From NCBI GenBank assembly GCA_905339295.1, contig CAJPFI010000035.1, positions 1-64,000 of the forward strand: a DNA stretch of 64,000 nt, written 5' to 3'. The position numbers and the translations under genes were made by a program. This DNA is from Burkholderiales bacterium (GTDB lineage: Bacteria; Pseudomonadota; Gammaproteobacteria; Burkholderiales; Casimicrobiaceae). The notes under the pieces were generated by a model, which was not told where the DNA came from, ran no database searches, and saw only the letters and a list, made by a program, of their open reading frames with translations. Shown here in pieces: positions 1 to 64,000 of this stretch; the first letter of the stretch is position 1, and each line of letters begins with the position of its first letter.

Positions 1-64
1 CGATGACCGAATGAGGGCGCAGCGAGCGGTTTCCAGCATGGCCCGGGTGGAACCCTTCACCCAA

Positions 65-927
65 CACGGCCGGATACAGAGTTGCAGTCTGTCCTTCGTC
101 AACGCGATCAAGCTTGCATTTCCGGGGAAGTCCATACAGCCGGGTTAGCGCTCATTTGGCACTTGCACTGCAGCTGAGGCCAAGCTCATGTCCATGTTCA
201 TTACCCGTTGAAGTCCATACTTCGTCTCGAGGTACTTCAGGACAGCAGCTTCGTCACGGCGGTCAATGTCAGTGTCGGCGATGTAGGCCTCACCCGCCCT
301 TTCGTCCGCCACGGGGTCGATCAAGCCGTGCTTGAAGTGCCTGGCATAGGGAGAATCACGTAGCGCCTCCCAGTTGGGCGAGTATGGATTGAGGCACAGC
401 TTCACCGTGACAGAGTTGCCGTTGATGAACGCTGCTACCGCGCCATCCAAATGCTCTTTGAAACGAAAGAAGTCACCATTACGAAAGAAGTAGCATTGCT
501 TCATGACGGAATGGTCCAGCTCGAAGATGCGAGTGGACCCATACAACGTGGCCATAAACTGGAAGTGTTTAGCTTCGCCATCGTACCCACTGCCCGTGAA
601 CCAAAGAATTCGAAGGTCATGTGGAGTATTGCGCGATGTCGATGACAGCTGTGATGCCGCTTTTCGGACGATGCCGGAGATTCTATTGTTGTGGGTGAGC
701 GGCAGGACGGACCCATGAACTTCACCAGCGGCGAATGCGGCTGCGCGTGCAGCTAACGCCTTCGGATCGTCGAACTTCAGCTTTTCTTCAACGAGTAGGC
801 GAGAACCATCAAGAACTGCCAACCAGTCAGACTCCTCGTCACTTGATGTCGGCAACGGATCGACCGTTGCGCCCCATTGCGCGAGGACTTGGGCGGCAAC
901 TGATATGTCGCGGTCCAAGAGCGCTAA
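65..927 (-). mobile_element. Integron gene cassette 2 (left end tentative)
   Basis: The cassette starts at T927. Its own R'' box, GAGCGCTAAC at 153-144 on the minus strand, is an exact complement of its first ten bases GTTAGCGCTC. That fixes the cassette identity and places its attC from 153 leftward. The best R' candidate is GTTGGGT at 65-59, which fits the GTTRRRY consensus and would give a 95-bp attC, but I could not find a convincing L''/L' pair, so the left end is provisional. Confidence 0.6.
145..918 (-). CDS. Integron cassette 2 protein of unknown function
   Basis: Unrecognised soluble protein of about 257 residues. The open frame extends upstream to 984, but that part is the attC site of the previous cassette, so I start at the TTG at 918, only nine bases inside the cassette (first residues after the start DRDISVAAQVL). 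Cassette genes often start this close to the recombination point. No signal peptide, membrane segment or repeat is visible; the middle is fairly rich in aromatic residues (KHFQFMATLY, QCYFFRNGDFFRF). The stop codon TAA is part of the next R'' core site. Its base composition is visibly less GC-rich than its neighbours, as is usual for cassettes. The function is unknown. Confidence is good that it is a real gene and moderate for the start. Confidence 0.75.
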   Translation of the reverse strand: MDRDISVAAQVLAQWGATVDPLPTSSDEESDWLAVLDGSRLLVEEKLKFDDPKALAARAAAFAAGEVHGSVLPLTHNNRISGIVRKAASQLSSTSRNTPHDLRILWFTGSGYDGEAKHFQFMATLYGSTRIFELDHSVMKQCYFFRNGDFFRFKEHLDGAVAAFINGNSVTVKLCLNPYSPNWEALRDSPYARHFKHGLIDPVADERAGEAYIADTDIDRRDEAAVLKYLETKYGLQRVMNMDMSLASAAVQVPNER

Positions 928-1017
928 CGTCCGAGTTGAGCGGCCCGCCGCCGCCGCCGCAGCCACGAAGAACAAACCTCGCATCGGCGGGTCCGCTCGA
1001 ACGCGGGGTTAGAGCGC
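919..1017 (-). other. attC recombination site of integron cassette 1
   Basis: Read on the minus strand the site starts with GCGCTCTAAC (R''), followed by L'' TTCGAGCGG. About 50 bases later come L' CCGCTCAA and R' GTTAGCGCTC. L'' and L' are complementary apart from one unpaired base, the normal attC asymmetry. The site is about 99 bp, inside the usual attC range. The recombination point is between G928 and T927. R'' is exactly complementary to the first ten bases of its own cassette at 2133-2124, as expected for a circularised cassette. Orientation agrees with the integrase at 2286. Confidence 0.85.
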
Positions 1018-1105
1018 ATGCGTGCCCATTTTCACGGCGAAGTGCTTCGAGTACGGTCACCACGCGCGATGCGTGAACTGCCCCGACCGCCAAGAACACA
1101 TAGTC

Positions 1106-1972
1106 TCACCGCGGCAGCTTCTCGATCACCGAGCCGAGAACCCGATTGAATCGCTCGGGGTCTTCCATCATGGGAAAGTGGCCGACGCCCGGCATGAGCA
1201 CGACCTCGACGCCGTGGCGCTTCAGGGATTCGAAGTCGGTGGGCGGGTGGTCCGGGTTGATCGCGATTGTGGGCAGCTTGAGGTCGGCCAGCGCGGCCGG
1301 CATCTCGCGGCCGTTGCTGAACACCGAGACCATTGCCGCCAGCGCAATCTCCTTCGGCGCCGACGACATGTCCGCCGCGATCCACTCGACGAGGGACTTG
1401 TCGGCCGTCGCCGGAAACATGCCGCGGACGAAAGCGCGCGTTCGCTCCGTGAAGTCGACGCGGAACGGCGCGACGAACGCCTCGATACGCTCGGCCGTCG
1501 GCGGCGCATCGAGCTTCCTGTAAACATCGACCCACACCAGGCCCGCGACACGGCCACGCAGGCGCCGAGCCGCTTCCACGATCACGTCGCCGCCCATCGA
1601 GTGACCGATAAGGATCACGCGTTCGATGCCGAGCTTTTCCACCACCGCCGCCACGTCCGCTCCGAACGCCGCGATCGTCCACGCCTGTCGGTTCGTTCCC
1701 GACTCGCCGTGTCCCGCAAGGTCGATCGCGACGACGCGGTAGCGCCGGCCCAGCGGCTCGAGCTGGCCCTTCCAATACGTGCGGTCGCACGACCAGCCAT
1801 GGACGAAAACCAGCGCGGGCGTTCCGGCGCCGTGCGCGTCGTACGCGATCGCGACGCCATCCGCGGAAGCCGCGCGACCCTGCGCCGCATGCGCCGGCGA
1901 AGGATCACCGGCCATCGAGCCTACGAACGCCATCAGCCACAACAATTGTGCGCGAGTTGGACGGGTGGACAT
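1106..1972 (-). CDS. Exported alpha/beta hydrolase, carried on integron cassette 1
   Basis: Alpha/beta-fold hydrolase of 288 residues. A signal peptide is visible (MSTRPTRAQLLWLMAFVGSM, probable cleavage after AHA near residue 34), so it likely acts in the periplasm. Oxyanion region FVHGWSCD, nucleophile elbow GHSMGGD and a C-terminal GVGHFPMMEDPERF histidine complete the expected serine hydrolase pattern; substrate unknown. The start at 1972 is supported by GGGAG six bases upstream and by the signal peptide directly after it. An upstream in-frame start at 2104 would put the signal sequence inside the protein. The gene overlaps the 3' end of the small cysteine-rich gene by 40 bases, which suggests translational coupling. 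Both lie in one cassette ending at the attC 919-1017. Confidence 0.85.
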   Translation of the reverse strand: MSTRPTRAQLLWLMAFVGSMAGDPSPAHAAQGRAASADGVAIAYDAHGAGTPALVFVHGWSCDRTYWKGQLEPLGRRYRVVAIDLAGHGESGTNRQAWTIAAFGADVAAVVEKLGIERVILIGHSMGGDVIVEAARRLRGRVAGLVWVDVYRKLDAPPTAERIEAFVAPFRVDFTERTRAFVRGMFPATADKSLVEWIAADMSSAPKEIALAAMVSVFSNGREMPAALADLKLPTIAINPDHPPTDFESLKRHGVEVVLMPGVGHFPMMEDPERFNRVLGSVIEKLPR

Positions 1973-2079
1973 TTCACACTCCCGAATGAGCAGAAGACGC
2001 AGCAATCGCCCTCGTACGGCCGCAGCAGCGCGTGGCAGCCCTTGCACTCGTAGTAATAGATGCATGCGTCGACGGGCAT
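1933..2079 (-). CDS. Small cysteine-rich zinc-ribbon-like protein (GDCCVFCS family)
   Basis: A 48-residue protein. It has a CxxC pair at residues 12-15 (ECKGCH), then GDCCVFCSFGSVKCPP with cysteines at 26, 27, 30 and 37. I recognise this as the small GDCCVFCSYG family, usually described as putative metal-binding or zinc-ribbon proteins of unknown role. It begins about 55 bases after the start of cassette 1 and is the first gene of that cassette. Its last 13 codons overlap the start of the hydrolase gene. The tail after CPP (VQLAHNCCG) is longer than I recall for the family and may reflect the overlap. The call rests on the motif; function is not known. Confidence 0.75.
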   Translation of the reverse strand: MPVDACIYYYECKGCHALLRPYEGDCCVFCSFGSVKCPPVQLAHNCCG

Positions 2080-2123
2080 TGTCTCCTCGGACGAAGCGCC
2101 GCACGCGCGTACCTATCTTTCAC

Positions 2124-2285
2124 GCGCTCTAACGTTAAGTGTGGCTCGAAAATGCCGGTATGCAATGGGGCGCTTCGGACGGGGTTGTCGCCGCTACTCG
2201 TCCGAACGGTCTATCGGAAGGCGAGAGGAAGTTCATGAAAATCACGTGACTGCTGCTCAGTTCGGGGGCCGAAAGGCTCTGTTCC
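2124..2285 (-). other. attI region of the chromosomal integron
   Basis: This gap lies between the integrase start and the first cassette. On the minus strand the sequence ends CACACTTAAC then GTTAGAGCGC, giving a core site cut at 2133/2132. Position between intI and the first cassette is where attI and the cassette promoter are expected. I could not assign the secondary integrase-binding sites or a cassette promoter by eye, and saw no LexA-type box here. Confidence 0.7.
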
Positions 2286-3257
2286 GTGGACGCCAGACCG
2301 CCTGTTACCCTGCTCGAGCGTGTCCGCGACCGGATCCGTCTCAAGCACTACAGCATCCGGACCGAGCAGGCGTATTGCGACTGGATTAGACGCTTCGTCG
2401 TTTTCCATGGCAAGCGCCACCCGTCCGGGCTCGGGGCGGCGGAGGTCGAGGCGTCCCTGACGTCGCTGGCGGTGGAGTGGCGGGTGGCTGCCGCCACGCA
2501 GAACCAGGCGAAGAGCGCGCTCCTGTTTCTCTACAAGGAGGTGCTCGGCGCCGAGCTGCCATGGCTCGACGACGTCGAGCGGGCGAAGGCGCCGGTGCGG
2601 CTCCCCGTCGTGCACACCCGCGACGAAGTGTCGCGCGTGCTCGCGCGGCTCGACGGCGTTCACCGCCTGATCGGCTCGTTGCTCTACGGCACCGGGCTCC
2701 GCATCATGGAGGCGATGCGGCTGCGCGTGAAGGACGTCGAGTTTTCGCGCCGCGAGATCCTCGTGCGCGACGGCAAGGGCGCCAAGGACCGCGTCACGAT
2801 GCTCCCGGTGCGGATCGTCGCGCCATTGCGCGAGCAGATCGCCCGTGCGCGCGAGCTGTACCGCGTGGACCTGGATGAGGGATGCGGCGCCGTCTGGCTG
2901 CCGTTCGCGCTCGACCGCAAGTACCCGGGCGCGGCCCGCGAGTGGGGCTGGCAGTACGTGTTCCCGGCCGGCTCGCGTTCGATCGACCCGCGCGACGGCG
3001 TCGAGCGCCGGCACCACCTGTCGGACCAGGTCTTCCAGCGTGCGATGAAGAACGCGGTGCGCGGCGCAGGCATCGCCAAGCCAGCCACGCCGCATACGCT
3101 GCGCCATTCGTTCGCCACGCACCTGCTCGAGTCGGGCTACGACATCCGCACGGTGCAGGAACTGCTCGGGCACGCGGACGTCGGCACGACGATGGTCTAC
3201 ACGCACGTGCTGAACCGGGGCGGGCACGGCGTCGTGAGCCCCATCGATCGCCCGTGA
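2286..3257 (+). CDS. intI: Integron integrase IntI (tyrosine recombinase)
   Basis: Site-specific recombinase of 323 residues that inserts and excises cassettes at attI and attC. The catalytic set is complete: Arg139 in [12 protein letters not shown], Lys164 or 167 region, His270 and Arg273 in [12 protein letters not shown], His296 in LLGHADV, Tyr305 in MVYTHV. The diagnostic IntI-specific insertion is present at about 208-247 ([13 protein letters not shown], then VFPAGS and [13 protein letters not shown]), which separates IntI from XerC/D-type recombinases. The N-terminal SAM-like DNA-binding domain covers about 8-90. The start is GTG with GAAAGG nine bases upstream; length is normal for IntI. 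It is divergent from the cassette array, the standard integron layout. There is no truncation or missing residue, so the enzyme is probably active. Confidence 0.95.
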
Positions 3258-3285
3258 GCGGACCGGCCGCTCGGCGTCGGGGGCG

Positions 3286-3561
3286 TTACCGACGCGGCCC
3301 GAATCGGACCAGCGAGCGCTCGCGTGCCTTGATTGTCGCGTACTCGCGGTTGCGCGGCGCGCCCGACGTGACGAGCGACCGGACGAGGACGCGCGCGGCC
3401 GCGGACACGTCGTCCACGGCCTGGTGGAACGCCGCCTCGTTCGCCTTCGACGGCGAGTTCATGCCGGAGAGCTTGCGGACGAACTGGAGCGACGCGGCGC
3501 GGATCTCGTCGTCGGTCGCCGGCGGCTCGAAGTTGAACAGCGTCCTGATGCTGCGGCACAT
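3286..3561 (-). CDS. DUF2277 family small protein
   Basis: A 91-residue protein beginning MCRSIRTLFNFEPPATDDEI and containing QFVRKLSG and KANEAAF, which matches the DUF2277 family. No enzymatic function is established for that family. It is soluble and basic at the C terminus. A strong ribosome site (GGAGGAG, seven bases upstream) supports the start. The gene converges on the integrase gene, with 28 bases between stops, and so marks the edge of ordinary chromosome beside the integron. Confidence 0.85.
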   Translation of the reverse strand: MCRSIRTLFNFEPPATDDEIRAASLQFVRKLSGMNSPSKANEAAFHQAVDDVSAAARVLVRSLVTSGAPRNREYATIKARERSLVRFGPRR

Positions 3562-3670
3562 GAGGCACTCCTCCCGGGGCGCGGGCGAGCGGGACGCGCG
3601 GAGCGGCGAGGCCCCGGAAGTCGTCCCGAGGCCCCGGCCCGCTGCGCGTCGGGCGCTCGCCCGTCCGCGG

Positions 3671-4048
3671 TCAGGCCGGCGCGCCGACGCCCTTCGGATT
3701 GGGCCCGTAGGCGTTGGTGCCCGGCTGGCTGTCGAAGACGAAGAAGATGATCAGCACGATCATGCCGATGAGCGGAATGAGGCCGATGAGCAGCCACCAT
3801 CCGCTCCGGCCGGTGTCGTGCAGGCGCCGCGCGCCGACCGCGAGCGACGGGATCAGCACGCCCAGCGAGAAGACGCCGCTCAGGAGCCCGATGCCGTTCT
3901 CGTCGCTCCACAGGCCGAGCATCATGTCCACGAGGCCGAGCACGATCGAGATGATCACGCAGAACAGCGCGTAGAACCAGTACTCCCTGCGGCGCGAGCG
4001 CCCTTCGAACACCGCGTACTTCTTCAAGGCCATCAGGAACCAGTCCAT
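3671..4048 (-). CDS. DUF805 inner-membrane protein
   Basis: A 125-residue membrane protein of the DUF805 (YhaH-like) family. The typical start MDWFLMALKKYAVFEGRSRRREYWFY is present, followed by about four hydrophobic segments (roughly 27-47, 55-72, 83-105 and an overlapping third hairpin), with the family's ARRLHDTGRSGWW motif before the last one. It ends in a short polar tail. The biochemical role is unknown. GGGAG precedes the start. It lies 109 bases upstream of the DUF2277 gene in the same direction, possibly co-transcribed. Confidence 0.85.
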   Translation of the reverse strand: MDWFLMALKKYAVFEGRSRRREYWFYALFCVIISIVLGLVDMMLGLWSDENGIGLLSGVFSLGVLIPSLAVGARRLHDTGRSGWWLLIGLIPLIGMIVLIIFFVFDSQPGTNAYGPNPKGVGAPA

Positions 4049-4132
4049 GGCGTCTCCCTGGTGATCGACACGGGCGCTCGAATCGCGTGGCGGGCGGGGC
4101 GCGCGCCGGTGGTGACTCCCGCCCGCAGGCGA

Positions 4133-5239
4133 CTACTTCGACGACGGCAGCTTGCCCTGCACGCCCTCGACGTAGTAGTCCATCTTGTTGAGCGTCACGT
4201 CGTCGATCGTCTTGCCGGCGGCGATGCGCTCCTTGCCGGTGTTGTCCTTCACCGGACCGGTGAACGGATGGAACCTGCCGGCCCTGATGTCGGCCTCGAC
4301 CTTCCTCGTCTGGTCCTGCACGTCCTGCGGCACCACCTTGTTGAACGCCGCGAGCTTGATCATGCCTTCCTTGATGCCGCCCCAGACGTTGCCCGGCTTC
4401 CACTTGCCCTCGACCGCCGACTGCGCGGCCTTCGTGTAGAAGTCACCCCACTGGTGCGTCACCGCGGTGAGCTGCGCGTTCGGGCCGTACTTCGACATGT
4501 CGCTGTGGTAGCCGACCGCGTACACCTTCTTCGCCTCGGCGGCCTGCACCGCGGCGGTCGAGTCGGTGTGGTGCGTGACGACGTCGGCGCCCTGCGAGAT
4601 CAGCGTGTCGGCGGCCTGGCGCTCCTTGCCGGGGTCGAACCACGAGTTGACCCACACGACCTTGACCTCGGCCTTCGGATTGACGCTGCGCATCCCGCGC
4701 GCGAACGCGTTGATGCCCATCACGACCTCGGGGATCGGGAACGCGGCGACGTAGCCCGCGACGTTGGTCTTCGTCATCCTGCCCGCGACGATGCCGGCGA
4801 GGTAGCGGCCCTCGTAGAATCGCGCGTTGTAGATGCCGACGTTCTTCGCGCTCTTGTAGCCGGTCGCGTGCTCGAAGTGCGTCTTCGGGAACGTGGCCGC
4901 GACCTTGATCGTCGGGTTCATGTAGCCGAACGAGGTCGTGAAGACGAGCTGGTGGCCGCTCTGCGCGAGCTCGCGGATCACGCGCTCGGCGTCCGCGCCC
5001 TCGGGCACGCTCTCGATGTACTTGGTCGTGACCTTGGCGCCCAGCGCCGCCTCCATCTCCTTGCGGCCGGTGTCGTGCTGGAACGTCCATCCGGCGTCGC
5101 CGATCGGGCTCACGTAGACGAAGCCGATCTTCAGCGGCTCGCCGGCCTTGGTCTGGGCGGCGGCCGGGAGCGCGACGGCGGTCGCGAGCGCGCCGGCGGC
5201 GATCGTCGCGAGCGCGATCCTGCGGTTCATCCTGGGCAT
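4133..5239 (-). CDS. BMP-family nucleoside ABC transporter substrate-binding protein
   Basis: Periplasmic binding protein of 368 residues, basic membrane protein (BMP/PnrA-like) family, which binds purine nucleosides or related compounds. A signal peptide with cleavage at VALPAAAQ is clear, then KIGFVYVSPIGDAGWTFQHD (ligand-binding N-terminal lobe), VFTTSFGYMNPTI and VVTHHTDSTAAVQAAE. The start at 5239 is preceded by AGGAG nine bases upstream; a second ATG at 5230 is less likely. It is the last gene of the minus-strand purine cluster, 113 bases after its permease. Association with xanthine dehydrogenase genes suggests a purine base or nucleoside as ligand; this is inference. Confidence 0.9.
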   Translation of the reverse strand: MPRMNRRIALATIAAGALATAVALPAAAQTKAGEPLKIGFVYVSPIGDAGWTFQHDTGRKEMEAALGAKVTTKYIESVPEGADAERVIRELAQSGHQLVFTTSFGYMNPTIKVAATFPKTHFEHATGYKSAKNVGIYNARFYEGRYLAGIVAGRMTKTNVAGYVAAFPIPEVVMGINAFARGMRSVNPKAEVKVVWVNSWFDPGKERQAADTLISQGADVVTHHTDSTAAVQAAEAKKVYAVGYHSDMSKYGPNAQLTAVTHQWGDFYTKAAQSAVEGKWKPGNVWGGIKEGMIKLAAFNKVVPQDVQDQTRKVEADIRAGRFHPFTGPVKDNTGKERIAAGKTIDDVTLNKMDYYVEGVQGKLPSSK

Positions 5240-5352
5240 TGCGGAGTCTCCTGGTGAGCGGGGGAGGGACGGGGCCGCCCGGCGGGGCGGGCGGTGCCGG
5301 AGGCGGATTCTAACGCCGGCGGGGAAGGAAGGGGTCGCGCCCCGGCCGGGGG

Positions 5353-6273
5353 TTACGCGGCCGGGTGGAACGGCCTGCCGAGCGAGGCTGGCGCGTTCAA
5401 CCGGATCGCGACCGCGTCGCGCGAGATCATCGCGAGCACGACGATCGTCGCGAGGTAGGGGAGCATCGACAGGTACTGCGACGGGATCGCGACGCCCAGC
5501 GCCTGCACCTGGAACTGCGCGAGCGTGACGCCGCCGAACAGGTACGCGCCGGCGAGCACGCGCCACGGCTTCCAGGTCGCGAACACGACGAGCGCGAGCG
5601 CGATCCAGCCGCGTCCCGCGACCATGCCCTCGACCCACAGCGGCGTGTAGGCGACCGAGAGGTAGGCGCCGGCCAGCCCCGCGCATGCGCCGCCGAACAG
5701 CACCGCGGCGTAGCGGATCGCGATCACGGGATAGCCGATCGCGTGCGCCGACTGCGGCGACTCGCCTACCGCGCGCAGCACGAGCCCCCCGCGCGAGCGG
5801 TACAGGAACCACTGCACGAGCGCGAACAGCGCGAACGACAGGTAGACGAGCGGGTTGTGACCGAAGACGAGCTGCCCGACGACCGGGAGGTCCGACAGCC
5901 CGCCGATCGAAAGCGGCGTGATGCCGGCGATCACGACCGACACGAAGTCGAGCCCGACGAAGGCGGACAGGCCGATCCCGAACAGCGACAGCGCTAGGCC
6001 GGTCGCGACCTGGTTGGCCAGCAGCGACAGCGTGATCGCGCCGAAGATCAGCGACGTCGCCGCGCCGGCGCCCATGCCGGCGAGGATGCCGAGCCAGGGC
6101 GAGCCGGACGTCGCCGCGACCATGAACGCCACCACGGCGCCGACCAGCATCATTCCCTCGACGCCGAGGTTCAGCACGCCCGACTTCTCGGTGACGAGCT
6201 CGCCCAGCGCCGCGAACACGAGCGGCGTGCCGGCGGCGAGCGTCAGGATCACCAGTTGCGCGAACGTGTCCAT
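5353..6273 (-). CDS. Nucleoside-type ABC transporter permease, second subunit
   Basis: Inner-membrane permease of 306 residues (BPD_transp_2 family, as in branched-chain amino acid, sugar and BMP-linked nucleoside transporters). It has about eight to ten hydrophobic segments and the signature GELVTEKSGVLNLGVEGMM near residues 24-42, plus the cytoplasmic loop AVGESPQSAHAIGYPV, which contacts the ATPase. The start ATG follows directly after a GGGGTCTGACCCC palindrome. Four bases separate it from the upstream permease, so the two are translationally close and probably form the heterodimeric channel. Confidence 0.9.
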   Translation of the reverse strand: MDTFAQLVILTLAAGTPLVFAALGELVTEKSGVLNLGVEGMMLVGAVVAFMVAATSGSPWLGILAGMGAGAATSLIFGAITLSLLANQVATGLALSLFGIGLSAFVGLDFVSVVIAGITPLSIGGLSDLPVVGQLVFGHNPLVYLSFALFALVQWFLYRSRGGLVLRAVGESPQSAHAIGYPVIAIRYAAVLFGGACAGLAGAYLSVAYTPLWVEGMVAGRGWIALALVVFATWKPWRVLAGAYLFGGVTLAQFQVQALGVAIPSQYLSMLPYLATIVVLAMISRDAVAIRLNAPASLGRPFHPAA

Positions 6274-6274
6274 G

Positions 6275-6287
6275 GGGTCAGACCCCG
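6275..6287. repeat. GGGGTCAGACCCC palindrome between permease genes
   Basis: A 13-bp palindrome in the short junction between the two permease genes; it spans the stop region of the first and ends immediately at the ATG of the second. Its core is shared with the larger repeats at 7396-7590. Confidence 0.75.
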
Positions 6288-7390
6288 CTCATCTTTCGAG
6301 CAGGGTCGGACGCTGCGACCGCTGCTCTCGTGACGCGCTTCGCGCCGCGCAGCCGGTAGTGGATGAACACGTCCGCCGCGAGCAGGAAGAAGAGCAGCGT
6401 GCCCTGAAACAGTCCGGTCACTGCGGACGGCAGCGCGAGGTTCAGTTGCGCGGACTCGCCGCCGAGGTAGAGCAGCGACATGAGCAGGCTCGCGAAGACG
6501 ATGCCGACCGGGTGCAGGCGGCCTACGAACGCGACGATGATGGCGGCGAAGCCGTACCCCGGCGACACCGACGGCTGGAGCTGGCCGATCGGCCCGGCGA
6601 TCTCGCCGACGCCCGCGAGGCCCGCGCATCCGCCGCCGATCAGCATGCCGAGCCACACGGTGCGCGGCGCGGAAATGCCGGCATAGTGCGCGGCGGCCGG
6701 CGCGAGGCCCGCGACGCGCATCTGGTAGCCCACGTAGCTCATCTGCATGAACACCCATCCCGCCGCGACGACCGCGAGCGCGAGCAGGAAGCCCCAATGG
6801 AGGCGCGTCGCCTCGAGCATGTTCGGCAGAATCGCGCTCTCGCTGAACAGCTTCGACTGCGGGAAGTTGAAGCCCTCCGGGTCGCGCCACGCGTCGTGCA
6901 CCAGCAGCGACAGCGTCAGCGTCGCGACGTAGACCAGCATCAGCGAGGTGAGGATCTCGTTCGCGTTGAAGCGCGTGCGCAGCCATGCGGGGATCGCCGC
7001 CCACGCGACGCCGCCCGCGACGCCCGCAGCCATCATCAGCGGAAGCACGAGCGGCGAGTCGACGCCGTGCAGCGCGAGCGCGACGCCGCCGCCCGCGATC
7101 GCGCCCAGCGTGAGCTGGCCCTCGGCGCCGATGTTCCAGACGTTCGCGCGGTAGCCCGCCGCGAGCCCGGTCGCGATCATCATCAGCGGCGACGCCTTGA
7201 GCAGCAATTCGCCCACGCCGTAGAGCGAGTCGAGCGGCTTGACGAAGAACGCGTGGAACGCGTCGAACGGGTTCTTGCCCATCGCCGGGAACAGCGCGAA
7301 GCCGATCGCGACGGTGGCCGTGACTGCGATCAGCGGCGACGCCCACTTGAACGTGCGCGACGGCTCCGGGCGGGCTTCGAGGCGGATCAT
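6278..7390 (-). CDS. Nucleoside-type ABC transporter permease, first subunit
   Basis: Inner-membrane permease of 370 residues, partner of the 306-residue permease. It has the N-terminal VFFVKPLDSLYGVGELLLKASPL-type region, the NVWNIGAEGQLTLGAI signature (about 89-104) and the loop RVAGLAPAAAHYAGIS. About nine membrane segments are visible. Such nucleoside permease pairs normally sit together with a duplicated ATPase and a BMP binding protein, exactly as here. Its start lies about six bases from a copy of the inverted repeat at 7396-7590. Confidence 0.9.
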   Translation of the reverse strand: MIRLEARPEPSRTFKWASPLIAVTATVAIGFALFPAMGKNPFDAFHAFFVKPLDSLYGVGELLLKASPLMMIATGLAAGYRANVWNIGAEGQLTLGAIAGGGVALALHGVDSPLVLPLMMAAGVAGGVAWAAIPAWLRTRFNANEILTSLMLVYVATLTLSLLVHDAWRDPEGFNFPQSKLFSESAILPNMLEATRLHWGFLLALAVVAAGWVFMQMSYVGYQMRVAGLAPAAAHYAGISAPRTVWLGMLIGGGCAGLAGVGEIAGPIGQLQPSVSPGYGFAAIIVAFVGRLHPVGIVFASLLMSLLYLGGESAQLNLALPSAVTGLFQGTLLFFLLAADVFIHYRLRGAKRVTRAAVAASDPARKMSGV

Positions 7391-7395
7391 CTTTT

Positions 7396-7590
7396 GATGG
7401 GGTCAGAGCCGTAATATTGGTGCGATGGGGTCAGAGCCGTAATATTCGATCGACGAACAGGCTCAATCTGCGAGAGCGCGCGAGTCGAATATTACGGCTC
7501 TGACCCCATCGCACGGTAATATTCGATCGACGAACAGGCTCGATCTGCGAGAGCGCGCGAGTCGAATATTACGGCTCTGACCCCATCGCA
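7396..7590. repeat. GGGGTCAGAGCCGTAATATT inverted repeats with a duplicated 77-bp unit
   Basis: Two forward copies of GGGGTCAGAGCCGTAATATT (within 7396-7418 and 7422-7448) are followed by two inverted copies (7486-7513 and 7563-7590). The segment from 7439 to 7513 is repeated at 7516-7590 with a 77-bp period and a single visible substitution. Copy 2 and the first inverted copy form a near-perfect 28-bp stem around a 38-base loop. The last inverted copy overlaps the 3' end of the ATPase gene and supplies its stop codon and last residues (MGSEP). No transposase is nearby. It resembles a REP or MITE-like element. Confidence 0.9.
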
Positions 7591-9080
7591 CTGAACGAGC
7601 CGGACATCAGCAGGCCGATCTCCTCGGCGTTCGTGTCGCGCGTCGGGCGCGCGTCGGAGAGCCGTCCCTGCGCGATGACCGCGAGCCGGTCGCAGATCTC
7701 GAACAGCTCGTCCAGCTCCTCGGAGACGACGAGCACCGCGACGCCGGCGTCGCGCAGGTCGACGAGCGCCTGGCGGATCTGCGCGGCCGCGCCGACGTCC
7801 ACCCCCCAAGTCGGCTGCGCGGCGATCATCACCTTCGGCATCTGCCGGATCTCGCGTCCGACGATGAACTTCTGCAGGTTGCCGCCCGAGAGCGATCGCG
7901 CGACGGCATCGGCGCCGCCCGCCTTCACATTGAACTGCGCGATCGTCGCGCGCGCGTACTCGCGCACCGCGTCCATGCGCACGAAGCCGTGTCCGACCAG
8001 CCCCTGCCGGTGCGCGGTCAACAGCGCGTTCTCGGCGAGCGACATCTCGGGCACCGCGCCACGCCCGAGGCGCTCCTCGGGGACGAACGCGAGGCCGAGC
8101 GCGCGACGCTCCTCGGCGTCGAGCCTGCCGGCCGCCGCGCCCATCAGCCGCACGACCCCCGCGTCCGCGACGGTGCGCTCGCCGGACAGCGCCGCCATCA
8201 GCTCCTTCTGCCCGTTGCCCGAGACCCCCGCGATGCCGACGATCTCGCCGGCGTGCACGGTGAGCCGGATCCTGTTGAGCGCCGTCCCGAACGGATCGTC
8301 GGCGGGAAGCGTGAGGCCGTCGACGACGAGCCGCGGCTCGCCGGCGTGCGCCTCCCGATGCTCCGGGTGCGGCAGGTCGCCGCCGATCATCATGCGCGCG
8401 AGCGACGCCGAGGACTCCTGGCGCGGGTCGCAGGTACCGGTGACCTTGCCCGCGCGCAGCACCGTCGCGCGGTCGCACAACGCGCGGATCTCGTCGAGCT
8501 TGTGGCTGATGTAGAGGATGCTGCGGCCCTCGCCCGACAGCCGCCGCAGCGTCTCGAACAGCTTCGCGACCGCCTGCGGCGTCAGAACCGAGGTCGGCTC
8601 GTCCATGATCAGCAGTCGCGGGTCCTGCAGCAGGCAGCGCACGATCTCGACGCGCTGGCGCTCGCCGACCGACATCGTGTGCACGTGGCGGTCGGGGTCG
8701 AGCGGCAGCCCGTAACGCGCCGACACGTCGCGTATGCGTGCCGGCAGGTCGCCGCGGGCGCGCTCCGCGTCGAGCGCCAGCGCGATGTTCTCGGCCACGG
8801 TCAGCGTCTCGAACAGCGAGAAATGCTGGAACACCATGCCGATGCCGAGCTTGCGCGCGCGCGCCGGGCTGGCGATCGCCACCTCGCGGCCTTCCCAGCG
8901 GATCGTCCCGGCGTCCGGCTTGACGACGCCGTAGATGACCTTCATCAGCGTCGACTTGCCCGCGCCGTTCTCGCCCAGCACCGCGTGGATCTCGCCCGGC
9001 TCGACGTCGAGGTCGATGCCGTCGTTCGCGACGACCGACGGGTAGACCTTGGTGATGCCCGAGAGCGAGAGTCGTGCCAT
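7569..9080 (-). CDS. Nucleoside-type ABC transporter ATPase (duplicated nucleotide-binding domains)
   Basis: Double ATPase of 503 residues, related to sugar/nucleoside importers (RbsA-like). The first domain has Walker A GENGAGKST, signature SVGERQRVEI and Walker B LLIMDEPTSVLT. The second has a degenerate Walker A (GVSGNGQKE), signature SLSGGNLQKFIVGRE and VMIAAQPTWGVD where Walker B lies. Asymmetric sites of this kind are normal in the family. The start MARLSLSG at 9080 lies directly behind GACCCC of a repeat. The C terminus (SAMGSEP) is encoded by an inserted palindromic repeat. It powers the two downstream permeases. Confidence 0.9.
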   Translation of the reverse strand: MARLSLSGITKVYPSVVANDGIDLDVEPGEIHAVLGENGAGKSTLMKVIYGVVKPDAGTIRWEGREVAIASPARARKLGIGMVFQHFSLFETLTVAENIALALDAERARGDLPARIRDVSARYGLPLDPDRHVHTMSVGERQRVEIVRCLLQDPRLLIMDEPTSVLTPQAVAKLFETLRRLSGEGRSILYISHKLDEIRALCDRATVLRAGKVTGTCDPRQESSASLARMMIGGDLPHPEHREAHAGEPRLVVDGLTLPADDPFGTALNRIRLTVHAGEIVGIAGVSGNGQKELMAALSGERTVADAGVVRLMGAAAGRLDAEERRALGLAFVPEERLGRGAVPEMSLAENALLTAHRQGLVGHGFVRMDAVREYARATIAQFNVKAGGADAVARSLSGGNLQKFIVGREIRQMPKVMIAAQPTWGVDVGAAAQIRQALVDLRDAGVAVLVVSEELDELFEICDRLAVIAQGRLSDARPTRDTNAEEIGLLMSGSFSAMGSEP

Positions 9081-9160
9081 GGGGTCGGATCTGCCCGTGT
9101 CCGGACACCGATCGCGAGGATCGCGGCCGGCGCCTGCCGGCAACTAGGGCTCCGATCCCG
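9081..9160. repeat. Degenerate copy of the GGGGTCAGA / TCTGACCCC hairpin element
   Basis: Between the xdhC stop and the ATPase start, the minus strand reads CGGGATCGGAGCCCTAG at one end and GATCCGACCCC directly before the ATG at the other. GGGATCGGA and TCCGACCCC are inverted repeats, one base off, and resemble the better preserved elements at 6275-6287 and 7396-7590. The position, stop codon at one arm and start codon at the other, is the same. Confidence 0.55.
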
Positions 9161-10264
9161 TCACGAGCGCTCCCGCTGGCGCGAGAACGGCCGCACCGTC
9201 GTCGGCGCCGCGCTTGCCTGCAGACGCTCGTACACCGCGAGCAGCTCGGCCGCGACGCCCACCGCGATCGCGCCCGGCTCCTTGCTCGCGAGCCCGGCGG
9301 TCGCGCCGATCGGGCAGGTGACGCGTGCGAGGACCGTCTCCTCGGTGCCGCGCGCGGCGAGCCGCCTGGCGAATTGCTCGCGCTTCGCCTTCGAGCCGAT
9401 CAGGCCGAGGTACGCCCAGTCGCCGCGGGCGAGCGCGGCCTCGACGATGTCGAAGTCGAGCGCATGGCTGTGCGTCATCACGACGACGTACGCGCCGCGC
9501 GGCGCGTCGGCAATCTCGTCGACCGGCGCGTCGGTCGCGAGCACCTCGACGTTGGCTGGCACGCTCGCCGGGAAGTCGCTCGCGCGCTCGTCGATCCAGC
9601 GCACCCGGCAGGGAACGGCGCCCAACACCTGCGCGAGCGCGCGCCCGACGTGGCCGTTGCCGAACAGCATCACGTCGAACGCACGCGGGCGCACGACATG
9701 GACGAGCAGCGACGCGCCGTCGACCTCGACCAGGCCGGACGCGCCGCCGGTCGCGAGCCGCGCGCGCGCCGCGGCGACCGCCGTCGAGTCGAGCGCCTCG
9801 CCGCCGAGCGACCCGCGCGAGTCGTCCGCCGTCACGATCATCCTTTGCGGCTCGCCCGTGGTCGCGCCGAGCCGGTGGACCAGCGTGAACGCGGCCGACG
9901 TGCGCTCGCATGCGGTCGCGAGCTCGAGCCACGCCGCCGAGCGGTCGACCACGGTGAACGCGACCGTCGACACGCCTCCGCAGCACTGTCCCAGTCGCGC
10001 GGCGAGCGGGAAGCGGACGAGCCAGGTCGACGCGGGCGTCGCCCCTGCGATCGCTTCGCGCGCGAGCTTCGTCGATTCGTGCTCGAGGTGTCCCCCGCCG
10101 ATCGTGCCGTGCTGGCCCTCGGCGGTCACGATCATCCACGCGCCCGCCTCGCGCGGCACCGAGCCCGCGCCGTGCGCGACCACGACGAGCACGGCGCGCC
10201 CGCCCGCGGCGATCGCCTTCGACAGTGCGGCGCAGAGTCCGGTCATCGCGTCGTCGCCGTGCAT
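9161..10264 (-). CDS. xdhC: XdhC/CoxI-family molybdenum enzyme maturation factor
   Basis: Protein of about 367 residues of the XdhC family, which binds molybdenum cofactor and helps sulfurate and insert it into xanthine dehydrogenase. Visible features are the N-terminal VVAHGAGSVPREAGAWMIV and GTIGGGHLEHE segment, the LGQCCGGVSTVAF cysteine motif, and a C-terminal NAD-binding-like fold with LFGNGHVGRAL and VVMTHSHALDFDIVEAAL, then YLGLIGSKAKR. The start is uncertain: 10264 (MHGDD) has GGAG very close upstream, and 10246 (MTGLC) is an alternative. It follows xdhB after a repeat-filled gap of about 340 bases. Confidence 0.9.
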   Translation of the reverse strand: MHGDDAMTGLCAALSKAIAAGGRAVLVVVAHGAGSVPREAGAWMIVTAEGQHGTIGGGHLEHESTKLAREAIAGATPASTWLVRFPLAARLGQCCGGVSTVAFTVVDRSAAWLELATACERTSAAFTLVHRLGATTGEPQRMIVTADDSRGSLGGEALDSTAVAAARARLATGGASGLVEVDGASLLVHVVRPRAFDVMLFGNGHVGRALAQVLGAVPCRVRWIDERASDFPASVPANVEVLATDAPVDEIADAPRGAYVVVMTHSHALDFDIVEAALARGDWAYLGLIGSKAKREQFARRLAARGTEETVLARVTCPIGATAGLASKEPGAIAVGVAAELLAVYERLQASAAPTTVRPFSRQRERS

Positions 10265-10341
10265 CGCTCCAAGGCGTCCCAATGCGCGAGGATACGCGCT
10301 TGCGGCTCGGGCCTCAGCCCGGCACTTCGCTCATGGGAAGC

Positions 10342-10595
10342 GATGTCGGGCTGAAGCCCGACCCACGGGGTGGCGGATTCGCTGCGAGAGAGGGCGATGT
10401 CGGGCTGAAGCCCGACCCACGGGGTGGCGGGAACGGTGCGAGAGGTGGTGATGTCGGGCTGATGCCCGACCCACGAGGTGGCGGATTCGGTGCGAGAGGT
10501 GGCGATGTCGGGCTGAAGCCTGATCCACGGGGTGGCGGATTCGCGGCGAGAGGTGGTGATGTCGGGCTGAAGCCCGACCCACGGGCGGGCGGGTT
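10342..10595. repeat. Five tandem 54-bp REP-like palindromic units
   Basis: The palindrome GTCGGGCTGAAGCCCGAC recurs at an exact 54-bp period, with units beginning GATG at 10342, 10396, 10450, 10504 and 10558. Each continues CCACGGGGTGGCGG and ends GAGAGGTGGT or similar. Units 3 and 4 carry single-base changes in the stem. The array fills the gap between xdhB and xdhC. The same palindrome heads the array at 33646-33871. GTGG at the foot of the stem resembles the tetranucleotide of REP elements moved by RAYT transposases, but no such gene is in the window. Confidence 0.92.
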
Positions 10596-10604
10596 CGCCG
10601 CGAT

Positions 10605-12971
10605 TCACCGCGTCGTCTCCGCGCTCGTCGCGGTCGCGGACCGGGCGCGCCGCTCGATGTCCTCGACCGCGCGCAGGACGCGCTCGTCGGTCGCCGGCGC
10701 GTCGAGGTCGGGCGCGAACCGGTAGTCGGCCACGCTCGCCACCGCGTCGCGCAGCGCGTGGAAGCCGGCGAGCGCGAGCATCAGCGGCGGCTCGCCGACC
10801 GCCTTGCTGCGATAAATCGTCGCCTCGCGGTTCTCGCCGGGCCAGAAGTCGACGCGCGCGCGCGCGGGCCAATCGCGCGACGTCGGGATCTTGTACGTCG
10901 ACGGCGCGTGCGTCGTGAGCCTGCCCTCGTCGTTCCAGACCAGCTCCTCCATCGCGAGCCAGCCCCAGCCCTGCAGGAAGCCGCCCTCGACCTGGCCGCG
11001 GTCGATCGCGGGATTGAGCGAGCGTCCGACGTCGTGGAGGATGTCGACCGCGATGAGCCGGTGCTCGCCGGTCAGCGTGTCGATCGCGACCTCGGCGCAG
11101 GCGGCACCGTACGCATAGTAGAAGAACGGCCGACCGGAGAGCGTCTTGCGGTCGTAGTGGACCTTCGGCGTCGCGTAGAAGCCGGTCGCCGAGAGCGGCA
11201 CGCGCGCGAAGTAGGCCGAGCGCGCGAGCTCCGCGAACGTGAGCGACGCCGGTCCGCCGGACACGACGCCGTCGCGGAATACGATCCCCTGCGGATCGCA
11301 GCCGAACTTGCGTGCGGCGTGCGCGGCGAGCCGCTCGCGGAGCGTGCGCGCCGCGTCCCGCGCCGCCATGCCGTTGAGGTCGCTGCCGGACGAGGCCGCG
11401 GTGGGCGACGCGTTGGGCACCTTGCTCGTGTCCGACGCGCTGACGCGAACGCGCCCTGGCGCGATGCCCAGCTCCTGCGCGACGACCTGCTGCACCTTGG
11501 TGAACAGTCCCTGTCCCATCTCGGTGCCGCCGTGGTTCAGCAGCACGGTGCCGTCCTGGTAGACGTGGACCAGCGCGCCGGCCTGGTTGTAGTGCGTCGC
11601 GGTGAACGAGATGCCGAACTTGACCGGCGTGAGCGCGAGCCCGCGCCTGATGACCGGGCTCGCGCGGTTCCACGCCGCGATCTCGGCGCGCCGCTCCCGG
11701 TAGCGCGAGGTCTGCTCGAGCCTGTCGATCAGCGCGGGCGCGATGTTGTCCTCGACCGTCATGCCGAACGGCGTGACGTTGCGCTCGGCGACGCCGTAGA
11801 GGTTCGCCTTCCGCACGTCGAGCGGGTCGCGGCCGGTCGCGCGCGCGACCGCGTCGATCACCGCCTCGATCGCGAACATGCCCTGCGGGCCGCCGAAGCC
11901 GCGGAACGCGGTGTCGGACACGGTGTTCGTCCGGCACCGGTACGAGTGGATCGCGACGTCGGGCAGCCAGTACGCGTTGTCGGCGTGGAACACGGCACGG
12001 TCGTTCACCGGGCCCGAGAGGTCCGCCGAGAAGCCGCAGCGCGACGCGAGCGTCAGGTCGAGCGCGAGGATGCGGCCCTCGTCGTCGTAGCCGACGTCGT
12101 AGCCGTGGACGAACGCGTGGCGCTTGCCTGTCGAGCGCATGTCGTCGTCGCGGTCGAGCCGGAGCTTGACCGCGCGGCCGGTGCGGCGTGCGAGGATCGC
12201 CGCGACGCACGCGAACAGCGACATCTGCGTTTCCTTTCCGCCGAAGCCGCCGCCCATCCGCCGGCACTCGACGACGACGTCGTGCGCGTCCAGCCCCAGC
12301 GCGTGCGCGACCGTTTGCTGCACCTCGCCCGGGTGCTGCGTCGAGCAGTACACGTGCATCGCGCCGCCCTCGCGCGGCAGCGCGAGCGCGACCTGGCCTT
12401 CGAGGTAGAAGTGGTCCTGTCCGCCGCTGCGGATCGTGCCCGAGAGCCGGTGCGGCGCGCGGGCGAGGGCGCCGGACGCATCGCCGCGCGTCACGTGCAC
12501 CGGCGGCAGCACGAACGACCGCGCGGCCATCGCGGCTTCGACGGTGAGGATCGCCGGCAGCGGCGCGACGTCGATCGTGCCGGCGAGCGCCGCGCGGCGC
12601 GCCGCCTCGACACTCGTCGCCGCGACCGCGAACACCGGCTGGCCGGCGAAATGCACGACGCCGTCGGCGAGGATCGGGTCGTCGTGCTGGATCGGGCCGA
12701 CGTCGTTCGCGCCGGGGATGTCCGCCGCGACGATCACGTCGACGACGCCGGGCACCGAGCGCACGGCGGCGAGGTCGATCGCGCGCAGCCACCCGTGCGC
12801 GGCCGGCGACACGCCGAGCGCGGCGTGCAGCATCCCGCGCGGCTCGGGCAGGTCGTCGGTGTAGTCGGCGTCACCCGACACGTGCATCGCGGCCGAGTCG
12901 TGCGGCAGCGGCGCGCCGACGGCCGGCCCCCCGGCGGCGAGGTCGGGAAGCGGCAGGCGCGGGTCGTTCAT
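10605..12971 (-). CDS. xdhB: Xanthine dehydrogenase, molybdopterin-binding subunit
   Basis: Large catalytic subunit of 788 residues that hydroxylates hypoxanthine and xanthine at the molybdenum centre. Conserved cofactor segments are in order: GQDHFYLEGQ (about 184-193), MGGGFGGKE, the active-site loop DTAFRGFGGPQGM, GGTEMGQG, and the C-terminal SKAVGEPPLMLA containing the catalytic glutamate. The length is normal for bacterial XdhB. It starts 13 bases after xdhA and is followed by the 54-bp repeat array, then xdhC. It works as a heterodimer or heterotetramer with XdhA in the cytoplasm. Confidence 0.95.
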   Translation of the reverse strand: MNDPRLPLPDLAAGGPAVGAPLPHDSAAMHVSGDADYTDDLPEPRGMLHAALGVSPAAHGWLRAIDLAAVRSVPGVVDVIVAADIPGANDVGPIQHDDPILADGVVHFAGQPVFAVAATSVEAARRAALAGTIDVAPLPAILTVEAAMAARSFVLPPVHVTRGDASGALARAPHRLSGTIRSGGQDHFYLEGQVALALPREGGAMHVYCSTQHPGEVQQTVAHALGLDAHDVVVECRRMGGGFGGKETQMSLFACVAAILARRTGRAVKLRLDRDDDMRSTGKRHAFVHGYDVGYDDEGRILALDLTLASRCGFSADLSGPVNDRAVFHADNAYWLPDVAIHSYRCRTNTVSDTAFRGFGGPQGMFAIEAVIDAVARATGRDPLDVRKANLYGVAERNVTPFGMTVEDNIAPALIDRLEQTSRYRERRAEIAAWNRASPVIRRGLALTPVKFGISFTATHYNQAGALVHVYQDGTVLLNHGGTEMGQGLFTKVQQVVAQELGIAPGRVRVSASDTSKVPNASPTAASSGSDLNGMAARDAARTLRERLAAHAARKFGCDPQGIVFRDGVVSGGPASLTFAELARSAYFARVPLSATGFYATPKVHYDRKTLSGRPFFYYAYGAACAEVAIDTLTGEHRLIAVDILHDVGRSLNPAIDRGQVEGGFLQGWGWLAMEELVWNDEGRLTTHAPSTYKIPTSRDWPARARVDFWPGENREATIYRSKAVGEPPLMLALAGFHALRDAVASVADYRFAPDLDAPATDERVLRAVEDIERRARSATATSAETTR

Positions 12972-12984
12972 CGCGGATTGCGCG

Positions 12985-14514
12985 TCAGCCGGCGGCGGCG
13001 AGCTGCTCGACGCGCGTGGCGACCGGTGGGTGGGCGCCGGTCTCGAGCCACATCCTGCGCATCAGGTTGCCGAGCGCGCGGCGGCGGTAGGCGGCGGAGG
13101 CGCGCACGTCGTCGATCGGCGCGAACCCGGCTTCGAGCGCCTGCGCCGCCGCCTCGGCCGACGCCTCGCACCAGCGCGCGCCCGTGAGCGCCGCCTCGGC
13201 CGCGGGCGCGCGCCTCGGCGTCGCGGCAACGCCGCCGCAGCCGATGCGCGCCGACGCGATCCGGTCGCCTTCGAGCACGAGCGCGAACGTCGCGAACACC
13301 GCCGAGATGTCCTGGTCGTAGCGCCGGGAGAGCTTGTACGCGCGCAGCACGAGGCCCGGGGTGCGGCGCGGCACGCGCAGCGACGCGACGAACTCTCCGG
13401 GCGCGCGCGCCGTGTCGCGGTAGGCGAGGTAGAAGTCCTCGAGCGGCAGCGTTCGCGTCGCGCCGTCGCGGCGCAGCGCGACGAGGGCGCCGAGCGCGAT
13501 CAGCGCCGGCATCGAGTCGCCGATGGGCGAGCCGTTCGCGACGTTGCCGCCGAGCGTGCCCGCGTGGCGGATCGGCACCGACGCGAAGCGCACCCACGCC
13601 TCGTGCAGCTCCGGGTAGTCCGCGTCGAGCGCGTCGAACGCCTGGGCGAGCGTGGCGGCCGCGCCGATCTCGAACGCGTCGTCGCGCGCGTGCACCGCCG
13701 CGAGGTCGCGCGCCGCGCCGGTCCAGATCATCGTCCCGAGGTCGCGGTGCTGCTTGGTGATCCACAGGCCGACGTCGGTCGCTCCCGCGACGATGCACGC
13801 CTCGGGATGCGCGGCGCAGGCAGCGGCCAGGCCGTCCGCGTCGACCGGCGCGAGCCAGCGTTGCCCGCCGCCTTCGTAGTCGAACGTCGCGTCGCGCGCG
13901 AGCGAATCGAGCTGCGCGGCGAGCATGTGCTCGTCGGCCGACACGATCCGGCTGCCGTCCGCGGCCAGGCCCGGGCCGCGCCAGCCGGTCGCGCCGCACG
14001 CGTGCGCGTCGATCGCGCCCATGCGCTCGGCCGCGGCGAGGATCGGCCGGTAGCCGGTGCAGCGACACAGGTTGCCCGACAGCGCGTCGTGGACCGCCTC
14101 TCGCGACGGCGCATGCGCGTTCTTGTAGAGGCCGAACAGGCTCATCGCGAAGCCGGGCGTGCAGAACCCGCACTGCGAGCCGTGGCACTCGACGAGCGCC
14201 TGCTGCACCGGATGCGGCCGGCCGGACGGCGTGCGCAGGCTCTCGACGGTGAACACGGCCTTGCCGTCGAGCGAGGGCATGAGACGCAGGCACGCGTTGA
14301 TCGGCTTCCACGCAAGCGTGCCGTCGCCGCGCGACTCGGCCACGACGACGGTGCACGCGCCGCAGTCGCCCTCGGCGCAGCCTTCCTTGGTGCCGGTGAG
14401 GTGGCGCGCTTCGCGCAGCCACGCGAGCAGGGTGGTCTGCGGCGGCATGCCGTCGACGTCGACGCGCTCGCCGTTCAGCACGAGGCGAATCGGATCGGTG
14501 CGGTCGGCGGGCAT
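12985..14514 (-). CDS. xdhA: Xanthine dehydrogenase, Fe-S/FAD small subunit
   Basis: Electron-transfer subunit of 509 residues. An N-terminal [2Fe-2S] ferredoxin domain has Cys46, Cys51, Cys54 and Cys75 (KEGCAEGDCGAC). A second [2Fe-2S] helical domain has Cys115, Cys118, Cys150 and Cys152 (QCGFC, NLCRCTGYRPI). An FAD-binding domain follows (VAGATDVGLW, GGNVANGSPIGDSMPAL). This single-chain Fe-S plus FAD layout is typical of proteobacterial XdhA. I start at MPADRTD (14514); an in-frame ATG at 14565 would add a proline-rich leader. First gene of the purine operon. Confidence 0.93.
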   Translation of the reverse strand: MPADRTDPIRLVLNGERVDVDGMPPQTTLLAWLREARHLTGTKEGCAEGDCGACTVVVAESRGDGTLAWKPINACLRLMPSLDGKAVFTVESLRTPSGRPHPVQQALVECHGSQCGFCTPGFAMSLFGLYKNAHAPSREAVHDALSGNLCRCTGYRPILAAAERMGAIDAHACGATGWRGPGLAADGSRIVSADEHMLAAQLDSLARDATFDYEGGGQRWLAPVDADGLAAACAAHPEACIVAGATDVGLWITKQHRDLGTMIWTGAARDLAAVHARDDAFEIGAAATLAQAFDALDADYPELHEAWVRFASVPIRHAGTLGGNVANGSPIGDSMPALIALGALVALRRDGATRTLPLEDFYLAYRDTARAPGEFVASLRVPRRTPGLVLRAYKLSRRYDQDISAVFATFALVLEGDRIASARIGCGGVAATPRRAPAAEAALTGARWCEASAEAAAQALEAGFAPIDDVRASAAYRRRALGNLMRRMWLETGAHPPVATRVEQLAAAG

Positions 14515-14700
14515 GGGCCGTGTGCGCGGGGGGCCGGGCGGGCGCTGCCCGGGGTCGTCCGGCATCGTCGCGCCGGGCCCCCCCGCTTGTCAATCGCGAC
14601 CGGAAGGCGTGCATACCGTTCGGGACGTGCCGGGCGAGGGCGTTTCCTCTGTGCCGCCGGCCTCCGGCGCCCGGCGCCCGGCGGCCGCGTCGGCACCATT

Positions 14701-14712
14701 CGTGTATACACG
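14701..14712. promoter_or_regulatory. Candidate GntR operator CGTGTATACACG
   Basis: A perfect 12-bp palindrome in the 282-base gap between the divergent xdhA and gntR genes. Its TGTATACA core resembles operators of FCD-type GntR regulators. Position and symmetry suggest control of both promoters; binding is inferred. Confidence 0.55.
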
Positions 14713-14796
14713 ATCGAGACCCATCGTATCCCGCATGGATTGACCCGGCGCGGCGGCCGGGGGTACGCTGGCCCCGCGACGGGGAAGGGGGCCGGC

Positions 14797-15486
14797 ATGG
14801 CGGCGCGGCGGCAGGCGGCGGGGAACGCCGAGGCGAGGATCTGCGACGCGGTGCGCGCCGCGATCCTCGAGCGTCGGCTCGCGCCCGGCACGAAGCTGCA
14901 GGAGGTCGCGCTGGGCGAGTTCTTCGGCGTGTCGCGCACGATCGTGCGGCAGGCGCTGCGGCGGCTCGACCACGAGGGCATCGTCGCGTTACGCGACAAG
15001 CGCGTCGCCGTCGTTGCGCGCCCCTCCGCCGACGAGGTGCGCCATGCGTTCGCGGCGCGTCGCGTGATCGAGGCGGCGGCGGTCGAGGCGGCCGTCGCGC
15101 GCGCCGGCAAGACGGCGATCGCGGCGCTCGGGCGGCTGGTGCGCGACGAGGACGCCGCCTACGCACGCGGCGAGCGCGGTGCCGGGCTCACGCTGTCGCT
15201 CGAGTTCCACCACAGGATCGGCGAGCTTTCGGGCAACCCGGTGCTCGCGCGCTACGCGCGGGAGCTGGTGCTGCAGTCGTCCCTCGCGATCGCGCTCTAC
15301 GAGAAGAGCGGCGACGTGCGCGCGCACGCCGACCACGATGCGCTGGTCGACGCGATCGCGCGGCGCGACGGGCGGCGCGCGGCACGGCTCATGGCGGCCC
15401 ACGTCGACGAGCTCGAGTCGCGTCTCGAGCTCGACGGCGGGCGGGCGCCGCCCACGCTCGCCGAGATCTTCCGGCGCGACGCCTGA
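14797..15486 (+). CDS. GntR-family transcriptional regulator (FCD subfamily)
   Basis: Regulator of 229 residues. The N-terminal winged helix-turn-helix (about 14-78) includes LAPGTKLQEVALGEFFGVSR and TIVRQALRRLDHEGIV. The C-terminal FCD ligand-binding domain has the metal-ligand type residues of FHHRIGELSGN and ADHDALVDAIARRDGRRA. The start ATG follows GGGGAAGGGGG. It is transcribed away from the xdhABC/BMP transporter cluster, with a palindrome between them, so it probably represses purine uptake and oxidation until a purine or breakdown product binds. That role is inferred from context. Confidence 0.88.
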   Translation: MAARRQAAGNAEARICDAVRAAILERRLAPGTKLQEVALGEFFGVSRTIVRQALRRLDHEGIVALRDKRVAVVARPSADEVRHAFAARRVIEAAAVEAAVARAGKTAIAALGRLVRDEDAAYARGERGAGLTLSLEFHHRIGELSGNPVLARYARELVLQSSLAIALYEKSGDVRAHADHDALVDAIARRDGRRAARLMAAHVDELESRLELDGGRAPPTLAEIFRRDA

Positions 15487-15959
15487 GCGGGTCCGCGCCC
15501 GCGCGGCCCTCCCGCGGCGTCGACCGTCCGGCGGCGGGCGGCGGAGTTCTCGTGGAAGCGCTGCCGCGAAGAGCCGCGGCAGCCCGATCCGGGCCGCGAC
15601 GGCAGGCGCGGCGACGACGCATCGCACTGCATCAATGTCTTGCGCGCAGTCCCGTCGGATCCCTCTGGCGCGAAGGGCGCCGGGCCGCGCGCGGCGCCGG
15701 CCGCGCGGCGCGCCGTGGCCCGGGTGTCCGCCCGTCGCACCTCGCGCCGCAGCCGCGACGAGGTGCTACACTCGCCGCGCTTCGACTTCCCGCCGTCTCG
15801 TCGACCCCAATGCGATCGCTCTTCCGCTCCGGGCTCGTTGCCCCCGTCGCCGATGTCGGCGTGGCGGCGCGGCCGGTGGCGGCCGGATGCGCGGCCGGGC
15901 GCGGCCGGGCGTCCCGCGGACGGCGCGGTCCGATCGTGTCCTGAGCGCGCGACGAGCCC
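15487..15959. other. Intergenic region upstream of the Mla-type operon
   Basis: A 473-base very GC-rich gap. The only promoter-like feature I see is TACACT near 15767-15772, which could be a -10 element for the lipid transporter operon, without a clear -35. Short frames here look like composition artefacts. Confidence 0.4.
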
Positions 15960-17072
15960 ATGGCCACGATCGCGGTCAACGACCTGCCCGACGGACGGCG
16001 CATCGTCGCGCTCGACGGGCGGCTGGATGCGAGCACGGTGCGGGTGCTGTGGCCGCAGGCGCACGAGGCGCTCGCGCAGGCGCCGGGCAAGCCGGTCACC
16101 GTCGACGCGGCGAAGGTCGATTATTGCGACGGCGCCGGCGTCGCGCTGCTGGTCGACCTGGTCGCGCAGGAGCGCGGCGCCACCGTCGAGGTCGCGAACC
16201 TCGCCCCCGCGTTCCAGGCGCTGTTCAACCAGTTCGATCCCAGGCGCCTGTCGCAGGAGCTCGACCCCGAGGCCAGGCGCCGGCCGGCGATCGAGGAGCT
16301 CGGTCGCGCCGCCGCGGCCGTGTGGAAGGACATCGCCGAGCAGGTCACCTTCATCGGCGAGATCACTGCCGCGCTGTTCTACGCGGTCCTGCGGCCGCAG
16401 ACGGTGCGCTGGAAGGACGTGTGGCGCGTATGCGAGCGCGTCGGCGCGGACGCGCTTCCGATCGTCGCGCTGATCAGCTTCCTGCTCGGCATGATCCTCG
16501 CGTTCCAGTCGGCGGTGCCGATGAAGCGCTTCGGCGCCGAGATCTTCGTCGCCGACCTGATCGGCCTGTCGATGCTGCGCGAGCTGGGCCCGCTGATGAC
16601 CGCGATCCTGCTCGCGGGCCGCTCGGGCGCGGCGTTCGCGGCCGAGATCGGCACGATGCGCGTCAACCAGGAGGTCGACGCGCTGACCACGATGGGCCTC
16701 GACCCGGTCCGCTTCCTCGTGACGCCGCGAATCATCGCCGCGCTGCTCATGACGCCGCTGCTCGTCCTGTTCTCGATGCTGGTCGGGCTGGTCGGGGGCG
16801 CGATCACGATGACCTCGTTCTCGATCCCGGTGGTCACGTTCATGAAGGAGGTCGACAGCGCCGTCACGCTGACCGACTTCCTCGCCGGCTTCGTCAAGTC
16901 GTTCGTGTTCGCGATCCTGATCGCCGGGATCGGGTGCCTGCGCGGGCTGCAGACCGCGGCGGGCGCGTCCGCGGTCGGCGAGTCCGCCACGCGCGCAGTC
17001 GTTTCGGGCATCATCCTGCTCGTCGTCGTCGACGGGATCTTCGCCGTCACCTACTACGTGCTCAACATCTGA
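15960..17072 (+). CDS. mlaE: MlaE-type lipid ABC transporter permease with N-terminal STAS domain
   Basis: Inner-membrane permease of 370 residues. Residues about 1-95 form a STAS-like domain (MlaB type; VDAAKVDYCDGAGVALLVDL), normally a separate subunit in E. coli. The MlaE permease domain follows, with LISFLLGMILAFQSAVPMKRFGAEIFVADL, LRELGPLMTAILLAGRSGAAFAAEIGTM and the coupling segment EVDALTTMGLDPVRFL. About five membrane segments are visible. Its stop overlaps the ATPase start (TGATG). With the next three genes it forms an MCE-type transporter moving phospholipids or other lipids between membranes. No MlaC-like periplasmic carrier is encoded here. Confidence 0.92.
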   Translation: MATIAVNDLPDGRRIVALDGRLDASTVRVLWPQAHEALAQAPGKPVTVDAAKVDYCDGAGVALLVDLVAQERGATVEVANLAPAFQALFNQFDPRRLSQELDPEARRRPAIEELGRAAAAVWKDIAEQVTFIGEITAALFYAVLRPQTVRWKDVWRVCERVGADALPIVALISFLLGMILAFQSAVPMKRFGAEIFVADLIGLSMLRELGPLMTAILLAGRSGAAFAAEIGTMRVNQEVDALTTMGLDPVRFLVTPRIIAALLMTPLLVLFSMLVGLVGGAITMTSFSIPVVTFMKEVDSAVTLTDFLAGFVKSFVFAILIAGIGCLRGLQTAAGASAVGESATRAVVSGIILLVVVDGIFAVTYYVLNI

Positions 17073-17881
17073 TGGCCGCCAACGATCCGCTCGCCGCCGC
17101 CGGCCCCCCCCGCCGCCCGCTGGGCGACGTGCTGATCGAGGTCGAGGACCTGTTCGCCGGCTACGACGGCACGGCGATCCTCGACAACGTGAACTTCAAG
17201 GTCCACGCGGGCGAGGTGTTCGGCATTCTCGGCGGATCGGGCGGCGGCAAGAGCACGATCCTGAAGCACATGATCGGGCTCGTGCCGCCGGTGTCGGGGC
17301 GCGTGCGCTTCGGCGGCGAGGACATCGTCGGCGCGGACGGCGACGAGCTCGAGCGGATACGGCGCCGCTTCGGCGTCATGTACCAGTCGGGCGCGCTGTT
17401 CGGCTCGATGACGCTGCTCGAGAACGTGCGCCTGCCGATCGAGGTCTACACCGGCCTGCCGGAAGACGCGATGACGCTGATCGCCCGCATGAAGCTCGCG
17501 CTGGTCGGCCTCGACGCGTTCACCGGCCACCTGCCGTCCGAGATCTCGGGCGGAATGCAGAAGCGCGCGGGCATTGCCCGCGCGATGGCGCTCGACCCGT
17601 CGATCCTGTTCCTCGACGAGCCCAGCTCGGGCCTCGACCCGATCACGTCGGCGACGCTCGACGCGACGGTGCGCCGCCTCGCCGAGAGCCTCGGCGTCAC
17701 GTTCGTCATCGTCACGCACGACCTGCCCTCGGTGTTCGCGTCGATCGACCGCGTCGTGCTGCTCGACAAGAAGGCGCGCGGCATCATCGCCGAGGGCGAC
17801 CCGCGGGAGCTGCGCGACTCCTCTCCCGATCCGCGCGTACGCGCATTCTTCCGACGCGAGCCCGAGAAGGCGGCGGCCTGA
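17072..17881 (+). CDS. mlaF: MlaF-type lipid ABC transporter ATPase
   Basis: ATPase of 269 residues. Walker A GGSGGGKST, Q-loop VMYQSGALFGSMTLLENV (the Mla-family form), signature SEISGGMQKRAGIARAMA, Walker B ILFLDEPSSGLDP and switch histidine VTHDLP are all present. The start overlaps the permease stop. It pairs with the STAS-fused permease to energise lipid movement. Confidence 0.93.
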   Translation: MAANDPLAAAGPPRRPLGDVLIEVEDLFAGYDGTAILDNVNFKVHAGEVFGILGGSGGGKSTILKHMIGLVPPVSGRVRFGGEDIVGADGDELERIRRRFGVMYQSGALFGSMTLLENVRLPIEVYTGLPEDAMTLIARMKLALVGLDAFTGHLPSEISGGMQKRAGIARAMALDPSILFLDEPSSGLDPITSATLDATVRRLAESLGVTFVIVTHDLPSVFASIDRVVLLDKKARGIIAEGDPRELRDSSPDPRVRAFFRREPEKAAA

Positions 17882-17884
17882 CCG

Positions 17885-18949
17885 ATGAGCCAGAAAGCCA
17901 ACTACTTCAAGCTGGGCCTGTTCGTGATCGGCTCGCTGATCGCCGGCGTCGTCGTGCTGCTCGTCATCGGCTCCGGCCGGTGGTTCGAGCGCAAGATCAC
18001 GATAGAGACGTACCTCAACGAGTCGGTGCAGGGGCTCGACATCGGGTCGAAGCTCAAGTACCGCGGCGTCGTGATCGGCGAGGTCACGAAGATCAGCTTC
18101 ACCTACGTCTACTACCAGCTCGACCTGCCGATGACGCAGCGCGCACGCTACGTGCTGGTCGAGTCGCAGATCCAGCCGCGGCTGGTCGGCGGGCGCGCGG
18201 CGACCGGCGACCTCACGAGCCCCGAGGGCGCGAAGGCCGAGGCCGACCGGGGGCTGCGCATCCGGCTCGCGCCGCAGGGCATCACGGGGACCTCGTACCT
18301 CGAGCTCGACTACATCGACCCGCCCACGCCGCTGCTGCCGATCGCGTGGACGCCAGGCAACGTGTACATCCCGAGCGCGCCGTCGACGGTCGCGCAGTTC
18401 GTGAACGCGGCCTCCGAGATCATCGAGCGCCTGCACAAGCTCGACATCGAGGGCACGCTCGCGAACCTGAACCGCCTGATGACGACGTCCACCGAGACGC
18501 TCGCCGCGATCGACGCGAAGGGGCTCTCCGACCGCGCGACCAGGACGCTCGACCGTCTCGACTCGACGCTGGCGGGCATCGACGCGAAGAAGCTCACCAC
18601 CGAGGGCACGGCGCTGCTCACCGAGCTGCGCGACACCAACGGCGAGATCAAGACCCTCATCTCGAACCCGGCGTGGAAGAAGCTGCCGGCGGACGCGTCG
18701 GAAGCCGCCGAGAAGGTCAAGGCCCTCGTCTCCGACCCGAAGCTCGCCCAGACGATCACGCGCATGGAGCGCTCGCTCTCGCGCGTCGACCGCATCCTGG
18801 GCGGCGGCGAGCAGGACCTCGCGTCGACCATCGCCAACCTGCGCCAGATCACCGACAACCTGCGCGACCTCACCGAGGACGCGAAGCGCTACCCGTCGAA
18901 CCTGCTGTTCGGCGAGCCACCGAAACCGCTGCCGCCCCGCCAGCCATGA
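17885..18949 (+). CDS. mlaD: MlaD/MCE-domain lipid transport protein
   Basis: Membrane-anchored periplasmic protein of 354 residues. One transmembrane helix at about 9-29 (LGLFVIGSLIAGVVVLLVIG) is followed by an MCE domain (TYLNESVQGLDIGSKLKYRGVVIGEVTKI). A long C-terminal helical region (about 170-330) with repeated TETLAAIDAKGL/STLAGIDAKKL segments may form a tube or barrel extension. It is longer than E. coli MlaD (about 180 residues) and nearer to single-MCE proteins with needle-like tails. The stop overlaps the lipoprotein start (ATGA). Confidence 0.9.
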   Translation: MSQKANYFKLGLFVIGSLIAGVVVLLVIGSGRWFERKITIETYLNESVQGLDIGSKLKYRGVVIGEVTKISFTYVYYQLDLPMTQRARYVLVESQIQPRLVGGRAATGDLTSPEGAKAEADRGLRIRLAPQGITGTSYLELDYIDPPTPLLPIAWTPGNVYIPSAPSTVAQFVNAASEIIERLHKLDIEGTLANLNRLMTTSTETLAAIDAKGLSDRATRTLDRLDSTLAGIDAKKLTTEGTALLTELRDTNGEIKTLISNPAWKKLPADASEAAEKVKALVSDPKLAQTITRMERSLSRVDRILGGGEQDLASTIANLRQITDNLRDLTEDAKRYPSNLLFGEPPKPLPPRQP

Positions 18950-19560
18950 CCCGACACTTCGCTTCCGCGTTCCTCGTCGCCGCGGTCGCGGCGACGCTCG
19001 CTGGCTGCTCGATCACGCGCCCGTCGCCGGTCAAGCAGATGTACCTGCTCGAGCCGCCGGCGGTCGCGGCGGTCGCGCAGACGAGCCCGCTGTCCGCGCG
19101 CCTGGGCACCGTGACGGTCGCCGCGCCGTACCGCGAGCGCACGTTCGTCGTGCGCGAGGCCGACCTGCGCTTCGAGACGGACTTCTACCACGAGTACGTC
19201 GTCGCGCCGGCGCCGCTGATCGCCGAGGCGATCGCGAGCGCGCTCGTGCAGTCGAACGTGTTCGCGCGGGTGATCCCGCCCGGCACGCCGCCCGAGGCCG
19301 ACCTCACGATCGACGCGTTCGTGGGCGCGCTCTACGCGGACAACCGCGACCCGAAGGCGCCGGGCGCCGAGCTCGCGATCACGTTCTACGTCTCGCGCCC
19401 GGACCGCGCCGTGGCGCCGGTATGGTCGAAGGCGTATCACCGCCGGGCGACGCTGTCGACGGTGAGCGCGGCGACCTACGCCGCGGCGCAGAGCGCGTCG
19501 CTGGGCGACATCCTGGGCGAGCTGTCGCGCGACCTGGCGGCGCAGCGCTTCGCGCGCTGA
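18946..19560 (+). CDS. ABC-type transport auxiliary lipoprotein (PqiC/LptE-like)
   Basis: Lipoprotein of 204 residues with lipobox LAGC (Cys near residue 21) after a short signal peptide. The following region KQMYLLEPP and ARLGTVTVAAPYRERTFVVREADLRFETDFYHEYVVAPAP fits the ABC-type transport auxiliary lipoprotein family that partners MCE systems such as PqiB-PqiC. Likely outer-membrane anchored, completing the path for the lipid transporter. It overlaps mlaD by four bases and is the last gene of this operon. Confidence 0.85.
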   Translation: MTRHFASAFLVAAVAATLAGCSITRPSPVKQMYLLEPPAVAAVAQTSPLSARLGTVTVAAPYRERTFVVREADLRFETDFYHEYVVAPAPLIAEAIASALVQSNVFARVIPPGTPPEADLTIDAFVGALYADNRDPKAPGAELAITFYVSRPDRAVAPVWSKAYHRRATLSTVSAATYAAAQSASLGDILGELSRDLAAQRFAR

Positions 19561-19613
19561 GACCGGCGCGGGCGGGTTCCCCCGCGGACGCGGCGCGGAC
19601 GTCCTGACCGCTA

Positions 19614-19630
19614 GCCCGCCTTAGGCGGGC
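19614..19630. terminator. GC hairpin at the converging ends of the Mla operon and rimO
   Basis: GCCCGCC-TTA-GGCGGGC forms a perfect 7-bp stem with a 3-base loop. It overlaps the rimO stop codon. No T-run follows on either strand, so it may be only a transcript end or stability structure. Confidence 0.4.
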
Positions 19631-21015
19631 GAGCGGCGCGCGTCGAGGTCGTGCGCGTCCGAGCCGGTGACGGTGACGCGCACGACGTCGCCCGGCGCGA
19701 GTCCCTCGCCATCCTCGATCCGCACCACGCCGTCGATCTCGGGCGCGTCGGCCGCGCTGCGCGCGATCGCGACCGTCCGCCTCGACCGCCCGCGACCCGT
19801 CGCCCGGGTCGCGTCGACCATCGCGTGGATCGTCGTGCCGACCTTCGCGGCGAGGCGCGCGGCGCTGATCGCCGCCTGCGCCTGCATGAAGCGCGCGCGG
19901 CGCTCCTCGCGCACCTCGGGATCGACCGGATCGGGCAGCGCGTTCGCCGCCGCCCCGTCGACCGGCGAGTAGGCGAAGCAGCCGACGCGGTCGAGCTGCG
20001 CCTCGTCGAGGAAGGCGAGCAGCTCGTCGAACTCCGCATCGGTCTCGCCCGGGAAGCCGGCGATGAACGTGCTGCGGATCGCGAGCTGCGGCTTCTCCCT
20101 GCGCCAGGCGCGCACGCGCTCGAGCACGCGCTCGGGCGCCGCGGGGCGCTTCATCAGCCTGAGGATGCGCGGGCTCGCGTGCTGGAAGGGCACGTCGAGG
20201 TAGGGGACGAGCCCGCCGGCCGACACGTCGTCGGCCATCAGCCCGATCACCTCGTCGACGTGCGGGTACGGGTAGACGTAGTGCAGCCGCGCCCAGGCGC
20301 CGTGCTCGCGCGCGAGGCGGTCGAGCTCGCGCGCGAGCTCGGTCATGTGCGTGCGCACCGGACGGCCGTCGACGAAGCCGGTGCGGTGCCGGACGTCGAC
20401 GCCGTAGGCGCTCGTGTCCTGCGAGACGACGAGAAGCTCCCTCACGCCGGCGCGCAGCAGGTTGCGCGCCTCGGCGAGCACGTCGCCGATCGGCCGCGAC
20501 ACGAGGTCGCCGCGCATCGACGGGATGATGCAGAACGTGCAGCGGTGGTTGCACCCCTCGCTGATCTTGAGGTACGCGTAGTGCCCCGGCGTGAGCTTGA
20601 TCCCCTGCGGAGGCACCAGGTCGCCGAACGGATCGTGCGGCTTCGGCAGGTGCCGGTGCACCTCGGCCATCACCTCGGCGGTCGCGTGCGGCCCGGTCAC
20701 CGCGAGCACCTTCGGGTGCATCTCGCGCACGAATCCGCCGCCGTCCTTCGCGCCCAGGCAGCCGGTGACGATCACCTTGCCGTTCCTGCCGAGCGCCTCG
20801 CCGATCGCGTCGAGCGATTCCGCGACCGCCGAGTCGATGAAGCCGCAGGTGTTGACGACGACGAGCTCGGCGCCCTCGTAGGTCGGAGCGATCGCGTAGC
20901 CCTCGGCCTTGAGCCGGGTGAGGATCTGCTCGGAATCGACCAGCGCCTTGGGGCAGCCGAGCGAAACGAAGCCCACGCGCGGAGGCGCCGGCGGACGGGC
21001 GCGCGGGGCCGTCAT
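19621..21015 (-). CDS. rimO: Ribosomal protein S12 methylthiotransferase RimO
   Basis: Radical SAM methylthiotransferase of 464 residues that modifies the conserved aspartate of ribosomal protein S12. N-terminal UPF0004 domain has [22 protein letters not shown] and VTGCLGA cysteines for the first Fe-S cluster. The radical SAM motif is CNHRCTFC in [19 protein letters not shown]. The C-terminal TRAM domain lies at about 395-460. I start at MTAPRAR (21015); a longer frame to 21063 lacks support. Adjacent to phaR, as in several betaproteobacteria. Confidence 0.95.
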
Positions 21016-21106
21016 GCTGCGGTGCGGGCCGGGGATTCGGCGACGCTGCGTGCGATGCAGCAACCGCGGTGCACAAGCAGGCGTTGCTGCACCGCGTTGC
21101 GACGCG

Positions 21107-21673
21107 TCAGCGCTTGTTGTCGTCGTTGCCGGATGGCGGCGGGAATCCGGGGAACGGGAAAGCCGTGAAGATGCCGCGCGTCTGGTCCTGCATGCGCTGC
21201 TGCATGTCCATGAACAGCTTGGCGCTCTGCTCGAGGTAGTTGCCGAGCATCCCCTGCATCGCGGGCGCCTGCATCTGCATGAACTGCTTCCACAGGTCGG
21301 GCGTCAGCATCATCTTGTCGCCGTAGACCTGCTTCGCCTGGTCCTGCAGCTTCTTCTGGATCGCGAGGAACGCCTTGACGTTCTGCTCCATGTACTGGCC
21401 CATCATCGTCTGCTGCGCGGTGCCGTAGAACCGGATCATCTGCGTCAGCATCTCGGGGCTGAACATCGGCAGGCCGCCGGACTCCTCCTCGAGGATGATC
21501 TGGAGCAGGATCGCGCGCGTGAGATCGTCGCCGGACTTCGCGTCGATGACCTGGAAGTCGATCTGCTCGAGCACCATCTGCTTCACGTCCGCGAGCGTGA
21601 TATAGCCGCTGTTGGCCGTGTCGTAGAGCCGCCGGTTCGGGTACTTCTTGATCGTTCGGATCGGGGCGCTCAT
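21107..21673 (-). CDS. phaR: Polyhydroxyalkanoate synthesis repressor PhaR
   Basis: DNA- and granule-binding repressor of 188 residues. The N-terminal PHB/PHA accumulation regulator DNA-binding domain is very well conserved ([45 protein letters not shown]), followed by the PHB-binding region (about 65-150), rich in Met and Gln. It represses phasin genes until PHB granules titrate it away; this is established for PhaR in Cupriavidus and Paracoccus. GCAGGAGG precedes the start. It is divergent from phaP, and candidate operators lie between them. Confidence 0.95.
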
Positions 21674-21760
21674 CGCGGCCTCCTGCGGGGAAACGACGCC
21701 AGTATAACCCATTGATTCGTCGGCCGTTTGAGGGGGTGTTCGCGGGCATGTCCCCGGCCG

Positions 21761-21776
21761 TTGTGCATTGCACCAA
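21761..21776 (+). promoter_or_regulatory. Candidate PhaR operator 1 (TTGTGCATTGCACCAA)
   Basis: A 16-bp site with a TGC-N3-GCA core just upstream of the phaP -35 element. It shares the pattern TTGTGCNNYGCANCAA with sites at 21817 and 34693. TGC-N3-4-GCA is the core reported for PhaR binding in Paracoccus; the assignment here is inferred. Confidence 0.6.
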
Positions 21777-21783
21777 AAAATCC

Positions 21784-21812
21784 TTGACTTGACCTGTCTC
21801 CGTCCCTATACT
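21784..21812 (+). promoter_or_regulatory. Sigma-70 promoter of phaP
   Basis: TTGACT (21784-21789) and TATACT (21807-21812) are separated by exactly 17 bases, close to the sigma-70 consensus. The start of transcription would be near 21819, about 120 bases before the phaP ATG and inside candidate PhaR operator 2. Confidence 0.75.
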
Positions 21813-21816
21813 CGGT

Positions 21817-21832
21817 TTGTGCGGTGCAACAA
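21817..21832 (+). promoter_or_regulatory. Candidate PhaR operator 2 (TTGTGCGGTGCAACAA)
   Basis: Second copy of the TTGTGCNNYGCANCAA motif, overlapping the predicted phaP transcription start. A repressor bound here and at 21761 would bracket the promoter. Confidence 0.6.
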
Positions 21833-21940
21833 ACCGGCCGCCGCAGGCCCCCAGAACGGGTCTGCACCCCCGGCGCGAGGCACGGAAGAAACCGAGACCG
21901 CTGCGCCCCCGACCCGACCCAAGAGCCAAGAGGACACTCC

Positions 21941-22483
21941 ATGTACAACGCCACCGAGCAGTTCGCCGAATTCAACAAGGCCAACGTCGCCAACGCGACC
22001 AAGCTTGCCGCGCTTTCGATCGAGGCCGCCGAGAAGCTGTTCAGGCTGAACCTGAACGCCGCCAAGATCGCGCTGCAGCAAGGCGTCGAGGGCGCGCAGG
22101 CCGCCGCCGCCGTCAAGGACGTGCAGGATCTGATCGCCCTGCGCACCAAGTACGCCGAGTCGGGCGTCCAGACCGCGCTGTCGTATTCGCGCACGCTGTA
22201 CGACCTCGCGTCGGAAGCGCAGGCCGAGTACTCGTCCGCCGCCGAGGAAGCGTGGGCGAACTACACCAAGGGCGTCGCCTCGTTCGTCGACAAGGCGAGC
22301 AAGTCGGCCCCGGCCGGCTCGGATGCCGCGGTCAACGCGTTCAAGTCGACGTTCGCCGCCTCGACGGCCGCGTTCGACCAGTTCCAGAAGGCGACCCGCC
22401 AGGTCGTGAACCTCGCCGACGCCAGCGTCCGCGCCGCGGCGGCGAACGGGTCCAAGGCCGCGAAGGGCCGCAGGGCCGCGTAA
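21941..22483 (+). CDS. phaP: Phasin (PHB granule-associated protein)
   Basis: Phasin_2 family protein of 180 residues: all-helical, alanine-rich, without cysteine or tryptophan clusters. It coats polyhydroxybutyrate granules. The start MYNATEQFAEFNKANVANATKLAALSIEAAEKLFRLN and the RTKYAESGVQTALSYSR region are typical. The basic tail KAAKGRRAA is short. GAGG lies nine bases upstream of the ATG. The gene has a strong promoter and a clear terminator, so it is a single-gene transcript, consistent with the abundance of phasins. Confidence 0.93.
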   Translation: MYNATEQFAEFNKANVANATKLAALSIEAAEKLFRLNLNAAKIALQQGVEGAQAAAAVKDVQDLIALRTKYAESGVQTALSYSRTLYDLASEAQAEYSSAAEEAWANYTKGVASFVDKASKSAPAGSDAAVNAFKSTFAASTAAFDQFQKATRQVVNLADASVRAAAANGSKAAKGRRAA

Positions 22484-22640
22484 GGCCCTCGCCGGACGGG
22501 TCCGGGCGCGCATGAAAGCGCCGGGACCCGCGAGGCGGCACCCGGGACGAGCCTTGAAAAGGGCGGGGCGCGTCCCGACGTATCGGCTGTGATGCTCCTC
22601 CCTGTATCGATCTCCTCCTCCTGATCGATGCGGCATCAGC

Positions 22641-22674
22641 GCCCTGCCGGGCAACCGGCGGGGCGTTTTTTTTT
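22641..22674 (+). terminator. Rho-independent terminator of phaP
   Basis: GCCCTGCCGG-GCAA-CCGGCGGGGC forms a 10-bp stem with one G-T pair, followed directly by a run of nine T after a G. It lies about 160 bases after the phaP stop. Confidence 0.88.
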
Positions 22675-22866
22675 GTGCGGAGGGGGGCGGCGCTCCCGTC
22701 CCCCGGCGCCCGCCCACGGCGCGGCAGGCGAATTTTCCCGTGACCGCACCGCGACTATTCGCCTCGACCGGGTGGTTTGCGCGAGCCGTCCCGCGCGATC
22801 ATTCCTCGCGTGCGACGCCCGTCGCACGCGTATCTCTCTCTTCCTCCAGGAGACATACGACCTCGC

Positions 22867-22895
22867 GCCCCGCGCTACCCCGCGGGGCGTTTTTC
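22867..22895 (+). terminator. Second plus-strand hairpin terminator
   Basis: GCCCCGCG, a short loop and CGCGGGGC, followed by GTTTTT, form a second plus-strand terminator about 200 bases after the first. No gene lies between the two, so it may back up phaP termination or end a short untranslated RNA. An AGGAG at about 22848 is not followed by a start codon. Confidence 0.6.
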
Positions 22896-23121
22896 ATGGC
22901 GGGACCGGGGCAGCTCACGAGAGGAGGGCGGAGAGTCGCGACGGCGGCCCCGTGGCCGTGCCGGAGCGGGCGCCAGCGAGCCCCGACGCCCGGCCACGCG
23001 ATGCGCATCGGGGCGATCGCGTCGCGTCTACCGGCTGTCCCGTCGGCCGCGGTACGAACCGGGTTGCCGGCAGGCGGCCGTCGGGCCGCCAAACCCGCAA
23101 TCCCCATCCGGGAGCCGTGGT

Positions 23122-23874
23122 TCAGAACATGTGCTGCCCGCCGTTGATCGCGATGTTGGCGCCGGTGACGAACGCCGCCTCCTCGCTCGACAGGTAGGCG
23201 ACCAGCCCGGCGATCTCCTCGGGCTTGCCGAGCCGCCCCATCGGGATCTGCGGGATGATCTTGCTGTCGAGCACGTCCTTCGGGATCGCCATCACCATCT
23301 TGGTCCCGATGTAGCCGGGCGAGATCGTGTTCACCGTGACGCCCTTGCGCGCCACCTCCAGCGCCAGCGCCTTGGTGAAGCCGTGCATGCCGGCCTTCGC
23401 GGCCGAGTAGTTGACCTGCCCGAACGCGCCCTTCTGGCCGTTCACCGACGAGATGTTGATGATGCGGCCCCAGCCTCGATCCACCATGCCGTCGCACACC
23501 TGCTTGGTCATGTTGAAGCAGGAGTCGAGGTTGGTCTTCATCACCGCGTCCCAGTTCGCCTTGTCCATCTTCTTGAACGTCATGTCGCGCGTGATGCCGG
23601 CGTTGTTGACCAGCACGTCGATCGGGCCGACCTCGGCGGCGACCTTCTGCGTGCACGCGACGGTCGAGTCCCAATCCGCGACGTCGCACGCGTACGCGCG
23701 GAAGCCGTAGCCCTGCTTGTTCATCGCGTCGAGCCACTCCGCGGCCCTCGTGTTGCCCGGCGAGAACGTGGTGACCACCTTGTAGCCCAGCGCGGCGAGC
23801 TTGATGCAGATCGCCTCGCCGAGCCCTCCCATGCCGCCGGTGACGAGCGCCACGCGCGGTGTCTTCAAGGGCAT
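23122..23874 (-). CDS. phaB: Acetoacetyl-CoA reductase PhaB
   Basis: NADPH-dependent short-chain dehydrogenase of 250 residues that reduces acetoacetyl-CoA to (R)-3-hydroxybutyryl-CoA. Nucleotide motif TGGMGGLG (12-19), NNAGITRD, catalytic Ser in NISSVNGQKG, and the YSAAK Tyr/Lys pair are present, and ISPGYIGTKM follows. The family-typical NQKGFGQ-like segment appears as VNGQKGAFGQVNY. GAGGAGG precedes the ATG. Third gene of the phaCAB operon, 79 bases after phaA. Confidence 0.95.
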   Translation of the reverse strand: MPLKTPRVALVTGGMGGLGEAICIKLAALGYKVVTTFSPGNTRAAEWLDAMNKQGYGFRAYACDVADWDSTVACTQKVAAEVGPIDVLVNNAGITRDMTFKKMDKANWDAVMKTNLDSCFNMTKQVCDGMVDRGWGRIINISSVNGQKGAFGQVNYSAAKAGMHGFTKALALEVARKGVTVNTISPGYIGTKMVMAIPKDVLDSKIIPQIPMGRLGKPEEIAGLVAYLSSEEAAFVTGANIAINGGQHMF

Positions 23875-23953
23875 GATGCGTTCCTCCTCTGGTGATGGAC
23901 GATGTCGTCGGGCCGGCGCGCCGCCTCCGGCCTCGTTTCCTGGCGGAGATCCG

Positions 23954-25138
23954 CTATCCGTGGCGTTCGACCGCGAGCGCGACGCCCATGCCGCCGCCGA
24001 TGCACAGCGACGCGAGGCCCCTGCGGGCATCGCGCCTCGCCATCTCGTGCAGCAGCGTGACCAGCACGCGGCAGCCGGACGCGCCGATCGGATGGCCGAG
24101 CGCGATCGCGCCGCCGTTCACGTTGATCTTCGAGGTGTCCCAGCCCATTTCCTGATTGACCGCGCAGGCCTGCGCGGCGAACGCCTCGTTGATCTCCATC
24201 AGGTCGAGGTCGGCGGCCTTCCAGCCGGCCTTCTCGAGGCAGCGGCGCGACGCGGGCACCGGGCCCATCCCCATGATCGCCGGGTCGACGCCCGACGATG
24301 CGTAGGCGCGGATCGTCGCGAGCGGCGCGAGCCCGAGCGCCCTGGCGCGCGCAGCGCTCGTCACCATGACCGCCGCGGCGCCGTCGTTGATTCCCGATGC
24401 GTTCGCCGCGGTGACCGAGCCGTCCTTCGCGAACGCCGGCTTGAGCCCCGCGACGCTGTCGAGCGTCGTGCCGTGCTTCGGGAACTCGTCGGACGCGAAC
24501 GCGACCGGGTCGCCCTTGCGCTGCGGAATCATCACCGGGACGATCTCGCCGGCGAACCTTCCTGCCTTCTGCGCGGCTTCCGCCTTCTGCTGGCTCGCGA
24601 CCGCGAACTCGTCCTGCTTCGCGCGCGTGATGCCGTACTTCTTCGCGACGTTCTCGGCGGTCACGCCCATGTGGTACTGGTTGTACACGTCCCACAGGCC
24701 GTCGACGATCATCGTGTCGACGAGCTTCGCGTCGCCCATCCGGAAGCCGTCGCGCGAGCCCGGAAGCACGTGCGGCGACGCGCTCATGTTCTCCTGCCCC
24801 CCGGCGATCACGATGTCGGCGTCGTCGCAGCGCACCGCCTGCGCGGCGAGCATCACGGCCTTCAGCCCCGAGCCGCAGACCTTGTTGATCGTCATCGCGG
24901 GGATCGCGTCGGGCAGGCCGGCCTTGAGCGAGGACTGCCGCGCCGGGTTCTGGCCGCTGCCCGCCGCGAGCACCTGGCCCAGGATCACCTCGGACACGGC
25001 GTCGGGCGCGATGCCGGTCCTGGCGAGCAGCGCGCGGATCACGGTGGCGCCGAGTTCCGGCGCGGGGGTCCTGGCGATCGCGCCCCCGAACTTGCCGATC
25101 GCGGTACGCAGCGCGGCGACGATGACGATGTCGGTCAT
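23954..25138 (-). CDS. phaA: Acetyl-CoA acetyltransferase (beta-ketothiolase) PhaA
   Basis: Thiolase of 394 residues that condenses two acetyl-CoA to acetoacetyl-CoA. Acylated Cys88 is in [11 protein letters not shown]; the catalytic His is in [14 protein letters not shown] and the second Cys is in SLCIGGGMG near the C terminus. ENMSASPH and NEAFAAQA are typical of biosynthetic thiolases. The start at 25138 is chosen over 25189 by homology. Second gene of the phaCAB operon; the two 120-base and 79-base gaps show no terminator. Confidence 0.95.
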
Positions 25139-25261
25139 GCGCGAATCCTCCTTGGCGCGCGGGACGCAACCCGCCCGCATGGTCGTCACATGGTATCGCA
25201 GCCGGCAGAGCGGGAGGGCGACCGGCGCGAGGGCGCCGACTCCGCTCGACGGTCGCGCGCG

Positions 25262-27028
25262 TTAGCGCGCGGGCTCGACGACGTAGCGGCCGGGCGCCGG
25301 ATCCAGCGCCGGGTGGCTCGCATTGCCGGGCGTGGCGGGCGCGGCGACGCGCGGTCCGCCGTGCGGCTCGAGCCAGCGCCACCACGTCGGCCACCAGCTT
25401 CCCGGCGCTTCCTCGGCGCGCGCGAGCCATGCGTCGGCGTCGTCGGGCAGCAGCTCGTTGACCCAGTGGCTGCGGCGCGGCGGGTCGGGAGGGTTGACGA
25501 CGCCGGCGATGTGCCCGGAGGCGCCGAGCACGAACGCGACGTCGGGCGAGCCGACGAGCGCGGTCGTGCGCCATGCCGCCGTCCACGGGACGATGTGGTC
25601 TTCGCGCGACGCGTAGACGAACACGGGCATCGTGATCCTCGAGAGGTCGACGCGTTCGCCCGCCATCGTGAGCGCGTCGCGCTCGACCAGGCGGTTGCCG
25701 ATGTAGAACTGGCCGAGGTAGTAGGCGTACATCGGTCCCGGCAGGTTGGCCGAGTCGCCGTTCCAGTAGAGGAGGTCGAACGCCGGCGGTGTCTGGCCCT
25801 TGAGGTAGTTCCTCACGACGTAGTTCCAGACCAGCTCGTTCGCGCGGAGGCTCGCGAACGCGCCGGCGAGCTCGGAGCCGTGCATGCGCTGGCCGGCCAT
25901 CAGTCCCGGCTCGCGCGCCGCGAGGAACTCGGGCGTGATGTAGACGCCGATCTCGCCGGGGTCGGCGAAGTCGAGCATCGTCGTGAGGAACGTCGCGCTC
26001 GCGACGCTGCGATCGCGCCGCGCGGCGAGGACGGCCAGCGCGCAGGCGAGGATCGTCCCGCCGACGCAGAAGCCCAGCGCGTTCACCGTGCGGCTTCCGC
26101 TGATCGACTTCGCGACGTCGAGCGCCGCGAGCACGCCGTCCTCGAGGTAGTCGTCCCACGTCAGGTGGCCGAGCTCGGGCGGGATGTTGCGCCACGAGAC
26201 CATGAACACCGTGTGGCCCTGCGCGACCGAGTGGCGCACGAAAGAGTTCGACGGCCTGAGGTCGAGGATGTAGTACTTGTTGATGCACGGCGGCACGATC
26301 ACGAGCGGCCGCCTGTGCACGGTCGGCGTCGACGGCGCGTACTGGAGGACCTCGATCAGCTCGTTGCGGAACACGACGTGGCCCGGCGTGACGGCGAGGT
26401 TGCGGCCCACCTCGAACGCCGAATCGTCGCTCATCGAGATGCGGCCGCGGCCGACGTCGGCGACGAGGTTCGCGAGCCCGTGCACGAAGTTTCCGCCTTC
26501 GGTTCGCACCGCCTCGGAGAGCACCTCCGGGTTGGTCGCGGCGAAGTTGGTGGGCGAGATCGCGTCGACGAACTGTCGCGTCAGGAACGCGAGGCGGCGC
26601 CGGTCGGCGGGCGGAAGCGTGCTCGCGGCCGCGAGCTCGCGCAGGTACTCGCCGTAGAGCAGGTAGCTCTGCTTGAGCCACGAGAACCACGGCAGCTCGG
26701 ACCACGCCGACGCCTCGAAGCGCCGGTCGCCGGGCTTCGGCTCGACGAGCGAGGGCGGCCGGCCGGCGCCGGCCTCCATGACCGACTGCCACAGCGCCTG
26801 CAGCCTCTCGGCGTAGCGCCCGGTGATCGCGGCCGCGTCCGCCGGGTCGACGGCCAACTCGGTCGGCACGGCGGGCGCGGCCCCGCCCGGCGTCGCGTGC
26901 GGCAGCGTGGCGCGCGTCCACCAGCCCGACCACTCCTGCGCGAACCGCGTCCATTCCTGCGCGAGGTCCGCCCAGATCGGCGCAGAAGGCGGAGGATGGG
27001 GGGAAGGCTGGGCGTGCGGAGGGGTCAT
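25262..27028 (-). CDS. phaC: Class I polyhydroxyalkanoate synthase PhaC
   Basis: PHB polymerase of 588 residues, the normal class I length. The lipase-like box GFCVGG contains nucleophile Cys321; Asp477 (SREDHIVP) and His506 (SGHIAGVVNPP) complete the triad. PPCINKYYILDL, the family marker, lies at 246-256. The N terminus is proline-rich and variable, as is usual. First gene of phaCAB, converting (R)-3-hydroxybutyryl-CoA to granule polymer. No candidate PhaR operator was seen in its short upstream gap. Confidence 0.95.
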   Translation of the reverse strand: MTPPHAQPSPHPPPSAPIWADLAQEWTRFAQEWSGWWTRATLPHATPGGAAPAVPTELAVDPADAAAITGRYAERLQALWQSVMEAGAGRPPSLVEPKPGDRRFEASAWSELPWFSWLKQSYLLYGEYLRELAAASTLPPADRRRLAFLTRQFVDAISPTNFAATNPEVLSEAVRTEGGNFVHGLANLVADVGRGRISMSDDSAFEVGRNLAVTPGHVVFRNELIEVLQYAPSTPTVHRRPLVIVPPCINKYYILDLRPSNSFVRHSVAQGHTVFMVSWRNIPPELGHLTWDDYLEDGVLAALDVAKSISGSRTVNALGFCVGGTILACALAVLAARRDRSVASATFLTTMLDFADPGEIGVYITPEFLAAREPGLMAGQRMHGSELAGAFASLRANELVWNYVVRNYLKGQTPPAFDLLYWNGDSANLPGPMYAYYLGQFYIGNRLVERDALTMAGERVDLSRITMPVFVYASREDHIVPWTAAWRTTALVGSPDVAFVLGASGHIAGVVNPPDPPRRSHWVNELLPDDADAWLARAEEAPGSWWPTWWRWLEPHGGPRVAAPATPGNASHPALDPAPGRYVVEPAR

Positions 27029-27121
27029 GCGGCGGTCCCGCGGCGCATGCGGCGACTTCCGCGCAGCATGCGACGTCGATGGTATCGTGCGCGGCCACCG
27101 GCTTCAACGTCCGCAAGCGCG

Positions 27122-27370
27122 ATGCACATCGTCATCATGGCCTGGCTGTTCGTCGTCGGCACGATGGCGCTCACCTTCGGGAGCGCCGTCGGCGGCATCG
27201 CGTTCTTCGCCGTGGCGGGCGCGGCGCCGGCCGCGTTCTACGCGTGGATCAAGCTGCGGCGGCTCCAGGCGATGCGCGCCGCGCAAAGTCAGGAGGCCGC
27301 CGCCGCGTCAGTGCTGGAGCAGCGCGTCGACCAGCGCGATCACACCGACGCCGGCCGCGATCAGCAGTGA
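27122..27370 (+). CDS. Small two-helix membrane protein
   Basis: An 82-residue protein. Two hydrophobic segments (about 4-21 and 24-44, AWLFVVGTMALTFGSAVGGI and onward) are followed by a basic loop KLRRLQAMRAAQ and a polar tail. Similar short membrane proteins are frequent in betaproteobacteria and have no known function. It is divergent from phaC with 93 bases between starts. The last 63 bases overlap the 3' end of the zinc-transporter gene on the other strand. The call is moderate, since only length and hydrophobicity support it. Confidence 0.6.
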   Translation: MHIVIMAWLFVVGTMALTFGSAVGGIAFFAVAGAAPAAFYAWIKLRRLQAMRAAQSQEAAAASVLEQRVDQRDHTDAGRDQQ

Positions 27371-28099
27371 CTGCTTCGCGGTCTCGACCGGCTCGGGGCG
27401 GCGGTGCAGGCTCGGGATGAGGTCGGCGACCGCGACGTAGAGCAGGCTCGCCGCCGCGAACGCGAGCACGGTCGGCAGCGCCTGCTGCATGTCGGACAGG
27501 GCGAAGTACGCGGCGAGCGCGCCGGCCAACGTCGCGAGCCCGGCCGCGATGTTGAACGCGAACGCACGGCGCCGCGCGTAGCCCGAGTGCACGAGCACCG
27601 CGAAGTCGCCCACCTGCTGCGGCACGGCGTGCGCGACGATGGCAAGCGTCGCCGCGTAGCCGAGCGCGGCGTCCGCGAGGAACGACGCCGCGATCACGAT
27701 GCCGTCGCAGAAGTTGTGCACGCTGTTGCCGATCAGGATCATGTGGCCCGAGCGCCCGCCGTCGTGGCCGTGCGCGTGCAGCGCGTGCTGGTGCTCGGTC
27801 TCCTCGGCCGAGTCGTCGTGCGCCTCGTGCCCGTGGCTGTGGCGCCACAGCACCAGCTTCTCGAGCAGGAAGAACGCGAGGAGGCCCGCCAGCACGACCA
27901 GCATCACCTCGTGCGCGCTGCCGTCCTCGAGCGCGTGCGGCAGCATCTCGAGGAACACGGCGCCGAGCAGCGCGCCGACCGCGAAGCTCACCAGCCGCGA
28001 GATCCACGCGGGTCCGAGCGCGAGCGTGGACGCGGCGGCGAGCGTCGAGATCACGCCGCCGGCGAGCGCGGCGGCGACGATGGAGGCGAGCGTGGACAC
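27308..28099 (-). CDS. ZIP-family divalent metal transporter
   Basis: Metal importer of 263 residues with about eight membrane segments. A histidine-rich cytoplasmic loop (HSHGHEAHDD and HQHALHAHGHDGG, about 88-115) follows the third segment. Metal-site helices are recognisable: LIGNSVHNFCDGIVIAASF and IVAHAVPQQVGDFAVLVHSG. This HxxxE/HNxxD-type pattern is that of ZIP transporters carrying zinc, iron or similar ions into the cytoplasm; specificity cannot be read here. Confidence 0.9.
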   Translation of the reverse strand: MSTLASIVAAALAGGVISTLAAASTLALGPAWISRLVSFAVGALLGAVFLEMLPHALEDGSAHEVMLVVLAGLLAFFLLEKLVLWRHSHGHEAHDDSAEETEHQHALHAHGHDGGRSGHMILIGNSVHNFCDGIVIAASFLADAALGYAATLAIVAHAVPQQVGDFAVLVHSGYARRRAFAFNIAAGLATLAGALAAYFALSDMQQALPTVLAFAAASLLYVAVADLIPSLHRRPEPVETAKQSLLIAAGVGVIALVDALLQH

Positions 28100-28168
28100 G
28101 GGGGGAGGAGGCGGGTCAGATGAAACCGGGTTGCATTGTAGCCGAGACCGGGGGGCGTTCGCGCCGGC

Positions 28169-28981
28169 TCACGACGGGGCCGCCATCGCGATCGCCGTCG
28201 CCATCCGGCCGGCGCCGCGGTCGCGCCGCCACGAATGGAAGCGCGCGGCATCCTCGACCGTGCACCACGTCGCGCCGCTGACCCGGGGCGTGCCCGCGCG
28301 CTCGAGCCGGCGGCGCGCGAGCTCCGGAAGGTCGGCGAGCCACTTGCCCTCGCGCAGCGGCGCGAAGCACTCGGCGTCGGTAGGATCGGTCGCGACGAAC
28401 GCGTCGAGCACGTCGCGGCCGACCTCGAACGCGCGCGGGCCGATCGCCGGGCCGATCCACGCGACGATGTCGTCGGGCGCGACGTCCATCGCCTCGACGG
28501 TCGACTCGAGCACGCCGGCGGCGAGTCCGCGCCAGCCGGCGTGGGCGACGCCCACGACGCGCCCGGCGCGGTGGGCCAGCGCCACCGGCAGGCAGTCGGC
28601 GGCGCGCACCGCGAGCGCGACGCCGGGCGTGCGCGTGATCGCCGCATCGGCGTCGGGCGGATCGGCGAGAAGGGCCGCCCGATTCGCCGCGTCGACCTCG
28701 ACGACGCGCCTCCCGTGCACCTGGCGCAGCCACACGGGCGACGAGGGAAGGAACGACGCGAGGCGCGCGCGGTCGGCGGCGACGGCGTCGGGGTGCGCCG
28801 CGGTGGCGGGACGCGACGGTCCGAGGTCGAACGCGCCCGCCGAGCCGCCGCGCTTCGTCGTCGAGAGCGCGATCACGCCGGGGGGAGCGTCCCAGTCCGG
28901 AACGAGCCAGTCGAGCCCCTCGGCCGCGAGCCGGGCCTCCAGCGCGGCGCGCGCCTGCCCCGCGGAAAGGGTGCCGCTCAT
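28169..28981 (-). CDS. pgeF: Peptidoglycan editing factor PgeF (laccase-domain protein)
   Basis: Protein of 270 residues of the YfiH/PgeF family, a zinc-dependent enzyme that removes misincorporated residues (such as L-serine) from peptidoglycan precursors. The metal/active-site residues are visible in LRQVHGRRVV, VRAADCLPVAL and GVAHAGWRGL, and AWIGPAIGP follows. It overlaps the rluD stop by four bases; rluD-pgeF linkage beside bamD is conserved across proteobacteria. Confidence 0.93.
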   Translation of the reverse strand: MSGTLSAGQARAALEARLAAEGLDWLVPDWDAPPGVIALSTTKRGGSAGAFDLGPSRPATAAHPDAVAADRARLASFLPSSPVWLRQVHGRRVVEVDAANRAALLADPPDADAAITRTPGVALAVRAADCLPVALAHRAGRVVGVAHAGWRGLAAGVLESTVEAMDVAPDDIVAWIGPAIGPRAFEVGRDVLDAFVATDPTDAECFAPLREGKWLADLPELARRRLERAGTPRVSGATWCTVEDAARFHSWRRDRGAGRMATAIAMAAPS

Positions 28982-29934
28982 GGGGCGCCGGCCCCGGCGC
29001 GCATCGCGTCGAGCAGCGCGGCGAAGTCGCCGGGCAGCGGCGAGGCGAAGTCCATCGCGCGACGCGTCGCCGGATGCGCGAACCCGAGCCGCTGCGCGTG
29101 CAGCGCCTGCCGCGCGAACGCGGGAATTCCCGCCGCCGCGCGCTTCCCGCCATAGATCGGGTCGCCGACCAGCGGATGGCCGATCGCCGCGAGGTGCACG
29201 CGGATCTGGTGCGTGCGTCCGGTGTCGAGCGTGCAGCGCACGAGCGTCGCCGCGCCGAAGCGCTCGACCGGCGCGACGTTCGTGCGCGCTTCCCGGCCGC
29301 GCTCGACGACCGCCATCGACGTGCGGTGCACCGGATGGCGGCCGATCGGCGCGTCGACCGTCACCGGCCTGGCGACGTCGCCGCGCACCAGCGCGAGGTA
29401 CTCGCGTTTCACGCTGCGCTCGGCGAGCTGGCGCACGAGGTCGGTCTGCGCCTCGGGCGTGCGCGCGACGACCATGAGCCCGCTCGTGCCCTTGTCGAGC
29501 CGGTGGACGATGCCGGCGCGCGCGACCTGCGCGAGCGCCGGATGGCGGTGCAGCAGGGCGTTGAGAAGCGTGCCGTCGCGGTTGCCCGCGCCCGGATGCA
29601 CGACGAGCCCCGCAGGCTTGTCGACGACGATCACCGCGTCGTCCTCGTGGACGATCGTCAGCGCCATCGGTTGCGGGGCATCGGCGAGCGTCGCGCCGTC
29701 GTCGCCCGGGGCGACGTCGATGCGCTCGCCTCCGTCGAGCCTGCGTCGGGAAACGCCGGGCGCACCGTCGACGGTCACGCGCCCCGATTCGATCCAGCCC
29801 TTGAGCCGGCTGCGCGAGTGAGCGGGCATGAGGCGCGCGAGCGCCTGGTCGAGACGCAGTCCCGCGCAGTCGTCCGGGACGGTCAGCGCGACCGAGGGCG
29901 CCGGGTCGGGTCGGCTATACTTGTCGCTTCCCAA
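28978..29934 (-). CDS. rluD: 23S rRNA pseudouridine synthase RluD
   Basis: Pseudouridine synthase of 318 residues that modifies helix 69 of 23S rRNA. An S4 RNA-binding domain (about 15-75, GLRLDQALARLMPAHSRSRLKGWIESG) precedes the catalytic domain with Asp147 in GIVHRLDKGTSGLMV, then TGRTHQIRVHLAAIGHPLVGD. No ATG fits; I choose TTG at 29934 behind GGGAGAG, which leaves 14 residues before the S4 domain. The longer frame to 30603 runs antisense through bamD and is not used. Divergent from bamD, 18 bases apart. Confidence 0.92.
   Translation of the reverse strand: MGSDKYSRPDPAPSVALTVPDDCAGLRLDQALARLMPAHSRSRLKGWIESGRVTVDGAPGVSRRRLDGGERIDVAPGDDGATLADAPQPMALTIVHEDDAVIVVDKPAGLVVHPGAGNRDGTLLNALLHRHPALAQVARAGIVHRLDKGTSGLMVVARTPEAQTDLVRQLAERSVKREYLALVRGDVARPVTVDAPIGRHPVHRTSMAVVERGREARTNVAPVERFGAATLVRCTLDTGRTHQIRVHLAAIGHPLVGDPIYGGKRAAAGIPAFARQALHAQRLGFAHPATRRAMDFASPLPGDFAALLDAMRAGAGAP
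29916..29921 (+). promoter_or_regulatory. -10 element (TATACT) for bamD
   Basis: A consensus-like TATACT lies 32 bases before the bamD ATG. No good -35 box stands 17 bases upstream. It lies inside the 5' end of rluD on the opposite strand. Confidence 0.45.
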
Positions 29935-29952
29935 CGGAGACTCTCCCGACCG

Positions 29953-30825
29953 ATGACCGCCACCGTCCGCACGCTCGCGCTCGCGATCGTCGCCGCCGTG
30001 CTCACTGCCGGCTGCGGGCTCCTGCCCGAGATGAAGGACGAGACGTCCGGCTGGTCGGCGGACCGCCTCTACCGCGTCGCGCACGACTCGATGCTCGAGG
30101 GGAATTATACGCGGGCGGTCCGGCTGTTCGAGTCGCTGGAGGCGCGCTTCCCGTACGGGCGCTACGCGCAGCAGGCGATGCTCGAGAGCGCCTACGCGAG
30201 CTACCGCGCGAACGAGGTCCCGACCGCGATCTCGACGCTCGACCGCTTCATCCGCACCTACCCGAACCACCCGAACGTCGACTACGCGCATTACCTCAAG
30301 GGGATCGTCAACTTCCGCGAGGACCAGGGGATCCTGGGCTACGTCTACGAGTTCGACCTGTCCGAGCGCGATCCCAAGTCGATGAAGGACGCGTTCGCGG
30401 CGTTCAAGGAACTGGTCGCGAAGTTCCCCGACAGCCGCTACGCCGAGGACGCGACGCAGCGGATGGTGTACCTGTCGAACGCGCTGTCGATGTACGAGGT
30501 CCACGTCGCGCGCTACTACTACAACCGCGGCGCCCACGTCGCGGCTGCGAGCCGCGCGCAGGCCTCGCTGCTCCTGTACCCGAGGACACCGGCGAACGAG
30601 CACGCGCTCGACGTGCTGATGCGCAGCTACGACAAGCTCGGGCTCACGCAGCTTCGCGACGACACGCGCGAGATCATGGCCAAGACCTGGCCCAACAGTC
30701 CCTATCTCGTCGGCGTCCCCGCGAAGCCGTGGTGGCAGTTCTGGGGCCGCGAGCTCTACGTCGGCGTCGACGCGGCCGGGGGCGCCGGGCCGGCGCCGCC
30801 GAAACCCTGGTGGCAGTTCTGGTAG
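29953..30825 (+). CDS. bamD: Outer-membrane protein assembly factor BamD
   Basis: Lipoprotein of 290 residues, part of the BAM complex inserting outer-membrane barrels. The lipobox LTAGC (Cys21) follows a short signal peptide. TPR-like repeats begin with LYRVAHDSMLEGNYTRAVRLFESLEARFPYGRYAQQAML and continue through KFPDSRYAEDATQRMVYL, the typical BamD pattern. It is longer than E. coli BamD (245) because of a C-terminal extension in which KPWWQFW occurs twice, around residues 257 and 284. The stop codon TAG abuts a repeat. Confidence 0.94.
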   Translation: MTATVRTLALAIVAAVLTAGCGLLPEMKDETSGWSADRLYRVAHDSMLEGNYTRAVRLFESLEARFPYGRYAQQAMLESAYASYRANEVPTAISTLDRFIRTYPNHPNVDYAHYLKGIVNFREDQGILGYVYEFDLSERDPKSMKDAFAAFKELVAKFPDSRYAEDATQRMVYLSNALSMYEVHVARYYYNRGAHVAAASRAQASLLLYPRTPANEHALDVLMRSYDKLGLTQLRDDTREIMAKTWPNSPYLVGVPAKPWWQFWGRELYVGVDAAGGAGPAPPKPWWQFW

Positions 30826-30935
30826 TCAGGGATCAGGTACCCGAGGACAGGGATCGGAAGCGTCCCGGTTCGCGTGGCCGCGCATCGGCGCGGGACACTC
30901 GACGCTTCTGACCCCTGATTACTGATCCCCGACCC
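30824..30935. repeat. GGGATCAGG / TCTGACCCC repeat between bamD and the helicase gene
   Basis: The plus strand reads TCAGGGATCAGG at 30826-30837 and TCTGACCCCTGATTACTGATCCCC at 30907-30930, so arms GGGATCAG and CTGATCCC are inverted. TCTGACCCC matches the repeat family in the purine cluster. The helicase stop codon TAA and its last residues (GDQ) are encoded within the right arm, and the bamD stop touches the left arm. Confidence 0.6.
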
Positions 30936-32913
30936 CGAAGAAGTCGCGGACGTCCGCGATCTCCCGCGTCCGCTTCATCGGCGGCAGGCTTCGCCACAGC
31001 GTCTTGCCGTACGGCTTGTCGGTGAGCCGCGGGTCGCCGATCACGAGCACGCCGCGGTCGGTCTCGGTGCGGATCAGCCGGCCCGCACCCTGCTTGAGCG
31101 CGATCGCGGCCAGCGGCAACTGCCAGGCGCGGAACGGGTTGCCGCCGTCGTCCTTCAGCTGCTTGAGCCGCGCCGCGAGGAGCGGATCGTCGGGGGGCGC
31201 GAACGGCAGCTTGTCGATCACGACGACCGACAGCGCGTCGCCGGCGACGTCGACGCCTTCCCAGAAGCTCGCGCTCCCCAGCAGCACCGCGTTGCCCGCG
31301 CGCCGGAAGCGTTCGAGCAGCTCGGTCTTCGAGCCCTCGCCCTGCACGAGGAGCGGCCCGTGGACGCCGATCGCGGGCAGCTCGGCGGCGAGCCGCTCGC
31401 GCGCCTGCGCGAGCGCGCGCAGCGTGGTGAACAGCAGGAACGCCCGCCCGCGCGAGGCGGCGAGCACCGGCAGCGCGGCGTCGATCACCGCGTCGGTGTG
31501 CGCCGCGCTGTTCGGCTCGGGCAGTCCGCGCGGCACGTAGAGCAGCGCCTGCGTGCCGTAGTCGAACGGGCTCTCCCACGTGCCCGTCGTCGCGTCGTCC
31601 AGTCCGAGCTCGCGCGTGTAATGCGAGAAATCGCCGGCCACCGCGAGCGTGGCCGACGTGAAGATCCACGCCCGCGCCGTGGCGTCGAGCTGGCGGCGGA
31701 ACAGGTTCGCGACCGACAGCGGCGACGCGTGCATCTGGAAGCCGCCGGGCGTGACGTCGAGCCAGCGGATCCAGCGCTCGCCGTCCTCGTCCGGCGCGTC
31801 GGCGGCGTCGCGCCAGCGCGCGAGCCTCCGCGACGCGTCGTGCGCGCGCGAGGCCACGCTCGCGAGGTCCTCGCTGCGCTCCGCGAAGTGCGCGAGCTCG
31901 GTCGCGACGCGGTCGACCGCCGCGGCAAGGTCGTCGAGCGCGGTCGCGAAGCCTTCGCGGGAGAGCGCGGCGTCGCGCGGCAGCTTGCCGGGCAGGTCGC
32001 CCGCGGCGAGCCTGAGCCTGCGGATCGCGGGCGCGATGTCGGACGCCGCGTCGGGCAGCCCGGGAACGTCGGAGAGCGACGTGCGCGCGGCAACCTCCGC
32101 GTCGCGTGCGAGCTCGGCAAGCTGGCCCGCGGTCGTCTGCTCGCCGAAGAACATCGTCGCGGTGTCGGGCAGCTGGTGGGCCTCGTCGAGGATCGCCGTG
32201 TTGCAGGCGGGCAGGAGCTCCGCCAGCCCTTCGTCGCGCAGCATCACGTCGGCGAAGAAGAGGTGGTGGTTGACGACGACGACGTCGGCCTCGAGCGCGT
32301 CCTTGCGCGCCTGCATCACGAAGCACTCGCGGAAGTGGCCGCAGTTCGAGCCGAGGCAGTTGTCTCGCGTCGACGTGACGAGCGGCCAGATCGACGCGTT
32401 CTCGGGCACGTCGCCCAGCTCCGCGCGGTCGCCGCGCTCGGTCGCGTGCGCCCAGCGCACGATCCTCGGCAGGTAGCGCGAATCCTCGCGCGACGGCAGC
32501 CGGTCCTCGTGCGAGGTGCGCTCGAGGTGATGCAGGCACAGGTAGTTGGCGCGGCCCTTGAGCAGTGCGATCGTGGCGGGCGAGCGGAGCGCATCGCGCA
32601 CGAACGGCAGGTCGCGCTCGAACAGCTGGTCCTGCAGCGTCTTCGTGCCCGTCGACACGATCACCTTGCCGCCGTAGAGCAGCGCCGGCACGAGGTAGCT
32701 GAACGTCTTGCCGGTGCCCGTGCCCGCCTCGGCGACGAGCCGGCCCTGGGCGTGGATCGCGTGCGCGACGGCGAGCGCCATCGCAAGCTGCTGCGGCCGC
32801 TCGAGGTAGCCCGGGAGCAGGCGCGCGAGAGGGCCGCCCTCGGCGAACGCGGCGGTCACCTCGGCGTCGATCGCCGACATGCCTGGCGGGGCCGTGGCGA
32901 CGGTTTTCGACAT
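30919..32913 (-). CDS. DinG/YoaA-family ATP-dependent DNA helicase (Fe-S)
   Basis: Superfamily 2 helicase of 664 residues, XPD-like. Walker A AEAGTGTGKT (61-70), DEAH at 243-246, and a probable [4Fe-4S] cluster ligated by Cys126, Cys186, Cys191 and Cys197 (NCLGSNCGHFRECF). Motifs V and VI are seen as LGSASFWEGVDVAG and LKQGAGRLIRTETDRGVLVIGD. These suit a 5'-3' helicase involved in replication-fork or repair intermediates. The start is uncertain: 32913 (MSKTV) or GTG 32955; neither has a good ribosome site. Confidence 0.92.
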   Translation of the reverse strand: MSKTVATAPPGMSAIDAEVTAAFAEGGPLARLLPGYLERPQQLAMALAVAHAIHAQGRLVAEAGTGTGKTFSYLVPALLYGGKVIVSTGTKTLQDQLFERDLPFVRDALRSPATIALLKGRANYLCLHHLERTSHEDRLPSREDSRYLPRIVRWAHATERGDRAELGDVPENASIWPLVTSTRDNCLGSNCGHFRECFVMQARKDALEADVVVVNHHLFFADVMLRDEGLAELLPACNTAILDEAHQLPDTATMFFGEQTTAGQLAELARDAEVAARTSLSDVPGLPDAASDIAPAIRRLRLAAGDLPGKLPRDAALSREGFATALDDLAAAVDRVATELAHFAERSEDLASVASRAHDASRRLARWRDAADAPDEDGERWIRWLDVTPGGFQMHASPLSVANLFRRQLDATARAWIFTSATLAVAGDFSHYTRELGLDDATTGTWESPFDYGTQALLYVPRGLPEPNSAAHTDAVIDAALPVLAASRGRAFLLFTTLRALAQARERLAAELPAIGVHGPLLVQGEGSKTELLERFRRAGNAVLLGSASFWEGVDVAGDALSVVVIDKLPFAPPDDPLLAARLKQLKDDGGNPFRAWQLPLAAIALKQGAGRLIRTETDRGVLVIGDPRLTDKPYGKTLWRSLPPMKRTREIADVRDFFGVGDQ

Positions 32914-32964
32914 GCGCGCGCCGCCGCCCGCGGCGCGGGCGTCACCGACTTCCACGGGGATCCG

Positions 32965-33552
32965 CTACTTCTTCGCGGCCGTCTTCGGCGGCGCCGGGGC
33001 AGCCTTCGACTTCGCGACGGACGGCGCCGGCCGCACCCGCGAGCGGACCGTCTCGACGATCAGCTTCACGCCGTCGATGCGCTCCTCGAAGTCGATGTAC
33101 GGTGTGACCGTCCGCGTCAGGTAGTCCTCCGAGGACTCGCCCGGCCGCCATTTGAGCTCGGCGAGCGCGAGCTGCCATGCCTCGTTCAGGCTCCGGACCC
33201 CGTCCACCGCCTGGCGCGAGATCGCCGCCGCGCGGAGCGCAGCCTGGTAGGGCTTGACCATGTTCCCGCGCTGCTTCTGGATGCACGAGTTGCTCTTCGC
33301 GTCGTTGACCCCTTCCTGCGCCTTCTCGTACCCCCACTCGATGATCTCGATCGACTTGACGTGGCGGCACATCGTGTAGAGATGGCGCACCGCGTCGAAG
33401 TAGCAGTCGAGCGGCGGTCCGCCGTCGGCGTTGGGGCAGACGTAGTTGTAGGCCGGGCCGGGGTTGCCGCCGATCGCGCGCTGCGCGGCGGCGGGCGCCG
33501 CGACGAGGGCCGTGGCGAGGACGGCGAGGACGATCCGGGCGGTGACAGGCAT
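32965..33552 (-). CDS. Exported hypothetical protein with conserved cysteines
   Basis: Secreted protein of 195 residues, not recognised. A clean signal peptide (about 1-24, cleavage at AAA-Q) is followed by NYVCPNADGGPPLDCYFDAVRHLYTMCRHVKSIEIIEWGYEKAQEG, with three cysteines, and SNSCIQKQRG with a fourth, so two disulfides are possible. The tail is lysine, alanine and proline rich (APSVAKSKAAPAPPKTAAKK). It ends just before the helicase start and may be co-transcribed; the REP-like array lies upstream. Confidence 0.8.
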   Translation of the reverse strand: MPVTARIVLAVLATALVAAPAAAQRAIGGNPGPAYNYVCPNADGGPPLDCYFDAVRHLYTMCRHVKSIEIIEWGYEKAQEGVNDAKSNSCIQKQRGNMVKPYQAALRAAAISRQAVDGVRSLNEAWQLALAELKWRPGESSEDYLTRTVTPYIDFEERIDGVKLIVETVRSRVRPAPSVAKSKAAPAPPKTAAKK

Positions 33553-33645
33553 GCGTGGTCCCCTCGAGCGGAATCGGGGCATCCTACGCTGCGCGCCAGC
33601 GTGCCTCAAGTCGTCCGGGCGGATGAGCGGGGAGTGCGGCGAGGC

Positions 33646-33871
33646 GTCGGGCTGAAGCCCGACCCACAAGGAGTGATGAGGCGTCGGGCTGAAGCTGGGC
33701 CACAGTGGTGAGGCGTCGGGCTGAAGCCCGACCCACAGGGGGGAGACGTCGGGCTGAAGCCCGACCCACAAGGAGTGGTGAGGCGTCGGGCTGAAGCTGG
33801 GCCAAAGTGGCGAGGCGTCGGGCTGAAGCCCGACCCACAGCGGCGGACTGTCGGGCTGAAGCCCGACCCAC
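33646..33871. repeat. Seven-copy REP-like array with a 102-bp higher-order unit
   Basis: GTCGGGCTGAAG occurs at 33646, 33683, 33715, 33748, 33785, 33817 and 33850, with spacings 37-32-33-37-32-33, so a three-copy block of 102 bp is present twice plus one. Copies 1, 3, 4, 6 and 7 have the full palindrome GTCGGGCTGAAGCCCGAC; copies 2 and 5 end GCTGGGCCA and cannot fold the same way. The palindrome is the same as in the 54-bp array at 10342. Confidence 0.92.
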
Positions 33872-33874
33872 AGG

Positions 33875-34615
33875 TCAGATCGTGACGCCGCCCGAAACCT
33901 CGATGACCGCGCCGTTGATGTACGACGCCTCGTCGGAGGCGAGCCACGCGTAGGTGTTCGCGATGTCCTCGGGCCTGCCGAGCCGGCCGAGCGGCACCTT
34001 CTCTTCCATCATGCGCACGATCTTCTCGGGCATCGAGGCGAGGATCGGCGTGCTGATGAATCCCGGACAGATCGCGTTGGCGCGGATGCCCTTGCGGCCG
34101 AGCTCGCGCGCCCAGGTCTTGACCATGCCGATCACGCCGAACTTGGTCGCGGCGTAGTTGGTCTGGCCGAAGTTGCCGTACAGGCCGACGATCGACGAGG
34201 CGTTCAGGATGCAGCCCGAATTCTGCTCGAGCATGATGTCGACCACGGCCTTGGTGACGTTGTAGACGCCCTTGAGGTTCACGTCGATGACGCGGTCGAA
34301 CTGCTCCTCGGTCATCTTCCTGAACTGCGCGTCCTGGACGATGCCCGCGTTGTTGACCAGCGTGTCGATGCGGCCCCAGGCGCCCATCACGCCCTCGACC
34401 ATCCGCGCGATCGACGCCTTGTCGGTCACGTCGACGATGTAACCCAGCGCCTCGCCGCCGTTCGCGAGGATCGTCTCGACGGTCGAGTCGACGGCGGGGC
34501 GGTTGATGTCGCAGACGGCGACGCGGGCGCCTTCGCGCGCGAACTTCATCGCCGTGGCCTGGCCGATGCCCTGGCCGGCGCCGGTGATGATCGCGACCTT
34601 GTCCTTGAGACGCAT
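33875..34615 (-). CDS. Short-chain dehydrogenase, FabG/acetoacetyl-CoA reductase-like
   Basis: SDR oxidoreductase of 246 residues. TGAGQGIG (11-18), NNAGIVQDAQF, Ser in NASSIVGLYGNFGQTNY, and the Tyr/Lys pair YAATK form a complete active site; ICPGFISTPIL follows. It is related to both FabG and PhaB and is annotated in other genomes as 3-ketoacyl-ACP reductase. A PhaR-like site stands in its promoter region, which hints at a role in PHB metabolism, possibly as an alternative 3-ketoacyl-CoA reductase. That link is inferred. Confidence 0.88.
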   Translation of the reverse strand: MRLKDKVAIITGAGQGIGQATAMKFAREGARVAVCDINRPAVDSTVETILANGGEALGYIVDVTDKASIARMVEGVMGAWGRIDTLVNNAGIVQDAQFRKMTEEQFDRVIDVNLKGVYNVTKAVVDIMLEQNSGCILNASSIVGLYGNFGQTNYAATKFGVIGMVKTWARELGRKGIRANAICPGFISTPILASMPEKIVRMMEEKVPLGRLGRPEDIANTYAWLASDEASYINGAVIEVSGGVTI

Positions 34616-34937
34616 GCGTGTACCTCCGCGGGGAACCTGCAGCCCCGGCGCCCGGCGGACGCCCGGTGGCCAACGTCATAATCTACCCGGTATTGATGCG
34701 CCGCACAAGTATGGGGCGCTGCCGTCCGTCCGGCGGGAGCACGCCTATAAGATTTGTACAATCAATGACTTGAATGGAGTTTGACGCGCGCCGCGCGGCG
34801 GCCGCGATCCGGCGCCGCCACAGGATTGACGCAGGTGCGACGGCGGCGCCGGACGTGGCGGCATTCGGGGCTCGCCGGGCGCGGCGGAGGGTCGGCGCGC
34901 GCCGGCCGACGCCCGTGGGACCGCGATCCGCGGAAGA
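34616..34937. other. Gap upstream of the SDR gene
   Basis: A 322-base gap between the SDR start and the recJ stop. It holds the candidate PhaR site and promoter at 34685-34708 and an AT-richer stretch at about 34740-34785. The remainder is GC-rich with no recognisable gene or T-tailed terminator. Confidence 0.5.
34693..34708 (-). promoter_or_regulatory. Candidate PhaR operator 3, upstream of the SDR gene
   Basis: On the minus strand TTGTGCGGCGCATCAA fits TTGTGCNNYGCANCAA and differs from phaP operator 2 at only two positions. It lies about 80 bases upstream of the SDR start. TTGTGC itself may act as -35 with TAGATT 17 bases downstream as -10. Confidence 0.5.
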
Positions 34938-36632
34938 TCAGAGCGGCGCCCAGTGCTCGATCACGAGTTCGAGGCTCTCGGTCCCCTGCCAGCGATTCAC
35001 CTCGGGACGGAACACCGCGTGGATGTTGCCGGGGAGCGGGTCCGCGTGCCGGAACAGGATCGCGTCGAACGACTCGCCGTCGCGGGCGAGCGCGAGCCGC
35101 GTGTGCGTCTGGCCGACGACCCGCTGGCCGGCGACGCGGAACGACGCGTCGAAGCGCGGCGGCGGGAATCCCGGCCCCCAGACGGTGTCGCGCAACCGGT
35201 GCGCGAGCGCTATCGTCAGCTCGCCGGCCGAGAGCTCGCCGTCGGTCTCGCAGCGCTGCTCGAGATCGTCGGGCGACAGCGCGGCGCTCGCAACCGCCTC
35301 GAACGCGTCGGCGAAGCGCGCGAGGTCGGCCTCGCGCAACGTGAGCCCCGCCGCGTAGGCGTGCCCGCCGAAGCGCAGGATCATTCCCGGCGCGCGCTTC
35401 GCCACGAGGTCGAGCGCGTCGCGCAGGTGGAAGCCCGCGATCGAGCGTCCCGAGCCGCGCAGCTCGCCTTTGTTGCCGGGCGCGAACACGACGACCGGCC
35501 GGTGCACGCGGTCCTTGAGGCGCGAGGCCACGATGCCGACGACGCCCTGGTGCCAGTTCGCGCGGTGCACGCACACCGACGCGCGGCCGTCGGCGCCGCT
35601 GGCGATCGCGTCGAGGTCGGAAAGCGCCTCCTCCTCGATCGTCGACTCGATCGCGCGCCGCTCGCGGTTCATCCGGTCGAGCTCGGAGGCGAGCGTCCAC
35701 GCCTCGCGCTCGTCGTCGGCGAGCAGGCAGCGGATGCCGAGCGACATGTCGGCCAGCCGTCCGGCGGCGTTGATGCGCGGACCGGCGACGAAGCCGAGAT
35801 CCGGCGCGGTCGCGTTCGTCACGTCGCGCGCGGCGACCGCGAACAACGCCGCGACGCCAGCGTGCGCGCGGCCCGCCCGGATGCGCCTGAGGCCCTGGTC
35901 GACGAGGATGCGGTTGGTGCGGTCGAGGCGCACGACGTCGGCGACGGTGCCGAGCGCGACCAGGTCGAGCAGCGACGCGAGGTTGGGCAGCGACGCGTCG
36001 GCGCGCCCGCGCGCGCGCAGGAGCGAGCGCGTGGCGGCGAGCACGTAGAACATCACGCCGACGCCGGCGATGTGCTTCGACGGGAACGCGCATCCGGGCT
36101 GGTTGGGATCGACGATCAACGCGGGGGAGGGCAGCCGGTCGGCCGGCAGGTGGTGGTCGGTGACGAGCACGTCGATCCCGAGCCCGGCGGCGGCCGCGAC
36201 GCCGTCGAAGCTCGCGATGCCGTTGTCGACCGTCACGATCAGCGCGGCCGAGAGGCCGCGCGCGAGCGCGACGATCTCGGGCGTGAGGCCGTAGCCGTGC
36301 TCGAAGCGGTTGGGCACGAGGAAGCGCACGTCGGCGCCCATCGCCGCGAGCGCGCGCACGCCGATCGCGCAGGCGGTGGCGCCGTCGGCGTCGTAGTCGG
36401 CGACGATGACGATGCGCTCGCGTGCGTCGATCGCGCGCACGAGCCGGTCGGCCGCCTCGCCGGCGCCCTTCATCAGCGAAGGTGCGGGCAGGCCCGCGAG
36501 CGACAGGTCGAGGTCGGCGGCGTCGCGCACCCCGCGCGACGCGAAGAGCCGCGCGAGCACCGGGTCGACGCCGGCGGCCGCGAGCGTCGCGGCGCTGGCG
36601 GGCACCGTGCGGCGCACGATCGACGGCGTCAT
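34938..36632 (-). CDS. recJ: Single-stranded-DNA-specific exonuclease RecJ
   Basis: 5'-3' ssDNA exonuclease of 564 residues acting in recombination and mismatch repair. DHH-family motifs: motif I ADYDADGATA (Asp79, 81, 83), VTVDNGI, and TDHH (159-161). The DHHA1 domain has GSGRSIAGFHLRDAL and RFGGHAYAAGLTL. A C-terminal OB-like domain ends the protein. The start overlaps the stop of the RpfE-type gene by four bases, so the two are co-translated. Confidence 0.95.
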   Translation of the reverse strand: MTPSIVRRTVPASAATLAAAGVDPVLARLFASRGVRDAADLDLSLAGLPAPSLMKGAGEAADRLVRAIDARERIVIVADYDADGATACAIGVRALAAMGADVRFLVPNRFEHGYGLTPEIVALARGLSAALIVTVDNGIASFDGVAAAAGLGIDVLVTDHHLPADRLPSPALIVDPNQPGCAFPSKHIAGVGVMFYVLAATRSLLRARGRADASLPNLASLLDLVALGTVADVVRLDRTNRILVDQGLRRIRAGRAHAGVAALFAVAARDVTNATAPDLGFVAGPRINAAGRLADMSLGIRCLLADDEREAWTLASELDRMNRERRAIESTIEEEALSDLDAIASGADGRASVCVHRANWHQGVVGIVASRLKDRVHRPVVVFAPGNKGELRGSGRSIAGFHLRDALDLVAKRAPGMILRFGGHAYAAGLTLREADLARFADAFEAVASAALSPDDLEQRCETDGELSAGELTIALAHRLRDTVWGPGFPPPRFDASFRVAGQRVVGQTHTRLALARDGESFDAILFRHADPLPGNIHAVFRPEVNRWQGTESLELVIEHWAPL

Positions 36633-37642
36633 CGCCCGGGCACGGCGAAGCGCCGCGGCGCGACGCCGGCGACGAGTCGCGAGAGCATCGACGGCCGTCG
36701 CGTGATCCATGTCGCGGCGCGGCCGCCTCCGGCGACGAGCGTGATCGACGCGAGGCGGCCGCGCGCGAGCGACGCGACGGCCGGCGCGAGCCACGCGCGA
36801 TCGAGCTCCTCGAGCGCCGACGCGTCCGCCACGGCCGGCAGGAGCACCGCCACGTGCGACGCCGGCCGCGTCGCCGGCACCGCCTCGAACGTCGCCTCGA
36901 ACGATCCCGGCCGCATCAGCGTCTCGCCGCCGGCGTGCTGCGCGAGGCCGCGGAGGAGGTCGCCCGCGCGCCCGCCGGGCGCGTGCGCGCGAAACGGCGC
37001 GACGAGGCCGACGTCGGCGAGCGTGCCGCCGCCCCAGAACCAGAGGCCGTTGCAGACGGCTCGCCCCGCGCGCTCGCGCTCGAGGTTGACCGGATGCGCG
37101 TGCAACAGCATCTGGATCTCGGTCGTCCAGCGCCGCCACGTGCGCGCAGCGCCGCCGGCAGGCATGTGCGAGGACATCATCGACCCGACCGCGTCGTCGA
37201 GCGGGACGGTGACGAGGTCCTGGCGGGCGTCCATCGTCGCGAACCACGTGTCGGGGCGCGGCGCGGCGAACGCGATGCCGTCGGACGCGAAGTGGGCGTT
37301 GAGCGCGGCGACGAGCGCGCGCGCCTCGTCCGCGTCGAGATCGTCGACGCGAGCCGCGACCGAGACGTCCTCGCGTCCGGCGATCAGGTGGACGGGCTCG
37401 GCGGCGAGCACGAACGACGCCCGCGGATCGACGCCCGCGCCCAGCGCCGCGAGCGGCGCGGCGGGAACGTCGTGCGCGGCGTCCGGGGCGGGCGCGCCCG
37501 CGGCCGCGAGCAGCGCCGCGGCGAATCCGCGCGGCTCGGCGCGCGCCGTCGTCCACGACGCGAGGCGCGCGAGCGGACGCGACGACGCGAGCGCCGCGCG
37601 GTCGAGCGACGCGAGTCCGGGGACGACGAAGGTGAAGCGCAT
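36629..37642 (-). CDS. RpfE-type/phosphoglycerate mutase-like conserved protein
   Basis: Protein of 337 residues starting MRFTFVVPGLASLDR, which I recognise as the family found upstream of recJ in xanthomonads and betaproteobacteria, called regulatory protein RpfE or a phosphoglycerate mutase-related protein. Segments such as HLIAGREDVSV, WRRWTTEIQMLLHAHPVNLERE, NGLWFWGGGTL and DRAWLAPAVASLARGRL are conserved-looking. The biochemical activity is not established. It overlaps recJ by four bases and is divergent from lolE. Confidence 0.8.
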   Translation of the reverse strand: MRFTFVVPGLASLDRAALASSRPLARLASWTTARAEPRGFAAALLAAAGAPAPDAAHDVPAAPLAALGAGVDPRASFVLAAEPVHLIAGREDVSVAARVDDLDADEARALVAALNAHFASDGIAFAAPRPDTWFATMDARQDLVTVPLDDAVGSMMSSHMPAGGAARTWRRWTTEIQMLLHAHPVNLERERAGRAVCNGLWFWGGGTLADVGLVAPFRAHAPGGRAGDLLRGLAQHAGGETLMRPGSFEATFEAVPATRPASHVAVLLPAVADASALEELDRAWLAPAVASLARGRLASITLVAGGGRAATWITRRPSMLSRLVAGVAPRRFAVPGR

Positions 37643-37744
37643 CGGGCGAAGGGCGCCCCGGCGGGGAACCGAGGGGGGGCCGGACGAGTCTAGCATGCGA
37701 TAATCGCGCGCCCGCGCCGCCGGCGCGGACGATGCACGCGCACC

Positions 37745-38992
37745 TTGTCCCCCTTCGAACTCGCCGTCGGCCTGCGCTACACGCGCGCCCGCAAGGGCTC
37801 GGGGCGCAACGCGTTCATCTCGTTCATCGCGCTGATCTCGATGGCGGGGATCGCGCTGGGCGTCGCGGCGCTGATCGTCGTGCTGTCGGTGATGAACGGC
37901 TTCCAGCACGAATTGCGCACCCGCATCCTGTCGGTGGCGTCGCACATCGAGGTGCGCGGCATTCCCGCGCTCGCGGACTGGGAGTCGGTGGCGCGCACCG
38001 CGCTCGCCGATCCGCGCGTCAAGGCGGCCGCGCCCTATGTGCTCGGGCAGGCGATGCTGTCGGCCGGCGACGTGAACCGCGGCGCGATCGTCCGCGGCAT
38101 CGACCCGGCGCGCGAGGACTCGGTCGCCGACATCGGCAGCCACATGCGCCGCGGCGCGCTCGCCGATCTGAAGCCCGGCGCCTTCGGGATCGTGCTGGGC
38201 GCGGAGCTCGCGCGCGCGCTCGGCGTCACGCTCGACGACACGGTGGTCGCGATCACGCCGCAGGGCACCGTCACGCCGGCCGGCACGCTGCCGCGCCTCA
38301 AGAGCTTCCGCGTCGTCGGCGTCTTCGAGATCGGCATGTACGAGTTCGACAGCGGCCTCGCGCTGATCGACCTGGCGGACGCGCAGAAGCTCTACCGCGT
38401 CGAAGGCGTGACCGGGGTGCGCCTCAAGCTCGACGACCTGTTCGCGGCGCCCGTGGTCGCGCGCGGACTCGCGCGCGCGATCCGGGCCGACGCCGAGCTG
38501 CGCGACTGGACGCAGAGCCACGCGAACTTCTTCCGCGCCGTGCAGATCGAGAAGCGCATGATGTTCATCATCCTGACGCTGATCGTCGCGGTCGCCGCGT
38601 TCAACATCGTCTCGGCGCAGGTGATGCTCGTCACCGACAAGCAGGCCGACATCGCGATCCTGCGCACGCTCGGCGCGTCGCCCGGCTCGATCATGTCGAT
38701 CTTCATGATCCAGGGCGCGCTGATCGGGATCATCGGGACGCTGATCGGCGTGGCGGCCGGGGTCGCGCTCGCGCTCAACGTCGACACGGTCGTCCCCGCG
38801 ATCGAGCGCGCGTTCGGGATCACGTTCCTCGACAAGAGCATCTACTACATCAGCGACCTGCCGTCCGACCTGCAGCGCGGCGACGTGGGCACGGTCGGCG
38901 CGATCGCACTCGCCCTCGCCCTCGTCGCGACGCTCTATCCGAGCTGGAGCGCGGCGCGCGTCAATCCGGCCGCGGCGCTTCGCTATGAATGA
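37745..38992 (+). CDS. lolE: Lipoprotein-releasing ABC transporter permease LolE/LolC
   Basis: Inner-membrane permease of 415 residues of the LolCDE complex, which extracts outer-membrane lipoproteins for LolA. Start [44 protein letters not shown] is family-typical; the large periplasmic domain spans about 50-265; three further membrane segments follow (270-300, 315-345, 375-400). The initiation codon is TTG. Only one permease gene is present, so it may act as a homodimer (LolF type). It overlaps lolD by eight bases. Confidence 0.93.
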
Positions 38993-39671
38993 CGCGACCG
39001 CGCCGGTGCTCGCGTGCCGCGGCCTCGCGAAGACCTATACGGGCGGCCCGCAGGATGTCGTCGTGCTCGCGGGCGTCGACCTCGACGTGCGCGAGGGCGA
39101 GCGCATCGCGATCGTCGGCGCCTCGGGCTCCGGCAAGAGCACGCTCCTGCACCTGCTGGGCGGGCTGGACGCCCCGACCGCGGGCGACGTGATGCTCGAG
39201 GGTCGCCCGTTCGCGACGCTGCCGGAAGCCGAACGCGGGCGCGTGCGCAACCGCGCGCTCGGCTTCATCTACCAGTTCCACCACCTGCTGCCGGAGTTCA
39301 CGGCCGTCGAGAACGTCTCGATGCCGCTCGTGATCCGGCGGACGCCTCCCGCGCGGGCGCGCGCGCAGGCGCGCTCGATGCTGGAGCGTGTGGGGCTCGC
39401 GCACCGGCTCGATCACGTTCCCGGCGAGTTGTCGGGAGGCGAGCGCCAGCGCGTCGCGCTCGCCCGCGCGCTGGTGACCGAGCCGCGCTGCGTGCTGGCG
39501 GACGAGCCGACCGGCAACCTCGACCGCCGCAACGCCGAGCAGGTGTTCGAGCTGATGCTCGAGCTCAACCGCGTGATCGGCACCGCGCTCGTCATCGTGA
39601 CGCACGATCCGGAGCTCGCGGCGCGCACCGACCGCACGCTCCATCTCGTCGACGGGACGCTCGGCGTTTGA
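38985..39671 (+). CDS. lolD: Lipoprotein-releasing ABC transporter ATPase LolD
   Basis: ATPase of 228 residues. Walker [10 protein letters not shown], the LolD-specific Q-loop region [18 protein letters not shown], signature [15 protein letters not shown], Walker [13 protein letters not shown] and VTHDPEL are present. Start codon lies inside the lolE 3' end, giving translational coupling. Confidence 0.95.
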
Positions 39672-39694
39672 CCCCGGCGCTCCGCCGCGGCCGG

Positions 39695-40645
39695 TCAGCC
39701 GCCGACCGCGCGCAGCGGCGCGTTCCCGATCAGCCCCGCCAGTCTGGCCAGCCGCTCGATCTCGGCGCGCTCGGCGTCGCCGACCGGAAGCTGCGGCTCG
39801 CGCACGGTCGCGTGCGGGAAGTGGCCCTGCAGCTTCAGCACCTCCTTCATGCGCGGCCGGTAGTCGCGGATCGGGGCGCGCCAGCAGAAGCGCGCGAGCG
39901 GGCCGAGGCGCGCCCAGATCGCGTGGGCACGGTCGTAGTCGCGGCGCGCCACCGCGGCGTGCATCTCGACGAGCTCCGCGGTGGCGGTGCCGGCGAAGCC
40001 GATCAGCGCCCCGTCGCAGCCCAGGATCATCGCCTCGAGGATGAACGTGTCGCTGCCGGTGAGCACGCCGAGCCGGCGCGGCAGCGAGCGCGCCGTGTCG
40101 ATCGTCTCGACCGTCTTCGTCGTGTCGAACGACGCTTCCTTGAGCCCGATCACCTGCGGGATCGCGGCCAGCCGCGCGAGCGTGTCGGGCGGAAAGTCCG
40201 GCCCCCACGCGACCGGGAACTGGAACGCGAACATCGGCAGGCCCACGCCGTCGGCGATCGCGCGGTGGTAGCGCTCGATCATCTCGGCCGGCACCGGCTT
40301 GCCGAGGAAGGTCGGGAACGGCGGGAAGATCGCGAGCGCCTGCGCGCCTGCGGCCGCGAGCTCGCGTCCCCAGCGCACCGCGTCGCGCGTCGAGCCCGCG
40401 ATCAGGCCCGACACCAGCGGGCACGCGCCGCCGATCGCGCGCTTCGAGGTCTCGAGCACCTGCAACTGCTCGTCGCGGTCGAGCGCAGGCCCCTCGCTCG
40501 CGTCCATGTTCATCGCGATCGCGGTCGGCCGCTGCCTCGCGACCCACGCGAGGTAACGCTCGGTCGCGACCCAGTCGATCGACTGGTCCGGGTGCATCGG
40601 CAGGAACGGCGCGGCGACGATGCCGCGGGCTTCGAGGTTCGTCAT
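39695..40645 (-). CDS. DapA/NAL-superfamily aldolase, divergent active site
   Basis: TIM-barrel class I aldolase or dehydratase of 316 residues, dihydrodipicolinate synthase superfamily. The Schiff-base lysine is Lys169 in VIGLKEAS. The usual TTGE motif is replaced by NMDASEG (46-52), and the catalytic tyrosine of the LYNVP motif is Phe141 in FAFQFPVAWG. It is therefore not a normal DapA and may use another keto acid or have lost activity. It is the last gene of the IclR-linked cluster, overlapping the transporter ATPase by four bases. Confidence 0.85.
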   Translation of the reverse strand: MTNLEARGIVAAPFLPMHPDQSIDWVATERYLAWVARQRPTAIAMNMDASEGPALDRDEQLQVLETSKRAIGGACPLVSGLIAGSTRDAVRWGRELAAAGAQALAIFPPFPTFLGKPVPAEMIERYHRAIADGVGLPMFAFQFPVAWGPDFPPDTLARLAAIPQVIGLKEASFDTTKTVETIDTARSLPRRLGVLTGSDTFILEAMILGCDGALIGFAGTATAELVEMHAAVARRDYDRAHAIWARLGPLARFCWRAPIRDYRPRMKEVLKLQGHFPHATVREPQLPVGDAERAEIERLARLAGLIGNAPLRAVGG

Positions 40646-41505
40646 GTCGCGCCTCCCGCGCGGCCCGCGCCGTGCAGCACGCCGCGGGCGAGGAAGATGT
40701 CGGTGATCGCCTCGGTCGTGTCGACGAACTCGCGCGCGCGGCGCGCCTCGAGGCCGCGCGGGCGCGGCAGGCCGGGCGTGAACACGCGCTCGACGCGGCC
40801 GGGCCGCGGTGACATCACGACGACGCGGTCGGCGAGCAGCACCGCCTCGTCGATCGAGTGGGTGATGAACAGCACGGTCTTGCGGGTGGCGAGCCACAGC
40901 GCCTCGAGGTCGAGGCGCATCTGCTCGCGCGTGAGCGCGTCGAGCGCGCCGAACGGCTCGTCCATCAGCAGGAGCGGCGCGTCGTGGATCAGCGCGCGCG
41001 CGATCGCGACGCGCTGGCGCATGCCGCCGGACAGCTCGTGGGGAAAGCGGTCGGCGAAATCGCCCAGCCCCACCTGCTCGAGCAGCTTCTGCGCGCGGTC
41101 GCGGTAGGCGCGCGGATCGTGCCCGCGCAGCTCGACCTGCACCAGCACGTTGTCGATCGCCGTGCGCCAGGCGAGCAGCACCGGGCTCTGGAAGACGATG
41201 CCGAGGTCGGTCTGCGGACGGTCGACGATCCTGCCGGCGACGCGCGTCTCGCCGGACGTGCCGAGGTGCAGCCCGGCGACGATGCGCAGCAGCGTGCTCT
41301 TGCCGCAGCCGGAGGGGCCGACGATCGCCAGGAACTCGCCGGCGCGGATCGAGAGGTCGATCGCGTCCAGCGCGTGCGTCTCGCGACCGTCGCGCCGGTA
41401 GGTCTTCGTGACGCCGGCGAGCGCGACATATTCCGGCTCGCCCGCGCCCGCGGACGCCGGCGCGGCGCCCGCTCCCGCGCCGTCGCGGGCGACGCGAAGC
41501 GTCAC
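40642..41505 (-). CDS. Nitrate/sulfonate/pyrimidine-type ABC transporter ATPase
   Basis: ATPase of 287 residues, SsuB/TauB/NrtD family. Walker A GPSGCGKST, Q-loop IVFQSPVLLAWRTAIDNV, signature LSGGMRQRVAIARALI, Walker B LLLMDEPFGALDALT and FITHSIDEAVLLADRV are intact. The N terminus carries an alanine/proline-rich leader of about 25 residues. It serves the NMT1-type binding protein and permease upstream. Confidence 0.92.
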   Translation of the reverse strand: MTLRVARDGAGAGAAPASAGAGEPEYVALAGVTKTYRRDGRETHALDAIDLSIRAGEFLAIVGPSGCGKSTLLRIVAGLHLGTSGETRVAGRIVDRPQTDLGIVFQSPVLLAWRTAIDNVLVQVELRGHDPRAYRDRAQKLLEQVGLGDFADRFPHELSGGMRQRVAIARALIHDAPLLLMDEPFGALDALTREQMRLDLEALWLATRKTVLFITHSIDEAVLLADRVVVMSPRPGRVERVFTPGLPRPRGLEARRAREFVDTTEAITDIFLARGVLHGAGRAGGAT

Positions 41506-41548
41506 GGCCCCGCCCCGCGGATCCCCGGGGCCCGCGCGCCGCCTGCCG

Positions 41549-42511
41549 TCACGGCACGAATTCGTTGGTGTGGAACGCCGTCCACGGCTTGTCGGTCTTG
41601 AGCTCGCGGTAGTTCCTGAGGATCGCGAGCGTCTGGTCCCAGTCGGCCTGCGCGCCCCAGCCGATGCGGCCCTTCGACGCCTGCGAGTCGAGGAGGTCGA
41701 TGTCGACCATCAGCTGGTCGAGCGTCGACTGGCGATTGAGGTCCGGCTTGGCCTTCATCGCGGCGTCGACCGCGGCGCCCGGGTTCTTCTTCGCCTCCTC
41801 CCACGACCGGACCGTCGCCCGCACGAAGCGGCGCACGAGGTCCGGCTTCCTCGCGATCGTGTCGCTGCTCGTCATGATGGTCATGCCGACGATGTTGGCG
41901 CCGTAGTCGGCGTAGCGCATCGCGTGGGGGGTCGCACCCTTGTACTTGATCAGGAAGAACTGGTCGTCGGCGCCGCCGAGCAGCGCGTCCGCCTTCTTCT
42001 CGAGCACCGCGACGACCTTGGCCGCCGGGTCGACCTGCACCAGCGAGATCCTGCCGCAGTCGACGTCGTTCGCCTTGCACACCGCCTGCAGCAACTGGCC
42101 GAGCGGGTCGCCCGGCGAGACCGCCACCTTCTTGCCGACGAGATCCTTCGGCGTCCTGATCGGCGCCTCGGCGAGCGAGACCACCGAGAACCCCGTCGTG
42201 TTGAGCAGCGACATCACCGACTTGACGTCGGCGCCCTTCGACGCGGTGAGCACGACCGACGACGAGTCGGCGAGGCCGAACGTGTCGGAGCCGGCCGCGA
42301 CGACCTGCACCGTGTTCGCCGAGCCGCGGCCCTCGTTGATCGTGAGGTCGATGCCCTCCGCCGCGTAGAACCCGCGGTCCTTGCCGTAGTAGAACGGCAC
42401 GTGCAGGCCGCCCAGGTACCAGTTGAGCCGGAACGAGACCTTGTCCTGCGCGAACGCGCCGACCGTGGCCAACAGCGCGACGGCGGCGACGACACTACGG
42501 GCGAAACGCAT
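41549..42511 (-). CDS. NMT1/THI5-like ABC transporter substrate-binding protein
   Basis: Periplasmic protein of 320 residues with signal peptide (cleavage near AFA-Q). FRLNWYLGGLHVPFYYGKDRGFYAAEGIDLTI is the hallmark of NMT1/THI5-like binding proteins, followed by FGLADSSSVV, VAVSPGDPLGQLL and GGADDQFFLIKYKG. Family members bind pyrimidine precursors, riboflavin, taurine or aromatic compounds; the ligand cannot be read. The neighbouring aldolase and cupin suggest an organic acid or ring compound that is catabolised; this is inference. Confidence 0.9.
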   Translation of the reverse strand: MRFARSVVAAVALLATVGAFAQDKVSFRLNWYLGGLHVPFYYGKDRGFYAAEGIDLTINEGRGSANTVQVVAAGSDTFGLADSSSVVLTASKGADVKSVMSLLNTTGFSVVSLAEAPIRTPKDLVGKKVAVSPGDPLGQLLQAVCKANDVDCGRISLVQVDPAAKVVAVLEKKADALLGGADDQFFLIKYKGATPHAMRYADYGANIVGMTIMTSSDTIARKPDLVRRFVRATVRSWEEAKKNPGAAVDAAMKAKPDLNRQSTLDQLMVDIDLLDSQASKGRIGWGAQADWDQTLAILRNYRELKTDKPWTAFHTNEFVP

Positions 42512-42562
42512 GGTTGCCTCCTCGGGTAATACGTCTGGCGCCGGCCTCCGGCGCGTGGAACC

Positions 42563-43372
42563 TCACATCGTCGCGTCCTGCGCCGACTCGTGCTGCGACA
42601 CGTGCCACGGAATCGCGATGCGCTCGACGATCTCGACGGCGTAGTAGACCATCACGCCGATCAGCGACAGGATCACGATCGTCGCGAACACCATCGGCGT
42701 GTCGAGCTGGCCGTTGTACTGCAGGAGCAGGTAGCCCAGGCCCTTGTCGGACGCGACGAACTCGGCCACGACCGCCGCCGTGGCGGCGAGCGCGGCGCCG
42801 ACCTTGAGGCCCGTGAAGATCTGCGGCAGCGCCTGCGGCAGGCGGATCTTCAGGAACAGCTTCAGTGCGCCGGCGCCGGTCGTGCGCGCGAAGTCCATCA
42901 CGTCGCGGTCGGCGCTCTTGAACCCCGCGATGCTCGACACGACGATCGGGAAGAACGACAGCAGGAACACGAGCAGCAGCTTGGGCGTGAATCCGAAGCC
43001 GAACCAGATGATGAACAGCGGCGCGATCGCGATCTTCGGCACGATCTGCAGGAACACGATCACCGGGTAGACCGCCTGTTCCATGAAGCGCGAGTAGGCG
43101 ATCGCGAGCGCGAGCGGGATGCTGACGACGATCGCGAGCGCATAGCCCGCGAGGATCTCCTGCGTCGTCACCCACGCGCCGCCGGCGACGATCTCGTGGC
43201 GCTTCCAGAACTCGGTCCACACCGTGGACGGCGGCGGCAGCAGGTACTCCTTGATGCCGGTGGCGCGCACGCCGACCTCCCACACGACGATCAGCAGCGC
43301 GAAGATCGCGAGCGCGCCTCCGCGCCGGCGCAGCCACGCGAGGATCGCCGCGGCGCGGGACGCGTGCGTCAC
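42563..43372 (-). CDS. NMT1-type ABC transporter permease
   Basis: Inner-membrane permease of 269 residues (BPD_transp_1, SsuC-like) with six to seven membrane segments. KEYLLPPPSTVWTEFWK, LQIVPKIAIAPLFIIWFGFG and the coupling EAA-type loop DFARTTGAGALKLFLKIRLPQALPQIFTGLK are characteristic. The start is taken as GTG at 43372, overlapping the cupin stop (GTGA). A longer antisense-like extension to 44083 is not used. Confidence 0.9.
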   Translation of the reverse strand: MTHASRAAAILAWLRRRGGALAIFALLIVVWEVGVRATGIKEYLLPPPSTVWTEFWKRHEIVAGGAWVTTQEILAGYALAIVVSIPLALAIAYSRFMEQAVYPVIVFLQIVPKIAIAPLFIIWFGFGFTPKLLLVFLLSFFPIVVSSIAGFKSADRDVMDFARTTGAGALKLFLKIRLPQALPQIFTGLKVGAALAATAAVVAEFVASDKGLGYLLLQYNGQLDTPMVFATIVILSLIGVMVYYAVEIVERIAIPWHVSQHESAQDATM

Positions 43373-43830
43373 GCCGGGCCGCTCCACGGGGCCGGCGCGC
43401 GGTCGAGCTCGAAGGTCCCGTAGCTCGCCGGCACGTTGACCTCGAGCACCTCGAGGTCGTCGCTCCGAGCGACCACGTTGTGCGCGACGCCGGCCGGCTG
43501 CGACAGTCCCTCGCCGGCGTGCAGCGTGACGTCGCCCTCGACGCCGGCGAAGCGGAACGTGAGCCAGCCGCCGAGGACGTAGACGAAGTGCGCGCTCATG
43601 TCGTGCCAGTGCCAGCCGGTCGGGGCGGGCAGCGGCGCGATCGCGCGGATGTGCCTGACGCCGATCTTCCCGCCGGTCGCGGTGGCGAGCCCGAGGTCGC
43701 GGACCTCGACGTCGGCGCGCAGCCCCTCGCGCTCCCACCCGGCGCCCGCGGCGGTCGAGCGCGCGAACGCCGAGAGCGAGCGCGCGAGCTCGAGCGGTCC
43801 GTCGTAGCGCGCAGGGCCCGTGTCGCGCAT
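43369..43830 (-). CDS. Cupin-domain protein
   Basis: A 153-residue single-domain cupin. Metal-ligand motifs are GWHWHDMSAHFVYVLGGWLTF (two or three His plus an acidic position) and GEGLSQPAGVAHNVVA. No signal peptide. It stands between the IclR regulator and the transporter genes, so it may be an isomerase, dioxygenase or sensor in the same pathway; the activity is unknown. Confidence 0.82.
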   Translation of the reverse strand: MRDTGPARYDGPLELARSLSAFARSTAAGAGWEREGLRADVEVRDLGLATATGGKIGVRHIRAIAPLPAPTGWHWHDMSAHFVYVLGGWLTFRFAGVEGDVTLHAGEGLSQPAGVAHNVVARSDDLEVLEVNVPASYGTFELDRAPAPWSGPA

Positions 43831-43841
43831 CGCCGCGCGCC

Positions 43842-44645
43842 TCAGGCCGCCAGCGTGCCGTCCGCGGCGGCGCGCGGCGCGGGCCACAGGTCGGCGATCT
43901 CCAGCGCGGCGGACTCCGCCTCGCGCGCGAGTTCCGCGCGGCGCGCGGCCCCCATGCGCGCAAGCGGGCCGGCGACGCTGATCGTCGCGCAGACGTCGGC
44001 ACGCGGATCGCGACGCGGGCGCACGACGGTGGCGACCACGGCGACGCCGCGCTCGCCTTCCTCGACCGCCTCGCCCCAGCCACGCCGTCGGGTCGCGCGA
44101 AGCTCGCGGCGCAGCGCGGCGAGCGTCGTCACCGCGTTGGGACCGAGGTCGCGCGAGCCCAGCCGGCCCTCGCGCGCGACCAGCGCGAGCGCGCGCTCCT
44201 CGGGCAGGGTCGCGAGCCAGGCCTTGCCGGTCGCCGTCGCGTGCAGGATCACGCCCCGGCCGGCGTCGGCGTCGTAGCGCAGCCCGGTCGACGCGCCCTG
44301 CGCCCTGGCGACCCAGGTGAGCGTGTCGCCGTCGACCAGAGCGAGGCGCGCGAGCTCGCCGCTGCGCGCGGCGAGCGCGTCGAGGACGGGCTTCGCGAGT
44401 TCCGGGATGCCGGTTCCCGCCAGGAAGCGGAAGCCGAGCGACGGGAGCTTGAGCGTGAGCGCGTAGCGCTGCGTTCCGGCGTCCTGCCGCACGTAGCCGC
44501 GCGCGACGAGCAGCGCCAGGAAGCGGTGCGCCGCGCTCTTCGGCAGCGAAAGCCGCGTGCACACGCCGGCCAGCGCGAGTCCGCCGGGGGCGTCGGCGAG
44601 CAGTTCCAGGAGGTCGAGGCAGCGCTGGGCGGGCGAGTAGATCAC
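43842..44645 (-). CDS. IclR-family transcriptional regulator
   Basis: Regulator of 267 residues. The N-terminal winged HTH (about 5-65) includes LALAGVCTRLSLPKSAAHRFLALLVARGYV; the C-terminal IclR effector domain includes YDADAGRGVILHATATGKAWLA and AVVATVVRPRRDPRADVCATISVAGP. It is first in line with the cupin, transporter and aldolase genes, separated from the cupin by 11 bases. A GGAAC/GTTCC operator-like element lies just upstream, suggesting autoregulation of the whole cluster. Confidence 0.9.
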   Translation of the reverse strand: MIYSPAQRCLDLLELLADAPGGLALAGVCTRLSLPKSAAHRFLALLVARGYVRQDAGTQRYALTLKLPSLGFRFLAGTGIPELAKPVLDALAARSGELARLALVDGDTLTWVARAQGASTGLRYDADAGRGVILHATATGKAWLATLPEERALALVAREGRLGSRDLGPNAVTTLAALRRELRATRRRGWGEAVEEGERGVAVVATVVRPRRDPRADVCATISVAGPLARMGAARRAELAREAESAALEIADLWPAPRAAADGTLAA

Positions 44646-44672
44646 GGAACGCGCAATGTGGAACGGCGTTCC
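44646..44672. promoter_or_regulatory. Candidate IclR operator
   Basis: GGAACGGCGTTCC at 44660-44672 is an inverted repeat of GGAAC arms with a three-base centre; another GGAAC half-site lies at 44646-44650. It is immediately upstream of the iclR start. GGAAC/GTTCC arms resemble IclR-family operators. Confidence 0.5.
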
Positions 44673-44791
44673 GCTTTTAACCGCGGCCCGGCGGGCGCGT
44701 CAATCTGCGCCGCAGCATGCGGCGCGCGGGACCGCCGCGTGCCCGGAAGGCGACGCGCGCCGCGTGCCCGGCGCGCGTCGTCCCGCTCCGG

Positions 44792-47104
44792 TCAGTTGAC
44801 GGTGAACGCGGTGCTGCCGGTCGCGCTCAGCGTCCCGCTGGTCACGCGGCTCGTCACCGTGTAGCCGCCTGCCCGGGCTCCGCGCTTGCTGATCGAGTAA
44901 GTGAACGTCACGAGTCCCGTCGCGGAGGTCTGGCCCTTGAACCTCCTGATGCTGCCCGCCGGATCACGCACCTCGACCGTGGCGGTCGTGTAGGCGAGCG
45001 GCGCTCCGTTCTTCGTCGCGGCGGAGGTGATCGCGACGTTCGTCTTGCCGGACGTGGGGATCGGGTACGCGGGCTTGTCGGTCGAGGGGACGACGGCGAG
45101 CGCGGGAACGACCGGCGGGGCGGTCGGCTCGGTCGTCGGCTCGGCCGGCGGGGGCTCGGCGCCGGACGATTCGATCGCCACGGTCGCGGGAGCCGAAGCG
45201 CTCAGCGTCGGCGCCGCGACGCTGGTCGCCGTGAGCGTGACCGGGTAGAACGCGGCGGCCGCGCCCGCGGGCGTGGTCACCAGGATCGACGCGGCGGTCG
45301 TGCCGCCCGCCGCGATGCTCGCGGTGCGTGCATTGGTGGCACCCCAGCCGCTCGGAACGGTCGCGGCGATGTCGAACGGCGTGGCCGCGCAGCCGCAGCT
45401 GTCGCGGTTCTGCGCCTGCACCGTGTAGGCGACCGACGAGCCCGCGGGCGTCCAGACCGTCCCGCCCGGCGTGACCGTCACCGCCGGCGCGGCGCGCGTG
45501 CAGGCGGCCGCGGGGAACGTCACGTCGACGCGGGCGCCGCCGCTGCCCGCCGACACGGTCTTGATCTTCAGTCCCGTCTGCGGGTCGGTGAACGCGTAGC
45601 CCGCCACGAGCGCGGCGTCGCTCCATGCCGACGTCGACGGCGTCATGTCCAGCAGGAAGCTGCTGTCGGCGTTGCCTTCGGCCACCTTGCGCACGAGCAC
45701 GCCGTGCGTGACGTTGTAATTGCCGGACAGGAACGCGTCGAAACCCGTCGCCTGCCGCGCCTCGACGTAGAACCACTCGTCGTTGGCCCCGCATGCCGAC
45801 GCGCGCGGGACCTTGAGCGCCCGCGGCCGGTCGTCCCGCGCGCCCGCCAGCGGCGCGATGTCGTAGGAGGCGGTCCCCGTTTGCGCGGGCACCGTGACGA
45901 TCGGCGGCGACACGCCGTCGTCGAGCCAGCCCAGCCGCTCCTTCTGGAACGCGTTGAAGTGGCCGCCGACGCTGTTGCCCATCATGTCGAACACGTCGCC
46001 GTACTCCGACGCCGCGCAGCCGTAGGCCGCGACCGCGCTCGAGCCGCAGTCGAGCGAGTGCGAGTGGAAGAGACCGAAGTTGTGCCCCATCTCGTGCGCG
46101 AGGATGTTGACCGAGAGGCCCCACCGGGTATGGATCCACGCCTGCGACGGCTGGCCGCCCACGGTGCCCACGCCCCACCAGGTGCAGGCGTTCGACGGAA
46201 AGATGTAGACGAGCCGCGCGTAGTCCGACAGCACGTACCCGGCGCCAGTCGCCGCCGCCTTCGCCTGCGTCGAGATCGCATTGACGTCGCAGGTCGAGCT
46301 CGTCGCCGCGATCGTGAACCACCCGGCGACCGTCCCCGAGAGCGTTGTCTGCTGGTACGAGACCTCGTAGTCGAAATTGCTGGTCGTGCCGAAGAGCACG
46401 TTGCCCACGGTCGCGACGCTGTACGGCTGCTGCGACGGCGCGTTGCTGAAGTTGACGAGGATCGCGAGCGTCCGTTGGACGCCCTTCGTGTTCGGAGCGA
46501 CCGCGAGCGCCTTCTCGGTCGTCACGTCCGCGCGGCCTGCGACGACGATGGCCGAGCCGAGGCGCAGCCCGCGCACGCGCGCCTTCGCGCCCGTGGCGAG
46601 GTCGGGCGCGGTACCGGCGAAATGCAGCTCGATGCGGCCCCTCGCCGTGTTCAGGAAGCGCAGGTAGTAGTCGTCGGCCGCGTCGACGTGGTCGACGTGG
46701 AGCACTTCGATCTCGCCGGTCTCGTCGGCATCCTGCTCGAGAAACGGCTGCACCTCGGCGGGCAGGCTCGCCCGGGCGGAAGCCGGCAGCGCGACGCGCA
46801 GCACCTCGGCGGGGTTCGTGTCGAGCAGGTCCACGAGCGTGTCGCGGCGATCCCGCGCGATCTCGACCAGCGTGGACAGCGCGTGGTCCTTCCCGGCCGC
46901 TTTCGTCCGCGCGTGGCTCGTGCGCTGCTGGAGCAGCTCGACGGTGAGGTCGCCCGCGAGCGAGCCCTGCTCGACGGCCTGCTCGACGGCGGGCGGGCGC
47001 GCTTCGGCAAGGTCGTCCGCGCGGGGCGCGACACCATGAGCAAAAGCGGCGAGGACCCACCCGGCAGCCAGGCAGGCGACGAACGTTCTCGAAAGCGTCT
47101 TCAT
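44792..47104 (-). CDS. Exported gametolysin-type (M11) zinc metalloprotease
   Basis: Secreted protein of 770 residues. Signal peptide 1-24; a charged propeptide-like region to about 200; a metalloprotease domain with HEMGHNFGLFHSH (337-349), the HExxHxxGxxH zincin site, and DMMGNSVGGHFNAFQKERLGW, including a Met-turn candidate. TWWGVGTVGG upstream suits peptidase M11 (gametolysin). After about 500 come two or more beta-rich domains (NEW3/Ig-like; GGTVWTPAGSSVAYTVQAQN), a Pro/Glu/Thr linker and a C-terminal beta domain. The start at 47104 has GGAG nine bases upstream. Probably degrades extracellular glycoprotein or protein. Confidence 0.9.
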   Translation of the reverse strand: MKTLSRTFVACLAAGWVLAAFAHGVAPRADDLAEARPPAVEQAVEQGSLAGDLTVELLQQRTSHARTKAAGKDHALSTLVEIARDRRDTLVDLLDTNPAEVLRVALPASARASLPAEVQPFLEQDADETGEIEVLHVDHVDAADDYYLRFLNTARGRIELHFAGTAPDLATGAKARVRGLRLGSAIVVAGRADVTTEKALAVAPNTKGVQRTLAILVNFSNAPSQQPYSVATVGNVLFGTTSNFDYEVSYQQTTLSGTVAGWFTIAATSSTCDVNAISTQAKAAATGAGYVLSDYARLVYIFPSNACTWWGVGTVGGQPSQAWIHTRWGLSVNILAHEMGHNFGLFHSHSLDCGSSAVAAYGCAASEYGDVFDMMGNSVGGHFNAFQKERLGWLDDGVSPPIVTVPAQTGTASYDIAPLAGARDDRPRALKVPRASACGANDEWFYVEARQATGFDAFLSGNYNVTHGVLVRKVAEGNADSSFLLDMTPSTSAWSDAALVAGYAFTDPQTGLKIKTVSAGSGGARVDVTFPAAACTRAAPAVTVTPGGTVWTPAGSSVAYTVQAQNRDSCGCAATPFDIAATVPSGWGATNARTASIAAGGTTAASILVTTPAGAAAAFYPVTLTATSVAAPTLSASAPATVAIESSGAEPPPAEPTTEPTAPPVVPALAVVPSTDKPAYPIPTSGKTNVAITSAATKNGAPLAYTTATVEVRDPAGSIRRFKGQTSATGLVTFTYSISKRGARAGGYTVTSRVTSGTLSATGSTAFTVN

Positions 47105-47858
47105 CGTTGACTCCGTCATTCGCAATCGACCGGTGCCACCGCCGCCCGGGTGCGCAGACGGCCCGCGATCGGGCGGCCTGTCGGGGCGAAGGTGTCCAGG
47201 AACGATTGATTCTTCATATATGTACGGTACAAAAAGGCGTGTTAGGATCGAATTAGTCGTCGATGGCGGGCACGTTCTGCCGATCAGCGTCATGACAAGA
47301 CTTCCTGATTGTCTGTATTTGCTTCGTATCCCGGTGTTAGCCGCGCCGCATGGTTTGATCCCGAGAGCGGGACATGGACTGTTCAGCACATACCATGCCC
47401 GGACAGCGCGCTCGAGGCCGATTCGCGCCCAAGGCGTCCGGCGTGCGTCGGCAATTCGCGCTTGCCGACGTGAAGCATCGACAAATACTCGCTTCAGAAT
47501 GTAGACATGAGTTCATTCCAAAAAGATAATGTCTCAATGCAGCTATTTCCTTTATCTACAATAAGATGGAATTAAGAAAAAGATGACGATATCCGCTGAA
47601 ATGGCCATGGCGCATGCACGCGCCCGTGGCACCAATCAGTGACACACTAGTCGTCTACAACAGTGGCCGTCGCGCCGTGATCGCCGGGTGGCGACAACGC
47701 GTGCGGGCGCTCACCCGCGACGGGCGAACGCGTGGCTGGCGGGGCGTGGGCAGAGCGGCGCGCACGCAGGCGCGCGAGCCGCCTTCCGGCGGGCGACCGG
47801 GGCCGCGTTCAACCCGGCGTCCGGGAGGGCGGACGCGGGGCGCGGCTCGGCGGGGCGG
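47105..47858. other. 754-bp gap with an AT-rich core
   Basis: Between the protease start and the end of the ATPase operon. From about 47200 to 47620 the sequence is clearly richer in A and T than anywhere else in the window. TGTACGGTACA (47221-47231) is a perfect 11-bp palindrome about 120 bases from the protease start and could be an operator. I found no convincing gene, tRNA or terminator. Confidence 0.5.
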
Positions 47859-48473
47859 TCAGCGGCCGGGCGTCGCGCCCTGCCGCATCCAGATCGCATC
47901 CTCCTGCTCGAGCTCCTCGAGCCGGGTCTCGATCGACGAGACGGCCGCGGAGATCTCGGGCAGCAGGACGTCCTGCAAGGCGCGCGCGCGTCGCGCCGCG
48001 CGCCGGTACTCGTGGCGCAGCCGCTCGAGGTTTCCCGCGATCGCGGCGAGCGGCACCGACAGCGCGACCAGCCGCGCGTGGGCGCGGCGGCAGGCCTCGG
48101 CTTCGGGCGACGGGTCCACCGCCGGCGGCGGGGGCGGCGCGTCCCACGCGAGCGCCGCGTCCTGGAGGCGGACGCCCATGAGCGTGCGCGGCGTGCGACG
48201 CACCCGTGCGGCGCCCATGTCGGCGGGCGGGTGCGTCTGCAGGCCTTCGAGCCCGTGCCGCGCGATCGCGGCCTCGAGCGCCGCGAGCGCGTCGCGCCGC
48301 GCGGCGTCGGCCTCGCGCCGCAACGCGGCGTGGCGACCGAGCTCGCGCAGCATCTCGCCGGCGAGCAGCAGGCACTTCTCGTCGAGGAAGACGTAGCCCT
48401 CGTGCATCGAGCGGCGCTCGTCCTTGAGCTCCAGGACGACGCTGCGGGTCGGCGTGACGTCGACGTCAGCCAC
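47859..48473 (-). CDS. atpD: V/A-type ATPase subunit D
   Basis: Central-stalk subunit of 204 residues. Long N- and C-terminal helices are predicted from the heptad-like patterns (KDERRSMHEGYVFLDEKCLLLAGEMLRELGR and [47 protein letters not shown]); the latter is the conserved subunit D C-terminal motif. It rotates inside the A3B3 head. Last gene of the operon, overlapping subunit B by eight bases. Confidence 0.88.
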   Translation of the reverse strand: MADVDVTPTRSVVLELKDERRSMHEGYVFLDEKCLLLAGEMLRELGRHAALRREADAARRDALAALEAAIARHGLEGLQTHPPADMGAARVRRTPRTLMGVRLQDAALAWDAPPPPPAVDPSPEAEACRRAHARLVALSVPLAAIAGNLERLRHEYRRAARRARALQDVLLPEISAAVSSIETRLEELEQEDAIWMRQGATPGR

Positions 48474-49863
48474 CGGATCCCGCCTCGCCGCCGCCGGCGT
48501 GCGCGGCGATCTGCGCGTCGGAGAGCCGCGTGAGCTCGGTCCGCGGCAGGCCGGTCAGGAGCGCCCAGCCGAGGTCCATGCTCTCCTCGAGCGTGCGCGC
48601 GCCCGTCTGGCTCACCAGCGTGCGCTCGAACGCCGTCCCGAACGCGAGGTAGCGGCGGTCGGTGTCGCCGAGTCCTTCCTCGCCGACGACGCTCGCGAGC
48701 ACGCGCGCCTGCACCGCGCGCGCGTACGCCGCGTAGAGCTGCGCGGACAGGGCCGGATGGTCCGCGTGCGTGTACTTCGCGCCGATGCCGTCCTTCATCA
48801 GGCGCGACAGCGACGGCAGCACGTTCACCGGCGGGTAGACGCCGCGCCGGTCGAGGTCGCGCGAGAGCACGATCTGCCCCTCGGTGATGTAGCCGGTGAG
48901 GTCCGGGATCGGATGGCCGATGTCGTCGGCGGGCATCGTGAGGATCGACAGCTGCGTGAGCGTCCCGCCCATGCCGCGGAGGCAGCCCGCGCGCTCGAAC
49001 AGCGTGGCCAGGTCCGAGTACATGTAGCCCGGGAAGCCCTTGCGGCTCGGGACCTCGCCCTTCGACGAGGAGACCTCGCGAAGCGCCTCGGCGTAGTTGG
49101 TCATGTCGGTCAGGATCGCGAGCACGTGCCGGCCTTCGACGAACGCGAGGTACTCGGCCGCGGTCAGCGCGTAGCGCGGCGTCAGCAGCCGCTGCGTCGA
49201 CGAGTCGGACGCGAGGTTCAGGAACAGCGCCGTGCGCTCGAGCGCGCCGCCCTGCTCGAGGCTGCGCCGGAAGTACTCGGCGCTCTCCCACGGCACGCCG
49301 ATGCCCGCGAACACGATCGCGAACGCCTCGTCGCGCGCGGCGGCCCCGCGCAGGCGCGCGTGCCCGGCGATCTCGACGGCGAGCCGGTCATGCGGCAGTC
49401 CGCCGCCGGAGAACAGCGGCAGCTTCTGGCCGCGCACGAGGCTGTTCATCAGGTCGAGCGTCGTGATGCCGGTCTCGATGAAGTCGCGCGGCGAGGCGCG
49501 CGCCACCGGGTTGATCGGCAGGCCGTCGATCGGGTAGCGCTCGCGCGCGGCGACCGGCGGACCGCCGTCGATCGGCTGGCCGACCCCGTTGAATACGCGG
49601 CCGAGGATCGACGGCGCGAGGCCGAACGACAGCGGCTCGCCGATGAAGCGCACGACGGTGCCCGCGAGCGAGAGGCCGGACGTCGACTCGAGCACCTCGA
49701 TCGTCATCGCGTCGGCGTCCAGCGCGGCGACGCGGCCGAGCCGCGTGCGCCCGTCGGCGCCGCGCACCTCGACGGCGTCGCCCAGTCCCGCGTCGACGGT
49801 GCGCCGCAGGAACAGGAGCGGCCCTTCGAGCCGCGTCGCGGCGCCCTCAACGGTCAGGCGCAT
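48466..49863 (-). CDS. atpB: V/A-type ATPase subunit B
   Basis: Non-catalytic nucleotide-binding subunit of 465 residues. GRVFNGVGQPIDGGP, PISPVAR-like PINPVARASPRDFIETGI, RGQKLPLFSGGGLPHDRLA (degenerate P-loop, as expected for B) and ILTDMTNYAEALREVSSSKGEVPSRKGFPGYMYSDLA are diagnostic of V/A-type B rather than F-type alpha. It overlaps subunit A by 17 bases. Confidence 0.95.
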   Translation of the reverse strand: MRLTVEGAATRLEGPLLFLRRTVDAGLGDAVEVRGADGRTRLGRVAALDADAMTIEVLESTSGLSLAGTVVRFIGEPLSFGLAPSILGRVFNGVGQPIDGGPPVAARERYPIDGLPINPVARASPRDFIETGITTLDLMNSLVRGQKLPLFSGGGLPHDRLAVEIAGHARLRGAAARDEAFAIVFAGIGVPWESAEYFRRSLEQGGALERTALFLNLASDSSTQRLLTPRYALTAAEYLAFVEGRHVLAILTDMTNYAEALREVSSSKGEVPSRKGFPGYMYSDLATLFERAGCLRGMGGTLTQLSILTMPADDIGHPIPDLTGYITEGQIVLSRDLDRRGVYPPVNVLPSLSRLMKDGIGAKYTHADHPALSAQLYAAYARAVQARVLASVVGEEGLGDTDRRYLAFGTAFERTLVSQTGARTLEESMDLGWALLTGLPRTELTRLSDAQIAAHAGGGEAGSGG

Positions 49864-51613
49864 CGCCGCCTCCCTCGCGCGTCGCGAGCGACGCGAACTC
49901 GCGCTCCATGTCGGCCTGCAGCGCCGCGATCCGGCCGACTTCGCCGTCGCCGATCTCCTCGCCCATGCGTTGCAGCGGCCGCAGGCACGCGAGCGCCGCG
50001 ATCGCGTCCGGGTGCGTGCCCGAGGCCACGGCGCGCTCCGCGAGCTCGATGAAGCGGCCGAGGACGCGCATCATCGCGCCCTGGCGCGCCGGCGTGCACA
50101 CGCGGTCGATCTCCGAGAGCGCCGATTGCCGCAGGAACGCCTCGTTGACGAGCGACGCGCAAAGGAGCGTGAGCTGCTGGCGCACCGGCAGCGCGTCCTT
50201 GCCGATGATGCGTGCCATCCGCTCGAGGCGCGCCTCCTCGTCGAGCAGCGTGAGGAAGCGCCGCCGCAGCGCCGTCCATTCGCTGTTGCCCTCGGCGGTC
50301 CACCACGGCGCGAAGGCCTCGGCCCCCTCGGCGTACGATTGCAGCGGATGGATCGCCGGATAGAAGCGCGCCTGCGCGCGCTTGACGTCGAGCGCCCAGA
50401 ACGCCTTCACGTAGCGCTTGGTGTGGCTGGTCACCGGCTCCGAGAAGTCGCCCGACGGCGGGCTGATCGCACCGATCACGGTGACCGACCCGGTCCCGCC
50501 GCAGAGCGGCTCGACGACCGCGGCGCGCTCGTAGAAGTCCGCGATGCGCGACGACAGGTACGCGGGGTAGCCGCCCTCGCCGGGCAGCTCGCCGAAGCGG
50601 CCCGACACCTCGCGCAGCGCCTCGGCCCAGCGCGACGTCGAGTCCGCCATCAGCGCGACGCCGAGCCCCTGGTCGCGGAAGTACTCGGCGACCGTGATCG
50701 CCGAATAGATCGACGCCTCGCGCGCGGCGACCGGCATGTTCGACGTGTTGGCGATGATCACCGTGCGCTCCATCAGCGGCCGCCCGGTTCTCGGATCGGT
50801 GAGCCCCGGGAACTCGTCGAGCACGCCGGCCATCTCGTTGCCGCGCTCGCCGCAGCCCAGGTACACGATCACGTCGGCGTTGCAGCCCTTGGCGAGCGCC
50901 TCGAGGAGCACCGTCTTGCCGGTGCCGAATCCGCCCGGCACCGCGGCCTTGCCGCCGAGCGCGACGGGGAACAGGCTGTCGATGACGCGCTGGCCGGTCA
51001 CGAGCGGCGTGAGCGAGGACACGCGCCGCGCGACCGGCCGGGGAACCCGCACGGGCCACGAGTGCGCGAGCGAGAGTTCGCGCGTCGAACCGTCCGCCAG
51101 GCGCAGCGTGCAGGCGGTCGCGTCCTCGCGCAACTCGCCCGCGGGCGCGACCGACAGCGCGACACCGCCGACGTCGGGCGGCGCGAGGCACGCCTGCGGA
51201 CGGATGCCCTCGCCGGTCGCCTCGCCGAGGATCGCGCCGGGCGGCACGACATCGCCCACCGCGATGCGCGGCACGAACGCGAACGCGCGCGGCTCCGCGC
51301 GGCGCATCCCGGGATGCACGAACGCCGACGCCGCGCCCGCCAGCGGGCGAAGGAGGCCGTCGAAGATGTTGCCGAGCAGTCCGGGGCCGAGCGGGATCGA
51401 CAGCGGCGCCCCCGTCCCGACCACGGCCGTGCCAGGACGAAAGCCGGTGGTGTCCTCGTAGACCTGCACGACGATCTCGTCGCCGTCGATTCGCACGACC
51501 TCGCCGAGCAGGCGGGCATCGCCGACGTGAACCGCCTCGCGCATCGCGAACGGCCCCGACGCGGTCGCGCGGAGCACGGGACCGCTGATCCAGCGGATCG
51601 ACGCGCGGCTCAT
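49847..51613 (-). CDS. atpA: V/A-type ATPase catalytic subunit A
   Basis: Catalytic subunit of 588 residues. P-loop GGFGTGKT (227-234), catalytic Glu256 in GCGERGNEM, and the non-homologous bulge region (about 110-185) that distinguishes V/A-type A from F-type beta. MADSTSRWAEALREVSGRFGELPGEGGYPAYL is the A-subunit signature. It overlaps subunit E by four bases. Confidence 0.96.
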   Translation of the reverse strand: MSRASIRWISGPVLRATASGPFAMREAVHVGDARLLGEVVRIDGDEIVVQVYEDTTGFRPGTAVVGTGAPLSIPLGPGLLGNIFDGLLRPLAGAASAFVHPGMRRAEPRAFAFVPRIAVGDVVPPGAILGEATGEGIRPQACLAPPDVGGVALSVAPAGELREDATACTLRLADGSTRELSLAHSWPVRVPRPVARRVSSLTPLVTGQRVIDSLFPVALGGKAAVPGGFGTGKTVLLEALAKGCNADVIVYLGCGERGNEMAGVLDEFPGLTDPRTGRPLMERTVIIANTSNMPVAAREASIYSAITVAEYFRDQGLGVALMADSTSRWAEALREVSGRFGELPGEGGYPAYLSSRIADFYERAAVVEPLCGGTGSVTVIGAISPPSGDFSEPVTSHTKRYVKAFWALDVKRAQARFYPAIHPLQSYAEGAEAFAPWWTAEGNSEWTALRRRFLTLLDEEARLERMARIIGKDALPVRQQLTLLCASLVNEAFLRQSALSEIDRVCTPARQGAMMRVLGRFIELAERAVASGTHPDAIAALACLRPLQRMGEEIGDGEVGRIAALQADMEREFASLATREGGGDAPDR

Positions 51614-52218
51614 GGCTGCCCTTCCATCGTGGCGAGCAGCAGCGCGCCGATCTCGTCGCGGTCCGACGTGAGGCCGGCACGCGTGCCGTCGACGACGTTG
51701 CCGCCCGAGGCGATCGCGAGTCCCGCGCCGAGGGCGGGTTCCTCGGCGAACGCCACGCTCGTGCCGTGCGTCCGCGAGAGATCGGCCGCGAGTGCGTCGC
51801 GCTCGTCCTGCGGCCAGCCCGGCGCATGCGCGATGCGCCACGCGCCGCGCGGCAGGAGCGCGCGCGCCTGGCGGATCGCGTCGTCGACCCAGGCGCGGCG
51901 CGCCGGCGCGTCGGCCCAGCGCCCGTCCAGCGCCGCGGGCAGCCGCTCGACGCCTGCCGCGATCAGCGCGCCCGCGAAGGCGTTCGCCGCCGCGCGCCGC
52001 CGCGTGTCGAGGTTCGCGCGCGCCGCCGCGACGCGCGCGTCCATGCGGCTGCGCTCCTCCGCGAACGCCGTGCGCATGCGCGCTCGCGCGGCCGCATGCG
52101 CTTCGCGCACGATCGCGCCGGCGCGCGCTCGCGCGGCGCCGTCGATCGCGTCGCACTTGCGCGCGCGATCCTCCTCGACCAGCGCGAGCAGCGCGGAGGC
52201 CTGTCGCTCGACGCTCAC
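51610..52218 (-). CDS. atpE: V/A-type ATPase subunit E-like peripheral stalk protein
   Basis: A 202-residue protein with a long N-terminal helix rich in Arg and Ala (about 5-75), followed by a globular C-terminal domain with GAGLAIASGGNVVDGTRAGLTSDRDEIGALLL, equivalent to the conserved end of subunit E. Sequence is divergent but size, layout and position before subunit A fit. Overlaps both neighbours by four bases. Confidence 0.82.
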   Translation of the reverse strand: MSVERQASALLALVEEDRARKCDAIDGAARARAGAIVREAHAAARARMRTAFAEERSRMDARVAAARANLDTRRRAAANAFAGALIAAGVERLPAALDGRWADAPARRAWVDDAIRQARALLPRGAWRIAHAPGWPQDERDALAADLSRTHGTSVAFAEEPALGAGLAIASGGNVVDGTRAGLTSDRDEIGALLLATMEGQP

Positions 52219-52517
52219 GGTGCGCCTTCGAGGCCGAGGTCGCGGCGGATCACGGCCGCCACGTCCGGCATGGGCGCGGCGCCGGCGAGGTCGGGAACGA
52301 CCAGCGTGAGCGGTGCGAGCGCCGCGAGCGCGGCGTCGAGTTCGCCCGCGTCGATCCGCGCCGCGACGTCGGCGGCGACGAGGACGAGCGGCGCCTCGGC
52401 GCGGGCGCGCGCGAGCGCCTGCGACTCGCTGCCCGCGTCGGGCACGCGCGCGTCCACCCCGGCGAGCGCGTAGCCCGCCGCGGTCGTTTCGTCGCCGAGG
52501 TAGATCGGGGCGGACAC
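52215..52517 (-). CDS. atpF: V/A-type ATPase subunit F
   Basis: A 100-residue central-stalk protein. IYLGDETTAAGYALAGVDARVP near the N terminus is the usual subunit F start (GDE..A.GF.LAG), followed by an alternating beta/alpha pattern with LVLVAADVAA and LTLVVPDL. It sits 13 bases after subunit K. Confidence 0.85.
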   Translation of the reverse strand: MSAPIYLGDETTAAGYALAGVDARVPDAGSESQALARARAEAPLVLVAADVAARIDAGELDAALAALAPLTLVVPDLAGAAPMPDVAAVIRRDLGLEGAP

Positions 52518-52530
52518 ACTCGCGCCCGCG

Positions 52531-52887
52531 TCACGCGACGAGGCGGTTCAGGATCAGGATCGACACGATGAGCCCGTAGATCGCGATCCCTTCGGCCAGC
52601 CCGACGAAGATCAGCAGGCGCGCGAACAGCTCGGGCTTCTCCGCGAGCGCGCCGACCGCCGCCGTGCCGACCTTCGCGACCGCGTAGCCGGCGCCCAGCG
52701 ACGACAGGCCGGTGGCGAGCGCCGCGCCGAGGAGCCCGAAGCTCCATGCGTCGGCCGGCAGGCCCCCGCCGGCCGCGCCGGTGGCGGCGAGCGCCGCGGG
52801 CGCGAAGACGGCGAGCGCCGTCGCCAGGGCGGCCGAGACGGCGGCCAGCGCGACGAGCGCGGTAACGAGCTTGTGCACGGGTTTCAT
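52531..52887 (-). CDS. atpK: V/A-type ATPase subunit K (c-ring proteolipid)
   Basis: A 118-residue membrane protein. An N-terminal hydrophobic alanine-rich segment (about 7-36), possibly a cleavable leader, precedes a two-helix hairpin (50-82 and 88-114). The ion-binding glutamate is Glu99 in GLAEGIAIYGL. One hairpin per chain resembles the archaeal/Thermus form, unlike the four-helix NtpK. GlnThr-type sodium ligands are not obvious, so proton coupling is likelier. Overlaps subunit I by four bases. Confidence 0.9.
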   Translation of the reverse strand: MKPVHKLVTALVALAAVSAALATALAVFAPAALAATGAAGGGLPADAWSFGLLGAALATGLSSLGAGYAVAKVGTAAVGALAEKPELFARLLIFVGLAEGIAIYGLIVSILILNRLVA

Positions 52888-54716
52888 CGGGCGGACTCCT
52901 GCGTGAGGGAAGGGGGCGCGGGCAGCGGCCGGAAGATCCGTCCGCCTGCGGTGAGGAAGCGGGTGAAGAACTCGAACAGGACCAGCCGCGTCGTCTGGAT
53001 CGAGACGACCAGCGTCTCGAGCGCGAGCACGACCAGGTTGCCGGCGACGAGAACGAGTGCCTGCGCGGCGACGTGGCCGGCGGCGTCCGCGAGCGCGACG
53101 ATCGCGGACGACAATCCGGCGTGCGCGAGCGCGAACGCGCCGACTCGGGCGAACGAAAGCGTGTTGATCAGGATCTGGACGAGCCGCTCGGCCAGCGCGG
53201 CGATCGCCGTCAACGCGGCCACCGCGCGGCGCGCGATCGCCGCACGTCCCGCGCAGAAGGCGACCGCACCCGCGGCGGCCGCGACGAAGCCGGCCGGATG
53301 CAGGAATCCCGCGAGGATGCCGAGGTACGCCACGGCGTAGCCCAGGTCGGTCGCGAGCCAGGCCGTGAACTCGCGGCGCCACCAGGCCTCCAGCGCATTG
53401 AGGGCGAGGCCCAGCGTCAGCAACGCGGCGCCGCCTGCGAGCGGGACGATCAGGATGGTGAGCGGCGCGTCGAGCGGCGCCACCCAGAGCGCCGGGAACG
53501 CGTGCACGCTGAACACGCTGCCGAACAGGACGCCGAACACGGCGGCGGCGAGCCCTCCCGCGACGAACAGCCGCGCGATCGGAAAGCGCCTGCGCAGCGC
53601 GAAGCCGGCGCCGGCGATGACGAGGCCCTGTCCCACGTCGCCGAACATGTATCCGAACATCAGCGGGACGGCGACGGCGAGGAGCGCGCTGGGGTCGGCC
53701 TCGTTCGACGACGGCATCCCCATCGCGCGACTGAAGACCTCGAACGGCCGCGCCCACGCGGGGTTGGCGAGCAGCAGCGGTGCCTTCGCCTCCGGCGACG
53801 GCGGCGCGAAGCGCATGAGCGAGCGCGCCCCCGAGCGCTCGATCGCCTCCGCGAGGCGCGACCCGTCGAGGTCGCTCGTCCACCCGGTGATCCAGCAGAA
53901 GTGCTCGCCCGACTCCAGCGCGCTGACGTTGCGGATCAGCCATTGCAGCCGGTCGGCGTCGGCGAGCGCGCGGGGCAGCCGGTGCTTCGCGTGCAGCGCC
54001 TCGAGCGCCTGCGCGGCGCGCCGCGCCTCGGCATCGAGCGCCTCGAGCCGCGCGGCGATCCGGCTCGCGGTCTCGCCGGCGTCCGCGGCGAACCACGACG
54101 GCGCCTCGTGCATGCGCCCCTTGAACAGCGCGGCCTGTCGCGCAAGCGCCTCGACATCCTCGGCGCGGCCGACCGCGAGCACCGCGAGCTGCCGTGGCGC
54201 CGACGCGTCGATCCTGACGTTGCGGACGATCGTTCCGGGCGGCAGTTCCGGAACGGCGTCGGCCGGGTAGACGAGCAATCGCGCGTGCAGCACCGGTCCG
54301 GCGCCGGCGAGGTGCGCGAAGTCGATCGGGGACTCGCCGAAGTCCAAGAGCGCGTCGCGCCAGAGGCCGAGCTCGTCCCGCTCCGAGCCGCAGCGCTGCA
54401 GGTTCCGGATGGCGGGCTCGGCGTCGGCCGCCCAGGCGCGAAGGCTTGCAAGGCTGCGCTCGAGCGTCGCCGCCGGCGACTCGGGGAACGCGCTCGGCGC
54501 ATCCCGCGTCGCGGGCCAGTACGGGCGGTAGCGCGACGCGAGCTCGGCGAACTCGGCGAGTCCCGGCCGAAGGTCGGCGAGCGCGGCCGGCAGCGCGACG
54601 CCGGCGCGCGCCTCCAGCTCGACCGCGCCTGTCGCGGCCAGCGCCTCGAGTGCGATCGTCGCGTCGTCGCGCGCGGCGAGGATCTCGAACCAGCGGGCCG
54701 GGCGCGGGCGGATCAT
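52884..54716 (-). CDS. atpI: V/A-type ATPase subunit I (a-subunit equivalent)
   Basis: Stator subunit of 610 residues. The N-terminal half is a soluble arm with helices (about 1-310). The C-terminal half has seven to eight membrane segments beginning LLAVAVPLMFGYMFGDVGQGLVI, the universal motif of the family, then FGVLFGSVFSVHAFPALW, and the arginine-containing helix LINTLSFARVGAFALAHAGLS, where the Arg faces the c-ring. Overlaps the upstream C-like gene by four bases. Confidence 0.94.
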   Translation of the reverse strand: MIRPRPARWFEILAARDDATIALEALAATGAVELEARAGVALPAALADLRPGLAEFAELASRYRPYWPATRDAPSAFPESPAATLERSLASLRAWAADAEPAIRNLQRCGSERDELGLWRDALLDFGESPIDFAHLAGAGPVLHARLLVYPADAVPELPPGTIVRNVRIDASAPRQLAVLAVGRAEDVEALARQAALFKGRMHEAPSWFAADAGETASRIAARLEALDAEARRAAQALEALHAKHRLPRALADADRLQWLIRNVSALESGEHFCWITGWTSDLDGSRLAEAIERSGARSLMRFAPPSPEAKAPLLLANPAWARPFEVFSRAMGMPSSNEADPSALLAVAVPLMFGYMFGDVGQGLVIAGAGFALRRRFPIARLFVAGGLAAAVFGVLFGSVFSVHAFPALWVAPLDAPLTILIVPLAGGAALLTLGLALNALEAWWRREFTAWLATDLGYAVAYLGILAGFLHPAGFVAAAAGAVAFCAGRAAIARRAVAALTAIAALAERLVQILINTLSFARVGAFALAHAGLSSAIVALADAAGHVAAQALVLVAGNLVVLALETLVVSIQTTRLVLFEFFTRFLTAGGRIFRPLPAPPSLTQESAR

Positions 54717-55474
54717 GCGGCGCGGCCCGCGAGCGCGAGTCCGGGAAAGGCGGCGCGGCGCGCAAGCTCGCCGCGCAGGCGCGCGAGGTCGAGCGCGGCG
54801 AGCGAGAGGAACGCGAACGCCGCGGCCGGATCGAGCGTCGCGCGCCTGAACAGGAGCGTGAGCCGCGCCTCCAGCGCGCGCACGAGCGGCGTGCCGTTGA
54901 CCAGCGCGGGCTCGCGCATCGCCGCGACGTGTGCGGCGATCGCGCGCACGATCGCGTCGAGCAGCGCCGGATCGCCGTCCCTTCCTGCCGGAAGGCGCTG
55001 CCGCAACCCGGCGTGCCACGTGTGTGCCACGCGGTCGGCGTCGGCCATGAGCGCGGCGAGCGGGCCCTCCGGCGCCGTCGCATCGCGCGCATCGCCGCCG
55101 CCTCCGCACAGGTCGCGCAGGACGGGGTCGTCGCGCATCCAGCGCAGCGGCGCGCCGCCCCGCGCGAGATGCGCGATCGCCGGCAGGTCGGCGGCCACCG
55201 AGCACCAGCGTATCGCGGGCTGCCACGCGTCGGGCATCCACGACGCGACCTCCTCGACCAGCTCGCGCCAGCGCCGGCGAAGGATCGCCTCGATCGCGTG
55301 CGGCGGCGTGGACGCTCCGATGCCGGTCATCCACGGGCGCAAGGCGGTCGCGCGCGCCGTGTCGAGCATCGCGCCGAGCTCGCGCACCGGTTCGATGCGC
55401 CGCCACGCGAGATCGTCGGGCCGCGCGCCGTGCCGGGCCGACAGCCGTGCATGCGCGTATTCGAGGCTCCCCAT
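54713..55474 (-). CDS. V-ATPase operon protein, probable subunit C equivalent
   Basis: A 253-residue helical protein not firmly recognised by sequence. It is alanine, arginine and leucine rich with scattered Trp (RRWRELVEEVASWMPDAWQPAIRWCSV). No membrane segment. Position between the G-like and I subunit genes, and overlap of four bases with subunit I, suggest it replaces subunit C, the socket joining the central stalk and c-ring, which is otherwise missing from the operon. This assignment is by context. Confidence 0.65.
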   Translation of the reverse strand: MGSLEYAHARLSARHGARPDDLAWRRIEPVRELGAMLDTARATALRPWMTGIGASTPPHAIEAILRRRWRELVEEVASWMPDAWQPAIRWCSVAADLPAIAHLARGGAPLRWMRDDPVLRDLCGGGGDARDATAPEGPLAALMADADRVAHTWHAGLRQRLPAGRDGDPALLDAIVRAIAAHVAAMREPALVNGTPLVRALEARLTLLFRRATLDPAAAFAFLSLAALDLARLRGELARRAAFPGLALAGRAA

Positions 55475-55480
55475 CGCGGC

Positions 55481-55837
55481 TCACGCTCCGCTGCGGGTGA
55501 GCCGCACCGCGAGCGCGGCGACGGCGGCGTCGACGCGGGCGACGTCGGCCGCGGCGAGCTCGCGGTGCACGTCGGCGTCGGCGGCCTTCCGGTCGAGCGC
55601 CGCGACCTCGGCCGCGGTGCGTCGCTCGAACGCGGCGCGGACCCGTTTGAGGCGCCGCTCGACGCGCGCGGCCACCTCGCGCGCGACCGCGCGGGCGGTT
55701 TCGGTCGACACGGCGGCGCGGGCCTCGGCATCGTCGATCGCCTGTTGCGCGACCCGTTCGGCGGCGAGCACGCGGGCGATCGCGCGCTCGACGTCCGCGG
55801 GGTCGGCGACCGGGTCGGGGGCGGGAGTCATCGGCAT
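55481..55837 (-). CDS. V-ATPase operon small coiled-coil protein, probable subunit G/H
   Basis: A 118-residue, nearly all-helical protein with many Ala, Arg, Glu and Asp (VERAIARVLAAERVAQQAIDDAEARAAV onward). It lacks cysteine and membrane segments. As first gene of the operon and partner to a subunit E-like protein, it probably forms the peripheral stalk (G/H). Composition and position are the only evidence. Confidence 0.65.
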   Translation of the reverse strand: MPMTPAPDPVADPADVERAIARVLAAERVAQQAIDDAEARAAVSTETARAVAREVAARVERRLKRVRAAFERRTAAEVAALDRKAADADVHRELAAADVARVDAAVAALAVRLTRSGA

Positions 55838-55976
55838 GCCGGGCGTGATGCAACTCGCGATGTCGTGGCAACGCGTCTCGCGGGGGATTCTGCGCCCCGG
55901 CCGCGATCCCGGGTTTGATTTGTGTCAGGCGTGCCGGGGCGGTGGCCGGGTCACCAAGGGGCGACGCGTCGTCCCG

Positions 55977-56621
55977 TCAGTACTCGATGGGGAGCGGGTC
56001 GAGCGAGCGCCACAGGTACCAGGTCGCCGCGCTGCGCCACGGGCGCCAGGCTTCGGCCACCGCGCGGATCTCGTCCAGGGTCATCGCCGCGCCGCGCCGG
56101 TAGTGCTGGGCGATCGCGTTGCGCAGTCCGAGGTCGCCGACCGGAAGCACGTCGGGACGCAGCTCGTGGAACATCAGGAACATTTCGGCGGTCCAGCGGC
56201 CGATGCCGCGCACCTCGACGAGCGCGCCGATCAGCGCCTCGTCGTCGAGGCGCTTCCAGCCGCGCGGGTCGAGGCGCCCGGACGCGAAATGCGCGGCGAG
56301 GTCGGCGAGGTAGCCGGCCTTGCGCTGCGAGAACCCGGCGGCGCGCAACGCGGCCGGCGGCAGCGCGGCCACGCGCTCGGGGGCGAGCCGGGGGAACGCC
56401 TTCGAGGCGGCCTCGGGCGCCGCCGTCGCGAGCAGCCGGCGCCAGATCGCGTCGGCGGCCTTGACCGAGATCTGCTGGCCGGTGATCGCGCGGGCAAGCG
56501 CGGTGAACGCGTCGTTGCGGCGCTTCAGGCTCGCGCCGGGGTAGGCGCGCACCAGTCGGCGCATGACGCGGTCGCGCCGCGCGAGCTCGGCGGCAGCCTC
56601 GTCCCACCAGCGCGGCTTCAC
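55977..56621 (-). CDS. DNA-3-methyladenine glycosylase (AlkA-type, HhH-GPD)
   Basis: DNA repair glycosylase of 214 residues. The helix-hairpin-helix VRGIGRWTAEMFLMF (about 137-151) precedes the catalytic Asp163 in LPVGDLGLRNAI. AFTALARAITGQQISVKAADAIWRRL is the typical first helix pair. It lacks the N-terminal AlkA beta domain, as many bacterial AlkA-like enzymes do. Starts with GTG at 56621, overlapping the DUF2062 stop by four bases. Confidence 0.93.
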   Translation of the reverse strand: MKPRWWDEAAAELARRDRVMRRLVRAYPGASLKRRNDAFTALARAITGQQISVKAADAIWRRLLATAAPEAASKAFPRLAPERVAALPPAALRAAGFSQRKAGYLADLAAHFASGRLDPRGWKRLDDEALIGALVEVRGIGRWTAEMFLMFHELRPDVLPVGDLGLRNAIAQHYRRGAAMTLDEIRAVAEAWRPWRSAATWYLWRSLDPLPIEY

Positions 56622-57178
56622 GTCGCGCGTTCGCGCAGCCGCGCGCGCTTGCGCCAGTGGGCGACGACGACGCAGCGCCACGCGAGCCGAACGGCGACCC
56701 AGCCGGCGGTCGCGAGCGTCACGGCCAGCAATGCCAGCCCGAGCGCAAGCGGCTTGCCCAGCTCGACGATCCACGCGGTGAGCGCGGGCACGTAGTCGCC
56801 GGCGGCCGAATAGGTCGGCGGCATCGCGGCGCCCGCGGGCGGCGCGTCGGGGAAGAACAGCCGGCCGTACTCGTAGGCCACCAGGTACAGCGGTACGATG
56901 GTGAACGGATTCGTGTAGAGCGTCGTGATGACGGCGAGCGGGAAGTTCGCGCGCCACAGGAGCGAGAACCCGATCGCGCCGGCCACCTGGACGGGCCCCG
57001 GGATCAGCCCGCAGAACAGCCCCACGGCGACACCGCGCGCGGTTGAGCGCCGGTTCAGGTGCCACAGGTCGGGATCGGAGAGCGCGGGAACGTACCGGAC
57101 CACCCACGGGTGGCGGGTGACCTTCTCGACCGACGGCTTGAGCCGCTCGGTCCACCGGTGGAGGGCGCGTCGCAGCAT
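56618..57178 (-). CDS. DUF2062 membrane protein
   Basis: A 186-residue inner-membrane protein. NRRSTARGVAVGLFCGLIPGPVQVAGAIGFSLLWRANFPLAVITTLYTNPFTIVPLYLVAYEYG is the DUF2062 core, with two to three membrane segments and one more near 140-170. Function unknown. It is divergent from the peptide transporter operon and overlaps the glycosylase gene downstream by four bases. Confidence 0.88.
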   Translation of the reverse strand: MLRRALHRWTERLKPSVEKVTRHPWVVRYVPALSDPDLWHLNRRSTARGVAVGLFCGLIPGPVQVAGAIGFSLLWRANFPLAVITTLYTNPFTIVPLYLVAYEYGRLFFPDAPPAGAAMPPTYSAAGDYVPALTAWIVELGKPLALGLALLAVTLATAGWVAVRLAWRCVVVAHWRKRARLRERAT

Positions 57179-57237
57179 GAGTCGTCGGAAATGGTACTAT
57201 GCGCGGCTTTTTTCACACGGGACAGTCCGGTCCGACC

Positions 57238-59025
57238 ATGCGCCGCCGCTTCGCCACGCTCGTCCGGGGGATCGTCGCCGCCGTCGCGCTGGCCGTTGCG
57301 GCGCCCACGCCCGCCGCGGACCCGTCGAAGGTCTACCGCATCGCGTTCCCGGTCGCCGAGACGAGCTTCGACCCCGCCCGCGTCTCGGACCTCTATTCGA
57401 ACACGGTCAACGAGGCGATCTTCGAGCGACTGCTCTCGTACGACTACCTTGCGCGTCCGGCAAAGGTCGTGCCGATGGTCGCCGAGGCGATGCCGAAGGT
57501 GACCGACGGCGGCCGCACCTACACGTTCACGCTGCGCAAGGGAATCCACTACACGCCGGACCCGGCGTTCAAGGGGAAGAGGCGCGAGCTCGTCGCCGGC
57601 GACTTCGCCTACATGATCAAGCGCCACGCCGACCCGAGGAACCGCTCGCCGTGGGCTTTCATGATAGAGGGCAAGATCGAGGGCCTCGACGCGCTGATCG
57701 AGCGGGCGAAGAAGACCGGGGCGTTCGACTACGATGCGACGATCCCGGGCCTCCGGACGCCGGATGCGCACACGCTGGTGATCCGGCTCGTCGCGCCGGA
57801 CTACCTGTTCAACTACACGGTCGCGCACGTGCCGTTCGGCGCGATGGCGCGCGAGGTCGTCGAGCATTACGGCGTCGAGGAGGTGGGCGGGCACCCGGTC
57901 GGGACCGGCCCGTACGTGCTCAGGGAGTGGAAGCGCGCCTCGCGCATCGTCCTCGAGGCCAATCCCGACTACCGCGGCTTCACCTGGGACTTCGTCGCGG
58001 CCGAGCCCGCGTGGGACGACAGGCTCGTGCGCGACATGCGCGGCAAGAAGATGCCGCAGATCGGCCGCGTCGAGATCTCGATCATCGAGGAGGACCAGTC
58101 GCGATGGCTCGCGTTCGGCGGCAGGGAGCTCGACGTCCTGTCGTTGCCGGGCACGTTCCGCCCGCAGGCGGTGGGACCGGACGGGGAACTGCTGCCGCGC
58201 TGGAAGGCCGAGGGCGTCTCGCTGTACAAGGCGATCGACCCCGAGATCACCTACACGTTCTTCAACTTCCGCGACCCGGTCGTCGGCGGCTACACGGTCG
58301 AGAAGATGGCGCTGCGCCGCGCGATCATCATGGCCTACAACGTGCGCGAGGAGATCGAGATCGTGCGCAAGGGGCAGGCCCGGCAGGCGGAAATGCCGGT
58401 GCCGGCCGGCGTCGTCGGCCACGACCCGGACTACCGCACGATCAACCGGTACGACCCCGACCTCGCGAACAAGCTGCTCGACCGGTTCGGCTATGCGAAG
58501 GGGCCGGACGGCTGGCGGCGCCTTCCCGACGGCAAGCCGCTCGTCATCCGGCAGGCGACGGGCACCACGCAGATCGACCGCACGTTCAACGAGCTGTGGA
58601 AGAAGGCGGCGGACACGATCCACGTGCGCATGGTGTTCGACTCGGGCAAGTTCGGCGACAACCTGAAGCAGGCGAAGGCTTGCCAGCTCATGATGTGGGG
58701 CGCGGCGTGGACCGCGGACTATCCGGACGGCGAGAACTTCATGCAGCTGCTCTACGGCCCGAACACCGGGCAGAGCAACAACGGCTGCTACGAGTCCAGG
58801 GCGTTCGACGCGCTGTATGACAAGGCGCGCGCGCTGCCGCCCGAGGCGCCCGAGCGCAACCGGCTGTTCCTCGAGATGACGCGGCAGATGGAAGTCGACG
58901 GCGCGTGGTCGATGCACGTGTCGCGCGAGCGCAACCAGATGATCCGGCCGTGGGTGATGGGCTACAAGAAGCACCCGATCCTGCACGGCGAGTGGCTTTA
59001 CATGGACCTCGGGCCGCGCACGTGA
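57238..59025 (+). CDS. Peptide ABC transporter substrate-binding protein 1 (family 5)
   Basis: Periplasmic binding protein of 595 residues, SBP family 5 (DppA/OppA/YejA-like). Signal peptide ends near APTPAA-D. FPVAETSFDPARVSDLYSNTVNEAIFERLLSYDYLARPAKVVPMVAEAMP is the typical N-terminal lobe; GTGPYVLREWKRASRIVLEANPDYRG and TADYPDGENFMQLLYGPNTGQSNN follow. The start at 57238 is preferred to 57199 by the signal peptide. It is followed closely by a paralogue. Confidence 0.9.
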   Translation: MRRRFATLVRGIVAAVALAVAAPTPAADPSKVYRIAFPVAETSFDPARVSDLYSNTVNEAIFERLLSYDYLARPAKVVPMVAEAMPKVTDGGRTYTFTLRKGIHYTPDPAFKGKRRELVAGDFAYMIKRHADPRNRSPWAFMIEGKIEGLDALIERAKKTGAFDYDATIPGLRTPDAHTLVIRLVAPDYLFNYTVAHVPFGAMAREVVEHYGVEEVGGHPVGTGPYVLREWKRASRIVLEANPDYRGFTWDFVAAEPAWDDRLVRDMRGKKMPQIGRVEISIIEEDQSRWLAFGGRELDVLSLPGTFRPQAVGPDGELLPRWKAEGVSLYKAIDPEITYTFFNFRDPVVGGYTVEKMALRRAIIMAYNVREEIEIVRKGQARQAEMPVPAGVVGHDPDYRTINRYDPDLANKLLDRFGYAKGPDGWRRLPDGKPLVIRQATGTTQIDRTFNELWKKAADTIHVRMVFDSGKFGDNLKQAKACQLMMWGAAWTADYPDGENFMQLLYGPNTGQSNNGCYESRAFDALYDKARALPPEAPERNRLFLEMTRQMEVDGAWSMHVSRERNQMIRPWVMGYKKHPILHGEWLYMDLGPRT

Positions 59026-59045
59026 TCCGGGCGATCGCGACGACG

Positions 59046-60830
59046 ATGCGCCGCCGGGCCTTCGCGCTCGCCCTCGTCCTGCTCGGCGCGCTGGCCGTTC
59101 CCGCGCACGCCGCGCCGGACATGGGCAAGGTGATCCGCGAGGTGTTCCCGGCCGCCGAGACGGGCTTCGACCCGGCCGCCGTGCACGATCTCTACTCGGC
59201 GACGCTGATCCAGGGCATCTTCGAGACGCTCTACACGTACGACTACCTCGCGCGCCCGGCGAAGGTCGTGCCGCTCGCCGCCGAGTCGATGCCGCAGATC
59301 ACCGGCGACGGCAAGACGTGGACGGTGAAGCTCAGGAAGGGCATCCGCTTCGCGGACGACCCGGCGTTCGGCGGCAAGCCGCGCGAGCTCACCGCCGCCG
59401 ATTACGTCTACTCGCTCAAGCGCCTGGTCGATCCGAGGATCCGCTCGCCGTGGGCGTTCCTGGTCGAGGGCAAGTTCGTCGGCCTCGACGATGTCGCGAA
59501 GGACGCGTCGGCGCGCGGAACGTTCGACTACGACCGCAAGGTCGCGGGGCTCGAGGCGGTCGACCGCTACACGATCCGCTTCCGCCTCAACGACACCGAC
59601 TACAACCTGCCCTACATCCTCGCGCACGAGCCCACGTCCGCGGTCGCGCGCGAGGTGATCGAGAAGTACGGCGAGAGCGACGGGCGCACGCTGGCCAATC
59701 CGGTCGGCACCGGGCCCTACCGCCTCGTCCGCTGGGTGCGCAGCTCGAAGATCCTGCTCGAGGCGAACCCGGACTACCGGGGATTCACGTGGGACTTCGC
59801 CTCCGCGGATCCGGCCGACGCCGCCCTGGTGCGCGAGATGAAGGGCAAGGCGATGCCGAGGGTCGGCCGCGTCGAGGTCTCGATCATCGAGGAGGACCAG
59901 GCCCGGCTCCTCGCGTTCCAGAACGGCGAGATCGACGTGATGAACCTCGAGGGGCCGCTCGCGCCGAACGTCCTCGACGGCGGAACGCTCAGGCCCGGGT
60001 TCGCGTCGAAGGGCGTGAGGCTCTCGCGCATCGTCGACCCCGACCTGTCCTACACCTACTGGAACCTGACCGACCCGGTGGTCGGGGGGCTCGCGACGGA
60101 GAAGGTCGCGCTGCGCCGCGCGATGGCGATGAGCTACAACGTCGCGGACGAGATCCGGGTGATCCGCAACGGGCAGGCGATCGAGGCGAACTATCCGATC
60201 CCGCCGGGCGTGGTCGGGCACGACCCGGCCTGGAAGAGCACGATCGCCTACGACCCGGCCGGCGCCAACGCGCTGCTCGACAAGTTCGGGTACAGGCGCG
60301 GCGCCGACGGATGGCGTACGCTACCGGACGGCAAGCCGCTCGTCGTGCGCCTTTCGTCGCGCCCGGACACGCTCGGGCGCCAGCAGGACGAGCTCTGGAA
60401 GCGGTCGCTCGACGCGATCGGCATCCGGATGGACGTGCACAAGGACAAGTTCCCCGAACTCCTGAAGGCCGAGAAGCAGTGCAAGCTCCAGATGCGGGTC
60501 GCATCGTGGATCGCCGACTACCCGGACGGCGACAACTTCATGCAGTTGCTGTACGGGCCCAACACGCACCAGAGCAACAACGCCTGCGCGCGCATCCCCG
60601 AGTTCGACCGGCTCTACGCGCGCACGCGGAAGATGCCGCCCGGGCCCGAGCGCGACCGGCTCTACCGCGAGATGACCCGGCTGATCGAGGCCTATGCCCC
60701 GTGGCGGCTCATGATCAGCCGCTACCGCAACATGCTGGTCCAGCCGCACGTGCTGGGCTACCGGCGCCACCCGATCCTGCACGCGCACTGGAAGTACCTC
60801 GACGTGGCGCCTCGGGCGACGAACAGGTAG
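59046..60830 (+). CDS. Peptide ABC transporter substrate-binding protein 2 (paralogue)
   Basis: Binding protein of 594 residues, clearly paralogous to the preceding one: both share LARPAKVVP, RSPWAF, GTGPY, LEANPDYRGFTWDF and SIIEEDQ. Signal peptide cleaves near AHA-A. Start at ATG 59046 gives a clean signal peptide; GTG at 59022 overlapping the previous stop is possible. The pair may bind different peptides for one permease. Confidence 0.9.
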   Translation: MRRRAFALALVLLGALAVPAHAAPDMGKVIREVFPAAETGFDPAAVHDLYSATLIQGIFETLYTYDYLARPAKVVPLAAESMPQITGDGKTWTVKLRKGIRFADDPAFGGKPRELTAADYVYSLKRLVDPRIRSPWAFLVEGKFVGLDDVAKDASARGTFDYDRKVAGLEAVDRYTIRFRLNDTDYNLPYILAHEPTSAVAREVIEKYGESDGRTLANPVGTGPYRLVRWVRSSKILLEANPDYRGFTWDFASADPADAALVREMKGKAMPRVGRVEVSIIEEDQARLLAFQNGEIDVMNLEGPLAPNVLDGGTLRPGFASKGVRLSRIVDPDLSYTYWNLTDPVVGGLATEKVALRRAMAMSYNVADEIRVIRNGQAIEANYPIPPGVVGHDPAWKSTIAYDPAGANALLDKFGYRRGADGWRTLPDGKPLVVRLSSRPDTLGRQQDELWKRSLDAIGIRMDVHKDKFPELLKAEKQCKLQMRVASWIADYPDGDNFMQLLYGPNTHQSNNACARIPEFDRLYARTRKMPPGPERDRLYREMTRLIEAYAPWRLMISRYRNMLVQPHVLGYRRHPILHAHWKYLDVAPRATNR

Positions 60831-61053
60831 GAGGAGGGACCTCGAAGAGGAATTCGCGCGGGCGGCCGGCGATCCCGGCGCCGCGCCGCGCGACCAGGCG
60901 ATGCCAAGCCCGCCGCGTGGGGCCGGGAAGGCCCGACGGACGCGGCGGGCGATGGCGCGTGACGAGGCAGTGCGCGGCCGCCGGCCCGGCGTCCGCGCCC
61001 ATGGCGAGGTGCGGGCGCCGCGCGACCCGCGGGCGCCCCGCGGAGGATCGACG
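60831..61053. other. Gap between binding-protein and permease genes
   Basis: A 223-base GC-rich gap with no gene or clear terminator; the permease has a strong GGAGG site at its end. It probably remains within the operon. Confidence 0.4.
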
Positions 61054-61992
61054 ATGACGGCGTACATCATCCGGCGCCTGTGGCAGATGGTCCCGACGCT
61101 CGCGGGCGTCGTGCTCCTGGTGTTCTTCCTGTTCAACTGGATCGGCGGCGATCCCGCGTACGTGCTCGCCGGCAAGATCAGCAACCAGGAGCAGATCGAC
61201 AACATCCGGCGCCAGCTCGGCGTCGACCAGCCCTACTGGGTCCAGCTCTGGATCTTCGTCAAGCAGATCCTCAGCGGCGACTTCGGCGCGTCCTGGAGCA
61301 CCAACGAGCGCATCTCAAGCATCATCCTGACGCGGCTGCCGCCGTCGCTCACGGTGCTCGTGCCGCTCCTGATCCTCGAGACGCTGATCGCCATCGGCCT
61401 CGCGCTCGCGGTGGCCTACGTGCGCGGCTCGCTCACCGACCGGATGGTGATGATCCTGTGCACGATCGGCCTGTCGATCTCGATCCTCGTCTACATCATC
61501 GTTTTCCAGTACGTGTTCGCCTACAAGCTCGGCTGGTTCCCGGTGCAGGGCTGGGGCGACTCGTTCGCCGAGAACCTGTTCCGCTACGCGTCGCTGCCCA
61601 TCCTGATCGGGCTCGCCGTGTCGATCGCCCCGAACCTGCGGCTGTTCCGCACGTTCGTGCTCGACGAGATCAACCAGGACTACGTGCGCACCGCCCGCGC
61701 CAAGGGGCTCTCCGAGAACCGCATCATGTGGGTGCACGTGCTGCGCAACGCGTCGATCCCGATCATCACCTACGTGATGGCCGCGCTGCCGGCGCTGCTC
61801 ATCGGGGCGTTCCTGATCGAGCGCTTCTTCTCGATCCCGGGGATAGGCCGCGAGGTGATCCTCGCCGTCGAGCGCAGCGACTTCCCGGTGATCAAGGCGA
61901 TCACCGTGTACGTCGCGGTCGCGACGATGGTGTTCAACCTGCTCGCCGACCTGATGTACAAGGCAGTGGACCCGCGGGTCCAGCTGCGTTAG
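61054..61992 (+). CDS. Peptide ABC transporter permease (DppB/YejB-like)
   Basis: Inner-membrane permease of 312 residues with six membrane segments. Begins MTAYIIRRLWQMVPTLAGVVLLVFFLFNWIGGDP, the DppB-type start; the coupling loop is DYVRTARAKGLSENRIMWVHVLRNASIPIITYV and the family end GREVILAVERSDFPVIKAITVYVAV is intact. GGAGG lies seven bases before ATG. Confidence 0.93.
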   Translation: MTAYIIRRLWQMVPTLAGVVLLVFFLFNWIGGDPAYVLAGKISNQEQIDNIRRQLGVDQPYWVQLWIFVKQILSGDFGASWSTNERISSIILTRLPPSLTVLVPLLILETLIAIGLALAVAYVRGSLTDRMVMILCTIGLSISILVYIIVFQYVFAYKLGWFPVQGWGDSFAENLFRYASLPILIGLAVSIAPNLRLFRTFVLDEINQDYVRTARAKGLSENRIMWVHVLRNASIPIITYVMAALPALLIGAFLIERFFSIPGIGREVILAVERSDFPVIKAITVYVAVATMVFNLLADLMYKAVDPRVQLR

Positions 61993-62002
61993 GAGGCGGA
62001 CG

Positions 62003-63190
62003 ATGGCCACTCCCAGCGCAACGCTTCCCCGCGCGGCCGCGCCGCGCGAGATCCCGCACGACGTCTCGCCCGGCCTCTGGACGCTCGCGTGGCGCAGGCT
62101 TTCCGCCGACCGGGTGGGCATGGTGTCGCTCGCGATCGTCGTCGCGTTCGTCGTGCTGATGATCCTGTCGGGCACCGGCCTGGTCGCGAAGGACTGGGCG
62201 CGCGAGGTCGGCGTCAACTACGCGCCGCCGTCGTTCGTCGGCGCCGACGTCGAGGCCGGCGCGCCGGCGGCGCCCGCGGCGCCCGCGGCGAGCGTGTCCG
62301 CGGGCGACTGGCAGTCGTCGATCGTCGACCCGCTCGCCGACGTGATCGCCGAGCTGAAGGGCACGAAGCGCGCGGCCGCGCCCGGCGCCGCGCCGGCCGA
62401 GGGCGGGAGCGTCGACCCGCTGGCCGACGTGATGGCCGACATCCGCGCGGGCAAGGCCGCGGAGACGGCGGCCCCCGCGACCGCGGACGTCCGCAGCGCG
62501 ACGCTTCCGTTCGGCGGCGACAAGTGGGGCCGCGACGTGGTCGCGAAGACGATCAAGGGCTCGGAGACGTCGATCTTCGTCGGCATCGCGGCGGCGCTGG
62601 TCGCCACCGCGCTCGGCACGCTGTTCGGCGCGGTGGCCGGCTACTACGGCCGCTGGGTCGACGACGCGTTCAACTGGTTCTACTCGGTGTTCAACTCGAT
62701 CCCGTACCTGCTGCTGATCCTCGCGTTCGCCGCGGTGCTGCAGCAGAAGGGGATGCTCACGATCATCCTGATCCTCGGCCTCACCGGCTGGACCGGCGTG
62801 TTCCGGCTGATCCGCGCCGAGTACCTGAAGCACAAGTCGCGCGAGTACGTGCAGGCCGCCGACGCGATCGGCGCGTCGAACGCGCGCCGGATGTTCGTGC
62901 ACATCTTCCCGAACGTGTCGCACGTCGTGCTGGTGCAGCTCTCGATCCTGGTCGTCGGCTTCATCAAGGCCGAGGTGATCCTGTCGTTCCTCGGCTTCGG
63001 CGTGCCGGTCGACGTCGTCTCGTGGGGATCGATGCTGAACGAGGCGCAGAACGAGCTGATCCTCGGCAAGTGGTGGCAGCTCGTCGCCGCGACGGTCGCG
63101 ATGGCGACGCTCGTCACCGCGTTCTCGCTGTTCACCGACGCGCTGCGCGACGCGCTCGACCCGAAGCTCAAGGGGCTGAAAGGGCACTGA
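62003..63190 (+). CDS. Peptide ABC transporter permease (DppC/YejE-like) with a periplasmic insertion
   Basis: Permease of 395 residues, longer than typical DppC (about 300). After membrane segment 1 (about 39-60) an Ala/Pro-rich insertion of about 90 residues contains two similar motifs, [13 protein letters not shown] and [14 protein letters not shown]. The rest is normal: [54 protein letters not shown] and the coupling loop [31 protein letters not shown] precedes ATG. Confidence 0.92.
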
Positions 63191-63192
63191 CG

Positions 63193-64000
63193 ATGCAAAG
63201 GGACTCCGCGCCCGCCGGCGGCGAGCCGCTGATCCAGGTTCGCGACCTGCGCATCTCGTTCCGCCTCGGCGGCGACGCGACGTTCGACGCGGTGAAGGGC
63301 GTCTCGTTCGACATCCCGAACGACAGCACGGTGGCGCTGGTCGGCGAGTCGGGCTCGGGCAAGAGCGTGACGGCGCTCGCGATCCTGGGCCTGCTGCCGC
63401 CCGAGAACTCGATCGTCGATCCGCGCAGCCGGATCCTGTACGGCGGGCGCAACCTCGTCGGCCTGTCGGGCCGGGCGATGCGCGACCTGCGCGGCGCCGA
63501 CATCTCGATGATCTTCCAGGAGCCGATGACGTCGCTCAATCCGGTGTTTCCGGTCGGCTACCAGCTCTGCGAGGTGCTCAAGCTCCACCGCGGCCTCGGC
63601 CAGCGCGCGGCGCGCAAGCGCGCGGTCGAGCTCCTGGACGAGGTCGGCATCCCCGAGCCGCAGCGGCGCATCGACGCGTACCCCTCGCAGCTGTCCGGCG
63701 GCCAGCAGCAGCGCGTGATGATCGCGATGGCGATCGCGTGCGAGCCCAAGCTCCTGATCGCCGACGAGCCGACGACGGCGCTCGACGTCACGATCCAGAA
63801 GCAGATCCTCGACCTCGTCGCCGAACTGCAGAAGCGCCACCGGATGAGCGTGCTGTTCATCACGCACGACCTCGCGGTGGTCGGCGAGATCGCCGACCGC
63901 GTCGTCGTGATGCGCGAAGGCGAGATCCGCGAGCAGGGGAGCGCGAAGGAGGTGTTCGAGTCTCCGCGCGACTCGTACACGAAGGCGCTGCTGCAGTGCC
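63193..64000 (+). CDS. Peptide ABC transporter ATPase (partial, cut by window end)
   Basis: The first 269 codons of a DppD/YejF-like ATPase. Walker [10 protein letters not shown]-loop [16 protein letters not shown], signature [16 protein letters not shown], Walker [15 protein letters not shown] and [16 protein letters not shown] are seen. The frame is open at the last base, so it could end soon (DppD) or continue into a second domain (YejF/GsiA type). The start is two bases after the permease stop. Confidence 0.92.

Follow-up and report, generated by a model that had tools for sequence, protein, structure and literature searches.

The first gene cassette of an integron at the start of the window (the whole 64,000-nucleotide stretch of DNA analysed here) contains an alpha/beta hydrolase gene that starts inside a 48-codon ORF of the GDCCVxC family. 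We favor, with a probability of roughly 55%, a reading of this arrangement as a hydrolase cassette carrying at its 5' end the truncated remnant of a GDCCVxC gene that lost its head at, or close to, the border of the cassette. Both borders of the cassette can be placed, the small gene is truncated while its 3' part is intact, and the hydrolase start and its SD lie within that part. The features involved are as follows.

928..2132, minus strand: whole integron gene cassette, 1,205 bp, the first of the array and adjoining attI
2133..2285, minus strand: attI region and spacer between intI and the cassette, holding the conserved junction sequence ...CCACACTTAACG that ends at the cassette border
2286..3257, plus strand: integron integrase IntI (TIGR02249, 469.5 bits), divergent from the cassettes
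921..1014, minus strand: attC of the cassette, with R boxes CTAAC/GTTAG, a long L-box stem and an extrahelical base
1933..2079, minus strand: 48-codon ORF, a 5'-truncated GDCCVxC gene that begins at the family's invariant Met
2080..2112, minus strand: untranslated in-frame remnant VRACGASSEET of the missing GDCCVxC N-terminus, directly behind an in-frame TAG and without ATG, GTG or TTG
2083..2088, minus strand: SD-like GAGGAG of the small ORF, formed by the Glu-Glu codons of the family's ...EETMP (anti-SD pairing -8.9 kcal/mol)
1979..1983, minus strand: SD of the hydrolase, GGGAG, inside the small ORF (Gly-Ser codons GGG AGT; anti-SD pairing -7.8 kcal/mol)
1106..1972, minus strand: exported alpha/beta hydrolase (predicted), 288 aa, ATG at 1972 and stop at 1106, Abhydrolase_6

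One end of a contig (G000:C35) forms the start of the window, and the cassettes, on the minus strand, run leftwards from attI. An alignment of intI-proximal regions from integrons of the same genus placed the 5' border of the cassette between G and TTAGAGC, at base 2132; the same type of junction is present at two of these loci (L143 and L151) and a similar one at a third (L153). IntI matches were found in 12 of 22 genomes of the genus, counting the window's own. The 3' border is the GTTAGCG core of the cassette's own attC, which folds into the typical shape (window plus strand), with a z of only -1.4 in a stretch that is very rich in G+C. The junction at 2132 and the attC folding at 1014..921 thus delimit the cassette as 2132..928, with an attI-type junction beside intI and R and L boxes that fold on one strand, as expected of an integron cassette. 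There is no attC between the small ORF and the hydrolase gene, and both ORFs lie inside this one cassette. In the next cassette (145..984, minus strand), a 279-codon ORF has no NCBIfam match, a sub-threshold Pfam match and poor codon use (0.23) unlike that of the host; its first ATG (984) lies inside the attC of the first cassette, and a TTG just within the border is the likelier start. At another locus (L144), the cassette in first position codes for a member of the GFA family.

The small ORF is not a chance reading frame, since it scores 76.2 bits against the NCBIfam model NF041374 (GDCCVxC domain-containing (seleno)protein), for which the curated cut-off is 40. The match is limited to profile positions 16-56 of 58. 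Within it, all 17 family-invariant columns are kept and the GDCCVFCS motif is present, with nine cysteines in 48 residues. Profile positions 1-15 fall outside the ORF: about 23 N-terminal residues are gone, and with them the CPxCG knuckle, so the ORF is a truncated derivative and not a complete member of the family. Among 108 GDCCVxC relatives, 105 have CPxC on the N-terminal side of the ETMPTDAC stretch; in the remaining three the motif is altered by single residues. When the untranslated sequence was included, the family profile matched the window copy from position 7 (2106..1957), before the first possible start, while across 300 genomes surveyed from the order nearly all matches begin at position 1-3 of the profile. 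The small ORF itself starts 53 nt inside the cassette. By its sequence, then, the GDCCVxC gene is beheaded no more than about 35 nt from the border of the cassette, and translation of what is left would be possible only from the family's conserved internal Met. A longer product from another start was rejected, there being no ATG, GTG or TTG between the TAG and 2079, as was a selenoprotein, every Cys being encoded by TGC or TGT and the upstream stop being TAG.

A full-length GDCCVxC copy from the same genome (C52, L002) was modeled with an N-terminal hairpin at a pLDDT of 77.6 and a pTM of 0.59, while the 48-mer, with the same alignment set, reached 50.6 and 0.26 and formed no helix or strand of at least 3 residues; the fold is thus predicted to collapse without the N-terminus. 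Foldseek returned weak similarities to the full-length model, none of them significant, with what we take to be zinc-ribbon proteins among the best. The family is known to NCBI, and a literature search by the GDCCVxC name or motif found no paper. Two further damaged copies were seen: one from the same order (L155, ~1690-1850) is broken, lacking the N-terminal part and having lost invariant cysteines, and another (L156, ~1460-1640) is split by a frameshift.

The hydrolase matches Abhydrolase_6 at 92 bits (E 9e-26). Its GHSMGG nucleophile elbow and GHF motif are invariant in six relatives, as are Asp149 and His265, and the closest solved structures are the esterases 4uhc and 4uhh. The first 30 residues (MSTRPTRAQLLWLMAFVGSMAGDPSPAHA) resemble a signal peptide, with a positively charged n-region, LLWLMAFVG and AHA-AQ as read by eye, and the N-termini of relatives are likewise signal-like or lipoprotein-like. 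The ATG at 1972 has the strongest anti-SD pairing of the in-frame starts; upstream starts at 2104, 2065, 2047 and 2005 were rejected because their SDs are weaker and their N-termini not signal-like.

An earlier note on this DNA had described two overlapping same-strand ORFs in a single cassette, with the ribosome site of the hydrolase inside the small gene. Both observations hold: strands and coordinates agree, the overlap spans 40 bases (1933..1972), and GGGAG lies at 1983..1979, six nucleotides from the ATG. None of 93 GDCCVxC relatives has GGAG, GAGG or AGGA at this place, and 78 of them have an ATG or GTG in the shifted frame at the conserved Lys-Cys codons. In the predicted mRNA the hydrolase SD is partly paired (unpaired probability 0.1-0.5) and the ATG mostly open.

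Codon choice changes sharply along the small ORF. Codons 2-30 are host-like, with a relative adaptiveness of 0.68, as in good genes, while codons 31-48 have an adaptiveness of 0.14, a value as low as which is found in 0.4% of reference windows (permutation p 1.5e-4). The poor codons (TCA, AGT, AAA, TGT, CCA, CAA, AAT, TGT and TGT) are synonymous choices only, at conserved residues. Together they create the SD, change the GTG that AAG-TGC holds in the shifted frame to ATG, and place Trp, not Arg, in the hydrophobic stretch of the hydrolase. Random synonymous recoding with host codon use produced the SD, the ATG and an open frame in 0.09% of trials, or in 3.8% when GTG was also allowed. Poorer choice is common at gene starts generally (adaptiveness 0.16-0.94 in reference genes and 0.12 in the hydrolase), so the bias in codons 31-48 supports the hydrolase start and is weaker support for a current function of the small ORF. 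The overlap region thus appears, from its codons, to be shaped for the hydrolase start while the residues of the small protein are kept. As this shaping is purely synonymous, we infer that the overlap probably predates the truncation and formed when the small gene was still under constraint. Decay of the small ORF is not visible in the 17 invariant columns.

To see whether the two genes are associated elsewhere, we searched for relatives of the hydrolase in samples of the family (64 genomes), order (399), class (369) and phylum (398). Leaving out the window's own locus, the small gene was upstream of a hydrolase relative at none of 16 loci. A second copy of the gene pair, which the earlier note had proposed to seek in other cassette arrays, was found neither in these samples nor in the family of G085, and viral contigs and plasmids held no close relative of the hydrolase. 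That note had also held that absence of the small ORF from close homologues would count against its idea; the ORF is indeed absent from the relatives at hand, of which the nearest in the genome samples searched (L091) is only 55% identical, so the result applies to distant relatives. At that locus (1062..2322), the hydrolase start falls within the end of a GFA-family gene that lies upstream and contains cysteines. The locus was rejected as a second integron copy, with no integrase and no convincing attC nearby.

Viewed from the other gene, metal-resistance-type neighbors (MerR/MerT/MerP/CadR/P-type ATPase-like) are present at 55 of 111 GDCCVxC loci, as in a Pseudomonas plasmid with the order merR-merT-merP-GDCCVxC. 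To judge by these neighborhoods, GDCCVxC is likely an accessory of metal resistance; we found no mention in the literature of the family beside mercury- or cadmium-type genes. Some of the metal-gene-adjacent copies (among loci L002-L082 and L112-L141) sit in Tn3-type transposons. A similar hydrolase is near a GDCCVxC gene at only one of the 111 loci, in the same genome as the window (L002, 514..1668), where another alpha/beta hydrolase gene ends ~100 bp ahead of a full-length GDCCVxC gene, without overlap. This pairing can be chance, because hydrolases of this kind are common, with 14 matches in the genome.

The remnant reading, which we prefer, would run as follows. The two genes would once have overlapped in a chromosomal operon, of which a segment cutting into the first gene would have been captured as a cassette, whose working cargo would be the predicted exported serine hydrolase. 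Since neither a donor operon nor a second copy of the cassette was found, we infer this history from the cassette itself. The fragment would still be translatable because GAG GAG ACA ATG (Glu-Glu-Thr-Met) happens to form a ribosome site and a start. A cassette in first position is expected to be transcribed from the integron side, as is established for integrons, and here transcription would come from the integron promoter, with the hydrolase translated from its own embedded SD. A simple consensus scan found no promoter-like site; we counted this against the remnant reading, as we did the position of the stop 37 nt past the hydrolase ATG, a poor geometry for simple termination-reinitiation. 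Ribosomes starting at 2079 would traverse and unfold the hydrolase start region, so that the small ORF would have at most a leader role; its 48-residue product is probably without a function of its own.

The earlier note had proposed that the small gene is a translation leader, and its own SD together with the embedded hydrolase SD is compatible with this. A stricter version, in which the ORF is maintained purely to load ribosomes and unfold the hydrolase start, its peptide being irrelevant, is possible but on balance unlikely. The two SDs, the partial pairing of the second with a mostly open ATG, and the precedent of ORF-11 (PMC8876359) speak for it. The hydrolase, however, has an adequate SD and start itself, a pure leader would have no need to retain every invariant residue, and the 40-nt overlap sets the stop far beyond the hydrolase start: with 37 nt between the hydrolase ATG and that stop, simple termination-reinitiation is less natural than in ORF-11. 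The opposite case, a recent pseudogene fragment that is not translated at all, with the hydrolase expressed from its own SD only, would account for the beheaded gene and for the in-frame TAG before the remnant, and high intactness would fit a recent event; yet a good SD and start remain, in a first-position cassette where transcription is expected, and we consider this improbable.

The note's other proposal, that the small protein acts with the hydrolase, for example as a metal-binding or redox partner of a periplasmic enzyme, fared worse. It would make the 48-residue product a functional minimal GDCCVxC protein, selected together with the hydrolase, and it could point to the 17 invariant residues and nine cysteines and to an overlap that departs from host codon use only synonymously. 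Were it true, the Lys-Cys codons with their shifted-frame ATG or GTG (78/93 relatives) would be a ready-made start for an overlapping operon, and the cassette would be dual-coding. However, the ORF has lost the N-terminal knuckle and its fold is predicted to collapse, and the pairing is not conserved (0/16 and 1/111 loci). No signal peptide is evident in the small protein, which should therefore stay in the cytoplasm and not meet an enzyme that is predicted to be exported, and this makes a periplasmic partnership unlikely. We judge such a partnership very doubtful. That all 17 invariant residues survive, where the broken copy at L155 has lost invariant cysteines, does count against the remnant reading: the fragment may be retained because of the protein it encodes, or it may be recent.

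Each part of the cassette resembles something known. The window's GDCCVxC copy shares the GDCCVFCS motif and the invariant columns with NF041374 and differs in its missing knuckle; relatives stand alone or beside mer/cad-type genes, not ahead of this hydrolase. The enzyme shares Abhydrolase_6, GHSMGG, Asp149 and His265 with exported alpha/beta hydrolases such as the esterases named above. Cassettes with more than one ORF have been described as occasional (PMC12409362), and in the first-position cassette of one integron of the same genus (L151, DUF4160/DUF2442) the second ORF likewise starts inside the end of the first, though both of its ORFs cover almost all of their family profiles, unlike the small ORF of the window. 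Aid to the first cassette by the leader ORF-11 is a known mode in class 1 integrons (PMC8876359). The attI1 leaders ORF-11, ORF-17 and ORF-18 are, as here, small ORFs that have a good SD and precede a cassette gene in first position (PMC8876359), but they begin in attI1 and serve cassettes in which an SD is lacking or supplemented, whereas the window's small ORF begins outside attI and is contained entirely within the cassette, comes from a protein family, and overlaps a gene that has an SD itself. A cassette in which a truncated upstream gene overlaps the cargo gene is unusual, but no new kind of system.

As a readable case in which the first gene of a cassette was beheaded near the border, leaving a translatable fragment before the real cargo, it bears on the birth of cassettes and on the expression of genes without their own promoter, and it warns that co-occurrence in a cassette does not equal functional partnership. 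For the GDCCVxC family, it indicates that the part without CPxCG can survive without the loss of a single invariant residue, and the family's frequent place beside mercury- and cadmium-type genes is now recorded. A further ORF was seen in the third frame (1974..2165, minus strand), running from a TTG at 2165 in attI, with a GTG also available within the cassette. It may be a mere shadow frame of the high G+C content; its TGA stop is separated from the hydrolase ATG by a single base (TGAAATG), which suits termination-reinitiation better than the geometry of the GDCCVxC ORF does.
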